Assembly (NCBI GenBank): GCA_019638285.1
Contig: JAHBUB010000024.1
Coordinates: forward strand, 1 to 53,110
Direction of reading: 5' to 3'
Length of the DNA stretch: 53,110 nt
Origin: Cyclobacteriaceae bacterium
GTDB taxonomy: Bacteria; Bacteroidota; Bacteroidia; Cytophagales; Cyclobacteriaceae
Shown here: in pieces, positions 1-53,110 of the stretch
How positions within the stretch are numbered: position 1 is the stretch's first letter
Layout of the letters: each line of letters opens with the position of its first letter
The notes under the pieces: generated by a model
Databases searched by the model: none
What the model saw: the letters and a program-made list of their open reading frames with translations, nothing else
Told to the model about the DNA's origin: nothing
Position numbers and translations under genes: made by a program

Positions 1-2778
1 CCTGCGCTTGCGGCCTCCGCATCGGCTACCAGCAACTACAACGGATTCAACATAAAATGTAAAAATGAAAGCAATGGGGAGTTAACCGTAATTGCCAGTG
101 GTGGGACTGGCGCACTGACTTATGTGTTAGTAGAGGATTCCAACAACTTAACAGGAACAGCCTCTGGAGTCTTCCAGAATCTGCGGGCCGGAACGTATAC
201 CGTGCGGATTACAGACATCAACAATTGCTTTATTACCACGGCTCCCGTAACGCTCACACAACCAAATGATATTGTAATAGGGATCAATATTTCATCCAAC
301 TACAACGGGGAAGACATCAGTTGCTTTGGTGCCAGTGATGGGGCAATTAATCTGAGTGCGCCCGTAACGGGAGGAGCTGCTGGCTATACCTACGTACTGG
401 ATCAAGTGCCTTCAAATACGACAGGTCAGCTGACAGGCAATTTTACGGGCTTGATTGCGGGTGTGTATTCAGTGACGGTGACAGACGCAAATGGTTGTGC
501 AAAGCAATCACTTCCGGTGGTATTGCAGGATCCGCTTCCGCTGTTCCAGGGAATTATCGGATTGGATAAAAATATTTGTTTGGGTGCCGACCCGGCACCA
601 TTTACGGTCCTTGCCCCCGCGTTTGGTGGCATTGGTAACTATTTCTTCCAATGGCAGGAATCAACGGACAATGTTCTTTTCACGGACATACCATTTGAGA
701 ACAATCCAACGTATGATCCGCCTGTACTTGCACAAACGATGTACTATAAGCGCCTGGTAACTTCCGGAACCTGCCCTACACTGGAATCCAATGTAGTGAG
801 GGTAACGGTGAATCCATTGCCAACGGCAGCGCTGGCAGCCTCCAAATCACCGGTATGCGAGGGTGAGTTTTTTCTGCTCAACTTTACGTTTACAGGAACA
901 GCTCCGTTCTACTTCGACTACAACGATGGTACCACTTTCACAACCAATAGAATAGGATCTGCGTCAACGCCTGTTCCTGTGTTGGGAATTTCCAACACCA
1001 CCACCTATACGCTTACCCGAGTGAAAGATTTTAATGGTTGTGAAATATTCCCGAACCTGGCGGTTGTGGTTCCGGTGCGAAAAATCAGCGCGAACTTTGC
1101 AATTACCAGCTCTGGGTCACAGTGCAGTGGAAGTACATTTGACTTTGAGTGGACTGTGGATACGAATGTGGGTTACAAATGGTTCTGGCCGGATGGGGTG
1201 GTGGAAACAATTGCTCCTGGAGCAAGACCCAATGGACTCAATTCCATAAGCCATGTGATATCTGGAAGTAATACCACAGGTGACTTAAGTGTTCAGGTGA
1301 CCCTACAGGCCGAAAATCTAATTGAGAATTGCGGACCATTGGCGACTACAAAGAGTGTCACCATTTATCGCACGATTATCACCAATATCAACGCAGATAA
1401 AACACAAATGTGTAGCGGGGAATCGGTGAACTTGCAAAACAATACACAAGGTGCAAGTGCACACAGGTGGTTCTACCGCGAGCTGGGTAATGCAGGTCAG
1501 GAACTGGATGTACGCACCTCGGTAGCGGCCAGTAGTCAGAATTTTACAATTGTAAATAATACGGGCAATAATCCGCAGACCTATGAAATTGTATACCAGG
1601 CCAGCAATGCAAATTGTACAGCGCCCGATGTAATCAAGACCGTTGATGTATACCGTGGCGTGGTGGCAGATTTTAACCCCGGAGTCATTCCTCCGTTTGT
1701 GAACCAGCATTCCGTGGTTACGTTTAACAACACTTCTACACCAGTAGACGGTGCCGATTTTACCTACACATGGAATTTCGGATTTGACTCCGATTTGCAA
1801 TCGGTGGCAGACAACCCTGGACCTGTTACGGTGGATTTTATTACCAATCCGGGGAGCAGACAGATTACGTTAATAGCCACCAACCGATTAAATGCGGCCT
1901 GTACAGATACGGAAACGAAGCTGATTAATATTCCAGTGCCTCCGATAAGTGCCTCTTTCACAGCAACACCCGAGGAAGTTTGCTTCCCTGCCACGATTGC
2001 TATTTCAGAGAGTACGATTGCGGGTGAAGTGAATTTAATTCAGTGGAAAGTGTTAGATGAGACTGGCAGTGTCGCTGCCACCTCCAGTGCAATAAAACCG
2101 GAATTCCTGATCTCCAACCCCGGTAGTTATACGATCACTCTCACAGTATCCAATACGTTAACAAATCAGACGGTGACAGCGGTGCCGCAAACAGTAGTCT
2201 TGTATCCTGCTCCAATAGCATCATTCCAGGCACGACCCACTACCGTATTTGTGCCTGATACGGAGCTGACTACATTTAACTTTAGTACCGGAGCCAATGT
2301 GTACGCATGGGATTTTGGAGATGGCGAAACATCTGACTTGAGAGAGCCAACACACAAGTACAAAATAGAAGGTGTGTACGACCTTGTACTAATAGCCGGA
2401 TATGACCATGGTACCATTGTGTGTACTGATACTACTACACAGAAGATAGCAGCCAAGCAAGGTGGCCAGACCAAAATACCCAACGCGTTTACACCCAACC
2501 CGTCAGGACCTTCCGGTGGCATTAGTGGTGGCGGAGGAGGAGGTACCTTCAATGATGTGTTCCTACCAATTGTGAAGGGAGTGGAAGAATTTAATATGCA
2601 AATTTTTGATCGATGGGGTAACTTGATTTTCGAAAGCAATAGCTCTAATCAGGGATGGGATGGTTACGATAGAAATGGAAACATCCTGCCTGCCGGAGTA
2701 TATATTTACAAGTTAACATTGCGACTGTCTGATGGACAACGAACCACTCAGATAGGGGACATTACAATGATTCGATAA
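1..2778 (+). CDS. Secreted adhesin-like protein with SprB/PKD repeats and type B T9SS C-terminal domain (5' partial)
   Basis: The reading frame is open from the first base, so the gene begins upstream of the window; 925 residues are visible. Around bases 290-510 there is an SprB-type repeat (Asn-Gly-acidic start, Cys-Phe-Gly, ending in VTVTDANGC). PKD-like Ig folds follow, the clearest near bases 2290-2400 (WDFGDGETSD). The last ~100 residues, after a glycine-rich linker, match the gliding-motility-associated C-terminal domain (IPNAFTPNPSG, then DRWGNLIFES and GWDGYD). In this family that domain directs export by the type IX secretion system and cell-surface attachment. The next gene, 18 bases downstream, encodes a PorP/SprF-like protein, the usual partner of such substrates. 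The role in adhesion or gliding is inferred; the ligand is unknown. Confidence 0.9.
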   Translation, partial: PALAASASATSNYNGFNIKCKNESNGELTVIASGGTGALTYVLVEDSNNLTGTASGVFQNLRAGTYTVRITDINNCFITTAPVTLTQPNDIVIGINISSNYNGEDISCFGASDGAINLSAPVTGGAAGYTYVLDQVPSNTTGQLTGNFTGLIAGVYSVTVTDANGCAKQSLPVVLQDPLPLFQGIIGLDKNICLGADPAPFTVLAPAFGGIGNYFFQWQESTDNVLFTDIPFENNPTYDPPVLAQTMYYKRLVTSGTCPTLESNVVRVTVNPLPTAALAASKSPVCEGEFFLLNFTFTGTAPFYFDYNDGTTFTTNRIGSASTPVPVLGISNTTTYTLTRVKDFNGCEIFPNLAVVVPVRKISANFAITSSGSQCSGSTFDFEWTVDTNVGYKWFWPDGVVETIAPGARPNGLNSISHVISGSNTTGDLSVQVTLQAENLIENCGPLATTKSVTIYRTIITNINADKTQMCSGESVNLQNNTQGASAHRWFYRELGNAGQELDVRTSVAASSQNFTIVNNTGNNPQTYEIVYQASNANCTAPDVIKTVDVYRGVVADFNPGVIPPFVNQHSVVTFNNTSTPVDGADFTYTWNFGFDSDLQSVADNPGPVTVDFITNPGSRQITLIATNRLNAACTDTETKLINIPVPPISASFTATPEEVCFPATIAISESTIAGEVNLIQWKVLDETGSVAATSSAIKPEFLISNPGSYTITLTVSNTLTNQTVTAVPQTVVLYPAPIASFQARPTTVFVPDTELTTFNFSTGANVYAWDFGDGETSDLREPTHKYKIEGVYDLVLIAGYDHGTIVCTDTTTQKIAAKQGGQTKIPNAFTPNPSGPSGGISGGGGGGTFNDVFLPIVKGVEEFNMQIFDRWGNLIFESNSSNQGWDGYDRNGNILPAGVYIYKLTLRLSDGQRTTQIGDITMIR

Positions 2779-2796
2779 AAATTGTAAATTGGAACG

Positions 2797-3825
2797 ATGA
2801 AGAAGAGAATTGTAATTTGGATTTTTGCACTGTTGATAGGAGCTTCTGCTGTGGCTCAGGATCCTCAGTTCTCTCAATTCTATCAGGCTCCCCTTTATCT
2901 CAATCCTGGCTTTACCGGAATTACCCCCCAACAACGATTCGTAATAAACCATCGCATTCAATGGCCAAATCTTCCACAGGCTTTTTCTACCTATGCAGCC
3001 AGCTATGATATTTTTGTGGACGAGCTGAGGAGTGGTTTTGGAATTATGATGACCACCGATAAGATGGGCTCTGCCGGATGGCGGACCTCTACATTCGGAT
3101 TGTTATACAGTTATAAAGTGCGGGTAACAGACAACCTGGTTTTTTCACCGGGCCTAAGTTTTGGCTATGGTATCAATGGACTCGATCGCAGCAAACTTTC
3201 GATGGGGGATGGGTTGGAATTCAATGGCCAGTCATTGGATCCTGACTTGAACAGATTGGGAAATCAACAATATTTCGATTTTGGATCCGGATTTTTACTT
3301 TATACAAAATCACTTTGGTTGGGAGGGGCGTTTCACCATATGAACACACCCAACCTCTCCATTCTGAATAGTACCAGCAGGTTACCTATGAAAACCACGA
3401 TTCATGGGGGCGGACGAATTTCACTCTACAGTGGGTTCAGAACCAATTCCAAAGTTTCTTATATCACCCCCTCTTTTATTTATAGAAAACAAGGTCCCAT
3501 ATCGCAGTTAGATTTCGGATTGAACTATCACATCGACCCTGTGTCAATAGGAGTGTGGTACCGAGGAAAACCGTTTGAAACGAATGTGATTGGTACTGTA
3601 AATCAGGACGCCCTCATTTTTGTAATGGGCATCTACCTGGCCAATTTTAATGTGGGGTACAGCTACGACTTTTCAGTTTCTGAATTGTCTACCTCTTCTG
3701 GTGGCGCACATGAAATTTCCATTGTGTATGAATTTGCGGCCAAGCCGATATCCAGAAACGTGAAGAAAAGAAACAGGCTCATTCCATGCCCTACCTTCAA
3801 CCACAAACCTAATTTCTGGAATTAA
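2797..3825 (+). CDS. PorP/SprF-family type IX secretion outer-membrane protein
   Basis: This is a 342-residue protein with an N-terminal signal peptide ending near AVAQ, followed by the family's hallmark start (DPQFSQFYQAPLYLNPGFTG). The rest is rich in alternating aromatic strands, as expected of an outer-membrane beta-barrel, and ends with a short basic tail containing PCPTFNHK. SprF-like proteins are needed for secretion or surface attachment of SprB-like adhesins with type B C-terminal domains. The gene lies 18 bases after the adhesin and is probably cotranscribed with it. A paralogue at 7706-8722 shares the DPxFSQ..YLNPxFTG start and the PCPTFN tail, so the two are best read as dedicated partners of the two adhesins. 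Which of the PorP or SprF subgroups each belongs to cannot be settled from the sequence alone. Confidence 0.92.
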   Translation: MKKRIVIWIFALLIGASAVAQDPQFSQFYQAPLYLNPGFTGITPQQRFVINHRIQWPNLPQAFSTYAASYDIFVDELRSGFGIMMTTDKMGSAGWRTSTFGLLYSYKVRVTDNLVFSPGLSFGYGINGLDRSKLSMGDGLEFNGQSLDPDLNRLGNQQYFDFGSGFLLYTKSLWLGGAFHHMNTPNLSILNSTSRLPMKTTIHGGGRISLYSGFRTNSKVSYITPSFIYRKQGPISQLDFGLNYHIDPVSIGVWYRGKPFETNVIGTVNQDALIFVMGIYLANFNVGYSYDFSVSELSTSSGGAHEISIVYEFAAKPISRNVKKRNRLIPCPTFNHKPNFWN

Positions 3826-3845
3826 TCCCTCCAGGAAATCAATTT

Positions 3846-3852
3846 AACCTTG
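3846..3852 (+). promoter_or_regulatory. Possible -7 promoter element before the second adhesin
   Basis: TAACCTTG at about 3845-3852 matches seven of eight positions of the Bacteroidota -7 box TAnnTTTG. It sits in the 149-base gap between the first PorP/SprF gene and the second adhesin. No clear TTTG box is placed at the usual distance upstream, so the second adhesin/PorP pair may have its own weak promoter or may be read through from the first pair. Confidence 0.3.
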
Positions 3853-3974
3853 CATTCATCCATTGGTCGAGTAAATCAGATGAGATCTGGTTTTAACGGG
3901 TTCCTTTTTCAATTTTAAATTCATTAATAAGGTCTGAAGGTGGGCTTTGATCGGTATTGTAATCGATTGAAGAG

Positions 3975-6900
3975 ATGCGTTGTGTGTACAAAAGTGCCCT
4001 GTTGGGCTTATTGATTAGCTTTTCCCTAACTACCGCATGGGCCCAGTGCGGTGGGATCATGGAACCGGGCTTTGCGTTTCTTACCAGCAGCCGGGGGTGC
4101 GCTCCTTTTACAGTGAATATCCAGACATTGTATTTGTCCTCCGTGCCGGGTACACAATATTTTGTGGACTGGGGAGATGGGACGCCCGAAGAAACTTTTA
4201 TCCAGGCGGGCCCCACAGGAGTCAATATTTCACACCCTTATCCAAATTCTCCGGTGGAGTGTGGATACGATGTAGTCATTGATGCTTCCAATGCCTGCAA
4301 CCCACGGGGAAGTGTAGTCCCTATTACCACACAGGTAGTAGTGTGGACCAATGATGTGGTCTCTATTAACCCTGCTGTATTCCGGGTGTGTCAGGGCTTT
4401 GCAGCCGATGTGCTTTTTACAGATAACAGCGACTGGAATTGCTTTCCAAGATTAACAAGAGAAAACAATGAACCCAGATGGATACAATGGATGTATGGTA
4501 CAGGGGCTCCCGGGATACGCATCCCGGGCGTGGGGGTAAATGCAGTGGTACCCGGAGGATTTCCATACTTAGATCCAGCGCCTGTACGCAATCCCATTTA
4601 TCCTGTACTGGCTCCCGGTCAGGTGAGCTTGCCGGTGAATGTCCCCGTAACAGCTCCCATCGATATCGGCAAAGAGTTTGAGATCACATTGAAAAACTGG
4701 AACCAATGCAATGCCTATGATAATAATATTCTGGATGGGAATGCATTCAACCCGGTAAGTGGTGATGCAATCAATGGTGACAATGCTCCGCAGGTAATTA
4801 CTGCACGGATTGTGATTGTGGCTGCTCCGCAACCTGATTTTTTAACAAGACTGGGAGGAGCAGGGGGCCCCATCCAAAATGTGTTTTGTGTGGGTGACGA
4901 TATTTACTTTGATGATGAAACGCCTCCCATAGGAGAGGCTACGTTTCAATATACCTGGGAGTTTTTTGACAACAACACGGGGGTGGGAGTTCCGCTCAGT
5001 ACACCGAATGGTCAAAACCCCACGTTTGCCTATCCGACTTCAGGATTGAAATTGATCAGGTTGTCGATAAAGGATACCAATGCTGCGGGGAATTGTGTGG
5101 CCATTGTTGAAAAGACAATTACCATATCACCCTCGTTGATTGCACAAATAGGAGTAACCGATTTACTTAACAGCGCAATAACAGGAGATTTTTGTCAATC
5201 GGCCTTTGCTCCACTTTCAAATTTTGACGTGCGTTTTTCTGATATCTCCTCAGGGATAATTACACCGACCACACAATGGCGGTGGGAGTTCTATGATGAA
5301 ACCAACGCACTGATCCGTCAAGAGCCCTTGGGTGGAGGTTTTTCACTTGTTCCATTGGGCCCATTTGACAAAGTGTTTACCAATAGGGGGGTATACATGG
5401 TGCGGCTTATCGTAAGGGATAACATCACTTCTTGTGAATCAATCGATGAGGTGGCGATTCGGGTGTATGAAAACCCTGTCCCTCAATTTACAGCATCAAG
5501 GGTTTGTGAAGGGAACGACACTGAGTTCAATGAGTTTTCAACATTGAATGTCATTAATGGTGAGTCCATTACTTTGCGTGAATGGGATTTTGATTATGAT
5601 GGCGTCACTTTTACCAAAGACCCAGCCTTTGACAATCAAACCTCTTTTACCAAAAATTTAGGATTGGCAAACACGTATCAGGTCGCCCTTCGGGTTACCA
5701 CAGATAAAAATCATTGCAGCGACATCTGGGTGGTTCCGGTTACGGTAGATCCAATTCCCAATGCATCCATCACACCCGATGTGCTTTCGGGATGCAGTGT
5801 GCTTACTGTTACATTCACTAATAATTCGGTAGGGGGTCAACCCGATGTGATCGATCGGTTCGAGTGGGAGATAGACGAAAAGCTTGGCGCTGGATTTCAG
5901 TGGGTAGCCACACAAGATCCAACAGATCCGGGTTTTACCCCATCTTATGTTCATCATTTTGTCAACACCTCAATGGCCAACCGACAATTTGATATCAGAA
6001 TGCGTACGGTAACTGTAAATGACTGCGAGCGTGTTTCACCAATCACTTCGGTCACTGTTTTTCCTGGAACTGAATCTGGATTTATTGCTACGAATTATTC
6101 CCCGTTCAATGATAATTGTTCCCCACAATCGGTTGACTTTGCTGTGGATGCACTCACGCAGTCTTTAAGCCCCACAGATTACAGATGGCGAATCAGTGAC
6201 ACCGGAGGAATTGTTTCTGAAACAAGCACGGGAACAACACCAGCCTTTAGCTTCAACTTTGTAAACAGTACCCAATCCATAAAGGATTATTTTGTCACGT
6301 TGATCACCACGTTACCTTCTGGTTGTTATGGAGATTCCACACGAACCATTCGCATAAGCCCAAACCCAAACTCAAATTTTGAAATAGATACATTGTTGTT
6401 CGATTGTGAGTGGATGCGCTTGCGGTTGGAGGCCGATCAGAAGGGATTGGCCAATTATCATTGGACGGTACGCGAGAATGGAATAGTAGTGGCGAATATA
6501 AATAGTATGAATGATGAATTGAACTATGAGCTCAGCAGACCCGCATTTGGTGCGGCAGATGTTACCGTTCAGTTTAATTTGGAAACAAAAAACTTTGCGA
6601 ATTGTACCAGTCCTGTCAGTTCGAGGGTGGTAGTAATACCTGCGGGGGATGATATCAACACGTCATTCACGGCTTCACCCGCGAGTCAGTCCTTGCCCAA
6701 TGCGACAGTGACCATTGTAAATACGACCCACCCTGGTCCCTGGACTTACGCATGGGATTTTGGAGATGGAAGTACTTCTGCCGATCCAGGGGTATCCTCC
6801 CATACGTATGCCACCTATGGTACTTACACCATAAAATTGACGGTAACCCATGGGGTGTGCGTGGAGATGGCGATCAAGACAGTTACTATTCTTGCCATTC

Positions 6901-7709
6901 CTCCGATGGTTGATTTTTCTTATAATCCTGCTTCCGGTTGCGCCCCCCTTACGGTCCACTTTACAAATCTTTCACAGTTTGCCGAAGCCGATAAGTACCA
7001 ATGGGAGTTTGGTCAAGGACAGGCGACTTCAAAAGCCATTAATCCCACCTATACCTATTATGAGCCGGGCAAATATACCGTTTCACTCTCTGCATCAAAT
7101 GCCACGGGAACGGTGGTGAATGAAACAAAGGAAATGATCATTGAGGTTTTCCCGACACCAAGCGCACAATTTGATGTGAAGCCGCGGTTGGTTTTTATTC
7201 CGGGTGGAATCCTTTATACCAAAAACCAAAGCCTGCAGGCCACGCACTATGAATGGAATTTTGGGGATGGCGCCATTTCTCTGTCTCCTCAACCCCAACA
7301 CATCTACAAGGAGATAGGACAGTACGACATCCAATTGATTGCCTATAACCAGTTTGGGTGTGCAGACACCACCAAATTGGAAAGTATAGTCAGTGTGGAA
7401 ACAGGAGGTCAAGTATTAATACCCAATGCGTTTTCACCGAGCTTATCCGGAGCCACGGGTGGCAATGACCAAAGCAATGGAAAAAATGATGTGTTCCTGC
7501 CACTTACCAGGGGTGTGGTTGAGTTTGAAATGATGGTGTTCAACCGTTGGGGGGAATTGATGTTTCGAAGCACCGATCCAACGATTGGATGGGATGGATA
7601 CTACAACGGGAAACTGTGTCAACAGGATGTGTACATGTATAAACTATCTGCCTTGTATGAAAATGGGGAACGAGTGGTAAGGGTGGGAGATGTAAATCTG
7701 ATAAGATGA
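3975..7709 (+). CDS. Large PKD-repeat secreted protein with type B T9SS C-terminal domain
   Basis: This 1244-residue protein has a signal peptide (hydrophobic LLGLLISFSL, cleavage near TAWAQ). Multiple Ig/PKD-like modules follow. The last three are the clearest: YAWDFGDGSTS near base 6750, YQWEFGQGQAT near 7000, and YEWNFGDGAIS near 7250. The C-terminus is a gliding-motility-associated domain (IPNAFSPSLSG, FNRWGELMFRS, GWDGYYNG). It should be exported across the outer membrane by the type IX system and displayed on the surface. The stop codon overlaps the start of the next PorP/SprF gene by four bases, implying translational coupling. It has the same layout as the first adhesin but differs greatly in its repeat region, so the pair is an old duplication. 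Ligand and phenotype are unknown. Confidence 0.92.
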   Translation: MRCVYKSALLGLLISFSLTTAWAQCGGIMEPGFAFLTSSRGCAPFTVNIQTLYLSSVPGTQYFVDWGDGTPEETFIQAGPTGVNISHPYPNSPVECGYDVVIDASNACNPRGSVVPITTQVVVWTNDVVSINPAVFRVCQGFAADVLFTDNSDWNCFPRLTRENNEPRWIQWMYGTGAPGIRIPGVGVNAVVPGGFPYLDPAPVRNPIYPVLAPGQVSLPVNVPVTAPIDIGKEFEITLKNWNQCNAYDNNILDGNAFNPVSGDAINGDNAPQVITARIVIVAAPQPDFLTRLGGAGGPIQNVFCVGDDIYFDDETPPIGEATFQYTWEFFDNNTGVGVPLSTPNGQNPTFAYPTSGLKLIRLSIKDTNAAGNCVAIVEKTITISPSLIAQIGVTDLLNSAITGDFCQSAFAPLSNFDVRFSDISSGIITPTTQWRWEFYDETNALIRQEPLGGGFSLVPLGPFDKVFTNRGVYMVRLIVRDNITSCESIDEVAIRVYENPVPQFTASRVCEGNDTEFNEFSTLNVINGESITLREWDFDYDGVTFTKDPAFDNQTSFTKNLGLANTYQVALRVTTDKNHCSDIWVVPVTVDPIPNASITPDVLSGCSVLTVTFTNNSVGGQPDVIDRFEWEIDEKLGAGFQWVATQDPTDPGFTPSYVHHFVNTSMANRQFDIRMRTVTVNDCERVSPITSVTVFPGTESGFIATNYSPFNDNCSPQSVDFAVDALTQSLSPTDYRWRISDTGGIVSETSTGTTPAFSFNFVNSTQSIKDYFVTLITTLPSGCYGDSTRTIRISPNPNSNFEIDTLLFDCEWMRLRLEADQKGLANYHWTVRENGIVVANINSMNDELNYELSRPAFGAADVTVQFNLETKNFANCTSPVSSRVVVIPAGDDINTSFTASPASQSLPNATVTIVNTTHPGPWTYAWDFGDGSTSADPGVSSHTYATYGTYTIKLTVTHGVCVEMAIKTVTILAIPPMVDFSYNPASGCAPLTVHFTNLSQFAEADKYQWEFGQGQATSKAINPTYTYYEPGKYTVSLSASNATGTVVNETKEMIIEVFPTPSAQFDVKPRLVFIPGGILYTKNQSLQATHYEWNFGDGAISLSPQPQHIYKEIGQYDIQLIAYNQFGCADTTKLESIVSVETGGQVLIPNAFSPSLSGATGGNDQSNGKNDVFLPLTRGVVEFEMMVFNRWGELMFRSTDPTIGWDGYYNGKLCQQDVYMYKLSALYENGERVVRVGDVNLIR

Positions 7710-8722
7710 GAGGATATTTTTTGTTTATATTTTTGCTGTGGTTTAGTCTTGCGAAAGCACAGGACCCTGAGTTTTCTCAATACTATGCGGCTCCCCTATA
7801 CTTAAATCCTGCCTTTACGGGCACCACGATCGATCATCGATTTATGGCCAACTACAGAAACCAATGGCCAAACGTGGCGCGTGGTTACGAGTCCTATGCA
7901 TTTTCGTACGACTACAACATGGACTACTACAACAGTGGGGTAGGCTTTATGGCAGTAGTAGACAAGGCGGGAACGGCAGGAATGAAATCCAGTCAGTTTA
8001 ATTTCTTGTATTCCTACAAGTGGAATGTGAACGACAAGTGGGTGATTTCCTCAGGGCTTAATTTTGGGTATGCGTTTAGAAGCATTGACTTCAATAAACT
8101 TTTATTTGGAGATCAACTTCAGTTTGATGCCAGCGGATCAACTCCCAGTGATGATGCGGCCCTATTTAATTTGGGAAATGCCAGCTATTTTGATTTCAAT
8201 GCAGGCATGTTGATCTACAACCAAATGTTCTGGGTAGGATTTGCATCCAGTCATATCAACCGACCCAATCGTTCTTTGGTCAATGAGGAAGCAAGCATTC
8301 CCATCAAAACTACTTTTCATGGAGGCATTCGGATACCACTCTATTGGGGCCCGTTTAAAAGAGATCACATTTCAGTGTTGTCTCCATCGTTTGTATACAA
8401 GCAACAAGGAAATTTTAGTCAACTGGATGTGGGGGCTTACTTTCTCTACGATCCCATTGCGCTGGGCTTGTGGTACCGCGGTATTCCTATTAAACAAAAT
8501 GTAAAAGACAACATCAGCCAGGATGCGGTGGTGGTGATCCTTGGGTTTCAATTTGAAAAAATAGAAATCGCCTATGGGTATGATTTTACTGTGTCAGAAT
8601 TGGGCCCCATTTCAGGAGGTACACATGAAGTGTCACTGCAATACAAACTGGACATTTACTCAGGTTCCAAAACCAGGAAAAAACAGAAGTTCATCCCTTG
8701 CCCCACATTCAATAAAAGATAG
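7706..8722 (+). CDS. PorP/SprF-family type IX secretion outer-membrane protein (second copy)
   Basis: The protein has 338 residues: a signal peptide (FLFIFLLWFSLAKAQ), then DPEFSQYYAAPLYLNPAFTG, which closely parallels the start of the first copy. A beta-rich barrel-like body follows, and the tail ends PCPTFNKR. Its ATG overlaps the TGA of the preceding adhesin (ATGA), strong evidence that the two are made together. The family assists type IX secretion or surface retention of type B substrates. Similarity to the paralogue at 2797-3825 runs over the whole length, including a GGxHE motif near the end (GGAHEIS there, GGTHEVS here). Function is assigned by family and context. Confidence 0.92.
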   Translation: MRGYFLFIFLLWFSLAKAQDPEFSQYYAAPLYLNPAFTGTTIDHRFMANYRNQWPNVARGYESYAFSYDYNMDYYNSGVGFMAVVDKAGTAGMKSSQFNFLYSYKWNVNDKWVISSGLNFGYAFRSIDFNKLLFGDQLQFDASGSTPSDDAALFNLGNASYFDFNAGMLIYNQMFWVGFASSHINRPNRSLVNEEASIPIKTTFHGGIRIPLYWGPFKRDHISVLSPSFVYKQQGNFSQLDVGAYFLYDPIALGLWYRGIPIKQNVKDNISQDAVVVILGFQFEKIEIAYGYDFTVSELGPISGGTHEVSLQYKLDIYSGSKTRKKQKFIPCPTFNKR

Positions 8723-8793
8723 TATTGGGGTTTTGGTGATGAAATGCAAGAGCGGTCAATCAACCAAAAACCTCAATTATCTCTCTAAAACCT

Positions 8794-8801
8794 TACCTTT
8801 G
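8794..8801 (+). promoter_or_regulatory. -7 promoter element for the CCA-adding enzyme gene
   Basis: TACCTTTG matches the Bacteroidota -7 consensus TAnnTTTG exactly and lies 25 bases before the ATG at 8827, giving a short 5' leader. A clear -33 TTTG is not visible at the expected distance, so strength cannot be judged. Confidence 0.5.
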
Positions 8802-8826
8802 CAGCTTATTTGCTTTTGAGTAAGGT

Positions 8827-10245
8827 ATGAATTTTTCCTCCAAACTAGATAGTAATCAGGTATTTACAACCATAGGAGAGGCGGCCGATAGGCTGGGTGT
8901 GGAGTGCTATGTGGTGGGTGGTTATGTGCGTGACCTTATTTTAGACAGACAAGGCAAAGACATCGATTTTGTGTGTGTGGGAAGTGGAATAGCCCTTGCG
9001 CAGGAAGTAGCCAAATCATTGGGGGGCAAGCGGGTTACTATTTTTAAGAATTTTGGTACGGCAAGAATTGATTGGGAGGGATTTGAATTGGAGTTTGTGG
9101 GGGCCAGGAAAGAATCGTACAGGGAAGACTCAAGAAAACCATTAGTAGAGGATGGCACTTTAGAGGACGATCAGAACAGGAGGGATTTCACCATCAATGC
9201 CATGGCCATAGGATTGAACGCTGAAAACTGGGGAACGCTGATGGATCCCTTTGACGGGCGAACGGATATAAAAAAGAAAATTATTCGCACGCCATTGGCA
9301 CCTGAAATAACATTTTCGGATGATCCGTTGCGAATGATGCGTGCCATACGATTTGCAGCTCAATTGAATTTCGATATTGAGGCAATCACGTTTGAGGCCA
9401 TTAGCAAGAATGCATCTCGGCTGAAGATCGTTTCTATGGAGCGAATAATAGACGAGCTAAATAAAATCATACGCACATCAACACCTTCGTATGGATTTAA
9501 ATTGCTTTTTCACAGTGGCTTGCTAAAAGAATTTTTCCCTGAAATGGTGGAACTGCATGGAGTGGAAAACATTGACAACAAAGGGCATAAAGACAATTTC
9601 TATCACACACTGCAAGTACTGGACAACACGGCCAAAACATCAGACGATTTATGGTTGCGGTGGGCTGCCATTCTTCACGATATTGCCAAGCCCGCTACCA
9701 AAAGATTTGACAAGGTGCATGGCTGGACCTTTCACGGACATGAGGACAAGGGTGCACGCATGGTTCCTAAAATATTTCGCAGGTTAAAATTGCCTTTGGA
9801 TGAAAGGATGGACTTTGTTCAGAAATTGGTCCGTTTGCACCTTCGTCCCATTGCCCTGGCCAAAGAAATAGTGACAGACGCTGCAGTGAGAAGATTGCTA
9901 TTTGAAGCAGGAGAGGACACAGAGGCACTGATGCTTTTATGCCGCGCAGACATTACATCAAAAAATGATGAAAAGGTTTCCAGGTACCTCAGAAACTTTG
10001 ATCTGGTGGAGGAAAGAATGGTGGCAGTAGAAGAAAAAGACAAAGTAAGAAGCTTTCAGCCCCCCATTAAAGGGGATGAGATTATTGAATTATTTAATAT
10101 TCCCCCAGGCCGGGTAGTAGGAGAAATAAAAGAACAAATAAAAGATGCGATATTAGATGGCGAAATTGAAAATGACAGAGAGCAGGCCTATGCCCTTATG
10201 TTGAAAATTGCACAAAAAAAAGGATTAACTCAAATCGATAAATAA
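8827..10245 (+). CDS. cca: CCA tRNA nucleotidyltransferase with HD domain
   Basis: The enzyme adds or repairs the 3'-CCA end of tRNAs using CTP and ATP in the cytoplasm. The 472-residue product has the class II polymerase-beta-like head: GGYVRD at residues 31-36 and the metal-binding DxD pair at D45/D47. RRDFTINAMA follows, and then the neck region. An HD phosphohydrolase domain comes next, with H284-D285 in AAILHDIAKP. Length and domain order fit the Bacteroidota CCA-adding/poly(A)-polymerase-like family. It is followed after 14 bases by a TPR protein and may share a transcript with it. A poly(A) polymerase role cannot be excluded from sequence alone, but no other candidate CCA enzyme lies in the window. 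Confidence 0.93.
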   Translation: MNFSSKLDSNQVFTTIGEAADRLGVECYVVGGYVRDLILDRQGKDIDFVCVGSGIALAQEVAKSLGGKRVTIFKNFGTARIDWEGFELEFVGARKESYREDSRKPLVEDGTLEDDQNRRDFTINAMAIGLNAENWGTLMDPFDGRTDIKKKIIRTPLAPEITFSDDPLRMMRAIRFAAQLNFDIEAITFEAISKNASRLKIVSMERIIDELNKIIRTSTPSYGFKLLFHSGLLKEFFPEMVELHGVENIDNKGHKDNFYHTLQVLDNTAKTSDDLWLRWAAILHDIAKPATKRFDKVHGWTFHGHEDKGARMVPKIFRRLKLPLDERMDFVQKLVRLHLRPIALAKEIVTDAAVRRLLFEAGEDTEALMLLCRADITSKNDEKVSRYLRNFDLVEERMVAVEEKDKVRSFQPPIKGDEIIELFNIPPGRVVGEIKEQIKDAILDGEIENDREQAYALMLKIAQKKGLTQIDK

Positions 10246-10259
10246 ATTAGAAAGACTGT

Positions 10260-11024
10260 ATGGTGAGATTCATAAAACTTATGGTGCTGTGGTTATTGCT
10301 CTTTGGCTTTGTTCAGGCAAATGCCCAAAAGAAAAAAAAGGAAACAAAGCCGGTAGAGACGACTCAACCAATCGAAGCTAAAGCTACAGTTCCGGTGACC
10401 GACACAGCCGATTCTTTATTAATGCATTTCTATAAAAAATATGCATTGGCTTCGCGTTGGAACGATGGGCAAGTGGCAAAGGATGCACTTTATGATATGA
10501 TTATTTTAAAACCGCAAACCGACTCACTTATTTTTGACCTTGGATACTTTTATTATGAAAACCGACAATTTGCATCTGCCACATTGGTAAGCCAGGAACT
10601 GCTGGCACGGAATCCCAAAAATCAGGACTACTTGCAACTATCCGCAGCCTCATTTGAAGGATTGGGAATTTTGGACCGGTCACTTCAGAACTATGAAACG
10701 TTGTACCTGTTGTCCAATAGCACGCTGACACTCTACAAAATTGCCTTCATGCAATTCGATCTCAAGCGCTATGAAGAGTCGCTCACCAATGTAGGAATCC
10801 TTCTGAGCAGAGCGGACGTGGAAACCTTTGACATAGGGTTCATGGACACCAGCAATAAGCAAAAAGACTTTCCAATGAAATGGGCAGTTCTCAATCTCAA
10901 AGGACTTATCCTTAAGGAAAAGGGAGATAAGGCAGGGGCAAAGAAGATATTTCAGGACATTATCAAAGAGGTTCCTGATTTTCAGCCGGCAATCTCAAAT
11001 CTTTCTGAACTGAACAAGGGCTAA
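10260..11024 (+). CDS. Secreted/periplasmic tetratricopeptide-repeat protein
   Basis: The 254-residue protein has an N-terminal hydrophobic signal (LMVLWLLLFGFVQANAQ) and a Lys-rich linker, then about five helical repeats with TPR character. Examples are LIFDLGYFYYENRQFASATLVSQELLARNP and a last repeat, LKEKGDKAGAKKIFQDIIKEVPDFQPA. It is presumably exported to the periplasm, where TPR domains hold protein partners. No enzymatic motif is seen. It lies 14 bases after cca and 51 bases before the sigma factor gene, so it could belong to either transcript. The specific role is unknown. Confidence 0.82.
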   Translation: MVRFIKLMVLWLLLFGFVQANAQKKKKETKPVETTQPIEAKATVPVTDTADSLLMHFYKKYALASRWNDGQVAKDALYDMIILKPQTDSLIFDLGYFYYENRQFASATLVSQELLARNPKNQDYLQLSAASFEGLGILDRSLQNYETLYLLSNSTLTLYKIAFMQFDLKRYEESLTNVGILLSRADVETFDIGFMDTSNKQKDFPMKWAVLNLKGLILKEKGDKAGAKKIFQDIIKEVPDFQPAISNLSELNKG

Positions 11025-11039
11025 ATGCAACCCTTTCAG

Positions 11040-11074
11040 TTTGGGTGTGTCATTAGGTACGAGTTATAACTTTG
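11040..11074 (+). promoter_or_regulatory. Possible promoter overlapping the sigma factor start
   Basis: TTTG at 11040-11043 and an exact -7 box TAACTTTG at 11067-11074 are separated by 23 bases, longer than the usual 19. The -7 box ends two bases before the TTG start codon at 11076. If the promoter is real, transcription would begin at or just after the start codon. Confidence 0.4.
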
Positions 11075-11075
11075 T

Positions 11076-11618
11076 TTGGGGGCCAATACTGAACATATTC
11101 TTATCAATATTATCGAAAAATGCCTCCAGGGAGACAGAGAGGCGTATTATGAACTCTACAAACGGTACAGCCGCAGTATGTACAACGTGGCCTACCGGAT
11201 TGTCCACGATGAAGAAGAGGCCGAAGACGTACTTCAGGAAGGGTTTATAAGTGCTTTTAAGAACCTAGGGCACTATCGGGGAGACGCTACGTTTGGTGCC
11301 TGGTTGAAGCGAATAGTGGTGAACAAGGCCATCAATGCGGTGAAGAGAAAGAAGATGGATCGGTTTCCAGATGATGGACAGATCGATAGACCAGAAGAAA
11401 ATGAGGATGAATTTCAGGATTTTCCTTTTACGGTGGAAAAGGTGAGAAGCGCGATGGATAGGTTGCCAGATGGATATAGAATGGTACTTTCCTTGTACTT
11501 GTTAGAAGGTTATGACCATGGTGAAATTGCCGAAATATTGGGTATTTCAGAATCGACCTCAAAGTCGCAATTTAACAGATCAAAAAAGAAGCTGAGGCAA
11601 CTATTGGAAAAGGGTTGA
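11076..11618 (+). CDS. RNA polymerase ECF-type sigma factor
   Basis: The 180-residue protein has sigma-70 region 2 at about residues 15-60 (core-binding and -10 recognition helices ending EAEDVLQEGFISAFKNL). Region 4 spans residues 125-178, with the helix-turn-helix YDHGEIAEILGISESTSKSQ. The absence of regions 1 and 3 makes it ECF-type. The start is a TTG: an in-frame TAA at 11067-11069 rules out anything further upstream, and no ATG occurs until residue 35, inside region 2. The next gene, 30 bases downstream, encodes a single-pass membrane protein that may be its anti-sigma factor. The regulon is unknown. Confidence 0.9.
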   Translation: MGANTEHILINIIEKCLQGDREAYYELYKRYSRSMYNVAYRIVHDEEEAEDVLQEGFISAFKNLGHYRGDATFGAWLKRIVVNKAINAVKRKKMDRFPDDGQIDRPEENEDEFQDFPFTVEKVRSAMDRLPDGYRMVLSLYLLEGYDHGEIAEILGISESTSKSQFNRSKKKLRQLLEKG

Positions 11619-11648
11619 GTGCAGCACAGACATTAAAATGGAATCAAT

Positions 11649-12185
11649 ATGAAAGACGCATTGAAGGAATTTATTGATAAGAACAGAGACGCTTTTGATC
11701 ACAAAAGCCCTGGAGAAAATAACTGGAAATCTATTTCAGCGAAACTTCCTCAAATGAAGAGTGTGTCGCTTTGGAATTCGGTGATGATTTGGCGCGCGGC
11801 TGCGGTATTGTTCATGGGGCTGTCCGCTTTTCTTTTGTTAAATCGAGGAGCCACCCACCGAGAGCGCCAATCTGAAAAAATTAGCGAACAACACCTTCAG
11901 GGGGAGTTCAAGGATGTAGAATCTTTTTATAGCAGTGAGATAGCCAAAAAAGTAGCGTTGATCGATAACTTTGGCGATCCATTTGAGAGTGGTCGGTTTA
12001 CCCAGGATTTTGAAAAACTGGACGCCATGTACCAGGTGCTGCGCGAAGAAATGAAAACAAGCCCCAGCGAAAAAGTACGGGACGCGCTTATTTTGAATAT
12101 TTTAGTGAGAATTGATTTACTCAACCAACAGATAAAAAGATTAGAAGACGAGAAGAAGGGAAAGAAAGAAGCCCCGTCAGCCTAA
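11649..12185 (+). CDS. Single-pass membrane protein, possible anti-sigma partner
   Basis: This 178-residue protein is not matched to a named family. The first ~40 residues are charged and probably cytosolic (FIDKNRDAFDHKSPGENNW). One membrane helix follows at about residues 47-63 (AAAVLFMGLSAFLLLN), then an extracytoplasmic, highly charged helical region ending in a Lys/Glu-rich tail. Position directly after an ECF sigma gene plus the short N-terminal domain and single helix are the usual layout of an anti-sigma factor. No zinc-binding HxxxCxxC motif is present, so this is inference from context. The C-terminal region could also be a periplasmic stress sensor. Confidence 0.75.
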   Translation: MKDALKEFIDKNRDAFDHKSPGENNWKSISAKLPQMKSVSLWNSVMIWRAAAVLFMGLSAFLLLNRGATHRERQSEKISEQHLQGEFKDVESFYSSEIAKKVALIDNFGDPFESGRFTQDFEKLDAMYQVLREEMKTSPSEKVRDALILNILVRIDLLNQQIKRLEDEKKGKKEAPSA

Positions 12186-12281
12186 GATTTTTCAAAACTT
12201 TGCGTTTTTCTTGGCGCCCTTTGCGTGCAATAAATTAAGTGTTGCGTAAGCCTAGCTGCTCAATCAACAAAACCTGTCAGC

Positions 12282-12995
12282 CTAAAAATCTTCATCGCTC
12301 TTCAATTCAAACTGCGCGATGGCAGAATCAAGGATTTTTCCATTTTCACACTTAATCACCCGGGCTGGAAATTTTTTGATAAGTCCGTAGCTGTGGGTAG
12401 CCATGAGTACGGCTGTGCCACTCTTATTAATCTGCTGAAACAATTTAAGAATGCCGCTGGAGACAGAGGGATCAAGGTTTCCTGTAGGCTCATCCGCAAT
12501 GAGAATTAATGGTTCATTGATCAGTGCGCGCGCAATCACCACCCGTTGTTGTTCACCTCCGGAAAGTTGATGGGGCATTTTCTTCTCCACCGAACCGAGA
12601 CCCACCTGCATAAGCACCTCGGCAAGCCGGCTTTTGGTTTTAGCGCCTTCTTTCCAGCCGGTGGCCTTCATCACAAAGGTGAGGTTTTCGCCTACACTGC
12701 GGTCTGGAAAAAGTTGAAAATCCTGAAAGATGATTCCAATTTTTCTTCTGAGAAGAGGTACCTCTTTCGATTTAATTTCCCGAATATTAAAACCGACTAC
12801 TTGTATGTCCCCCAGGCGCAAAGGGAGGTCCCCATAAAGTGTTTTAAGCAGGGATGATTTTCCTGATCCGGTACGCCCCACAAGAAAAACGAACTCCCCT
12901 TTAGCGATATCAAAAGAAATGTTGTTCAGCACGGAATTGTGATCCTGAAAAATGGTAGCGTCTTCTACGCGTACTACGGGATCTGAAGAAAACAT
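12282..12995 (-). CDS. ftsE: FtsE-like ABC transporter ATP-binding protein
   Basis: The 237-residue ATPase has all ABC motifs: Walker A GRTGSGKS at residues 40-47, Q-loop Q91 ([14 protein letters not shown]), signature LSGGEQ at 144-149, Walker B with ADEP at 167-170 and the switch histidine H201. The sequence after the Q-loop and the DEPTGNLD Walker B resemble FtsE, which works with FtsX to control cell-wall hydrolases at division. No ftsX-like gene is adjacent on this strand, so the partner permease must lie elsewhere. A LolD- or MacB-type ATPase is the alternative. It converges on the anti-sigma-like gene, with 96 bases between the two stop codons. Confidence 0.85.
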
Positions 12996-13104
12996 ATCAC
13001 AATTTATTTATACTAAACCCCAAAATCTTAAATTCTACATCTTTAAACAGGTAACTAGCAACTGACAACCTGAGACCTAAAACCTTTAACTTCTAAACCC
13101 AACC

Positions 13105-13187
13105 CTGACAACTGGTAACTGACAACTGGTAACTGACAACCTGTAACCTTAAACCTGTAACCTTAAACCTGTAACCTTAAACCTGAA
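13105..13187. repeat. Two adjacent 14-bp tandem repeat families
   Basis: The 196-base gap between the ftsE-like gene and the aldolase contains CTGACAACTGGTAA about 2.6 times (13105-13140), immediately followed by CTGTAACCTTAAAC three times (13141-13182) and part of another unit. Both units are 14 bases and share CTG-ACAAC/TAACC-like content. Degenerate relatives occur just upstream (13045-13104). No gene is seen in this gap. Units are too short and spacer-free for CRISPR. Confidence 0.85.
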
Positions 13188-13191
13188 CTCA

Positions 13192-13848
13192 TCACCCGTT
13201 TGCTTTTTTATGATCTGCTAAAAATTTCTCAAGGCCGCTGTCGGTCAGTGGATGCTTCAACAAATCCATAATTACCTTGAGTGGACAAGTAACTACGTCA
13301 GCTCCTATTTCAGCACACTTAATCAGGTGCATGGTGTGTCGGATGCTGGCTGCGAGTATTTCGGTCTCAAAACCATAGTTATCATAAATGTGGCGTACCT
13401 GCGCAATTAAATCCAGTCCATCCTGAGAGATATCATCAAGCCTTCCAATAAAAGGGGAAAGATAACTGGCACCTGCCTTGGCCGCCAGTATCGCCTGACC
13501 GGCTGAAAAAACGAGCGTACAATTTGTCCTGATTCCTTCACTGTGAAATTTTTTGATGGCCTTGATGCCTTCTTTAATCATAGGCACCTTCACTACGATT
13601 TTATCATCAATTTTAGCCAGTTCTTTGCCTTCTTTGAGGATGGCCTCATATTCGGTGGCGATCACCTCAGCACTCACATTATTATCCACAATTCCACATA
13701 TCGCCTTGTAATGTCCCCTAATGTTCTCTGTCCCCGAAATACCTTCTTTTGCCATCAGCGAAGGATTGGTGGTTACCCCATCTAAAACTCCCAAATCATA
13801 CGCTTCTTTAATTTCCTGAAGGTTTGCGGTGTCGATAAAAAATTTCAT
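13192..13848 (-). CDS. fsa: Fructose-6-phosphate aldolase / small transaldolase
   Basis: The 218-residue protein belongs to the short transaldolase family of (beta/alpha)8-barrel class I aldolases. It begins [13 protein letters not shown] and has the [13 protein letters not shown] phosphate/substrate loop. The Schiff-base lysine is K87 in VVKVPM. In bacteria this group covers fructose-6-phosphate aldolases (to dihydroxyacetone and glyceraldehyde 3-phosphate) and TalC-type transaldolases of the pentose phosphate pathway. In Bacteroidota either activity is possible, and sequence alone does not decide. It stands alone on the minus strand; the SRP RNA gene upstream has its own promoter and terminator. 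Confidence 0.9.
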
Positions 13849-13931
13849 AGGGATATAGACGTTTAGTGTAAAACTATTTCAAGTTACAAAACTAACAGAA
13901 ATGCAGGATTTAGGGAGTCAGAAGGAGAGAT

Positions 13932-13948
13932 AAAAAAGGGCAAACCGA
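13932..13948 (-). terminator. Intrinsic terminator at the SRP RNA 3' end
   Basis: The closing helix of the RNA (TTTGCCC on the transcript) runs directly into six T residues. The long terminal stem of the RNA itself therefore serves as the terminator hairpin. Confidence 0.75.
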
Positions 13949-14032
13949 ACATCGCACCGCTACAACTACCTACCCTTGCTACCTTCCGGTCCTGGGGGAG
14001 TTCAGCAGGAGCTGGTCGTGCCGATTTGCCGG
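13932..14032 (-). ncRNA. ffs: Signal recognition particle RNA, small bacterial (4.5S) type
   Basis: Read on the minus strand, the region contains the SRP RNA apical domain, including the CAGGACCGGAAGGTAGCAAG core (GGAA tetraloop plus asymmetric loop). Flanking sequences pair: GGCAAA near the 5' end with TTTGCC near the 3' end. The transcript should start near 14031 and end in TTTTTT at 13937-13932, about 100 bases. The RNA forms the signal recognition particle with Ffh and targets nascent membrane proteins to FtsY and the translocon. The assignment rests on the conserved loop; exact ends are estimated from the promoter and the T-run. Confidence 0.94.
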
Positions 14033-14035
14033 CTG

Positions 14036-14066
14036 CAAAGGTAAGCGATAGGTATTAAACCACAAA
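14036..14066 (-). promoter_or_regulatory. Consensus promoter of the SRP RNA gene
   Basis: On the minus strand TTTG (14066-14063) and TACCTTTG (14043-14036) are separated by exactly 19 bases, a perfect match to the Bacteroidota primary sigma consensus TTTG-N19-TAnnTTTG. It predicts a start near 14031, agreeing with the folded 5' end of the RNA. Confidence 0.9.
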
Positions 14067-14080
14067 CCTAAGCACCGTGT

Positions 14081-14323
14081 TCATTTTGCTAATCCTGAAA
14101 GATAAAGATTGTACTCCATGCCGGAAACCTCATTGAATCCATCGACTTCCAAATCATCGAGGATAGTTTCATCAAATTCCCTGTCGGTTGCCTCCAATTG
14201 ACCATTGGCATAAACAATCAATTCGTGTCCATTGAGATGAACAGGATTAAGTTTAATAAAAATTTTTGAACCCTCAATTTCTTTTTTGAAATATTGGTGA
14301 ACGATATTTGAATGGATACTCAT
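14081..14323 (-). CDS. Small acidic protein of unknown function
   Basis: This 80-residue protein is not recognised. It has no signal peptide or membrane helix. It contains a hydrophobic beta-rich segment (IEGSKIFIKLNPVHLNG) and an acidic C-terminal half (DREFDETILDDLEVDGF). Codon use looks like that of its neighbours. Its start codon lies only five bases from the divergent start of the acetyltransferase at 14329, and its stop is 15 bases before the SRP RNA promoter. No function is proposed. Confidence 0.7.
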   Translation of the reverse strand: MSIHSNIVHQYFKKEIEGSKIFIKLNPVHLNGHELIVYANGQLEATDREFDETILDDLEVDGFNEVSGMEYNLYLSGLAK

Positions 14324-14328
14324 AGAAA

Positions 14329-14877
14329 ATGCAGCATTTATCAGAGAGCCTTGAAACGGAAAGGCTTATAATTCAGCGACTAAAATACGAAGATGCGGAA
14401 GAAGTATTTTATGCGTACGCCAGTAAGTTGGAAGCAACACGATTTGTTTCGTGGCCGGTTCATCAATCGGTAGCTGATACAAACAAATATATCAAACAGG
14501 CAGTTTCGGACTGGAGGGAGGGGGTGTCTTATAATTATTCCTTAAGAACAAAAGAAGATGCCAAATTAATTGGCTCCATCGGGGTAGTCAATAACCAGGG
14601 GAATATCCAGTTGGGATATGTGGTCAGTCCTTCAGTCTGGAACAAGGGATATGCCACTGAGGCAGCAACAGGTTTGCTCAAACAACTAATAGCCTGGAAC
14701 GGAGTGTATCGCATTTGGACATTCGTGGATATTGAAAACGTAGCCTCACAAAGAGTACTGTTAAAGGTGGGAATGGTGGAGGAAGTCCGGCTGCCCAACT
14801 GGTTTAGATTTGTGAACCAGGACAACCAACCCAAGACCTGCATTTTGTACAGGTATCCAAAAATAGGAGTGCGATAG
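14329..14877 (+). CDS. GNAT-family N-acetyltransferase, RimJ/RimL type
   Basis: The 182-residue enzyme has the family's opening strand (LETERLIIQRLKYEDAEEVF). The acetyl-CoA-binding segment VVSPSVWNKGYATEAATGLL covers the pyrophosphate loop (Q/RxxGxG/A variant NKGYAT), and NVASQRVLLKVGMVEE is the typical closing motif. It transfers an acetyl group from acetyl-CoA to an amine; RimJ/L relatives act on ribosomal protein N-termini, while others act on small molecules. The substrate is unknown. Start codon chosen because the LETERL motif begins seven residues later, as usual for the family. Confidence 0.9.
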   Translation: MQHLSESLETERLIIQRLKYEDAEEVFYAYASKLEATRFVSWPVHQSVADTNKYIKQAVSDWREGVSYNYSLRTKEDAKLIGSIGVVNNQGNIQLGYVVSPSVWNKGYATEAATGLLKQLIAWNGVYRIWTFVDIENVASQRVLLKVGMVEEVRLPNWFRFVNQDNQPKTCILYRYPKIGVR

Positions 14878-15052
14878 GCTGGATGCATTTAACACAGCGA
14901 GATCGAAGATCAATTTCCACTGAGGGTTTATTTTCAAGCGATTGAGCCATGCGCGTTATATTCAGGATTACATTCGTTGTTTTAGCCATCAATTTGTTGT
15001 TGAAATTCCTAACTTAATTTACTTAAAATAAAGTGCCCGTATTTGTTATACT

Positions 15053-15060
15053 TACTTTTG
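15053..15060 (+). promoter_or_regulatory. -7 promoter element for the M13 peptidase gene
   Basis: TACTTTTG matches TAnnTTTG exactly, 22 bases before the ATG at 15083. No good TTTG box is seen near 15030. The remaining part of this 205-base gap holds only a 22-codon hydrophobic frame (14949-15017) of uncertain meaning. Confidence 0.45.
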
Positions 15061-15082
15061 ATAATCAAAAACACATCCGTTT

Positions 15083-17128
15083 ATGAGACAGTATTCCATT
15101 CTATTTGTGCTCCTGGTTATTTTTACAGCCTGTAGCACAGAAAAAAAGAACGAAGCCCTCCATGAGGGAATCAACCTGGCCGATAGGGACACCACCGTAC
15201 GGCCGCAGGACGACCTATTCCATTTTGCCAATGGGGGTTGGATCGCGCGCACTAAAATTCCTGCTGACCGGGGGAGTTGGAACAGCTTCAGCGAATTGCT
15301 GGAACACAACAATGCCATCTTGCTAGAAGTCCTTAAAGAAGCAGCCAACAACCCTAATTACATCGATGGAACGGATCAGCGCAAGGCATCAGACTTTTAT
15401 AGCATTGGCATGGATTCCCTGTTGGCAGAAAAGGTGGGTGCATCGGTATTGAAGCCGAAATTTGATAAAATTGAAAAAATAAACAATCCGGAAGCGCTTC
15501 AGCAATACCTTGTGGAGCAGGAACTGGAAGGAGGAGGTGCCTTTTTTGGCTTTTCCGTTTTCTCAGATCTTATGGATTCCAAAACCAATGCTGCCTACCT
15601 GGGTGCAGGGGGCTTGGGATTACCCGAACGGGATTATTACCTGAAAACGGATGATAAATCAAAAGAGACGAGACTCAAATATCTGGACCATGTGAGGACG
15701 ATGATGCAATTGGCAGGGGAATCTCCAGAGCAGGCAAAAAAATCTGCAGATAAAGCGATGGCCATAGAAACACTATTGGCAAAAGCCACGCTGACAAAAG
15801 AAGAAAGTCGTGATCCTTCCAGGATGTACAACAAGAAGTCAGTGCAACAATTGCAGTCCCTTGCTGACGCAATCAATTGGAATAATTATTTTGATGGATT
15901 GGGTGTCCACATAGACAGCGTAATTGTGACAGAACCAGAATTCATAAAAGCCTGTCAGAAGATTTTTGAAAGCCAACGATGGAATGAGATACAGGCCTAT
16001 CTCAAATGGACGGTAGTCAATGATGCAGCTCCTTTTTTAAACAACGCCTTTGTGGCGGAGTCTTTTGAATTCAACAGCAAGTATTTGCGTGGAACAGAAA
16101 AATTGCGCCCTCGATGGAAACGGGTACTGGCTGTTACTGATGGTTTAATGGGTGAGGCGATTGGACAACTTTATGTAGACAAAGCCTTCCCACCGGAAGC
16201 GAAGAAAAAAGCCATGGAGATGGTAGAGAATATTAAACTGGCGTTGGCCGATCGAATCAAACAATTGAATTGGATGACGGACTCGACCAAGCAAATGGCA
16301 TTGAATAAGCTCAGTACTTTTACGGTAAAAATTGGATACCCTGACGAGTGGAAAAGTTATGCAGGTCTTCTTATTGATAAATCTCCCGAGTCATCCTCCT
16401 ATTATAAAAATGCAACCAATGCCTCAAAATGGGCAACAAAACGGAACATTGAAAAACTGGGCAAGCCGGTTGATAAAAAAGAATGGCAAATGACCCCACA
16501 AACGGTAAACGCTTACTACAATCCGCTCTTCAACGAGATTGTGTTTCCAGCCGGAATCCTACAGCCGCCATTTTATAATTACAAAGCAGATGAAGCGGTC
16601 AACTATGGAGGTATCGGTGCTGTAATCGGTCATGAGATATCACATGGATTTGACGATGCTGGGAGTAAGTTCGATGCAGAGGGCAACATGAAAAACTGGT
16701 GGAAACCGCAGGACTTGAAATTGTTCCACCAGAAAGGAGATTCACTGGCCAGGCAATTCGATAAGTATGAGGTGCTTCCGGGGGTATTTGTTCAGGGCGA
16801 ATTTACGCTGGGAGAAAATATTGGCGATCTGGGAGGAGTAAACGTGGCCTATGAGGGATTGCAGCGGTTTTTGAGAGAGAACGGAAGACCTGGATTGATT
16901 GATGGGTATACGCCCGAACAGCGTTTCTTTATTTCCTGGGCAAGTATTTGGAGGTCAAAGGACAAGGACGAGAGCTTAAGAACGCAGGTGAATACCGACC
17001 CGCATGCTCCGAATTTATTCAGGGCCAACGGCCCAGTAAGCAATGTAAATTCCTTCTATGAGGCATTTCATCTTAAACCCGGAGACAAGCTGTTTCGGGA
17101 AGAGAAGGACCGTGTAAAGATTTGGTAG
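15083..17128 (+). CDS. M13-family (neprilysin-like) zinc metallopeptidase lipoprotein
   Basis: The 681-residue protein starts with a lipoprotein signal (FVLLVIFTACS, Cys lipidated), so it is anchored in a membrane facing the periplasm or surface. The catalytic C-terminal domain has the gluzincin motif HEISH (H517, E518, H521), with the third zinc ligand E578 in GENIGDLGG. The N-terminal domain has the usual M13 opening (PQDDLFHFANGGW). Family members cleave oligopeptides on the amino side of hydrophobic residues, and the enclosed cavity limits substrates to short peptides. Full length for the family, with no missing key residue. It may scavenge peptides or clear signal fragments. No operon partners are apparent. 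Confidence 0.94.
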   Translation: MRQYSILFVLLVIFTACSTEKKNEALHEGINLADRDTTVRPQDDLFHFANGGWIARTKIPADRGSWNSFSELLEHNNAILLEVLKEAANNPNYIDGTDQRKASDFYSIGMDSLLAEKVGASVLKPKFDKIEKINNPEALQQYLVEQELEGGGAFFGFSVFSDLMDSKTNAAYLGAGGLGLPERDYYLKTDDKSKETRLKYLDHVRTMMQLAGESPEQAKKSADKAMAIETLLAKATLTKEESRDPSRMYNKKSVQQLQSLADAINWNNYFDGLGVHIDSVIVTEPEFIKACQKIFESQRWNEIQAYLKWTVVNDAAPFLNNAFVAESFEFNSKYLRGTEKLRPRWKRVLAVTDGLMGEAIGQLYVDKAFPPEAKKKAMEMVENIKLALADRIKQLNWMTDSTKQMALNKLSTFTVKIGYPDEWKSYAGLLIDKSPESSSYYKNATNASKWATKRNIEKLGKPVDKKEWQMTPQTVNAYYNPLFNEIVFPAGILQPPFYNYKADEAVNYGGIGAVIGHEISHGFDDAGSKFDAEGNMKNWWKPQDLKLFHQKGDSLARQFDKYEVLPGVFVQGEFTLGENIGDLGGVNVAYEGLQRFLRENGRPGLIDGYTPEQRFFISWASIWRSKDKDESLRTQVNTDPHAPNLFRANGPVSNVNSFYEAFHLKPGDKLFREEKDRVKIW

Positions 17129-17162
17129 AGGGAGGTATTAGCATCTAAATTTTGCCAGAGGG

Positions 17163-17193
17163 TTTGTAATCATGGCTCCCTTTAGTATTATTG
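17163..17193 (+). promoter_or_regulatory. Candidate promoter for thx and the trp leader
   Basis: TTTG (17163-17166) is followed after exactly 19 bases by TATTATTG (17186-17193), seven of eight matches to TAnnTTTG. It predicts a start near 17198, about 15 bases before the thx ATG. No comparable promoter was seen between thx and the trp leader, so one transcript may cover both. Confidence 0.6.
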
Positions 17194-17212
17194 CCCCACG
17201 AAATATCCATTT

Positions 17213-17398
17213 ATGGGAAGAGGAGATAAAAAAACGAAGAAAGGTAAAATCTGGAAGGGTTCTTACGGCAACTCCAGGAAAAGGGCGGTGAACAAAGTGA
17301 AGCATACACCAGCAGCGAAGACCGCTGAAAAGGTAGAAGCCAAGCCCAAAGTAAAAAAAGCAGTAAAAAAGAAAGCGAAACCCGCAGATAACCAATGA
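17213..17398 (+). CDS. 30S ribosomal protein THX
   Basis: This is a 61-residue, extremely basic protein opening MGRGDKKTKKGKIWKGSYG, the signature of the THX family. The family binds in the head of the 30S subunit and stabilises 16S rRNA. The C-terminal half is a Lys/Ala/Pro-rich tail, typical of Bacteroidota versions. The TGA stop overlaps the ATG of the tryptophan-rich leader peptide (ATGA at 17395-17398). That places thx at the head of the trp transcript and suggests ribosomes ending thx may restart on the leader. The family assignment is strong; the link to trp control is inference from the overlap and the shared upstream promoter. Confidence 0.92.
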   Translation: MGRGDKKTKKGKIWKGSYGNSRKRAVNKVKHTPAAKTAEKVEAKPKVKKAVKKKAKPADNQ

Positions 17399-17469
17399 GA
17401 TCAAATAACAACATAGCATGGTGGTGGCATTTCCGAAAATCGGGGATTGGCTGCACGTGCTATAGTTAG
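17395..17469 (+). CDS. trpL: trp operon leader peptide (24 codons, Trp-Trp-Trp)
   Basis: The frame runs ATG at 17395 to TAG at 17467-17469. Codons 9-11 (17419-17427) are three consecutive TGG (Trp) codons in a peptide beginning MRSNNNIAWWWHF. It is followed by a strong terminator hairpin just before trpE, the classical layout of a leader peptide that senses charged tRNA-Trp by ribosome stalling. Trp is the rarest amino acid, so three in a row in 24 codons immediately upstream of trpE is unlikely by chance. The start codon overlaps the thx stop. The peptide probably has no function of its own. An overlapping 15-codon frame at 17418-17465 has only one Trp and is judged incidental. Confidence 0.85.
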   Translation: MRSNNNIAWWWHFRKSGIGCTCYS

Positions 17470-17507
17470 AAATTAATATAGCATTTATGGATAGAAGCCC
17501 GCCCCGA
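17431..17507 (+). promoter_or_regulatory. Antiterminator and anti-antiterminator segments of the trp attenuator
   Basis: TCGGGG (17440-17445) and GGCT (17449-17452) can pair with CCCCGA (17502-17507) and AGCC (17496-17499), ten pairs in total, sequestering the 5' arm of the terminator. Inside this antiterminator a 7-bp helix TGCTATA/TATAGCA forms (17458-17464 with 17477-17483). The same TCGGGG can instead pair with TTCCGA at 17431-17436 (four Watson-Crick plus two G-U pairs), which would free the terminator. A ribosome stalled on the Trp codons would cover 17431-17436 and favour the antiterminator. One reaching the stop codon would block it. Pairings were found by eye. Confidence 0.75.
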
Positions 17508-17535
17508 GTCATCGGGGCGGGCTTCTTGTTTTTTA
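17495..17535 (+). terminator. Attenuator terminator hairpin before trpE
   Basis: AAGCCCGCCCCGA (17495-17507) and TCGGGGCGGGCTT (17512-17524) form a perfect 13-bp stem with a 4-base loop. A T-rich run follows (CTTGTTTTTTAT, 17525-17536). It ends about 14 bases before the trpE ATG at 17550 and downstream of the leader peptide stop. It therefore acts as the conditional terminator of the trp operon and not merely as the end of thx. Confidence 0.92.
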
Positions 17536-17549
17536 TAGACTTTAAGAAA

Positions 17550-18944
17550 ATGGACTTTAAAATTTATACACGATCAAAGAAACTGCTGGCGGATACGCTT
17601 ACACCGGTCAATATCTATTTGAAATTGAGAGATGTGTATGCAGGCAGCTTTTTACTGGAGAGTTCCGACTATCATGGGCAGGAGAACAGCCTTTCGTTTA
17701 TCTGTTGCGATCCCATTGCTTCTTTTCAGTTGGATGACGACAAGCTGACCACGAAATACCCGGACGGGAGCACGCATGTGGAAGTATTAACCACTAAAGG
17801 AGATGTGCTCACACAATTGGATCAGTTCAGAAATTCATTTCATGTCCAAAATGTGGATGCGAAATATACGTCCGGGGGTCTCTTTGGGTACATGGCCTAT
17901 GATGCGGTTCGTTATTTTGAAAACATAGATATCACTATTACCAATAAGCAGATTCCGGACATACTCTACAAGGTATTTCGCTATGTGATTGTGATCAATC
18001 ACTTTTCCAATGAACTGATACTTTTTGAAAATACAACCGCGCCTGAAACTCCGTCAGGATTGGAAGATTTACAAAAAATTATCAATAGCAATCGATTTAG
18101 TACTTTCTCCTTTTCGTCCAACTCAAGTGAGGTTTCCAATGTAACGGATGAAGCGTATTTGAAGATGGTCGCTTCCGGAATATCACATTGCCAGCGGGGA
18201 GATATATTTCAAATTGTGTTGTCCAGAAGGTTCACTTCTCAATTTCAGGGAGATGAATTCAATGTGTACCGGGCATTGCGGTCCATCAACCCATCGCCCT
18301 ACTTATTTTATTTTGACTTTGGAAGCTTTAAAATATTTGGCTCCTCACCAGAAGCACAAATTCAAATCAAAGCCAAAGAAGCAGCGATCTTTCCCATTGC
18401 AGGTACCTTTAAGAGAACGGGCGATTACAAAGAAGATGCGAAACTTGCCGCTCTATTGGCGAATGATGAAAAGGAAAACGCAGAACATGTGATGCTGGTG
18501 GACCTTGCACGCAATGACATGAGCAGGGATGCTGGAGATGTGAAGGTGGAAGTGTTTAAAGAAATCCAATACTACAGCCATGTGATTCACCTGGTATCCA
18601 AAGTGGTGGGGAAAATTGGAGAATCTTCAACATTGAAAGTGGCAACCAATACTTTCCCTGCAGGCACTTTATCGGGTGCACCCAAGCACAACGCCATGAC
18701 GCTCATCAATCAATATGAAAACAGCAATCGGGGTTTTTATGGGGGAGCCATTGGATTTCTTGGATTCAATGGGGACTTCAATCATGCCATTATGATTCGG
18801 ACCTTTTTAAGCAAATCAAACGAACTGATTACGCAGGCAGGAGCAGGTATTGTTGCAAAATCAGTTCCTGAAAATGAATTACAGGAAGTGAATAACAAAT
18901 TGGAAGCATTAAGAAAGGCCATTAGAATGGCAGAAGAAATATGA
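17550..18944 (+). CDS. trpE: Anthranilate synthase component I
   Basis: The enzyme converts chorismate plus ammonia (delivered by TrpG) to anthranilate and pyruvate, the first committed step of tryptophan synthesis. The 464-residue product has the chorismate-binding core: DIFQIVLSRRF, FGSSPEAQ, IFPIAGTFKRTG, DLARNDMSRD, FPAGTLSGAPK and GGAIGFLGFNGD. The N-terminal LLESSD motif corresponds to the tryptophan feedback site, so end-product inhibition is likely. Start set at ATG 17550: the longer frame from 17487 would begin inside the terminator stem and give an atypical N-terminus. It overlaps trpG by four bases (ATGA), fitting a 1:1 complex. Controlled by the upstream attenuator. Confidence 0.97.
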   Translation: MDFKIYTRSKKLLADTLTPVNIYLKLRDVYAGSFLLESSDYHGQENSLSFICCDPIASFQLDDDKLTTKYPDGSTHVEVLTTKGDVLTQLDQFRNSFHVQNVDAKYTSGGLFGYMAYDAVRYFENIDITITNKQIPDILYKVFRYVIVINHFSNELILFENTTAPETPSGLEDLQKIINSNRFSTFSFSSNSSEVSNVTDEAYLKMVASGISHCQRGDIFQIVLSRRFTSQFQGDEFNVYRALRSINPSPYLFYFDFGSFKIFGSSPEAQIQIKAKEAAIFPIAGTFKRTGDYKEDAKLAALLANDEKENAEHVMLVDLARNDMSRDAGDVKVEVFKEIQYYSHVIHLVSKVVGKIGESSTLKVATNTFPAGTLSGAPKHNAMTLINQYENSNRGFYGGAIGFLGFNGDFNHAIMIRTFLSKSNELITQAGAGIVAKSVPENELQEVNNKLEALRKAIRMAEEI

Positions 18945-19519
18945 AAAAAGAGATGAAAGTGTTGGTGCTGGATAATTACGACTCGTTTACATACAACCTG
19001 GTGTACCTTCTCAAGGAATTGGAATTGGACACCACTGTGGTGCGCAACGATAAGATAGCGCTGGAGGAGATAAATGTGTTTGATAAAATTTTACTTTCCC
19101 CGGGGCCGGGAGTGCCGGATGAAGCGGGAATAATGAAACAACTGATAAGTGAGTACGGCCCCTATAAAAGTATCCTCGGTGTGTGTCTCGGTCACCAGGC
19201 GATTGCCGAGGTGTACAATGCTTCATTGTACAATATGGAGGAAGTGTTGCACGGGGTGACCAGCAAAACATTTTTTCCCGATAAGCAGGAGATACTTTTT
19301 AAAGACATTCCGGAAGAGATTGAAGTATGCCACTATCATTCGTGGTCGGTAGATCCGAAAAGTGTAAATGGGGAATTAAAAGTGACTGCCATCAACGAGA
19401 ATGGCTTGGTGATGGCCATTGCACATACAAGGTATGATGTGAAGGGGGTGCAGTTTCATCCGGAGTCAATTTTGACACAGCATGGAAAGCAGATGATTGC
19501 TAATTGGATCAATAATTAA
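18941..19519 (+). CDS. trpG: Anthranilate synthase component II, glutamine amidotransferase
   Basis: The 192-residue class I glutaminase supplies ammonia to TrpE. Motifs: DNYDSFTYNL at the start, oxyanion-strand SPGPGVPDEAG, nucleophile C82 in GVCLGHQ, and H173/E175 in VQFHPES completing the triad. It is a free-standing subunit, not fused to TrpE or TrpD. The ATG overlaps the trpE stop. An in-frame ATG at 18953 is an alternative start just before VLVLDNYDSF. It could also serve aminodeoxychorismate synthase (PabA role), as in many bacteria that have one such subunit; that cannot be judged from this window. Confidence 0.96.
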   Translation: MKKEMKVLVLDNYDSFTYNLVYLLKELELDTTVVRNDKIALEEINVFDKILLSPGPGVPDEAGIMKQLISEYGPYKSILGVCLGHQAIAEVYNASLYNMEEVLHGVTSKTFFPDKQEILFKDIPEEIEVCHYHSWSVDPKSVNGELKVTAINENGLVMAIAHTRYDVKGVQFHPESILTQHGKQMIANWINN

Positions 19520-19534
19520 AATGATGGTGAAAGA

Positions 19535-20518
19535 ATGAAAGAGATATTGAATGAATTGATAGGTTATCGCTCACTGGACAAGTCAACCGCCAGGCAGGTG
19601 CTGATGGAACTGGCATCTGGGAAATACAATCCAAGTCAGATGAGTGCTTTTATAACCGTGTACATGATGCGTGCCATTACCATCGATGAATTGGAAGGTT
19701 TTAGAGATGCGATGTTGGAGTTGTGTGTACCAGTAGAAACAGACCTGCCAGTGATCGATGTATGCGGTACGGGGGGTGATGGGAAGAACACTTTTAACAT
19801 CTCCACGCTTTCGTCATTTGTGGTTGCGGCTGCTGGCCAACCTGTCGCCAAGCATGGCAATTACGGAGTGTCTTCAGTAAGTGGTTCTTCCAATGTAATG
19901 GAGCATTTCGGATATCAATTTTCAAATGACCTTTCGAAACTAAAGGATGAATTGGAAAGAGCGAACATTTTCTTTATGCACGCACCCTTGTTTCATCCGG
20001 CCATGAAGAACATTGCGCCCATCAGAAAGGAACTGGGTGTAAAAACATTTTTTAATATGCTAGGCCCTATCGTAAATCCGGCAAAGCCTCAAAGACAATT
20101 GGTGGGAGTATTCAGCCTGGAGCTGGCACGACAGTATGGATACCTCTATCAACAGGGTAAAAAAGATTATGTGATTTTACATGACCTGAATGGGTATGAT
20201 GAGATATCCCTCACTGGACCTTTTAAGGTGTTTACTAATTGGGGGGAGGATCAACTCGAACCTTCAGATTTGGGCGTGCCTCAAATTAAGCCTGCTGATA
20301 TTGCAGGCGGGGATACCGTAGAGGAGGCTGCTGAAATATTTATGAAAATTCTGGAAGGCAATGGTACCGAAGCACAAAATGCAGTGGTAATGGCAAATGC
20401 GGGGATGGCCTTGTATTGTGGTCATAAAGGAGAGGGAATTACAAAGGCGGTGAAGAAAGCGGAAGAAGCCCTGATGTCAGGTGCGGCATTACAAACATTC
20501 AAAAAGATGATTGGTTGA
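19535..20518 (+). CDS. trpD: Anthranilate phosphoribosyltransferase
   Basis: The enzyme transfers the phosphoribosyl group from PRPP to anthranilate, the second step of the pathway. The 327-residue protein has the PRPP/magnesium-binding glycine loop DVCGTGGDGKNTFNIST (residues ~76-92). It also has KHGNYGVSSVSGSSNVMEHFG, typical of TrpD, and the segment NMLGPIVNPAKPQRQLVGVF. It begins 15 bases after trpG. The stop TGA is followed two bases later by the trpC ATG, indicating tight coupling. Confidence 0.96.
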   Translation: MKEILNELIGYRSLDKSTARQVLMELASGKYNPSQMSAFITVYMMRAITIDELEGFRDAMLELCVPVETDLPVIDVCGTGGDGKNTFNISTLSSFVVAAAGQPVAKHGNYGVSSVSGSSNVMEHFGYQFSNDLSKLKDELERANIFFMHAPLFHPAMKNIAPIRKELGVKTFFNMLGPIVNPAKPQRQLVGVFSLELARQYGYLYQQGKKDYVILHDLNGYDEISLTGPFKVFTNWGEDQLEPSDLGVPQIKPADIAGGDTVEEAAEIFMKILEGNGTEAQNAVVMANAGMALYCGHKGEGITKAVKKAEEALMSGAALQTFKKMIG

Positions 20519-20520
20519 CC

Positions 20521-21342
20521 ATGGATATATTAAGCAAGATTGTAAAGCACAAGGAAAAAGAAGTAGCGGAAAGAAGGGACCTGTATCCCCTAAAACTGCT
20601 GGAACGGAGCATCTATTTTGAAACGCCATCTATTTCCCTGAAGCAATACATCAAAAGGAAGGACAAGTCGGGTGTAATAGCGGAGATCAAAAGAAAATCA
20701 CCCTCCAAAGGAGATATCAATCCTCATGTTTCGGTAGAACGAACTTCAATAGAGTACATGCAGGCGGGAGCATCGGCACTTTCTGTACTTACGGACAATA
20801 CTTTCTTTGGTGGAAGCAGCGATGACCTGACTACTGCGCGGAAATTTAATTTTTGCCCCATCCTTCGAAAGGATTTTGTAATTGACGAGTATCAACTCAT
20901 TGAAGCCAAATCAATGGGGGCCGATGTGGTGTTGCTTATTGCAGCCATTTTGGATCCACCAAAGTTGAAGCGCCTTTGTGCCACTGCGCAATCCTTACAA
21001 ATGGAAGTGCTATTGGAAGTACATGATGAGGAGGAGTTAAAAAACAATCTGGAAGCATTGCCGGATGTGATTGGTGTAAATAACAGAAACCTAAAAACTT
21101 TTGAGGTAAGCACGGAGTTGAGCAAGCAATTGATTCAGTGTATTCCCAATGAGTTTGTTAAAATATCTGAGAGTGGAATTGATACACCCGAGGTGGCAGC
21201 AGATTTGCGCGCATGTGGCTTTGACGGGTTTCTTATTGGCGAGTTGTTCATGCGATCAGGGAGGCCAGAACGTGCTGCCATGGAATTTATCAAAGAGTTG
21301 AATCGATTGGAAAAGAAAACCAAAACAGATGCAACCCATTAA
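20521..21342 (+). CDS. trpC: Indole-3-glycerol-phosphate synthase
   Basis: This TIM-barrel enzyme performs ring closure and decarboxylation of carboxyphenylaminodeoxyribulose phosphate to indole-3-glycerol phosphate. The 273-residue product carries VIAEIKRKSPSKGDI (catalytic Lys and phosphate loop), ILRKDFVIDEYQ, EVHDEEEL, GVNNRNLKTFEV and KISESGI. Start set at ATG 20521 and not at the TTG two codons earlier, which would overlap the trpD stop. It is a separate polypeptide, not the TrpC-TrpF fusion of enterobacteria. The last 14 bases overlap the start of trpF. Confidence 0.96.
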   Translation: MDILSKIVKHKEKEVAERRDLYPLKLLERSIYFETPSISLKQYIKRKDKSGVIAEIKRKSPSKGDINPHVSVERTSIEYMQAGASALSVLTDNTFFGGSSDDLTTARKFNFCPILRKDFVIDEYQLIEAKSMGADVVLLIAAILDPPKLKRLCATAQSLQMEVLLEVHDEEELKNNLEALPDVIGVNNRNLKTFEVSTELSKQLIQCIPNEFVKISESGIDTPEVAADLRACGFDGFLIGELFMRSGRPERAAMEFIKELNRLEKKTKTDATH

Positions 21343-21955
21343 ACTAAAAGTCTGTGGAATGCGGGATAGCAGCAACATACGGGAGGTGGCATCGGTCCAC
21401 CCTGATTTTATGGGATTTATATTTTATCAAAAATCACCACGGTATGTGGGATTGAATTTTAAAATCCCGGATAATCTGGATGTCAGTATTCAAAGAGTGG
21501 GGGTGTTTGTGAACGAGAAAGTGAAAACCATCATCGAATTGGTTACGAAACATTCTTTGGATTTTGTGCAGCTTCATGGAGATGAATCGTTAGAAGAATG
21601 CCAAGAACTAAAGAGAAATGGGATTAAGACAATGAAGGTTTTTTCTATCGATAATGCTTTTGATTTTGAAGGGGTAGCCCACTACCAACCTTACGCAGAC
21701 TATGTCCTATTTGATACATTGGGTAAAGCGCGGGGTGGAAATGGGGTTCCGTTTGATTGGCACTTACTTAAAAAGTACAAAGGCGATGTTCCTTTCTTAC
21801 TAAGTGGAGGTATTGACCCAGAAAATATTAGCCAAGTGAAAAAATTAAATCACGATCAACTATTTGCCATTGATGTAAACAGTGGAGTTGAAAGTGCGCC
21901 TGGTGTTAAAGACCTATCCAAACTCAATAGACTAATTAAAAACTTTAAAACATAG
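21329..21955 (+). CDS. trpF: Phosphoribosylanthranilate isomerase
   Basis: This 208-residue TIM-barrel enzyme catalyses the Amadori rearrangement of phosphoribosylanthranilate, the step between TrpD and TrpC. Motifs: KVCGM with catalytic C9, GFIFYQKSPRYV, VQLHGDES, DTLGKARGGNGVPFDW, LLSGGI and the catalytic-Asp segment AIDVNSGVE. It overlaps trpC by 14 bases and its TAG directly abuts the trpB ATG, so translation through trpC-F-B is probably coupled. Confidence 0.96.
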   Translation: MQPIKLKVCGMRDSSNIREVASVHPDFMGFIFYQKSPRYVGLNFKIPDNLDVSIQRVGVFVNEKVKTIIELVTKHSLDFVQLHGDESLEECQELKRNGIKTMKVFSIDNAFDFEGVAHYQPYADYVLFDTLGKARGGNGVPFDWHLLKKYKGDVPFLLSGGIDPENISQVKKLNHDQLFAIDVNSGVESAPGVKDLSKLNRLIKNFKT

Positions 21956-23134
21956 ATGATGCAGGTAGATGAACGAGGGTATTACGGTCAGTTTGGAGGA
22001 GCATTTATTCCCGAAATGTTATATCCCAATGTAGAGGAGTTGAGAACCACCTACCGCTCTATCATGGAGCGTCAATCCTTTAAAAAGGAATTTGATGGGT
22101 TGCTTAAAACTTTTGTAGGGAGGCCCACGCCACTTTACCTGGCTTCCAGACTTTCTGAGAAATACAAAGCAAAGGTGTATTTAAAAAGAGAAGACCTCTG
22201 CCATACAGGTGCGCATAAAGTAAATAACACCGTGGGGCAAATCATTTTGGCAAAGCACCTGGGTAAAAGCAAAATCATTGCGGAAACTGGAGCAGGCCAG
22301 CATGGAGTAGCTACGGCTACGGTATGCGCACTGATGGGGATGGAGTGCATCGTGTACATGGGCAAACTGGACATGGAGAGACAAAAACCAAACGTAGAGC
22401 GAATGAAAATCCTTGGGGCTGCAGTAATTCCTTCATTGAGTGGCAGCATGACATTGAAAGATGCTACCAACGAAGCCATGCGTCATTGGATCAGCCATCC
22501 CGAAGACACGCATTATATTATCGGGTCGGTGGTGGGCCCTCATCCTTATCCGGACATGGTAGCCCGATTTCAGTCCGTCATTAGTAAGGAGATAAGAAGT
22601 CAACTGACCGAAGAGCAGGGCAATCCCTATCCCGATTATGTGATCGCCTGTGTGGGAGGAGGAAGTAATGCAGCGGGTGCCTTTTATCATTTCGTGGAAG
22701 AGCAACATGTGAACTTGATTGGCGTGGAAGCAGCAGGCAAAGGCGTAGACACTGGTGAATCTGCTGCTACCACTGTTCTTGGAAAACCGGGTGTGCTTCA
22801 TGGAAGCAAAACATTGTTGATGCAAACAGCGGACGGACAAGTGATTGAGCCATACTCTATTTCTGCAGGGCTAGATTATCCGGGCATTGGCCCGATGCAT
22901 GCGCATTTGTTTGATGTTGGGCGTGTACGTTTTTTAAATGCGACCGATGAGGAAGCCATGAATGCGGGGATAGCCCTGAGCCGTCTGGAAGGGATTATTC
23001 CGGCCATTGAATCGGCCCATGCCGTGGCAGCACTGGATAAACTGACGTTTGATACAGAGGATGTGGTGGTAATTAATCTCAGTGGAAGGGGGGATAAAGA
23101 TTTGGAAACGTATATTCGCTGGGGAAAATACTAG
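21956..23134 (+). CDS. trpB: Tryptophan synthase beta subunit
   Basis: This PLP enzyme condenses indole with serine to give tryptophan. The 392-residue protein is of the TrpB1 class: PLP lysine K88 in [21 protein letters not shown], and the cofactor phosphate loop VGGGSNAAG. The ending [11 protein letters not shown] is typical. It starts immediately after the trpF stop; a double ATG gives two possible starts one codon apart. Unusually, the partner trpA does not follow directly: a lipoprotein gene lies between them. Confidence 0.97.
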
Positions 23135-23150
23135 GTATTAAATAAATAAA

Positions 23151-24059
23151 ATGAAAACACATTACATACTTCTTCTTGCTATTATAACCAGTATAGCGGG
23201 TTGTGCCCCTAAAGAGAATAAAATCGATTTAAAAGCCTATCAAGATGAGATCAATGCCTGGCATGAAGATCGGGTAGAAAAAGAATTGGTGAGTGACCAG
23301 GGTTGGCTCAACCTGGCAGGGCTCTATTGGTTAAATGAAGGCTTCAATACTTTTGGAAGTGATCCCTCCAATGAGGTGGTGTTTCCGGAAGGAAAAATAG
23401 CACCGAATGCAGGAACGTTTGTGGTGCAGGGGGGTAAAGTGACGATGGAGGTAGCGAAAGGTGTGGAGATACTAAAAGATTCAGTACCGGTCACAAACGA
23501 AGTGATTCACATTCCTGACTCGGCTTTCTATCCAGTGATGAGTTACGGCACACTCCAATGGGTAATCATTGATCGATCAGGGAAATTGGGTGTTAGACTT
23601 CGCGACCTCAACAATGATGCGGTGAAGAATTTTAAGGGAGTGGAACGCTATCCCATCGACCCCAAATGGAGAGTGGAAGCAAGATTTGAAAAATACGAAC
23701 CGATCAAACATATTGAGATCACCAATATCCTGGGACAAACATATCAGTCGCCTTGTCCCGGAGCATTGGTATTTACTATAGATGATGTTGAATATAGGTT
23801 GGATGCGGTTGATGATGGTACCGAAGGGGAGTACTACATACTCTTTGGCGACAAGACCAATGAAACAGAAACCTATCCTTCGGGGCGATACATGTATGTG
23901 AAATACCCCGATGAAGAAGGCAAAGTGATTGTGGATTTTAACAAAGGTTATAACCCACCTTGTGCCTTCACCAAATTTGCGACCTGCCCGCTACCACCAA
24001 AACAAAACGGTTTGAATTTGGCCATTACAGCGGGAGAAAAGAATTACGGCCATCATTAA
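23151..24059 (+). CDS. DUF1684-family lipoprotein inside the trp operon
   Basis: The 302-residue protein has a lipoprotein signal (LLLAIITSIAGC) and is therefore exported and anchored. The DUF1684 hallmark is near the C-terminus: SGRYMYVKYP, then VDFNKGYNPPCAFTKFATCP with two Cys residues, then LPPKQNGLNLAITAGEK. The first half contains DQGWLNLAGLYWL, also conserved in the family. Biochemical function is not established to my knowledge. It sits between trpB and trpA on the same strand with gaps of 16 and 22 bases, so it is cotranscribed. A direct role in cytoplasmic tryptophan synthesis is unlikely because it is exported. The conserved Asn-Pro-Pro-Cys and Cys-Pro could suggest a metal or redox site, but this is speculative. 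Confidence 0.88.
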   Translation: MKTHYILLLAIITSIAGCAPKENKIDLKAYQDEINAWHEDRVEKELVSDQGWLNLAGLYWLNEGFNTFGSDPSNEVVFPEGKIAPNAGTFVVQGGKVTMEVAKGVEILKDSVPVTNEVIHIPDSAFYPVMSYGTLQWVIIDRSGKLGVRLRDLNNDAVKNFKGVERYPIDPKWRVEARFEKYEPIKHIEITNILGQTYQSPCPGALVFTIDDVEYRLDAVDDGTEGEYYILFGDKTNETETYPSGRYMYVKYPDEEGKVIVDFNKGYNPPCAFTKFATCPLPPKQNGLNLAITAGEKNYGHH

Positions 24060-24081
24060 CGAAAGACACAGAGCAAGAACC

Positions 24082-24879
24082 ATGGAAGTAATAGATCAAA
24101 AAGAGAATAGAATCAATGCGCTTTTTAAGAAAAACAAAAAAGGATTGTTGTCCGTCTACTACACAGCAGGCTTTCCAATGCGAGACGACACAGTGAGAAT
24201 AGGAAAATTGTTGGAAGCGAGTGGTGCAGATATATTAGAAATAGGAGTTCCTTTCTCCGACCCGGTTGCTGACGGATCTGTTATTCAGGCGAGCAACAAA
24301 GCTGCGTTGGACAATGGGATGACGTTACGTTTGTTGTTGGATCAGGTGAGTGAGCTGAGAAACCGTGTAAAAGCCCCCATCATTTTGATGGGCTATTTTA
24401 ATCCCATCTTTCAGTTTGGTGTGAAGGCATTTTGTGAAGCGGCAGCGGCAGCCGGAGTAGATGGATTGATTATCCCCGATTTGCCATTGCTGGAGTACCA
24501 GGAAATGTACAAAGCCACCTTTGAGGCAAATGGATTGCAAAACATTTTTTTGATATCGCCTACTACTTCTGAAGAACGCATCAGGACAATAGACAGCGTG
24601 TCCAACGGATTTATTTATGCAGTATCGTCTTCGTCCACCACGGGTGCAAAAAAAGATTTCAGCAAAGACCAGCGCAGCTACTTTGAAAGATTGCAAAAGA
24701 TGAAATTAAAAAACCCATTGCTCATTGGTTTTGGCATTTCTAATCGCGAAGCTTTTACCGCTGCATGCAAGTACAGTGCCGGAGCGATTGTAGGGAGTGC
24801 ATTCATTTCCATGTTGAAGAAAAGTGACAACATGGAAGAGGATATTCCTGAATTTGTAAACGCACTTAAGAACAGTTAA
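24082..24879 (+). CDS. trpA: Tryptophan synthase alpha subunit
   Basis: The subunit splits indole-3-glycerol phosphate into indole and glyceraldehyde 3-phosphate and channels indole to TrpB. The 265-residue TIM barrel has catalytic E53 and D64, eleven residues apart in ILEIGVPFSDPVADG as in the enterobacterial enzyme. It also has LIIPDLPLLEY, LISPTTSEERI, YAVSSSSTTG and phosphate-loop segments GFGIS and GAIVGSAF. It follows the DUF1684 gene and is one base upstream of the DAHP synthase gene. Confidence 0.96.
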   Translation: MEVIDQKENRINALFKKNKKGLLSVYYTAGFPMRDDTVRIGKLLEASGADILEIGVPFSDPVADGSVIQASNKAALDNGMTLRLLLDQVSELRNRVKAPIILMGYFNPIFQFGVKAFCEAAAAAGVDGLIIPDLPLLEYQEMYKATFEANGLQNIFLISPTTSEERIRTIDSVSNGFIYAVSSSSTTGAKKDFSKDQRSYFERLQKMKLKNPLLIGFGISNREAFTAACKYSAGAIVGSAFISMLKKSDNMEEDIPEFVNALKNS

Positions 24880-24880
24880 T

Positions 24881-25891
24881 ATGCTTATTCAGTTAAATCA
24901 ATCCATTTCAATAGAGGAAAAGGAAAAGATAGAGGGAGTAGTAGCTGCTTTGGGGTATAAGACCACGCCCGTGAAAACGCAGGTAGGAGAATACGTGATC
25001 GGAATTGGAAAGAAGGATTTTGATATTCGTCAGATAGGCAGGCTTCCGGGTATTACCGATATACACCGTGTGTCGGACGATTACAAGTTGGTATCCAGAA
25101 AATGGAAAGTAAAGCGCACGGTAATTGATTTGGGGGATGGAGTAGAGATCGGCAATGGGTCATTGTCCATCATGGCCGGGCCTTGTTCTATTGAGTCGGA
25201 AGAACAAATAGAAGCTACGATAGCTCATCTGATTGAAAATAAGGTATCAATCATGCGAGGCGGTGTATTCAAGCCACGCAGTTCGCCTTATGCCTTCCGT
25301 GGGTTGGGAGCCGAAGGATTGAAGCTTTGGGCATCGATGGCACGGGCTGCTGGTATTAAAATCATCAGCGAGGTGATGCAGGTAAGTCAGGTGGAAGAGA
25401 TGTACGACTATGTAGATGTATTTCAAGTAGGCGCACGTAATACACAAAATTTTAATTTGCTGGATGAACTGGGGCACATCGATAAACCCGTGATGATCAA
25501 ACGAGGTATCTCAGGTACACTGGAAGAGTTGTTGTCTTCTGCTGAATATGTGTTCAGTGGAGGCAACGAAAGGCTTATCCTTTGTGAACGCGGTATACGT
25601 ACCTATGAAAAAGCGAGCCGCAACACCATGGATGTAAACGCCATTCCCATATTGAAAGAGAAAACCCATTTACCGGTTATTGCCGACCCATCGCATGGTG
25701 TAGGCTTGCGCCAATATGTGGAGCCGATTGCACTGGCGAGTATCATGGCCGGTGCCGATGGGATTATCTATGAGATCCACCAGCAACCTGAAAAAGCGTT
25801 TAGCGATGCTCAGCAAACCCTCGATTTCAGCGAGTCGCAGCGCTTGGTAGAAAGGGCCCGAAAGGTATTTGAGTTGAGGGAAAATTTCTAA
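24881..25891 (+). CDS. aroF: 3-deoxy-7-phosphoheptulonate (DAHP) synthase, type I-beta
   Basis: The enzyme condenses phosphoenolpyruvate and erythrose 4-phosphate, the entry step to chorismate. The 336-residue protein has an N-terminal ~70-residue ferredoxin-like domain as in the Thermotoga-type enzyme, where it binds an aromatic amino acid for feedback control. The catalytic barrel has IMAGPCSIES, RGGVFKPRSSPYAF, QVGARNTQNFNLL, KPVMIKRG, LCERGIRTYE and VIADPSHGVG. Its place at the end of the trp operon means attenuation would adjust supply of the common precursor together with the Trp branch. The symbol aroF is used generically. Confidence 0.94.
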   Translation: MLIQLNQSISIEEKEKIEGVVAALGYKTTPVKTQVGEYVIGIGKKDFDIRQIGRLPGITDIHRVSDDYKLVSRKWKVKRTVIDLGDGVEIGNGSLSIMAGPCSIESEEQIEATIAHLIENKVSIMRGGVFKPRSSPYAFRGLGAEGLKLWASMARAAGIKIISEVMQVSQVEEMYDYVDVFQVGARNTQNFNLLDELGHIDKPVMIKRGISGTLEELLSSAEYVFSGGNERLILCERGIRTYEKASRNTMDVNAIPILKEKTHLPVIADPSHGVGLRQYVEPIALASIMAGADGIIYEIHQQPEKAFSDAQQTLDFSESQRLVERARKVFELRENF

Positions 25892-25920
25892 CTTGATCTG
25901 AGATCACTAAAAACCTACTC

Positions 25921-25976
25921 GCAATTGGCGCGCGTGTTGTGCGGATTGCATGGGTGGTGGCTCACGCGTGACTTGC
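25921..25976 (+). repeat. Dispersed palindromic element, copy 1
   Basis: This is a 56-base unit with left end GCAATTGGCGCGCGTG and right end CACGCGTGACTTGC, plus the shared centre TTGTGCGGAT and GGCTCACGCG. The two ends form an imperfect inverted repeat (GCAA/TTGC outside, GCGCG/CGCGT inside). It lies 30 bases after the DAHP synthase stop. Confidence 0.9.
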
Positions 25977-25990
25977 CACTATTTTAATTC

Positions 25991-26037
25991 GTCATTGCGA
26001 GGCAAGGAAGGGCGGGATGGCTTGCCGAAGCAATCTC
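25991..26037. repeat. CATTGCGAG-type palindromic repeat
   Basis: The unit runs from GTCATTGCGAGGCAAG to CTTGCCGAAGCAATCTC. The arms ATTGC-GAGGCAAG and CTTGCCGAAGCAAT are an imperfect inverted repeat. The TCATTGCGAGG...GAAGCAATCTC pattern is familiar as an intergenic repeat in many unrelated bacterial genomes. It sits between copies 1 and 2 of the other element. Confidence 0.7.
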
Positions 26038-26059
26038 TTTGATGGATGTATGGATTACC

Positions 26060-26116
26060 GCAATTGGCTCGCGTGTTGTGCGGATGGATGAAGGGTGTGG
26101 CTCACGCGTGACTTGC
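26060..26116 (+). repeat. Dispersed palindromic element, copy 2
   Basis: This is a 57-base copy with left end GCAATTGGCTCGCGTG, right end CACGCGTGACTTGC, and a centre almost identical to copy 3 (GCGGATGGATGAAGGGTGTG). Flanking bases extend the outer pairing to CGCAA/TTGCG. It ends 40 bases before the ArsC/Spx-like gene. Confidence 0.9.
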
Positions 26117-26155
26117 GATTTTTATATCTTTTATTAACAACTAAAATTATTGAAA

Positions 26156-26503
26156 ATGATCGTATACGGAATTAAGAACTGCAATACAGTAAAGTCTGCC
26201 CTAGACTGGTTGAAGAAAAAGAAAATTGATTATGAATTCCACGACTACAAGAGCAAGGGCATTACCGCAACCAAATTGAAGGACTGGGGCAAGCAGGTAG
26301 GGTGGGAGACGTTGGTAAATAAAAAAGGCATGACCTGGCGCAAGCTGGACGATGCCGCCAAAGCCAAAGTAACGAACCTTACGGCAGCCATTGATCTGAT
26401 GACTACCCAGACGAGTGTGATCAAAAGACCATTAATTGAAGTAAACGGTAAAGTGATAGCAGTCGGCTTTGATGAGGCGGAGTACAACAAGGTGGTGGGG
26501 TAG
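26156..26503 (+). CDS. ArsC/Spx-family thioredoxin-fold reductase-like protein
   Basis: The 115-residue protein opens MIVYGIKNCNTVKSALDWL. The single Cys in KNCNTVK occupies the active-site position of ArsC/YffB proteins; it lacks the CxxC of redox-active Spx. It also has YEFHDYKSKG and the closing IKRPLIEVNGKVIAVGFDEAEY, the usual C-terminal motif (RP..V..G). YffB-type members bind glutathione or have unknown substrates; arsenate reduction should not be assumed because no ars genes are nearby. Start set at ATG 26156, two codons after a TTG in the same frame. Flanked on both sides by the dispersed repeat. Confidence 0.88.
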   Translation: MIVYGIKNCNTVKSALDWLKKKKIDYEFHDYKSKGITATKLKDWGKQVGWETLVNKKGMTWRKLDDAAKAKVTNLTAAIDLMTTQTSVIKRPLIEVNGKVIAVGFDEAEYNKVVG

Positions 26504-26537
26504 CTTTCAAGTGGGCTAATATTAAATAATGAAATTC

Positions 26538-26594
26538 GCAACTGGCGCGCGTGTTGTGCGGATGGATGAAGGGTGTGGCTCACGCGTGACTTGC
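26538..26594 (+). repeat. Dispersed palindromic element, copy 3
   Basis: This is a 57-base copy, left end GCAACTGGCGCGCGTG, right end CACGCGTGACTTGC. With flanking bases the ends read TCGCAA and TTGCGA, six complementary pairs. It lies 34 bases after the ArsC/Spx-like gene, in the 212-base gap before the BNR-repeat gene. Confidence 0.9.
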
Positions 26595-26620
26595 GATAGC
26601 CCACGTGTAGCTTGCATGTC

Positions 26621-26649
26621 TTGAACCTTCCATTGTCAAAGTATTTTTG
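26621..26649 (+). promoter_or_regulatory. Candidate promoter for the first BNR-repeat protein gene
   Basis: TTG (26621-26623) is followed after 18 bases by TATTTTTG (26642-26649), an exact match to TAnnTTTG. The start would lie about 60 bases before the ATG at 26716. Confidence 0.5.
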
Positions 26650-26715
26650 CCAGTCAAATAGAATTGCTAGTAGTAATACGCAGTTCTGGATACTTTAATT
26701 GAAAAAGGCCAGATC

Positions 26716-29700
26716 ATGAGACCATCAATATTGCTATCGATTCTTTTCCTTCTTTTATTTGACCTACCCGACACACAGGCGCAGGTAATCAATGATCAGT
26801 TTTCACAACTCAAGTATCGACAACTAGGACCATTCCGAGGAGGGAGAAGTACAGCAGCAGCTGGTGTGCCCGATGATATTTTTACGTATTACATGGGATC
26901 TACGGGGGGTGGCGTTTGGAAAACGACAGATGGAGGAACTACTTGGGATAACGTTTCTGATGGATATTTTTCTGTAGGCTCGATAGGTGCCATTGAAGTA
27001 GCTCCTTCCGATAAAAATGTAGTGTATGTAGGTACTGGTTCTGCGGATCCTCGCGGCAATATTTCCACAGGAAAGGGAATGTACAAATCACAAGATGCCG
27101 GTAGCACCTGGCAGTTCATTGGATTGCCAAATGCAGGACAGATCAGTCGCATACAAATTCATCCTCGTAATGAAGAGCAGGTATACGCAGCCGTGCTGGG
27201 AAATATTTTTGGTCCCAGTAAGGAGAGAGGAATCTATCGAACGATGGATGGCGGAAAAAACTGGAAACAGATACTTTTTGTAAATGACAGCACAGGGGCA
27301 AGTGATTTGATAATGGATCCCAATAATCCGCGCATACTCTATGCGGGTTTTTGGCAAGCAGAAAGAAAGCCGTGGACTATGATCGATGGGGGCAATGGAA
27401 GTGGACTTTATAAGTCTACTGATGGCGGTGATACTTGGACTCGGCTTTCTGGCAAAGGAGGTCTGCCGACAGGGATTATCGGAAAAGTTGGAATTGCGGT
27501 TTCACCAGTAAACTCCAACAGGGTCTGGGTGATTCATGAACATCTGGATGAAACAAAAGGAGGGCTGTACCTTTCTGAAGATGGGGGTCAGCATTGGACA
27601 AGAGTCAGTAGGGATCACTTGATCCGACAGCGTGCGTGGTATTTCTCAAAGATTTTTGCCCATCCCACGGAAGAACATTCACTTTATATTGTTAATGTGA
27701 GTTTATTCAAATCAACAGATGATGGCAGATCCATTGTAAACATTCCCGTACCACACGGTGATAATCATTATGTTTGGATAAATCCCAAACATCCGAATTA
27801 TTTGATCAACTGCAACGATGGTGGAGCGAATGTAAGTTTCAACGGAGGAAAGACATGGTCTACCCAATGGAACCAACCCACGGGTGAATTTTACAGAGTA
27901 ACGGTGGACAATCAATTTCCTTACCGCGTGTATGGAGCGCAGCAAGACAATACAACCATTTCGATGCCAAGCAGAGGAGGAGACATTCATCCAGCCTCTG
28001 GCCTCTATGAAGTAGGTGGTGGTGAGAGTGGACACATAGCTGTAGACCCAAGAAATCCTGACATAGTATATGCTGGTTCCTATATTGGGATTATAACAAG
28101 AATAGATCGTTCTAAAGATTCTCATAAAAGTGTGAGTGCCTATCCTGAATTATATGACGGCATTGCAGGAAGAGATTTGAAATATAGATTTCAATGGAAT
28201 GCACCTATACGTTTTTCTCCTCACGATCCAAATGTATTGTATATCACTTCTAATTATGTCCACCGATCTACGGATGAAGGCCAGACATGGAATGTGATTA
28301 GTCCAGACCTGACTAATAATATTGACGAATACTTGGATATACCTGGAGGACCCATTCAACATGATAATACATCTGTCGAATTGTACAGTACTATTTTTGC
28401 TTTTGAAGAATCGGTTTTGGAGAAGGGGGTATTATGGGCAGGGAGCGATGATGGGTTGATGTACATTTCCAGAGACAATGGAGTGTCGTGGAAAAACATT
28501 ACCCCAAAAGGTATGCCCAAAGAAGGCACAGTAAATAGCATCGATCTATCCACCCATCAAAAGGGAAGGGCGCACATCGCAGTATATAAATACAGAGACA
28601 ACGATTTCCGTCCGTATGTGTATCAAACCAACGACTATGGTAAAAACTGGAAATTATTGACGAATGGAACCAATGGAATTCCTGGGGATTACCCTGTGAG
28701 GGTGGTAAGGGAAGATCCTGCGAGAGAGGGCTTACTTTATGCAGGTACTGAGTTTGGCATGTTTATCTCTTTTGATAATGGCACGAATTGGCAACCATTT
28801 CAGCAAAACTTACCCATCACTCCTGTGACCGATATAGCGGTTCACAATAAAGATTTGGTAGTGTCCACGCAGGGACGTGCCTATTGGATTTTGGATGATC
28901 TTTCTCCGCTTCACAATTGGAACCGAAACGGGGAGACGCAACTGCTTACTCCAAGATTGACCTACCGCACACAAATTTCAAATGCACGCGGTGAGTTTAG
29001 ACCAGACCCGGCCCCAACAGGAGCACTCTTTCATTATTATTTACCGAAAGCAGATACGGTGGAGATTATTATCAACGATGTAAAAAATAATGAAGTGAAT
29101 CGCTATAAGAACATTGCAGGCAAGTCGGGCATTAACCGTTTTGGTTGGGATCTTACTTATCCAAAAGCCAAACTGATTCCCGGTACATTTATTTATCTGA
29201 GCTACTCAGGGAGACCAAAGGTGATTCCTGGTGAGTATAAAGTGATGTTAAAAGCAGGAGGTCGTACCTATGAACAAATGCTTACCGTAAAGGCAGACCC
29301 TAGGTGGAAGGTGGATATGGCTGGACTGGAGGAGCAACTAAAAGTACAAATTAAAGTTAGAGACATGGTGACAGACATTCATAAATACATCGCTTCTATA
29401 AGATCGCTTAGAGAGCAGCTCAACCAAGTACATGATTGGGTGGGGCAGCAAGCACTCCGTGAATCCATAAACGATTTTGTTACTAAGCTTACTGTTATTG
29501 AAGAAGAGTTGATACAAACCAAAACGGAAAGCCATCAGGACCCCATCAATTACCCTGTTAGGTTAGATACTCAGATGGGTTATTTATACTCCGTAACCAA
29601 TTCACAGGAGGGAAGGCCTAATAATTCAATTTATGATCGTTTAAAAGATTTGGAAAAAGATTGGGCGGAAGTGAAAAGCCGTTATGATAACTTGGTGAAT

Positions 29701-29769
29701 GACAGGTTACCTAAGATCGAGGCAACACTCACTGGACTTGATGTTCCGCTTATAAAGAAAGAGAATTGA
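26716..29769 (+). CDS. Exported VPS10/BNR-repeat beta-propeller protein
   Basis: The 1017-residue protein has a signal peptide (LLSILFLLLFDLPDTQAQ), then many Asp-box (BNR) repeats of the form S-x-D-x-G-x-T-W. Examples are KTTDGGTTWDNVS, KSQDAGSTWQF, KSTDGGDTWTRL and ISRDNGVSWKNI. They predict one or two multi-bladed beta-propellers over residues ~30-720. A C-terminal beta-sandwich and helical region follow (GINRFGWDLTYP, then coiled helices with QLNQVHDWVGQQ). Such proteins are often labelled sialidase or glycosyl hydrolase, but no catalytic residues of sialidases can be identified here. It lacks a type IX C-terminal domain, so it is probably periplasmic or exported by another route. It is paralogous to the gene at 32867-36145. 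Confidence 0.88.
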   Translation: MRPSILLSILFLLLFDLPDTQAQVINDQFSQLKYRQLGPFRGGRSTAAAGVPDDIFTYYMGSTGGGVWKTTDGGTTWDNVSDGYFSVGSIGAIEVAPSDKNVVYVGTGSADPRGNISTGKGMYKSQDAGSTWQFIGLPNAGQISRIQIHPRNEEQVYAAVLGNIFGPSKERGIYRTMDGGKNWKQILFVNDSTGASDLIMDPNNPRILYAGFWQAERKPWTMIDGGNGSGLYKSTDGGDTWTRLSGKGGLPTGIIGKVGIAVSPVNSNRVWVIHEHLDETKGGLYLSEDGGQHWTRVSRDHLIRQRAWYFSKIFAHPTEEHSLYIVNVSLFKSTDDGRSIVNIPVPHGDNHYVWINPKHPNYLINCNDGGANVSFNGGKTWSTQWNQPTGEFYRVTVDNQFPYRVYGAQQDNTTISMPSRGGDIHPASGLYEVGGGESGHIAVDPRNPDIVYAGSYIGIITRIDRSKDSHKSVSAYPELYDGIAGRDLKYRFQWNAPIRFSPHDPNVLYITSNYVHRSTDEGQTWNVISPDLTNNIDEYLDIPGGPIQHDNTSVELYSTIFAFEESVLEKGVLWAGSDDGLMYISRDNGVSWKNITPKGMPKEGTVNSIDLSTHQKGRAHIAVYKYRDNDFRPYVYQTNDYGKNWKLLTNGTNGIPGDYPVRVVREDPAREGLLYAGTEFGMFISFDNGTNWQPFQQNLPITPVTDIAVHNKDLVVSTQGRAYWILDDLSPLHNWNRNGETQLLTPRLTYRTQISNARGEFRPDPAPTGALFHYYLPKADTVEIIINDVKNNEVNRYKNIAGKSGINRFGWDLTYPKAKLIPGTFIYLSYSGRPKVIPGEYKVMLKAGGRTYEQMLTVKADPRWKVDMAGLEEQLKVQIKVRDMVTDIHKYIASIRSLREQLNQVHDWVGQQALRESINDFVTKLTVIEEELIQTKTESHQDPINYPVRLDTQMGYLYSVTNSQEGRPNNSIYDRLKDLEKDWAEVKSRYDNLVNDRLPKIEATLTGLDVPLIKKEN

Positions 29770-30343
29770 TGATCTTAAAAACTATAATAACTGCTATAAT
29801 GTGATAGTGTATTGAAAAGATTTGATGAACAATAAACACTTCTGGTGGATACACTTCACATCCGATGGAAGATCGCTGGCAGAACGGAACTAAACCTCAG
29901 TCTACCGGACAGAGGGTTGTCTTTCAAGATGGATAGATTTAGTTCTGTGGCTCGGTTGTTCTTAATGATATTCAACGGGCCTAATAAGCCACTTGGGAAA
30001 TATCAATAGCCCACACCCTCATTGATCGAGAGGGGCTGCCCAAATAGTGAAGGCAAATCCAAGTTCTACTTTCTTACTTTGCCATGCAACCATATACTGC
30101 CTGCAAGCGTCATACGATTGTATGCACACACAGGCGCTCAACAACGGATGATAGATGATAACAATTAATCTTTATCATTTGAAAAGCACAGCAGCAACTG
30201 CAGCAACTGGCGCGCGTGTTGTGCGGATGCACGTGTGGGGGCTCACGCGTGACTTGCTGACAAGAATATATCATTTGTATTTAAAAAGAGCAGAGCAGCT
30301 TTTGACAGCCATTAGAATTATCTGACCCATCAAAACCTACAAT
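29770..30343. other. 574-base intergenic region without an intact gene
   Basis: No convincing gene is found. An 8-bp inverted repeat GAACTAAA/TTTAGTTC (29887-29894 and 29938-29945) encloses a smaller hairpin (AACCTC with GAGGGTT, 29893-29918), so a structured RNA or a decayed element end is possible. On the minus strand a stretch of about 60 codons near 29990-29860 is open but has no start or recognisable similarity. The 3' part contains repeat copy 4 at 30203-30257. Confidence 0.5.
30203..30257 (+). repeat. Dispersed palindromic element, copy 4
   Basis: This is a 55-base copy with left end GCAACTGGCGCGCGTG, a variant centre (GGATGCACGTGTGGGG) and right end CACGCGTGACTTGC. Flanking bases read CAGCAA and TTGCTG, so the outer pairing is kept with different bases from copies 2 and 3. 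It lies 86 bases before the ABC permease gene. Confidence 0.9.
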
Positions 30344-32761
30344 ATGCTTACCAATCACCTAAAAATTGCCATTCGCACCCTACTCAAATTCAAAGAGTAT
30401 GCGGTCATCAATTTAATTGGCCTTGGGCTAGGCATCACCACGGGTATTTTTATTCTGCTTTACGTTTCAGATGAGTTGTCTTTCGATCGCTTTCATGTAA
30501 ATGGAGATCGGGTGTACAGGGTAGGCACTGATGTGGCAGACATCAAAACAGGTGTGGTCACCAGTTCTATGGAAACCAATGGATGGCCGGTAGGCGCATT
30601 ACTTAAAGAAGAATACCCGGAAGTAGAAGCTGTAATCTACACCCGCAATGGATCAAGCCTTCCAGTGATGTACGAGGGGAAACGCCAGGAAGAACGAATC
30701 TTTTTTGCGTCAGGTGATTTTTTCAAATTATTCAGCTTCTCTTTCCTGGAAGGAGATCCAACGACCGCCCTTACACAACCTTATAGCATAGTGATCACAG
30801 AAACCCTTGAAAAAAAATATTTCAAAGACCAATCTGCGCTGGGAAAAACGATGGTATTGGCAGATACACTTTCCTTCCTAGTAACGGGTGTATTAAAAGA
30901 CTTACCCTCTCAATCGCACATGCAATTCGGTGCACTTCTTTCTTTTGATACTTTTGCTTTGCTGGATAAGGATTTCAGTTTCGAGGATGGATGGGGAAAT
31001 CTCAATGTCAGAAACTATGTATTGCTCAAAGAGGATGTAAACAGGGAAGCCTTTTTCTCTAAGGCAAAAAACCTATACATGGACCACGTGAAGGAGGACT
31101 TGGAAAAATATGGGATGTACCTGTACTTAGGCTTTGAGCCGCTAACCGATATTTATCTCAAATCAAACAGAGGCAACGGCATGGGACCTTCTGGAAGTAT
31201 CGATCGGGTGTATCTTGTGTCCGGAATTGCAATATTCGTTACTTTATTGGCGTGTATCAATTTTGTGAACCTTACCACCGCACGCTCTACGTACAGGGCC
31301 AAAGAGGTAGGGTTGCGTAAAGTGTCAGGATCTTCAAGAGCTGCACTTATTCGTCAGTTCTTAAGTGAATCGTTTATTATGATTATGGCGTCATTGCTCT
31401 TCGCACTTGTGCTGGTAGCTATGCTCGCTCCGTTGTTCAACGACCTCATGGAGAAAAATTATGATGTACTTAGCTTGCTACAGCCTCAATTTATAGGGAG
31501 TATGGTTGCCCTGTTAATAGCCATCACTATTTTATCTGGATACTACCCGGCCTTCGTACTATCTGGCTTAAGACCAGTGGAAGTGTTAAAAGGAAAATTG
31601 CACACAAGTGCAAGAGGAATTCAATTGCGTAGGGCGTTGGTGGTTTTTCAATTTATGATCTCAGCAACTTTAATCATTTTCACGCTGGTAATTAATCGTC
31701 AGTTGGACTTCATGAAAAACAGGGACCTTGGTTTTCAGGGCGATCAAATAATAGTGGTAGATGTTTCAAAACTGCCATCCACAAAATTTATAAAGCCCGC
31801 CAGTTTTAAAAATGATTTGAGAAGTTTATCGGGTGTGCAAAATGTTACTTTTTCCAATGCCTTACCGGGAAAACCTGGTTGGGTAGGGCAATGGGCCAGG
31901 GCCGAAGAAAAATCGGCCGATGAAAGTGTGGGTGTGGAGTACATGTCAATTGACGAGGACTACTTGGGTACGTTGGGTTTGAAATTAGTAGCAGGTCGCA
32001 ATTTTGATTTATCCCGTCCTGCTGAACTGGATGAGGGGCTGATCATTAATGAAACCACGGTGAATGCCATGGGGTGGGAAAGCCCTGAGGACGCCATTGG
32101 CAAAAAAATCACTTCACCCTCTCAACAACCTTCAGGTATCGTCATTGGTGTGGTAAAGGATTACAATGAATTTGGACTGCAAAAAAATGTTTATCCAATG
32201 GCCATGGATTATGCTCCGGAAAACTCAAGGTACTTTGCAATAAAATACGATGCTGCCAACACAGAAAATATTTTAGGAAATATCTCTGAATTGTGGAAGA
32301 AGTATTATGAAGGCTACGACTTTGAGTACTTCTTTCTAAATGAAAATTTTGAAAGACAATACTTTGCGGAACAACGTTTGGCCAAAGTATTCAATGTTTT
32401 CTCAGCGGGTTCAATCGTTATTGCCGTAATTGGATTGTTTGGATTGGTCTCATTCATGGTGGTAACCAGAACCAAAGAAATTGGAATCAGAAAGGTATTG
32501 GGGGCAAACATCTTTAGCATACTGCGGCTTTTAGCCGGGGAATTCGTTGGACTGGTATTGATTGCCAATTTGATAGCTTTTCCTATTGTTTGGTATTTTG
32601 CCAATGAGTGGCTCGAAGGATTTGCCTACCGCACCACACTGAGTTTACTTTTATTTGTTTTACCATTGATAGGTGCTTTGGTAATCACGCTGATCACAGT
32701 GGGTGCACAAACCTTGAAAGCGGCAATGACAGAGCCGGTTAAATCACTGCGCCATGAGTAG
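30344..32761 (+). CDS. MacB/FtsX-type ABC transporter permease
   Basis: The 805-residue inner-membrane protein has the Bacteroidota duplicated architecture. A first membrane helix (residues ~18-40, VINLIGLGLGITTGIFILLY) is followed by a periplasmic MacB-PCD-like domain. A three-helix FtsX domain comes next (~285-405, containing NFVNLTTARSTYRAKEVGLRK), then a second periplasmic domain and a final FtsX domain (~680-800, with RTKEIGIRKVLGA). Such permeases work with a separate ATPase to move lipoproteins, peptides or lipids, or act as mechanical transducers. No ATPase gene is adjacent; the only ABC ATPase in the window is at 12282-12995. The substrate is unknown. Confidence 0.92.
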   Translation: MLTNHLKIAIRTLLKFKEYAVINLIGLGLGITTGIFILLYVSDELSFDRFHVNGDRVYRVGTDVADIKTGVVTSSMETNGWPVGALLKEEYPEVEAVIYTRNGSSLPVMYEGKRQEERIFFASGDFFKLFSFSFLEGDPTTALTQPYSIVITETLEKKYFKDQSALGKTMVLADTLSFLVTGVLKDLPSQSHMQFGALLSFDTFALLDKDFSFEDGWGNLNVRNYVLLKEDVNREAFFSKAKNLYMDHVKEDLEKYGMYLYLGFEPLTDIYLKSNRGNGMGPSGSIDRVYLVSGIAIFVTLLACINFVNLTTARSTYRAKEVGLRKVSGSSRAALIRQFLSESFIMIMASLLFALVLVAMLAPLFNDLMEKNYDVLSLLQPQFIGSMVALLIAITILSGYYPAFVLSGLRPVEVLKGKLHTSARGIQLRRALVVFQFMISATLIIFTLVINRQLDFMKNRDLGFQGDQIIVVDVSKLPSTKFIKPASFKNDLRSLSGVQNVTFSNALPGKPGWVGQWARAEEKSADESVGVEYMSIDEDYLGTLGLKLVAGRNFDLSRPAELDEGLIINETTVNAMGWESPEDAIGKKITSPSQQPSGIVIGVVKDYNEFGLQKNVYPMAMDYAPENSRYFAIKYDAANTENILGNISELWKKYYEGYDFEYFFLNENFERQYFAEQRLAKVFNVFSAGSIVIAVIGLFGLVSFMVVTRTKEIGIRKVLGANIFSILRLLAGEFVGLVLIANLIAFPIVWYFANEWLEGFAYRTTLSLLLFVLPLIGALVITLITVGAQTLKAAMTEPVKSLRHE

Positions 32762-32808
32762 ATGTTTGCCTCATATTTATAGGTGGTGAGGAAGTAACTT
32801 TCCTGAAC

Positions 32809-32860
32809 TAAAAATGGTCGTCAGGTTACCCATAGTGAATATCTATTGCAGCCTGACGAC
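32809..32860 (-). terminator. Intrinsic terminator of the second BNR-repeat gene
   Basis: GTCGTCAGG (32817-32825) and CCTGACGAC (32852-32860) form a perfect 9-bp stem with a 26-base loop. On the minus strand the stem is followed by CATTTTTAG. It lies between two convergent genes and may also slow plus-strand transcription from the permease gene, where the following tract is weaker. Confidence 0.7.
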
Positions 32861-32866
32861 TTATCC

Positions 32867-35800
32867 TTAATTCTTTTTCCATTCCGGCATACGACCGGGT
32901 GTATAGGGGGCACCTGCACCTTCCAGTTTTTTCTCAATGGCAGGTATTTCTTTCTCAATAACTTGTTTTAATGCTGCATTCATCGTGTCATATTCTTCCC
33001 CCGCCCACTGCAATTGATTTTTCATAGTGGTGGTGGGCTCACTGGTGCTGCCATAACCCGAATATATGGCACTCGATAACCGGCTATTGATTGATGGCTC
33101 TCTATCAATGTCCAATTGACTTGCTACACGATCGCCAAACATTTTATCCTGTAGACTGCGTAATTTGTTTTCTAAGTCCAATATCTCTTTTGCAAAACTT
33201 TGGTTGGGTTCGGATACACTGAATACTGCCTCTTTTAAGTATTTCACTTTTTGGTTGGCATCGCGCAAAATGGCAGAGGTACCTTCTATGCTTCGTTGCA
33301 GTTCTGCTGCCTGCCGTTGCCATGCAACCAGTGCAGGTCGGTCTGTAGCGGGAAGGGTAGTGCCTGGCAAAACCTTTACTATAAATTTTTCTCCTCCGAT
33401 AATTTCAGTCAATACACCATCAACATATTTACTCATTGATAACGTGTAGTTTCCGGGAGCGGCCAGTTGTCCTACATCATCAGACTGGAAAGGATTATCA
33501 TTAAGTTTTGGACTGATGTCAATTGGATTTGAGCTTGGGTATCTGAAGTCCCAGGTGATTCGATTAATCCCTTTTTTCGTTGGCGCTTTTAATTTACGGA
33601 TGATATCACCTTTTTCATTTTTTACAGTAAACAAAAGATACGGTGAATCCTCACCTTCCTCTTCCTTCAGTCGATCATAAGATGGATAGTTCACGTCTTT
33701 GCCCCCTTTGGCCAACTTGCTTTCTTCTTCCTGTCTCTTTTCTTTGTTCGTTTTTAAATCATCTCTGAAGTAATAGGTGAATACTGCACCTACTTGGGGG
33801 TTGGGTGTATTGAAATAAGATTCACCTTGAAACCCTTTGCCCCTAATTCCCAACGGTGTGCTTTCAACAAACATCCAGCTGTCTTTGATAGGAAATACAT
33901 ATCCTTCTTTGTTTTCAGTCTGGTTGATATTGCGCAATGGAGAATAATCATCCAATATGTAAAAGCCCCTGCCAAAAGTAGCCAACACCAAATCGTTTTC
34001 TCTTTTTTGTATGGCCATGTCTCGAACAGCAATGGTAGGTAATCCACCTTTTAATGGCTTCCAGGAGGCTCCTCCATCATTGGAGAAGTGCACGCCAAAC
34101 TCAGTTCCTACAAATAATAGATTGGCATCAACGTGGTCCTCCGCAATGCTGTAGGTGGAACCGCGCTCCGGTAGGTTGGCAGTGATAGAAGCCCAGGTTT
34201 GTCCTTTGTTTGTGCTCTTATAAATGTAAGGTTTGAAATCACCTCGCTTATGGTTGTTCAGTGTCGTGTAAATCACATTTTCATCGTGTTGTGAGGTCAG
34301 TATATGATACACGTAAGTCATGGAAGGGGCACCAGCGAATGATTCTGTTTTCTTCCAGATTTTACCACCATCGGTAGTTATTTGTACCAGCCCATCATCA
34401 GTTCCAATCACTATTAAGTTTTCATTTTTTGGAGATTCAGACAATGCGCTGACTGTTCCATAAGGTGCCACACCATCGTTCTTGCCTGTGGCATCAATGC
34501 CCCAAACCCTTCCCATTATTGGGAGTTTGTTGCGGTCTTCATTTCTCGTAACATCTTCACTGATCACTTGCCATGTGTTGCCGTAGTCATCACTCTTAAA
34601 AATTTTATTGGCTGCGATGTAAAGACGGCCACTCTTATGTGGACTTGTTTGAAGAGGCGCATCCCAATTCCAACGGTATTCTTTTTCTCCTTTACGCGGT
34701 TGAGGTTGGATACCCATATTTTCACCCGTGGCTTTATCATAGCGGGTAAGGCCACCATGCTGACTTTGAGCATATACAATATTGACATTGAACGGATCGA
34801 TGGCACTTTCAAATCCGTCTCCTCCTTGTGTAACAAACCAATTGTCATTGACGATTCCGTTTTCACTGCGTGTCCGGGACGGGCCACCCAAACTAAAGTT
34901 ATCCTGGGTCCCACCATATACATAGTAGAATGGTTCAGTATTGTCTACCTCTACTTTATAGAATTGAGTAACAGGAAGGTTTGATTTGAATTGCCAGGTT
35001 TTTGCGCCATCCCATGTCTCATAGATACCTCCGTCACATCCGTTACGCATGTGATTCGTGTTAGCAGGATTTACCCAAAGCGCATGATTGTCCACGTGTT
35101 TGGCATCTTCTCCAATAGACCTGAAGTTTTTTCCACCATCATCACTTACACTAATGGCATACCCCATGGTATATACCCTGTCTTTGTTTTTGGGGTCCGC
35201 TATTACTTCATTGTAATAATTCCCACCGGTTTGGTGACTGCTCATTTTCTCCCATTTGGCTCCCTGTGTGGTTGATCTATAGAATCCTTCATCTTTGGCA
35301 GCCTCTACAATAGCATAAATATACTCTGGATCAGCGGGTGAAATTGCCAATCCAATGCGGCCCATGTCTGAGGTGGGTAACCCATTGTTAACTTTGTCCC
35401 ATTGGGTACCACCATTTGTAGTCTTGTACATTCCAGAGCCTGGCCCTCCACTGACATACGCATAGTCACTGCGCATCCGCTGATGTGCTGATGCATAAAG
35501 TATATTAGGGTCTCGTGGATCCATTACAATGTCATTCACTCCTGTATATTGATCAATCTTAAGCACCTGATTCCATGTTTTACCACCATCAGTAGTTTTG
35601 TATACACCACGTTCACCGCCCTCTTTCCACAATGGCCCAAGAGCGGCTACATACACTGTATTGGAGTTAGTGGGATCAACAATTATCCTTCCAATGTGCT
35701 CTGATGTTTTCAGGCCCATATTTTTCCAACTTGCACCTGCATCTTCTGATTTGTACACCCCGTCTCCATAAGCCACACTGCGCTGGTTGTTGTTTTCGCC

Positions 35801-36145
35801 TGATCCAACCCAAACCACATTAGAGTTACCAGGGTCAAGGGTAACACATCCAATAGAATAGCTCCCCTGGCTGTCGAAGATAGGCTGATAGGAAGTTCCT
35901 GCGTTGATGGTTTTCCAAACACCTCCAGATGCAGTAGCAACATAATATTCATTGTAATTATTGGGATTCACAGCAAAATCTGCAATCCTTCCAGAGGTAA
36001 CAGAAGGTCCGATATTCCGAAACTTTAGCCCACTGAGAGAAACTTCTTCTTTCTTGTTTTCCACAGGATTTGTGGTTTGCCTGTTTCGTTGTGCCCAGGA
36101 TATTGAGCTCATTGTAATTAGTAGAAACAATATATTTTTTCGCAT
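32867..36145 (-). CDS. Exported VPS10/BNR-repeat beta-propeller protein (second)
   Basis: The 1092-residue protein starts at the Met of a signal peptide (MRKNILFLLITMSSISWAQ). The frame extends 16 codons further upstream, but that extension is polar and unlikely. At least ten Asp-box repeats are seen, e.g. KTINAGTSYQPI, KSEDAGASWKNM, KTTDGGKTWNQV and FKSDDYGNTWQVI. A C-terminal beta-domain follows (GINRITWDFRYPSSNPID), ending in a helical region. The layout mirrors the gene at 26716-29769, with the shared motif NRI/FxWDxxYP, so they are diverged paralogues. Exported; no catalytic assignment is justified. Downstream of the histidine kinase gene with a 77-base gap, same strand. Confidence 0.88.
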   Translation of the reverse strand: MRKNILFLLITMSSISWAQRNRQTTNPVENKKEEVSLSGLKFRNIGPSVTSGRIADFAVNPNNYNEYYVATASGGVWKTINAGTSYQPIFDSQGSYSIGCVTLDPGNSNVVWVGSGENNNQRSVAYGDGVYKSEDAGASWKNMGLKTSEHIGRIIVDPTNSNTVYVAALGPLWKEGGERGVYKTTDGGKTWNQVLKIDQYTGVNDIVMDPRDPNILYASAHQRMRSDYAYVSGGPGSGMYKTTNGGTQWDKVNNGLPTSDMGRIGLAISPADPEYIYAIVEAAKDEGFYRSTTQGAKWEKMSSHQTGGNYYNEVIADPKNKDRVYTMGYAISVSDDGGKNFRSIGEDAKHVDNHALWVNPANTNHMRNGCDGGIYETWDGAKTWQFKSNLPVTQFYKVEVDNTEPFYYVYGGTQDNFSLGGPSRTRSENGIVNDNWFVTQGGDGFESAIDPFNVNIVYAQSQHGGLTRYDKATGENMGIQPQPRKGEKEYRWNWDAPLQTSPHKSGRLYIAANKIFKSDDYGNTWQVISEDVTRNEDRNKLPIMGRVWGIDATGKNDGVAPYGTVSALSESPKNENLIVIGTDDGLVQITTDGGKIWKKTESFAGAPSMTYVYHILTSQHDENVIYTTLNNHKRGDFKPYIYKSTNKGQTWASITANLPERGSTYSIAEDHVDANLLFVGTEFGVHFSNDGGASWKPLKGGLPTIAVRDMAIQKRENDLVLATFGRGFYILDDYSPLRNINQTENKEGYVFPIKDSWMFVESTPLGIRGKGFQGESYFNTPNPQVGAVFTYYFRDDLKTNKEKRQEEESKLAKGGKDVNYPSYDRLKEEEGEDSPYLLFTVKNEKGDIIRKLKAPTKKGINRITWDFRYPSSNPIDISPKLNDNPFQSDDVGQLAAPGNYTLSMSKYVDGVLTEIIGGEKFIVKVLPGTTLPATDRPALVAWQRQAAELQRSIEGTSAILRDANQKVKYLKEAVFSVSEPNQSFAKEILDLENKLRSLQDKMFGDRVASQLDIDREPSINSRLSSAIYSGYGSTSEPTTTMKNQLQWAGEEYDTMNAALKQVIEKEIPAIEKKLEGAGAPYTPGRMPEWKKN

Positions 36146-36222
36146 GTTAAAAGTAGTTGAATGGACTATTGTGATGTACCTTCTGAATTGCATTCGTTTC
36201 AGATTTTTATTGAAGAATGAAT

Positions 36223-38115
36223 TTAAGAATTTTTTAGGATCTTTCGTTGAATATCCTTTTCGTTCTCTGATTCAATCCATTTTTTAGCTTCCAGGGTCGT
36301 GACAAATGTATTCAGGTCTACATCGTATAAGTCATCAAATCCTTTCTGTGCTACAGTTTTTTTGTTGACGTACTCTTCAGGTAGAATGAGGCCGACCCGG
36401 AGCAAGCCGGCACGTTTCAATTCCGCCCGGTGGTTGACCCGCCATGCATTAAGTTCAGCTTCATCTCTGTCCATTACCCGGGTAATATTTGATATCCAAT
36501 TTACTGTTTGATAATTTTTTATGAAATCAATGCTCGTTCGGAGCAACTCTGTAGTCTGTGCAAAGGTGCCTGTTTGTTTCCAATTGAGACCAATACAATT
36601 TAATGGAGCATTGTAGTATACGGTTGCGATCTCATTGTCTATCAATACCTGCTCTTCAAGGTTGTCATGCGCAGGAAAGGTCAATGTAAATTGAGTTCCC
36701 TGATGGAGAACGCTTTCCACCTCAATGCTCCCTTCCAATGCTTCTACCTGAAGTTTTACAAGAAATAGGCCCAGTCCTTTCCCTTCCGTATGAGCATGAA
36801 ATCGTTTGTAAAGGCCAAATAACTTGCTTCCATAAGCCTCCAGATCAATACCCAAACCATTGTCTTCTATGATGATTTTAACCACACCATGATGAGCATG
36901 CGATGAAATATGTAGGGTTGGTTTCCTTTCCAGTGATCTGTATTTTATGCCATTACTGATCAGATTATAAAGAATACTGTGGAGCATTGGTCGGACGGAG
37001 TAGATAGAGGGGTGTGCTTTAAAATCAAGTTGAAGGTCGATGTGATTTTCATCAATATCCTTCTTTAAAAGCTTAACAATATTATTGACTTCGTTTTCCA
37101 ACGATAATTTTTGTCTGATCCGTGTAATATCATTTCGTATATCAATGATGTTACTAAGATCTTTAATAGTGCCGTCCAAAGTGCTTACCGATTCTTTCAG
37201 GTGATTAAATATCTCTTGGTTATTTTTGTTTAAATTGGATTGATCAAGTAAGTGAAGCAGACCTGTGAGGCTGGCCACTGGACCGCGAAGATTATGGGAG
37301 ATAGTATATGAAAATTGTTGAAGCTCGTTGTTGTGTCGAATGAGTTCTACGTTAGTTTCGGTGAGTAAGTTGTTTTTATTGATAAGCTCGTTATTGAGGC
37401 TACGGTTTTCGATGGTGAGCCTTTCTCTTTGTTGTTCAATGCGTTCTGAGGCTTTCAATATCTCCTCTTGCCTTTCAGAGAGTTGATGAATTAATGATTT
37501 GTTCTCATTTTCAGATTTCTCAAAACTATTTTTAAGAAAATAGGTACTCCCCGTTAGCACAAAATAATTATAAACAAAAATGAAATTCATGAAGTAGTAG
37601 TTCGGAGCGGTAAACCCTAACTGATAATAACCCGCTTTAAAAAAGTAGTGTATAGGATCGTAAAATACTAGCGCAAGAAAGGATAAGAGAAGCCCAAATA
37701 AAATCTGCTTGCGTTCTTTTAATGAGAACAAAATGAAGGGTAAAATGGATGCGCAAAGGATAATGATCCTAAATTGAAAATATTCAAATTCTTCAAGTGA
37801 CTCCAGATGATCAAACTTATCCAAAATAGAAATAATGAGAGAGGGGAGGGTGACCAGGCTGATGAGCACGATTCTGCTCCAATTGATTTTTCCGAAATGA
37901 TTAAGAAGAGGAGGAATCAGAAACAAAAAGGAAACAACCAACGCCAATTGCGTGGATGCAATCCATTGAAAATATACATATGCCACAGAAAAAAGCAGGA
38001 ATACCAGCAAAGAAATAATGAAGCTAACCCTATTGCATATTTGGATATACCTTCTTTTAGTTAGATTGACTCCGAAATGGATGCCAATATCACTTATTGT
38101 ATGCCATGCTTTCAT
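36223..38115 (-). CDS. Membrane sensor histidine kinase with C-terminal SpoIIAA/STAS-like domain
   Basis: The 630-residue protein has six predicted membrane helices in residues ~25-190 and then a coiled coil (KSLIHQLSERQEEILKASER onward). The HisKA helix has the phospho-acceptor H274 in TISHNLRGPVASL. The ATPase domain has the N box (NLISNGIKY), G1 box (DNGLGID) and G2 box (GKGLGLFLV). About 120 extra C-terminal residues (from roughly ATVYYNAPLNCIGLNWKQTG) resemble small stand-alone SpoIIAA/STAS-like proteins of Bacteroidota. No response regulator gene is adjacent. Start set at the Met at 38115; 19 further codons upstream are open. The signal sensed is unknown. Confidence 0.86.
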   Translation of the reverse strand: MKAWHTISDIGIHFGVNLTKRRYIQICNRVSFIISLLVFLLFSVAYVYFQWIASTQLALVVSFLFLIPPLLNHFGKINWSRIVLISLVTLPSLIISILDKFDHLESLEEFEYFQFRIIILCASILPFILFSLKERKQILFGLLLSFLALVFYDPIHYFFKAGYYQLGFTAPNYYFMNFIFVYNYFVLTGSTYFLKNSFEKSENENKSLIHQLSERQEEILKASERIEQQRERLTIENRSLNNELINKNNLLTETNVELIRHNNELQQFSYTISHNLRGPVASLTGLLHLLDQSNLNKNNQEIFNHLKESVSTLDGTIKDLSNIIDIRNDITRIRQKLSLENEVNNIVKLLKKDIDENHIDLQLDFKAHPSIYSVRPMLHSILYNLISNGIKYRSLERKPTLHISSHAHHGVVKIIIEDNGLGIDLEAYGSKLFGLYKRFHAHTEGKGLGLFLVKLQVEALEGSIEVESVLHQGTQFTLTFPAHDNLEEQVLIDNEIATVYYNAPLNCIGLNWKQTGTFAQTTELLRTSIDFIKNYQTVNWISNITRVMDRDEAELNAWRVNHRAELKRAGLLRVGLILPEEYVNKKTVAQKGFDDLYDVDLNTFVTTLEAKKWIESENEKDIQRKILKNS

Positions 38116-38249
38116 GTGGAAAAGAAGCAATATAAGCAACTCGCTATTTTTAAACCCTAGTCCGCCCCTCAAAAATTGGTATCTTTAACCTCCCTTTATG
38201 AACTTGAATTGCTCATGCATAAACAATACTAAAAAATATAAAGTTGACA

Positions 38250-40298
38250 ATGGATAGAAAAATCCTTGAACGTGCATATGAATTGATGTGGACCGCCCGG
38301 CACATGGCCATTCTCTATGAGGAGAACAAAGAGGTATGCAGTAAATATGTTCATAGCACTTCCCGGGGGCATGAAGCCATTCAACTGGCTACCGGCCTCC
38401 AACTTAAAGCGTTCGATTTTGCATCCCTCTACTACCGGGATGAATCCGTTTTATTGGGAATGGGCCTGGAGCCTTATGAGTTGATGCTGCAACTTTTGGC
38501 CAAAAGAGATGATCCCTTTTCAGGTGGCAGAACCTATTATGGCCATCCAGCTCTAAAAAGAAAGGGCTTTCCTCTTATTCCTCACCAAAGTTCAGCCACA
38601 GGCATGCAGGCAATTCCTGCCACTGGTATGGCACATGGACTTTCCTACCTGGAATCTCAAGGATTATTAAAGGGTAAAAACAAAGGGATTGTTTTATGTT
38701 CACTGGGAGATGGATCGGTCACGGAGGGAGAAGTGGCCGAAGCCTTTCAAATGGCCGTTTTGAAAAAACTTCCAATATTATACCTGGTCCAGGATAACGA
38801 CTGGGGAATATCTGCAACCGGAAAAGAAATGCGCGCCATGGATGCGTATGAATATGCAGCTGGTTTTAAAGGTCTGGAGCGGATGAGGATAGATGGAGCT
38901 AGGTTTGAAGAAAGTTTTATGGGTATGGCGAAGGCCATTGACCATGTAAGAAAAAACAGAGCGCCTATGCTGGTGCATGCCAAATGCCCCTTACTTGGAC
39001 ATCATACTTCTGGGGTGCGAAAGGAATGGTACAGAGGAGACGACCTGGCAGAACATGAAAAGCAAGATCCGCTGCCCAGATTTGAAAGCTACTTATTGAA
39101 GATCAAGTTCACCAGGAAAAAATTGGATGAACTAAAGAAGAAGGCAATTGCCAAAGTAAATAGTGACTATAATAAAGCAATTGCCTCGCCTGATCCTATT
39201 CTGGAAGAGTTTGATACCCATGAATTTGCTCCTACGCCTGTCACGGAAGAAAAAGGCAACAGGAGTCCTAAGGGGGGTGAAAAGGTAGTGATGGTAGATG
39301 CTGCCCTTCATGCAGTAGACGAAATATTAAGAAAGCATCCTGAAGCACTGTTGTATGGTCAGGATGTAGGAGGAAAATTAGGAGGTGTTTTTAGAGAAGC
39401 TGCCACCCTTGCTCAAAAGTATGGTGACGAGCGGGTATTTAATACGCCCATTCAGGAAGCCTACATTGTAGGGTCAACGGCAGGGATGTCTGCAGTAGGC
39501 GCCAAGCCCATGGTAGAAATTCAATTTGCGGATTATATCTGGCCGGGTATCAACCAGCTGGTGGAAGAACTCTCCAAAAGTTGTTACATCACAAAAGGTA
39601 AATTTCCAATACAATCTTTGATAAGGGTACCCACAGGTGCCTATGGGGGGGGTGGCCCTTACCATTCGGGCAGTGTCGAGTCTGCCTTACTCACCATAAG
39701 GGGGATTAAAATTGTTTACCCCTCCAATGCCGCAGATATGAAAGGCCTTTTGAAAGCTTCCTTTTACGACCCCAACCCTGTGGTACTGCTGGAGCACAAG
39801 GGACTTTATTGGAGCAAAGTACCGGGAACATTGGATGCAAAAACGATCGAGCCGGATGAGGATTATATAATTCCTTTAGGCAAAGCCAATAGGGTACAAA
39901 TTGCAGATGATGAAAAAATTACTGTGGGCGAGTCAGCCGTAATTATTACCTATGGCATGGGGGTGTACTGGGCCAAAGAAGCAGCTAAGTCGTTTGAAGG
40001 CCGCGTAGAGATTCTGGACTTGCGCACACTCAATCCTGTGGACTGGGAAGCAATTGTGGATTCGGTAAAAATACATGGAAGGGCTTTTGTACTTACCGAA
40101 GAACCTTTGATGAATTCGTTTGCAGAGTCGCTAGCAGGAAGAATTTCCAAAGAGTGCTTCACTGCATTGGATGCACCGGTGTGGACATATGGAGCAGCTA
40201 ACTTACCCGCGGTACCGCTTAATGTAGATATGGAGAAGAGGATGCTGCCCAATGCCGAGAAGGTAAAGGTTGAGCTTAAAAAGTTGTTCGACTTTTGA
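38250..40298 (+). CDS. 2-oxoacid dehydrogenase E1, fused alpha and beta subunits
   Basis: The 682-residue thiamine-diphosphate enzyme joins an E1-alpha half and an E1-beta half in one chain. The alpha half has RGHEAIQLA, the ThDP motif from G153-D154-G155 (GDGSVTEGE) to the Asn in QDNDWGIS, and HHTSG. The beta half, from about residue 345, has GQDVGG, FNTPIQEA, EIQFADYIWP and RVPTGAYGGGGPYHSGS. It decarboxylates a 2-oxoacid and passes the acyl group to an E2 lipoyl protein. Similarity is closest in style to branched-chain/2-oxoisovalerate E1 of Bacteroidota, but pyruvate cannot be excluded. No E2 or E3 gene is nearby. Start ATG at 38250, two codons after an in-frame TTG. Confidence 0.92.
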   Translation: MDRKILERAYELMWTARHMAILYEENKEVCSKYVHSTSRGHEAIQLATGLQLKAFDFASLYYRDESVLLGMGLEPYELMLQLLAKRDDPFSGGRTYYGHPALKRKGFPLIPHQSSATGMQAIPATGMAHGLSYLESQGLLKGKNKGIVLCSLGDGSVTEGEVAEAFQMAVLKKLPILYLVQDNDWGISATGKEMRAMDAYEYAAGFKGLERMRIDGARFEESFMGMAKAIDHVRKNRAPMLVHAKCPLLGHHTSGVRKEWYRGDDLAEHEKQDPLPRFESYLLKIKFTRKKLDELKKKAIAKVNSDYNKAIASPDPILEEFDTHEFAPTPVTEEKGNRSPKGGEKVVMVDAALHAVDEILRKHPEALLYGQDVGGKLGGVFREAATLAQKYGDERVFNTPIQEAYIVGSTAGMSAVGAKPMVEIQFADYIWPGINQLVEELSKSCYITKGKFPIQSLIRVPTGAYGGGGPYHSGSVESALLTIRGIKIVYPSNAADMKGLLKASFYDPNPVVLLEHKGLYWSKVPGTLDAKTIEPDEDYIIPLGKANRVQIADDEKITVGESAVIITYGMGVYWAKEAAKSFEGRVEILDLRTLNPVDWEAIVDSVKIHGRAFVLTEEPLMNSFAESLAGRISKECFTALDAPVWTYGAANLPAVPLNVDMEKRMLPNAEKVKVELKKLFDF

Positions 40299-40313
40299 CT
40301 CCGTCCCCAGATG

Positions 40314-42791
40314 CTAGAAGGGATACCCGATTCCAATATTATAAATAACAGGTTCTCTCCCAACGCCAAATGGCCTGAAGAATTTCATTTCATCCAGTAC
40401 GAAACGCTCGCCCTCTTTCCGAGAGGGATCAATGACCTTCATTCCCACATCGAACCGGAGCACAAGGAACGAGAAGTCAAATCGCAAACCAAATCCGGTA
40501 CCCACTGCAAGCTCTTTGTAGAAATTATCAAATTGAAACTTGGTGCTGCCCGTCCAGGAAGCTTGACTGGGTTCACTGGAGCCAGAGGTCAGTTGATTTT
40601 CATCAAATGACCACACATTGCCCCAGTCTACAAACACAGCTCCGTCTACAAATCCAAATAATTTTTTGCGAAGCTCAACACTTCCTTCCAAAAGAATTTC
40701 CCCAGGTTTCTCAAAGCTATAATCAAACAATCCGTTTTGTTTGGGATTGCCACTAAGGAGCGGGGGTGCTGAACCTACACCGAGTCTTCTTGGGCGCCAG
40801 GCACGCACACTGTTACTTCCCCCGGCAAAGAAATATTTTTCGTAAGGAAGCACACGTTCTTTAGAATACGACCAGCCAACCCCTGTATTGATGCGGTAGG
40901 CCAACACAGAATTGCTGTTTAGGATTCTGTTTTTTCTATAGTCTACATTGAGGCGCAAGAACCTAAAAAGTTGCAGGTTTTCTTTTTCTATTATTTTCGG
41001 AGTGTAGATTTTAAGGAATGTACCTCCACTCTCAGCCTGTACGCGTAAAAACTTTGAGTTGCTGCTGGTGTTTCCATAATTCTCTGGATTCCAGGTCATG
41101 GAAAAAATCATACTACTGACAAATGAAGGATTAAAAGCCAGCCTGATGTTATTGCCCTGTGTGGCACTGAGATTATTGAGCAAGGCCCGAAAGCTACTGT
41201 CGAGCTTGGATTGTATAATATTAAGATTGGCCAACGTAAAGGAATATTGGGTGACACGTTTATTTTCCCAGGAGTAGGTGTACGAGAAGGTAGTGGTCTC
41301 TCGTTCATACTCCGGTCGCTTGGAGCGGGCAAATCCACCGAGTAGTTTTGTTTTTGGATTTAGTTTACCAATTCTTTCCTGTGCTGCCTTACTTAACGGA
41401 ATTAAAAATTGTGGAAAGGTAATGGTGGCGTTAATACCCGCTTCAATGCTCTTGTAGAAATTCTCTCTATCGGTAGCGGAGGCGACTCCTTCAAATCCTG
41501 CCCGCCCGTTAAGTTCAAAAATTTCCATTCCACCGAAAAGATTTCGTTTTAAAAAACTCATGTTGTAATAAGGGCCTGGATACCCTTGTGTAACGGTAAG
41601 CCCTGCTTCATTGGACCATGAGTATTTGTTAAGTGAACTGGAGTACATGTTGGCGATGAACTTACCGCCAGATGTGTCATAATTAATATTTACAAACTTA
41701 AACATGCCCAGGTTGGCCAGCTGGCGTTGTGTGTTGATCGTGGCGGTACGACTATAAAGACTGTCTTGATGAAAGAATATACGCTGACTTAGAATCCTTT
41801 TACTGTATTCATTGTGATAGTATTGATAGGTTATATCACGGTAGGGAACGATTTTCCTTTTTGTGTTGATGCTGGGTGCTTGGGTGTTGGCATCAGTGAT
41901 AAAAATAATGGAGTCGATTCGAAATTGTTTGTGAGCAGATAAGCCTGTAGGATTGTAGATATTAAGGCGCAACGCAATTTTGTGATAGCCATCGTAAGTT
42001 GTGTCAATATCGTATTCCACATAATCGCGACCAAAAGCAAAGTACCCATTGTCCTTCAGGAGGTTGTCAATTCTTTCTCGCTCCAGATTAAGTGTGTTCT
42101 GGTTGAACTGGGCTCCTTTTTTAATGAGACTGAGGTTTATGTTCTTTTCGAAAAGGGTTTCAATTTTTTGATCTTCGATAGCATGAGAAATGGAATCGTA
42201 GAAATAAGGCGCCTTGGGATCAAGGTGGTAGTTAATGGATACTTTTTTCCCACCCTCTGTTTTTTCTATGTGGACGGTGGCTTCGAAATAACCACGGGTA
42301 AATAAATAATCAGTTAACTTCTCAGCGGAAAGAGCGACAGTAGAAGAATCATAAACCGCAGCCTTTTCTCCCCACTGCATAAACATATTGCCATTTTCAA
42401 TTTTCCCATTCAACACATCCATCTTGCGTTGTTTTCTGTATTGCAAGGAGGACCTTTTCTTCTCGTTTTTGCTTTTGGCAATTCTGCGATTGTACCTTGT
42501 CTCTACTTTTTCTTTTTTGGCTACAAATTTATCGGGGTTGTATCGGTTCTTCCCTGTGGCATACATCCACACCAGCGAGTTGATAGGGAGCCCCAGAAGC
42601 CTTCTATTGGTTTTTTGAATATAAAGGTCGTTGAGGCCTTCTTTTTTAAATCCTTTTGGGGTAATCGTTTTTTGTTTGTAGAGGAGTTTTTCGCCCGGTG
42701 CAAGGTAACGGGTACCCAAACACCCGGAAAATAGAATGGATAACAGGCCGGCCGTTAAAAAATATCTAAATTTCCCCTTCAAAAGCAGCAT
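40314..42791 (-). CDS. BamA/TamA-family outer-membrane beta-barrel lipoprotein
   Basis: The 825-residue protein starts with a lipoprotein signal (LTAGLLSILFSGC, Cys at residue 24), then GTRYLAPGEKLLYK, typical of Bacteroidota surface-antigen/TamA-like proteins. POTRA-like modules occupy residues ~40-370. The C-terminal half is a 16-strand-type barrel rich in alternating aromatics; a loop motif (FFAGGSNSVRAWRPRRLG) corresponds to the conserved RxRG-type L6 segment, and the chain ends in Phe. The family inserts or exports outer-membrane proteins. A lipid anchor on a BamA-like protein differs from the proteobacterial form. Start at 42791 directly abuts the divergent methyltransferase start. It converges on the E1 gene with 15 bases between stops. 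Confidence 0.9.
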   Translation of the reverse strand: MLLLKGKFRYFLTAGLLSILFSGCLGTRYLAPGEKLLYKQKTITPKGFKKEGLNDLYIQKTNRRLLGLPINSLVWMYATGKNRYNPDKFVAKKEKVETRYNRRIAKSKNEKKRSSLQYRKQRKMDVLNGKIENGNMFMQWGEKAAVYDSSTVALSAEKLTDYLFTRGYFEATVHIEKTEGGKKVSINYHLDPKAPYFYDSISHAIEDQKIETLFEKNINLSLIKKGAQFNQNTLNLERERIDNLLKDNGYFAFGRDYVEYDIDTTYDGYHKIALRLNIYNPTGLSAHKQFRIDSIIFITDANTQAPSINTKRKIVPYRDITYQYYHNEYSKRILSQRIFFHQDSLYSRTATINTQRQLANLGMFKFVNINYDTSGGKFIANMYSSSLNKYSWSNEAGLTVTQGYPGPYYNMSFLKRNLFGGMEIFELNGRAGFEGVASATDRENFYKSIEAGINATITFPQFLIPLSKAAQERIGKLNPKTKLLGGFARSKRPEYERETTTFSYTYSWENKRVTQYSFTLANLNIIQSKLDSSFRALLNNLSATQGNNIRLAFNPSFVSSMIFSMTWNPENYGNTSSNSKFLRVQAESGGTFLKIYTPKIIEKENLQLFRFLRLNVDYRKNRILNSNSVLAYRINTGVGWSYSKERVLPYEKYFFAGGSNSVRAWRPRRLGVGSAPPLLSGNPKQNGLFDYSFEKPGEILLEGSVELRKKLFGFVDGAVFVDWGNVWSFDENQLTSGSSEPSQASWTGSTKFQFDNFYKELAVGTGFGLRFDFSFLVLRFDVGMKVIDPSRKEGERFVLDEMKFFRPFGVGREPVIYNIGIGYPF

Positions 42792-43538
42792 ATGATTAGT
42801 AAGAGCCAGATCAAATTCATCAAATCCTTGCAATTAAAGAAATACCGTATAGAGGAGCAATGTTTTGTGGTGGATGGGGAGAAAGGAGTGGGGGAAGTGA
42901 TGAAGTCGGATTTCAAAATTGAGATGTTACTGGTTACTGAATCTTTCCGGGAAAGACATGAGCAATTACTGGATACTGTGGATGGCAACATATGGGTAGT
43001 TTCTGAAAAACAGTTGGCACACTTGAGTTCTTTTCAAACCAACGAAAGTGCCCTTGCAGTAGTCAGGCAAAAACCAAACCAGGTACCCACGTTGGGGCAG
43101 AATGAATTCATTTTGGTGCTGGACGACATCAGGGATCCCGGAAATTTGGGTACCATGATTAGAACTGCGGATTGGTATGGCATTAGAAAAATAGTGGCTT
43201 CACAACACACCGCTGATTGCTATAACCCCAAAGTAATCAATTCCACCATGGGTTCTTTTACACGGGTTCATTTCGCCTATGCCGACTTACTCACCCTGAT
43301 CCCCAAATGGGATACTTCGGTGTACGGAACTTTCATGGTGGGCGAAGATGTGCATACCCAATCCTTCGATAAAAGGGGCGTGATTGTAATTGGAAATGAG
43401 GCAAAAGGAATCTCTTCGGAAATCGAATCGTTGGTAACCCATAAGATCACGATACCTGGGGTAGCCGGTGCCGAGTCACTCAATGCTGCTGTGGCCGCAG
43501 GGATTGTGATGGACAACTGGAGCCGTTTAAAAAAATGA
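42792..43538 (+). CDS. TrmH/SpoU-family RNA 2'-O-methyltransferase
   Basis: The 248-residue enzyme has an N-terminal substrate-binding domain (SQIKFIKSLQLKKYRIEEQ, as in RlmB-type proteins) and a SPOUT knot domain. Motif 1 is DDIRDPGNLGTMIRTADW with the catalytic Arg, motif 2 is VIVIGNEAKGIS and motif 3 is IPGVAGAESLNAAVAAGIV. It methylates ribose in rRNA or tRNA using S-adenosylmethionine. The exact target (for example the RlmB site of 23S rRNA) cannot be fixed from sequence. Its ATG shares CATATG with the divergent BamA-like gene, so no intergenic DNA separates them. The 3' end overlaps the convergent transporter gene by 12 bases. Confidence 0.93.
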   Translation: MISKSQIKFIKSLQLKKYRIEEQCFVVDGEKGVGEVMKSDFKIEMLLVTESFRERHEQLLDTVDGNIWVVSEKQLAHLSSFQTNESALAVVRQKPNQVPTLGQNEFILVLDDIRDPGNLGTMIRTADWYGIRKIVASQHTADCYNPKVINSTMGSFTRVHFAYADLLTLIPKWDTSVYGTFMVGEDVHTQSFDKRGVIVIGNEAKGISSEIESLVTHKITIPGVAGAESLNAAVAAGIVMDNWSRLKK

Positions 43539-44312
43539 TTGACTGTCATCACTGGCCTCATCGGAAATGCGTTGGGCATGTTCTCTTCCCAGGTATTTGT
43601 CGATAGTGTAGTGACCCGCGTAAATTAAGGGGGTAAGGGCAATCGCCACTATAAATTTGTAGATATAATTGGTAACCCCAATGGCTATAATTTGTGAGGT
43701 AGTAAATATTCCGGTGAATGCAATGAACAACACCACGAAGCTGTCCACTAATTGTGATACAACGGTAGACCCTGTTGCCCTTAGCCAAAGTTTTTTATGC
43801 CCGGTAATCCTTCTCAATTTTTGAAATACATACACATCTACAAGTTGCCCTAACAAAAATGCAGTAAGTGAGCCAATAATAATGCGTTGTCCCTGTCCAA
43901 ATATTTTATAGAAGGCAAAATTGATATTGAAGAAGTGCCCCTCGGCATCCATGCTATTGGCATCCAACCACCAGGCAGCTGGTGGTAGTTTCATTGTTAG
44001 AAAAATAACAACAAATGAATAAGCAATGAAGCTGGCTGTTAGATAGCTTATCTTTTTCACACCAGGCTTGCCAAAGTATTCGTTGATCAGATCGGAGGTG
44101 ACAAATACAATGGGCCAAATAATAACGCCTGCTGTTAAGTTAAAATCCATGGTAAATCCAAGGATATCCAAATGGGCAGGAGATAGTCCAATTGTCCTCT
44201 CAAAAGAAAATATTTTGACACCAATCATTTCCGCAATAATCGCGTTGGTAAGAAAAATGCCGCAAAGGATAATGAAAAGATTGTTCTTCTTGCGGGTTAG
44301 TTCGGGACTCAT
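43527..44312 (-). CDS. Queuosine precursor transporter (YhhQ/VUT family)
   Basis: The 261-residue inner-membrane protein has about six hydrophobic segments. The family's motifs are FTMDFNLTAGVIIWPIVFVTSDLINEYFG near residues 50-80 and later TAFLLGQLVDVYVFQKL and STVVSQLVDSFVVLFIAF. YhhQ-type proteins import queuosine precursors (preQ0/preQ1) for tRNA modification. The ATG overlaps the TGA of the RNase Z gene upstream (ATGA), so the two RNA-metabolism genes are coupled. The substrate is assigned by family only. Confidence 0.9.
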   Translation of the reverse strand: MSPELTRKKNNLFIILCGIFLTNAIIAEMIGVKIFSFERTIGLSPAHLDILGFTMDFNLTAGVIIWPIVFVTSDLINEYFGKPGVKKISYLTASFIAYSFVVIFLTMKLPPAAWWLDANSMDAEGHFFNINFAFYKIFGQGQRIIIGSLTAFLLGQLVDVYVFQKLRRITGHKKLWLRATGSTVVSQLVDSFVVLFIAFTGIFTTSQIIAIGVTNYIYKFIVAIALTPLIYAGHYTIDKYLGREHAQRISDEASDDSQSFF

Positions 44313-45229
44313 AACTTTATAATGTCTAGGGTTTCTCCTTCAATTGCAAGTTTTGTGTTTTTGAATAAAGTAGCCGCTTCTTCCCGCAAGGGATCAAGCA
44401 CTTTGTATCTTGCAGAGTAATGACCAATGAGCAAACATTTTACGTGGGCCATGTTGGCAATTTTAGCCGCTTGTATGGTGGTGCTGTGAAAAGTGGCAGC
44501 AGCCTTATCCTCATGCTCCTCCATAAAGGTGGCTTCATGGTACAATAAATCTACATCCTTAATTTGGGGCACGATACTTTCGTCATAGGCTGTGTCTGAG
44601 CAATAGGCAAACGAATGAGAAGGACGTGGTGGAAGGGTATAATCTTCGTTTTTATAGAGCAATTCACCTTGTTCATCTACAACATCCTTCCCTAGTTTTA
44701 ATTGGGCGATATGAGCGAGTAGAATATTTTTGGGGAACGTTGCTTTGTCTATTCTTTTTGGTTTTTCCTTTTCGCGAAATAGAAAGCCGGTGCAGGGTAC
44801 CTTGTGTTGAAGGGGTATGGAATGAACGGTAAGAACATCGTCTTCATACAAACAAACTGATTTGCCAGGTGGGATGGCATGAAAGATCAGTTTATAGTGT
44901 AAGGCAGACCTGGAATATTTTAACTGAAGGGTGATGATTTCATCCAAGCCGGGTTGGCTATAAATGTGGAGATCGTTGGTTCTTCTTTGTAGATGCATGC
45001 TAAAAAGTAAACCCATAAGCCCCAGGTAATGATCGCCATGGAGATGGCTGATAAAAACCTTATCAATCTTTTGAGTAGGAATGGAGTAACGCTTCAATTG
45101 TGTTTGAATTCCTTCTCCACAATCAATAAGAATATGATGCTTTTGAACATTAAGATATTGCGAGGAGGGGTACCTTCCATAGGCGGGCAGTGCTCCGCTA
45201 GATCCTAATATAGTAAGTTGAAAAGGCAT
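44309..45229 (-). CDS. rnz: Ribonuclease Z
   Basis: The 306-residue metallo-beta-lactamase-fold endonuclease removes 3' trailers from tRNA precursors. The zinc motif is HLHGDH (H62, H64, D66, H67). The exosite-related region, SDTAYDES with its metal Asp, HEATF and GHYSARY all match bacterial RNase Z. Start set at ATG 45229 (MPFQLTILGSSGALP, the standard family N-terminus); the frame extends eight codons upstream without support. A terminator separates it from the STAS gene, so it needs its own promoter, which was not identified. Confidence 0.95.
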   Translation of the reverse strand: MPFQLTILGSSGALPAYGRYPSSQYLNVQKHHILIDCGEGIQTQLKRYSIPTQKIDKVFISHLHGDHYLGLMGLLFSMHLQRRTNDLHIYSQPGLDEIITLQLKYSRSALHYKLIFHAIPPGKSVCLYEDDVLTVHSIPLQHKVPCTGFLFREKEKPKRIDKATFPKNILLAHIAQLKLGKDVVDEQGELLYKNEDYTLPPRPSHSFAYCSDTAYDESIVPQIKDVDLLYHEATFMEEHEDKAAATFHSTTIQAAKIANMAHVKCLLIGHYSARYKVLDPLREEAATLFKNTKLAIEGETLDIIKL

Positions 45230-45237
45230 TTGTTTGC

Positions 45238-45273
45238 TAAAAATAAATCCCAACGGGATAGGTCGGGATTTAT
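45238..45273 (-). terminator. Intrinsic terminator between the STAS gene and rnz
   Basis: On the minus strand ATAAATCCC (45273-45265) and GGGATTTAT (45251-45243) form a 9-bp stem with a 13-base loop, followed by TTTT. It lies 23 bases beyond the STAS stop codon. Confidence 0.65.
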
Positions 45274-45296
45274 ATAAAATTTTTATTCAGGACCTT

Positions 45297-45674
45297 TTAG
45301 GAATCCCCGTCTTTCATGTCTTTTTCGATCTCGTGCATAAAAACTGCGTCTATGGCCTCTTCCACAGTAGGAAGAATATGGAGCACACTGTCCAGTTGCG
45401 AAATTTTAATCAATTTCAGTGTGTGCTCTGATAATTTGGCAAGTACAAAAATGCCATCATCCTCTTGAAAAATCCGGTTGCCAACCAGGAGTGCACTCAG
45501 GCCGGAAGAATCCGTATACTTCACTTCTGTCAGATCGAGAATGATGTTCCTAACACCCTCAGCATGCAAGGTGATCATTTGGGTCTTCAGATCCGGGGCG
45601 ATACTCGAATCCATCTTTTCTTCGTGGAGACCCAACAAACTGTACTTCTCTTGTTTATCTATCGTATACTTCAT
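45297..45674 (-). CDS. STAS-domain protein, anti-sigma factor antagonist type
   Basis: The 125-residue single STAS domain resembles SpoIIAA/RsbV. D55-S56 in YTDSSGLSALL is the conserved phosphorylatable serine region, and the NIILDLTEVKYTDSSGL strand-helix signature is intact. In the family a cognate serine kinase phosphorylates the Ser to control partner switching. No kinase or sigma gene is adjacent, though STAS-like material also occurs at the end of the histidine kinase at 36223-38115. Located 27 bases after purC on the same strand. Partner unknown. Confidence 0.9.
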   Translation of the reverse strand: MKYTIDKQEKYSLLGLHEEKMDSSIAPDLKTQMITLHAEGVRNIILDLTEVKYTDSSGLSALLVGNRIFQEDDGIFVLAKLSEHTLKLIKISQLDSVLHILPTVEEAIDAVFMHEIEKDMKDGDS

Positions 45675-45701
45675 AATTCCATTTTCAATCCTAAAAATAG
45701 T

Positions 45702-46637
45702 TTATTTTATGGAATTAACGATACGCTGCTCGATTCGTTCTAAAAGCGAGTCATAATCGATGGCTTCAAGCATTTTCCCTGTCATCTGCTGATACAATTC
45801 TTTGTATCGGTCAGAAATAGATGTTACAATCGCATTGGTCATTTCGGGTATTTGTTGCCCTTCTTTACCCTGAAATCCATTCTCGATCAGCCATTGCCTT
45901 ACAAACTCTTTGGAGAGCTGTTTCTGAGGTTGTCCTTCCGATTGCCTTTTTTCGTATCCTTCTTTATAAAAATAACGGGACGAATCGGGAGTATGGATTT
46001 CATCAATCAAATAAATGGTGCCGTTGTGTTTACCAAATTCATATTTGGTATCGACCAATATCAGCCCTCGTTTTTCTGCCAATGCGGTTCCCCTTGCGTA
46101 CAATGCCCGGGTATATGCTTCTAGTTTTTCATATTCATTTTCAATGACCAAACCCTTTTTTATAATTTCTTCCCTTGAAATGTCTTCATCGTGGCCCACT
46201 TTTGCTTTTGTAGTAGGGGTAATGATGGGGGTGGGCAGTGGGTCGTTCTCCTTTAATCCCTCTGGCATAGGCACACCGCAAAGGATTCGTTTTCCCGCAC
46301 GATACTCCCTCCATGCGTGACCGGCCAGGTAGCCCCTGATTACCATTTCGACAGGAAAAGTTTCGCACTTAAAACCTATGGTGACGTTAGGGTCGGGGGT
46401 GGAAAGCACCCAGTTGGGAACAAGGTCTTTGGTGGCTTCGAGGTTATCAGCGGCAATCTGATTGAGTACACGGCCTTTGTCAGGAATGGCTTTTGGAAGA
46501 ATGACATCGAAAGCAGAGATTCGGTCGGTAGCAACCATGGCCATTTTATCTCCGAAAAAGTAAACATCCCTTACCTTACCGCTGTAAAAACCTGTCTGAC
46601 CTTTGAACTTAAATTGGGTCTCCTTAATTGCCTTCAT
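45702..46637 (-). CDS. purC: Phosphoribosylaminoimidazole-succinocarboxamide synthase
   Basis: This purine-pathway enzyme ligates aspartate to CAIR using ATP to form SAICAR. The 311-residue protein has [24 protein letters not shown] (ATP-grasp-like start), [26 protein letters not shown] and [12 protein letters not shown]. Length matches the long eukaryote/Bacteroidota form, not the ~240-residue enterobacterial one. Start chosen at ATG 46637 ([11 protein letters not shown]); a further 15 codons upstream are open but atypical. Flanked by the STAS and MORN-repeat genes on the same strand. Confidence 0.95.
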
Positions 46638-46699
46638 GGAGTGTTCATTATTTTGCAAAGTAAGAAATGGAAGGGGGAACACCCAATGCCCTCCCTCAC

Positions 46700-48013
46700 T
46701 TATTTTTCATCAATGAGAATGCCTGCCTTGAAGGTGTATGTCTTCGTCACGTTGCCTTTCTCATCGTATTCAATCCAGTCTTTGTGCTTTTTGTTGGCGA
46801 TGTATTCTCCCCGCTCTTTAATCATACCATTTTCATAAAAGCCGGTGTACAATCCATGCTGGCGCCCGGCACGATACTCACATTGCCACTGTACTTTACC
46901 GTTTTCATAATAGCTTCTGACCGGTCCGGTAATTAAACCAAATTGATAGGTTTCCTCCAATGCCTTTGTACCCGGTGGAGAGTAGGTGGTCTTTAGGCCA
47001 TGAAGCTTTCCGTTTTCATAAGTTTCTTTCAACTTCAGGGCCTTGCCATCCGCAGCGTAGTACAACCATACCCCTTCAGGTTTTTCTTTCTTAAATGTTT
47101 TTCGTGAGAGTTGAATCCCTTCCTCGTTAAACTCATCTTTGACGGTAGACTGGCCATTTGGAGACACTTGCTCTCGTGTTTTTATTTTGCCGTTGGGGTA
47201 GTAGGCAATATTTACACCTACTTTATTTCCTTCTTTGAATTGAAAATTGTGACGAATGCTTCCATCGGGATAATAAGCGATGTTATTTCCATGAAGTTTA
47301 CTATCCAAAAAGTTAGCATCGAGCAGAAGATGCCCCTCCTCATCATAATTTTTGAAGTTCCCTGTCTTTTCACCCGGGTTCATGGTAGAGATTGTTTCCA
47401 GTTGACCGTTGGGGAAATAGGTTTTATAAAAATCGGTTAATACCCCGTCTTTAAAATTGGCTTCCGTTTCTTTTCCTCCATCTTCATAAAAAGTGATGGT
47501 AAGTCCATTGGGTTTTTTATTCTTGTAATTGATTTCCTTTCTCAATTTACCGGAGGGGTAGAATTCTTTCACCAACCCATCGGGCTTTCCCTTCGAAAAA
47601 TAAGACTCACTTTTAATTACTCCGGATTCAAAAAAGGAATGGATACTGTCAACCAAAAGATTGTTTTGATAGAACGCGCGTTGAATGAGAATTCCATTAT
47701 CATCATAAATTTCTACAGGGCCGTGTCTCTTCCCATTGAGGTAATTGATTTTTCGAACCAATGTTCCCTCTTCATTGTATTCACTGAAAAATCCTGAGCG
47801 GTAACCATCGGAAAATATCCCCTCCACTTCCGTATGTCCATTGGGATAATATCTTTTGTACGCGCCATCCAGGGTCTCGTTATCTTGTTTAGAAACAGTA
47901 TACTCCTCCTGCAGTTGTCGTTTTTGTGGGTCAAAGTACTTTCTGACCACACGTTGGGCAGAAGCAGAAAACCCAAGAAATATAAATACAACAATAAGAT
48001 TCCGAGATATCAT
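46700..48013 (-). CDS. Exported MORN-2/YwqK-type repeat protein
   Basis: The 437-residue protein has a signal peptide ([13 protein letters not shown]) and at least fifteen ~23-residue repeats of the MORN_2/YwqK kind. These have the pattern Y-x-N-G-x-x-x-x-E...G-x-x-x-G, e.g. [40 protein letters not shown] and [20 protein letters not shown]. Such repeats form an elongated beta-structure. Databases often label the family 'YwqK antitoxin', but no toxin gene is adjacent and the protein is exported, so an antitoxin role is not supported. Likely a periplasmic or surface binding scaffold; function unknown. Confidence 0.87.
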
Positions 48014-48080
48014 ATGCCTTATTGACTCACCAACGAATAATCAGCAATGATGTTGCATGAAGGCAATGCCCGCTATTCTT

Positions 48081-49259
48081 TTACAACCTTTCTATTACAA
48101 TGGCAGAAGCACCCCCACCTCCATTACAAATACCTGCGACACCAATGCTCGCATTGTTTTGTTTCAATACATTGGCCAGGGTAACGGTAATGCGTGCTCC
48201 GGAGGCGCCCAGGGGATGGCCCAGGGCCACAGCACCACCATTCACATTTACCTTTTCTACATCCAGGCCGAGGTTTTTATTATTAGCCAGTGCCACGGCA
48301 GAAAATGCTTCGTTGATTTCGTAATAGGCTACGTCCTTTTTATCGACTCCTGCCATTTTCATGGCTTTGGGTATTGCCAGTGATGGAGCAGTGGTGAACC
48401 ACATTGGATCCTGGGCCGCATCTGCAAACCCGAGAATTCTTGCAATGGGCTTCAACCCCAATTCAATCGCTTTTTCTTTGCTCATCAATATTACGGCCGC
48501 AGCTCCGTCATTAAGGGTGGAGGCATTGGCGGCAGTAGCAGTTCCGTCCTTACCAAACGCGGGTTTTAAGGATGGAATCTTATCAAAAAACACATTCTTA
48601 TACTCCTCGTCCTCACCCATCAGGGTCCCTTCTCCTTTTCTTCCCTTAATCTCCACAGGCACCACTTCCTCCTTAAACTTTCCGGCCGTCCAGGCAGCAG
48701 CTGCTCTTTTGTACGAATTGATGGCAAACTCATCTTGCGCCTCGCGCGAAATATTCATCTCCTTGGCAGTGTTGTCCGAGCACACACCCATGGCACAATG
48801 GTTATAGATATCATTCAACCCATCGAAAGATAAGCCATCGACCATCTCTCCATTGCCAAACTTATACCCAAATCGGGCTTTGGGTAAATAGTAGGGAACA
48901 TTACTCATGCTCTCCATTCCTCCTGCTACCACCACATCATTGTGACCAAGCAGGATGGACTGGGCACCTACCATAATGGCTTTCATTCCGGAGGCACATA
49001 CTTTGTTGACTTGTGTGCAGGGAATTTCATACCCTAACCCAGCGGCAACTGCCACTTGCGTAGCGGGGGCCTGGCCTAAGCCTGCGGAAATAACATTGCC
49101 CATATACACCTCCTGAATTGTTTTTGTATCAAGGTGGATGCGCTCTAACGCACCCTTAACAGCCGTAGCACCCAACTGAATGGCGCTTAAACTGGATAGG
49201 CTTCCGCCAAAACTTCCTATGGGTGTTCTTACTGCGGATACGATGTATACTTCTTTCAT
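48081..49259 (-). CDS. Acetyl-CoA C-acyltransferase (thiolase)
   Basis: The 392-residue thiolase has the nucleophile Cys in VCASGMKAIMVGAQ (residue ~88), the active-site GHPLGASGARI His, and the second Cys in GICNGGGGAS. NEAFSAVA is also present. The family interconverts two acetyl-CoA and acetoacetyl-CoA, or cleaves 3-ketoacyl-CoA. The sequence style (MKEVYIVSAVRTPIGSFGG) favours the biosynthetic acetyl-CoA acetyltransferase group. No beta-oxidation partners are nearby, so physiological direction is open. Confidence 0.94.
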   Translation of the reverse strand: MKEVYIVSAVRTPIGSFGGSLSSLSAIQLGATAVKGALERIHLDTKTIQEVYMGNVISAGLGQAPATQVAVAAGLGYEIPCTQVNKVCASGMKAIMVGAQSILLGHNDVVVAGGMESMSNVPYYLPKARFGYKFGNGEMVDGLSFDGLNDIYNHCAMGVCSDNTAKEMNISREAQDEFAINSYKRAAAAWTAGKFKEEVVPVEIKGRKGEGTLMGEDEEYKNVFFDKIPSLKPAFGKDGTATAANASTLNDGAAAVILMSKEKAIELGLKPIARILGFADAAQDPMWFTTAPSLAIPKAMKMAGVDKKDVAYYEINEAFSAVALANNKNLGLDVEKVNVNGGAVALGHPLGASGARITVTLANVLKQNNASIGVAGICNGGGGASAIVIERL

Positions 49260-49285
49260 GATTAGTATTTTAGTCCTTAGTCTTT

Positions 49286-49351
49286 AGTCTTGAGTATTTA
49301 GTCCTTGGTCTAGTCTGAGACTAATGACTCAAGACTATAAACTCAAGACTA
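49286..49351. repeat. Inverted and direct repeats between batC and the thiolase gene
   Basis: AGTCTTGAGT (49286-49295) has two inverted partners, ACTCAAGACT at 49327-49336 and 49341-49350, and AGTCTGAGACT lies between them. The whole 96-base gap is built from AGTC/GACT-like words. It could form alternative hairpins. No T-run follows on the minus strand, so a terminator for the bat genes is uncertain. Confidence 0.6.
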
Positions 49352-49355
49352 TTTA

Positions 49356-50204
49356 TTACCAGTCTGGTTTGGTTTTATCTTTCGGTTTGGTGGCTTTGCG
49401 TTTGTTTTGCTGCAGGTATTGGATTTCCTGATTTTTCATGGCCTCCAATATCATTTTTGCTTTCTCCTCACTCATCTCCATGTCTTTGAGCTTGTCAGCA
49501 ACGGAAGGAGGGATGTCTTTTTTCTCTTTGTTCTCCTCGTTCTTTTCCTGCTCTTTTTGTTCTTCACTCTTTTCTTTGTCTTTCTTCTCCTGCTCTTCTT
49601 TGTCTTTCTTTTGCTGGTCCTGATCTTTTTTCTCTTGGTCCTTTTTCTCCTGATCTTGTTTCTCTTTTTGATCTTTATTCTCTTTGTCTTTTGAATCTTT
49701 TTTCTGATCGTCTTTCTTATCCTGATCTTTTTTCTGATCCTTATTGTCTTTCTTCTGCTCCTCCTGTTTCTTCTGCTCTTCCAGTTTTTTCTTTACCATT
49801 TCATAGTTATAGCGCGCCTCTTCATTGGAGGGGTCAGTACGCAGCGATTGTTTAAAGTATTCAAGTGCTTCTTCATATTTTCCGGTACGATTGGCCATCA
49901 CACCCAACTGCAAGTTGGACAAGGAGCGCATCTGAGCCGAGTTGCTCTGTAGGAGAGATTGGTACTGACTTTTGGCCTGGGTGGTATCGTTCATTTGAAA
50001 GAGGGCATTGGCCAAATTCATAACCACCTCATTTTCATTCACCTGAAGAGAATCGACCAAAAACTGATATTTTTCTGCAGCTGTTTTATAATCTCCGGAT
50101 TGATAGGCTTTTTTCGCCTCAGATTTGAGGCTGTTGATCAATGCAATGTTATCAATACCGGATAAGAGGAGAACAGCGATCAAAAATCCGATGATTAACT
50201 TCAT
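49356..50204 (-). CDS. BatC-like TPR protein with long charged low-complexity region
   Basis: The 282-residue protein has a signal peptide or N-terminal anchor (LIIGFLIAVLLLSGI), then three TPR-like units in residues ~27-135 (AYQSGDYKTAAEKYQFLVDS; KYEEALEYFKQSLRTDPSNEEARYNYEMV). Next comes about 90 residues made almost only of Lys, Glu, Asp and Gln, followed by a conserved helical end (VADKLKDMEMSEEKAKMILEAMKNQE) and a basic tail. BatC proteins belong to the Bacteroides aerotolerance operon and probably act in the periplasm with VWA-domain Bat proteins. The ATG overlaps the batB stop by four bases. Confidence 0.88.
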   Translation of the reverse strand: MKLIIGFLIAVLLLSGIDNIALINSLKSEAKKAYQSGDYKTAAEKYQFLVDSLQVNENEVVMNLANALFQMNDTTQAKSQYQSLLQSNSAQMRSLSNLQLGVMANRTGKYEEALEYFKQSLRTDPSNEEARYNYEMVKKKLEEQKKQEEQKKDNKDQKKDQDKKDDQKKDSKDKENKDQKEKQDQEKKDQEKKDQDQQKKDKEEQEKKDKEKSEEQKEQEKNEENKEKKDIPPSVADKLKDMEMSEEKAKMILEAMKNQEIQYLQQNKRKATKPKDKTKPDW

Positions 50205-51169
50205 ATTTTTACGGTCTTCACATTCACTAACACATCAATTACTAGCAAAAATAGTGCAATTAAAAGGAAATAATGATAACGGTTGGCGCTCACGTCCACA
50301 AAGCGGGTGTCGCGCAATTCACCTTCAATTCCACTGATTGTATTGATTAATCGCGATACATCATTTTTAGTTTCATTGATCTCGAAATACTCTCCTCCGG
50401 TGCGATTGGCAAGGGATTGCAACGACCTGGAATCCAGTCGCGTGACTACCGTATTTCCCTGCCTGTCGGTTTTGAAGCCACTTCCCGCATACAATTGGCT
50501 TCCCTTAGCGGTACCCACACCTAACGTAAATAGTTTGATGTCATTATCCTGTATTTTTTTAACGCTTTCATTCGTGTCTTCTCCAAAATCTTCACCGTCA
50601 CTGATCAGTATGATTACTTTGGATTTTTGCTGGGAACTAGGTCCTTCCTGATCGCTCAGTTTGGTGAGCGCCATGCGCAGGGGAGGCCCAAAATCCGTGC
50701 CGGAGGAAGGGACCAGCCCTGTATTCATCGTTTCGATGAAAAGATTGAGTGCATTTTGATCGTAGGTAAGCGGACTTTGCATAAATGCTTCCGAAGAGAA
50801 AATGATAATCCCGATCCGGTCAGAACTAAAGGCATCCACAATCCGCTTCATTTCAAACTTAACCTTCTCGAGGCGGCTGGGTTGAATGTCAAATGCCTCC
50901 ATAGACTTTGATAAGTCAACACAAATCATAATGTCTTTGCCCACAGACTTTACTTCCTTTCGTGAATCGCCAAAGGAGGGGCCGAGAAAGGCAACCAGCA
51001 AAAGGGCAAATAAGAGGGAGCGAATGATCAGTTTGTAAAAGATGTTGCCGTAGGGTGTGTTCAGCCTTTTTGCAATACGTACTACCTTTATAATATAGAC
51101 AATATAGAACCCCAGGAAAAGGAAGGTGAGTATTGCCTCAAATAGTCCAAAATCACGAAACCAGGTCAT
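50201..51169 (-). CDS. BatB-like membrane VWA-domain protein
   Basis: The 322-residue protein has two N-terminal membrane helices (~residues 10-30 and 47-65), a von Willebrand A domain and one C-terminal helix (YHYFLLIALFLLVIDVLV). The metal-ion-dependent adhesion site is complete: D85-L-S87-K-S89, the Thr in SSGTDFG, and the Asp in ISDGED. In Bacteroidota such Bat proteins lie with a MoxR ATPase and DUF58 protein and contribute to stress tolerance. Here only batB and batC are present, preceded by floA. BatA versus BatB identity rests on the presence of a downstream BatC and is not certain. Confidence 0.88.
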   Translation of the reverse strand: MTWFRDFGLFEAILTFLFLGFYIVYIIKVVRIAKRLNTPYGNIFYKLIIRSLLFALLLVAFLGPSFGDSRKEVKSVGKDIMICVDLSKSMEAFDIQPSRLEKVKFEMKRIVDAFSSDRIGIIIFSSEAFMQSPLTYDQNALNLFIETMNTGLVPSSGTDFGPPLRMALTKLSDQEGPSSQQKSKVIILISDGEDFGEDTNESVKKIQDNDIKLFTLGVGTAKGSQLYAGSGFKTDRQGNTVVTRLDSRSLQSLANRTGGEYFEINETKNDVSRLINTISGIEGELRDTRFVDVSANRYHYFLLIALFLLVIDVLVNVKTVKI

Positions 51170-51261
51170 TTATTCCTTTTGACGCAATTATAGGGAAATA
51201 GGTTGTGAATATAAATACGAAATTGTGCAACAGGCACAGACCAATCAGGTAGCTCGAAGTA

Positions 51262-52170
51262 TTATTTTGTTTCTTTTCGAATTCCATATTGTCTCCCTGC
51301 CCTGAAAGCACCAGCGAGCGCCATTGGAATTTTAGCTTCCTCAATAATTACGTTGGCTTTGGCTTCCTGTACCCGGGCAATCATCTCTTGTTCACTGGCT
51401 ACCGCCATGGCCCTTCTTTCCTCTGCCTTGGCTTTGGCTACGTTAAGGTCAGCATTGGCCTGATCCATTTGAAGAATAGCGCCAATGTTGCGGCCGATAT
51501 TAATATCGGCAATGTCAATGGATAAAATAGTGTAGGCGGTACCTGCATCCAGCCCATTTTCAAGAACAGTCTTAGAGATGCGGTCAGGATTTTCAAGGAC
51601 CTGCATATAACTGGATTGACCAATGGTAGAGATAATACCTTGCCCTACCCTGGCTTTAATGGTTTCTTCTCCAGCACCACCCACCAGTTGCTGAATATTT
51701 GCACGAACTGTAACCCTTGCTTCTGTGATCAACTGGATACCTTCAATAGATACTCCCGTAATGGCCGGCACAATAATCATATAGGGTGATACGGACAGCT
51801 GTACGGCTCTTAATACATCTCTTCCTGCCAGGTCAATCGCTGTGGCTTGCTGATAGTTCATCTTTAAATTGGCTTTATCTGCTACCACCAGGGCCTTGAT
51901 CACATTGGTGAGATTACCTTTGGCGAGATAATGGGTCTCTAATTGGCTGGCGGTAATTCCTTGTATGCCCGCTTTTGTGGCCAGGATCAGAGACCGAACG
52001 ATAAGTGCTGGGGGTACCTTGCGCACACGCATAAACACAAGGTTCAGCAGGTTTACATGAACCCCCGAAAAGAGGGCAGTAATCCAAAGGTTGAGTGGGA
52101 GCACATATAGAAATAGCCACAGGCCAATCACTATACCACCAATCCATACGAGAATCATATATTCAGCCAT
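51262..52170 (-). CDS. floA: Flotillin-like protein FloA
   Basis: The 302-residue membrane-associated scaffold protein is of the UPF0365/FloA family. It has an N-terminal hydrophobic segment ([19 protein letters not shown]), a second re-entrant hydrophobic stretch ([14 protein letters not shown]), an SPFH-like domain ([40 protein letters not shown]) and a C-terminal Ala/Glu-rich coiled coil ([35 protein letters not shown]). FloA organises membrane microdomains. Start set at ATG 52170; the frame extends nine codons further. The normally adjacent NfeD partner is not within the window. Confidence 0.93.
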
Positions 52171-52499
52171 GACATGCAAATTAAAAAGAATGCCCAAGGT
52201 AGCACAAGGAGGACTGGAATTCAGGCTTTCCTCTAGAATTACTTTCGTTTATAGTTCTTTATTAGCTCAGAGTGCAGGGGTGAATTAGGCATTTATAAAA
52301 ATCTGTGTTATCTTTGCCCAAGTTTTTAGCAGAAATCATTCTGTTTAGTCAAATTATTCCATTGAGGAAAGTTATTGCTACTCCCAATTTTTGTTTGCTG
52401 AAGATCAAATGTGCTAGGATATTATTTATCCAACTCATTGCTGATTAACATTTTACCATTTTTCCCAGCAGAGGCACAATATATTTTTTAACAAACAAA
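52171..52499. promoter_or_regulatory. Divergent intergenic region with helicase promoter and long 5' leader
   Basis: This 329-base gap separates floA (minus) and the helicase gene (plus). TATCTTTG at 52309-52316 is an exact -7 box for the helicase, predicting a start near 52321 and a 5' leader of about 180 bases. No clear TTTG box lies 19 bases upstream of it. For floA only a weak minus-strand TACCTTGG near 52200 was found. No gene was seen in the gap. Confidence 0.5.
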
Positions 52500-53110
52500 A
52501 TGAATAGTTTAAGACAAAAAAGAAGACCAAGGACCAACTCTAGCCCAAATCAAAGAAATCAATCCAATAAGCGCAAAGGACCTGCGGTAAGTACCATCGA
52601 TCCCCGCTTATTTGTAAAGAAAGCAACTCCCCAAACGGAAGCAACCTTTCAACCCTCCTTTAAGATTCAGGATTTGAAAGTAGATGCGCGCATCAAAACC
52701 AACTTACTGAACAAGGGTTATAACTTTCTGACCGAAATACAGGAACATGCCATTCAACCTGTGTTGGAAGGCAAGGATGTAATGGGCATTGCCCAAACAG
52801 GAACTGGTAAGACCGCTGCATTTCTTGTTCCAATAATAAACAATCTATTGGGTAAGCCAGCCTCATTTCAAGTGCTGGTGGTATTGCCTACCAGGGAATT
52901 GGCCGTACAGGTAGAAGAGGAATTGAAAAGCATTGGAGTAGGACTGAACATTTCGAGTGCCTGCTTTATTGGAGGAACCAGTGTGGGGCGCGATATTACA
53001 AGACTGAAAAGACCCACTCATTTCGTAATTGGCACTCCAGGAAGACTGATAGATTTGGCGCGCCAAAATGCACTTCATTTTAGGGACTTTAAAACCCTGA
53101 TTTTGGATGA
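52500..53110 (+). CDS. DEAD-box RNA helicase (3' partial)
   Basis: The first 203 codons are present and the gene runs off the window. A basic, Asn/Arg/Lys-rich N-terminal extension of about 55 residues precedes the helicase core: the Q motif (FLTEIQEHAIQPVLEGKDV), motif I AQTGTGKT, motif Ia PTRELA, the GG region and motif Ib TPGR. The visible part stops just inside motif II (LILDE). DEAD-box proteins remodel rRNA or mRNA structures, often in ribosome assembly or cold adaptation; RhlE-like is likely. The long 5' leader hints at post-transcriptional control. Confidence 0.93.
   Translation, partial: MNSLRQKRRPRTNSSPNQRNQSNKRKGPAVSTIDPRLFVKKATPQTEATFQPSFKIQDLKVDARIKTNLLNKGYNFLTEIQEHAIQPVLEGKDVMGIAQTGTGKTAAFLVPIINNLLGKPASFQVLVVLPTRELAVQVEEELKSIGVGLNISSACFIGGTSVGRDITRLKRPTHFVIGTPGRLIDLARQNALHFRDFKTLILD

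Follow-up and report, generated by a model that had tools for sequence, protein, structure and literature searches.

A predicted tryptophan attenuator whose leader peptide starts at the stop codon of thx, a ribosomal protein gene, in a Cyclobacteriaceae bacterium

The trp operon of a Cyclobacteriaceae bacterium is preceded by a short open reading frame, trpL, with three consecutive Trp codons, and the start codon of trpL overlaps the stop codon of thx, which encodes 30S ribosomal protein Thx. From comparison with relatives, the leader is very likely a ribosome-mediated attenuator, and thx and the leader are likely to share a transcript. We hold with good confidence to the model as a whole, in which a transcript from the thx promoter is subject to ribosome-mediated attenuation by Trp, at a terminator that is shared with thx. 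This class of attenuator was already known; the new part is its fusion to thx.

The window (the whole 53,110-nucleotide stretch of contig JAHBUB010000024.1 that was analysed) contains the features listed here. Comparing sequences gave us the leader ORF, the control codons, the terminator, the competing and covarying pairings, the position of the putative promoter, and the thx-trpL junction.

17163..17193, + strand: predicted promoter, with TTTG (17163-17166), a 19-nt spacer, and TATTATTG (17186-17193); Bacteroidota consensus with one mismatch
17213..17398, + strand: thx, 30S ribosomal protein Thx, 61 amino acids (PF17070, 32.2 bits versus a cut-off of 29.7)
17395..17469, + strand: trpL, the Trp leader peptide, 24 codons; its ATG overlaps the thx stop codon as ATGA
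17413..17463, + strand: 1:2 hairpin, with strand 1 at 17413-17436 and strand 2 at 17440-17463 (-24.2 kcal/mol; covariation in a 44-sequence alignment)
17419..17427, + strand: control codons, three consecutive Trp (TGG)
17440..17452, + strand: antiterminator part of strand 2 (TCGGGG at 17440-17445 and GGCT at 17449-17452), which can pair with 17496-17507 (swap test, 136 loci)
17493..17526, + strand: terminator hairpin 3:4, 15 bp (17493-17507 with 17512-17526), with loop GTCA at 17508-17511 (-33.1 kcal/mol)
17527..17534, + strand: terminator T-run TGTTTTTT, the tail of the 3:4 hairpin
17550..18944, + strand: trpE, anthranilate synthase I (PF00425 and PF04715; homology begins at the ATG at 17550)
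18941..25891, + strand: rest of the apparent operon, namely a glutamine amidotransferase (trpG-like), trpD, trpC, trpF, trpB, a DUF1684 gene, trpA, and DAHP synthase
13935..14037, - strand: small SRP RNA (RF04183, 75.1 bits), the sole Rfam family above its cut-off in the window

Within the apparent operon, Pfam matches back 18941-19519, 23151-24059 and 24881-25891, and the names trpD, trpC, trpF, trpB and trpA were given by eye. The DUF1684 gene (23151-24059) lies between the trpB-like and trpA-like genes. T-boxes, riboswitches, and other RNA families were also tried as identities for the leader and were dropped: above cut-off, Rfam yields only the small SRP RNA.

From these features we infer Trp-dependent read-through of a shared transcript, with reinitiation at trpL. 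A single promoter upstream of thx would drive thx, trpL and the attenuator, and read-through would give the trp operon. If Trp-tRNA is plentiful, the leader would be fully translated, all or the inner part of the 1:2 hairpin would re-form, and the 3:4 terminator would end transcription after thx. If Trp-tRNA is scarce, the ribosome would stall on the three Trp codons and mask strand 1; strand 2 would then be free to pair with strand 3, no terminator would form, and RNA polymerase would enter trpE. The attenuator's terminator would also set where the thx mRNA ends at its 3' side, and ribosomes fresh from termination on thx would probably go on to translate trpL.

To compile trpE upstream regions, we scanned genome contigs for TrpE, which gave 591 loci, and retained the 80 best. 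In the window's own family, TrpE matches were found in 188 of 196 genomes, and we added 30 loci and 60 stretches from the matches listed, mostly for new genera. With duplicates removed and the window included, there were 151 distinct loci, of which 149 had at least 250 nt upstream of trpE. A Trp-rich short ORF (containing WW or WxW, within 480 nt upstream of trpE) is present in 146 of these 149 regions, versus 3/149 on the reverse strand and 7/135 further upstream; these counts include close relatives and the cases are not independent. An ORF with WWW is present in 122/149 regions, versus 0/149 on the reverse strand and 0/135 further upstream. The three loci without a Trp-rich short ORF are L035, L058 and L071. 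Between the leader and trpE, 145 of the 146 leader loci have a hairpin and T-run; the sole leader without a terminator, L067, is probably a false ORF. We also built a model (R1) from the window's clade and searched 296 genomes of the phylum, which gave five matches, four of them in the window's family (the window's genome among them), but with its strict filters and rough E-values this search is no measure of the frequency of trp leaders.

The survey also turned up variant arrangements. Six loci (L024, L037, L114, L119, L145 and L160) have tandem Trp-rich leader ORFs, and in all six the distal one has its own terminator before the proximal one; these are candidate tandem trp attenuators. In L042, L046 and L047, the leader terminator ends 127-201 nt 5' of trpE, and other inverted repeats are visible there by eye.

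The competing pairings are also conserved. In an alignment of 44 sequences from the window's clade, 86.8% of the 771 cells of the 1:2 stem are paired, and 10 of the 18 pairs have changed on both sides. The covariation score for this stem was 0.337, versus 0.219 (sd 0.010) for shuffled controls and at most 0.131 for slid controls, where one control ignores relatedness and the tested structure was derived by folding members of the alignment. RNAalifold recovers 11 of the 1:2 pairs unprompted. The Trp codons sit in strand 1, and the inner part of the hairpin covaries strongly even though it falls within the leader ORF.

For the antiterminator, we searched 18-50 nt beyond the first Trp codon, and in 134 of 145 loci the best strand-2 helix begins at 20-33 nt. 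Strand 2 fits the terminator's 5' arm and loop in forms that vary, such as TGAACAGC/GCTGTTCA, GATCGG/CCGATC, or TTGAATCGG/CCGATTCAA. Shuffle tests of single sequences are weak for this pairing (at most 5/100 shuffles were as good in only 30/145 loci), so we used swap tests across loci. A locus's own strand 3 beats swapped partners for strand 2: in 136 of the 145 loci, 0 of 2000 permutations were as good. (The other nine, with terminators of over 45 nt, were left out of this test and of the ribosome-mask model described below.) By class, permutations were as good in 0/2000 for the window's type (19 loci), 3/2000 for another class (58 loci), and 0/2000 for the others (59 loci). Similarly, the longest 2:3 helix scores at least 7 in 75/145 loci with their own partner, versus a mean of 33.7 loci if partners are swapped and 7.9 if strand 2 is shuffled. 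We also noticed that in 58/136 loci the terminator's 5' arm and loop retain GTTCA, which is expected if the loop joins the antiterminator pairing.

Covariation upstream of trpE, which the first-pass annotation of this DNA had proposed as a check, is found in relatives for both the 1:2 stem and the 2:3 pairing. That annotation had also named leaders without Trp codons, or without the competing pairing, as grounds for rejecting ribosome-mediated trp attenuation. Instead, leaders in 146/149 loci, terminators in 145/146, and the covarying pairings favour an attenuator, and since relatives keep the Trp codons, the terminator, and the competing pairings, ribosome-mediated attenuation is the best reading.

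In the window itself, the frame at 17395-17469 (+) has 24 codons and its product is MRSNNNIAWWWHFRKSGIGCTCYS, followed by a stop codon. The first-pass annotation had described this frame and its three TGG codons in a row at 17419-17427, and it placed TTCCGA (17431-17436) and TCGGGG (17440-17445) correctly. It also claimed that TCGGGG can pair with the 5' arm of the terminator, and this pairing is possible: the partner is CCCCGA (17502-17507), and GGCT (17449-17452) can lengthen the helix by pairing with AGCC (17496-17499). The hairpin and T-run that it reported before trpE are there, but the stem has 15 bp rather than 13. Folding of the leader, another check it had proposed, gives -60.6 kcal/mol for the 156-nt segment (z = -7.4; as low in 0/200 shuffles), and the inner part of the 1:2 hairpin has -5.0 kcal/mol. 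Taken alone, two other features of the window are within chance: the strand 2:3 pairing is equalled in 18/100 shuffles, and a generic scan found one terminator versus a shuffled mean of 0.9. It is the comparative evidence, namely the excess of Trp-rich ORFs and of WWW over the reverse strand, that puts the attenuator beyond chance. Elsewhere in the window's genome there is no convincing second copy of the leader (the next best has an E-value of 5.25).

The overlap of the thx stop codon and the trpL start codon in the window was absent from the first-pass annotation. In 42 of the 146 leader loci, which we call coupled, the distance between the thx stop codon and the trpL ATG is -4 to +25 nt. 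(Coupled loci were defined by a distance of -10 to +25 nt; they are related and do not represent 42 independent cases.) In 12 further loci, thx is 37-197 nt from the leader. In the other 92 loci, thx was not found within an upstream scope of at least 1100 nt (40 loci), 300-1100 nt (46 loci), or under 300 nt (6 loci). The thx at 17213-17398 is the only thx match in the window's genome, although in other genomes some thx genes escape this search. According to passages of one study (PMC3353972), Thx is found in all examined Bacteroidetes but one, and in most species its gene is apart from ribosomal genes. In a literature search that covered passages of open-licence papers, we found no report of thx-trpL linkage.

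In a TrpE tree of 105 rows, built by a quick method, one group of 45 (SH-aLRT support 99) contains each of the 41 coupled rows, and the coupled label changes 5 times on the tree versus 32.4 times if shuffled. (The tree leaves out one coupled locus, L127, as too short.) The group's four remaining rows are L003 and L015, which lack upstream sequence, along with L022 and L004. In L022, the frame of thx is broken in the MAG and the locus was counted among the 12; by eye, thx ends 3 nt before the leader starts. L004 clusters with L003 and the window; among relatives for which there is upstream sequence, it is the one nearest to the window. In L004, the promoter lies directly before trpL, with TTTG-N19-TATTATTG as in the window's thx promoter, and there is no thx between. 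Upstream, the Lys-rich tail of an ORF that is possibly thx ends 170 nt before the leader, at the contig's end, and the L004 genome has a thx match on a different contig from the trp leader.

Attenuation requires that the leader be translated at the right moment, and Bacteroidota initiate translation without strong Shine-Dalgarno signals. At the leader start, an SD-like 5-mer is present in 1/42 coupled loci and 0/92 other loci. Coupling of trpL translation to thx is a plausible inference. A leader start on the thx stop codon would bring the ribosome close behind RNA polymerase, and transcription of trp would follow that of thx. In 18/42 coupled loci, including the window, thx itself contains a Trp codon, so severe starvation could stop ribosomes from reaching trpL. 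The relatives, including the decoupled L004, offer a set for testing how translation of the leader is secured.

We also considered that the hairpin might be a plain intergenic terminator for thx, that the Trp-rich ORF might be there by chance, and that the trp genes might be expressed from elsewhere. Terminator-like sites are indeed common (one found in the window, 0.9 expected). However, a chance ORF seems inconsistent with 146/149 loci versus 3/149 on the reverse strand, the alternative pairings covary, and the 92 loci without a nearby thx retain the leader and the terminator (L067 alone lacks a terminator), so we give this explanation next to no credence. It also seems very improbable that the terminator is controlled by something other than a ribosome, such as a T-box, a TRAP-like protein, or a riboswitch. 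These systems, too, place a terminator ahead of trp genes, but the window has no T-box or riboswitch at Rfam's gathering score, and the conserved Trp codons are inside strand 1 of a covarying hairpin.

Another possibility is that the attenuator is driven by its own promoter, within or just before thx, in which case the proximity of thx would be accidental and trpL would initiate independently. The Bacteroidota promoter consensus is given as TTTG / TAnnTTTG in a passage of PMC7366714. In 47 of the 92 loci without a linked thx (shuffled mean 1.0), the motif TTTG-N18-20-TAnnnTTG, which is close to this consensus, occurs no more than 150 nt upstream of the leader, and it is directly upstream of trpL in L004 as well. 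Of the 12 loci whose thx is 37-197 nt from the leader, two have the motif before thx and two have it between thx and the leader. In several genomes of the family outside the coupled set, thx is kilobases upstream of trpE (about 2.5 kb in G016 and 5 kb in G007), so the thx-trp neighbourhood is probably older than the thx-trpL coupling. And as Shine-Dalgarno sequences are lacking at the starts, a nearby stop codon is unnecessary for initiation. However, in the coupled loci the motif lies 47-62 nt upstream of thx in 40/42 (shuffled mean 0.4; L008 and L093 lack it) and between the thx ATG and trpE in 0/42; the motif was fixed after viewing the coupled loci, so that 40/42 is partly circular, while 0/42 and 47/92 are not. 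An accidental proximity also fits poorly with a junction of -4 to +25 nt in 42 loci, although these were grouped by a distance of -10 to +25 nt. Overall, we think that a separate promoter for the attenuator is unlikely. With the promoter before thx and none from thx to trpE, the attenuator probably doubles as the thx terminator. The first-pass annotation had proposed looking for a short transcript of about 320 bases; we predict a close value, a terminated transcript of about 335 nt that encodes Thx (assuming that it starts about 7 nt past the motif).

Our proposal can be taken further. In one clade, the only thx found in the window's genome would be read into the attenuator, only ribosomes finishing thx would translate trpL, and Trp synthesis would equal thx expression gated by Trp-tRNA; we think that this stronger form could equally well prove right or wrong. 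If true, an operon for amino acid synthesis would be linked to the production of ribosomes with no regulatory protein involved.

In a simple ribosome-mask folding model, a stall at the first Trp codon gives an antiterminator probability above 0.5 in 39/40 coupled and 87/96 other loci. The value for the stall is above that for a ribosome at the stop codon in 37/40 coupled and 85/96 other loci, and below it in 1 and 5. Among coupled loci, the antiterminator is above 0.5 at the stop in 15/40 and without a ribosome in 13/40. In the window, its probability is 0.69 with no ribosome, 1.00 with a stalled ribosome, and 0.98 with a ribosome at the stop; more broadly, it exceeds 0.5 at the stop in 13/20 loci with the window's type of strand 2. 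Relatives most commonly have a strand 2 that starts at the leader's stop codon; the window's lies inside the ORF, so that TCGGGG is left uncovered by a ribosome paused at the stop. The window's strand 2 is blocked only while the A site lies roughly 15-21 nt beyond where the first Trp codon starts. The claim that the leader follows the logic of the E. coli attenuator is close for the commonest form in relatives, but for the window itself, with strand 2 inside the ORF, the model is not decisive and does not show release at the stop. Release in the window would rest on kinetics, with the inner hairpin forming behind the ribosome before strand 3 is made, and this is a weak point of our proposal.

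A trp leader attenuator class has already been described in Bacteroidota: Bacteroid-trp (RF01692), a cis-regulatory element of Bacteroidetes (in passages of Weinberg et al. 2010, PMC2864571), which Rfam titles "Bacteroidete tryptophan peptide leader RNA". A passage of a 2019 paper (PMC6414381) discusses Bacteroid-trp for the trp operon of F. psychrophilum. The window has the layout of RF01692, with a Trp-rich short ORF before trp genes in Bacteroidota and the Trp codons in a hairpin, and the alignment of the RF01692 model to locus L059 similarly has the ATG and the run of TGG codons, with the Trp codons inside a hairpin. But in the window, RF01692 has no match at its gathering score (49 bits), nor at an E-value of up to 10 over 17200-17650. 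Among 35 relatives that we scanned, RF01692 is above its cut-off in 5, namely 5/20 (the Flavobacteriaceae ones) and 0/15 others, with weak matches in three of those 15 (L119, twice; L144; and L172). Also unlike the window, no thx was found within 3 kb upstream in its five Flavobacteriaceae loci. With 5/35 relatives matched, the Rfam model misses much of the trp leader that is present in 146/149 sampled loci.

The E. coli trp attenuator has two Trp codons and its own promoter. Its family (RF00513, Trp_leader) resembles the window in having a leader peptide, strands 1-4, and a terminator before trpE. It aligns to the window over the full model with 27.2 bits (E = 0.0017 in a 451-nt search), which is below its cut-off of 41, and weakly to 7 of the 15 other relatives; and in the window, strand 2 lies within the leader ORF. 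Another E. coli system, rplT-pheM-pheST, is like the window in that a leader-peptide attenuator adjoins a ribosomal protein gene. pheM controls a tRNA synthetase, and we know of no start-stop overlap in rplT-pheM. Unlike in the window, Phe is sensed, by pheM, and there is an intergenic region between rplT and pheM, which is tabulated in a passage of PMC5371410. The window's leader shares with the mechanistic class the control codons for the product amino acid, an intrinsic terminator before the first structural gene, and conserved exclusive pairings (1:2 by covariation, 2:3 by swap tests, and 3:4 by presence in 145/146 loci). It is an attenuator of known type by function, and it is outside RF01692 and RF00513 by score.
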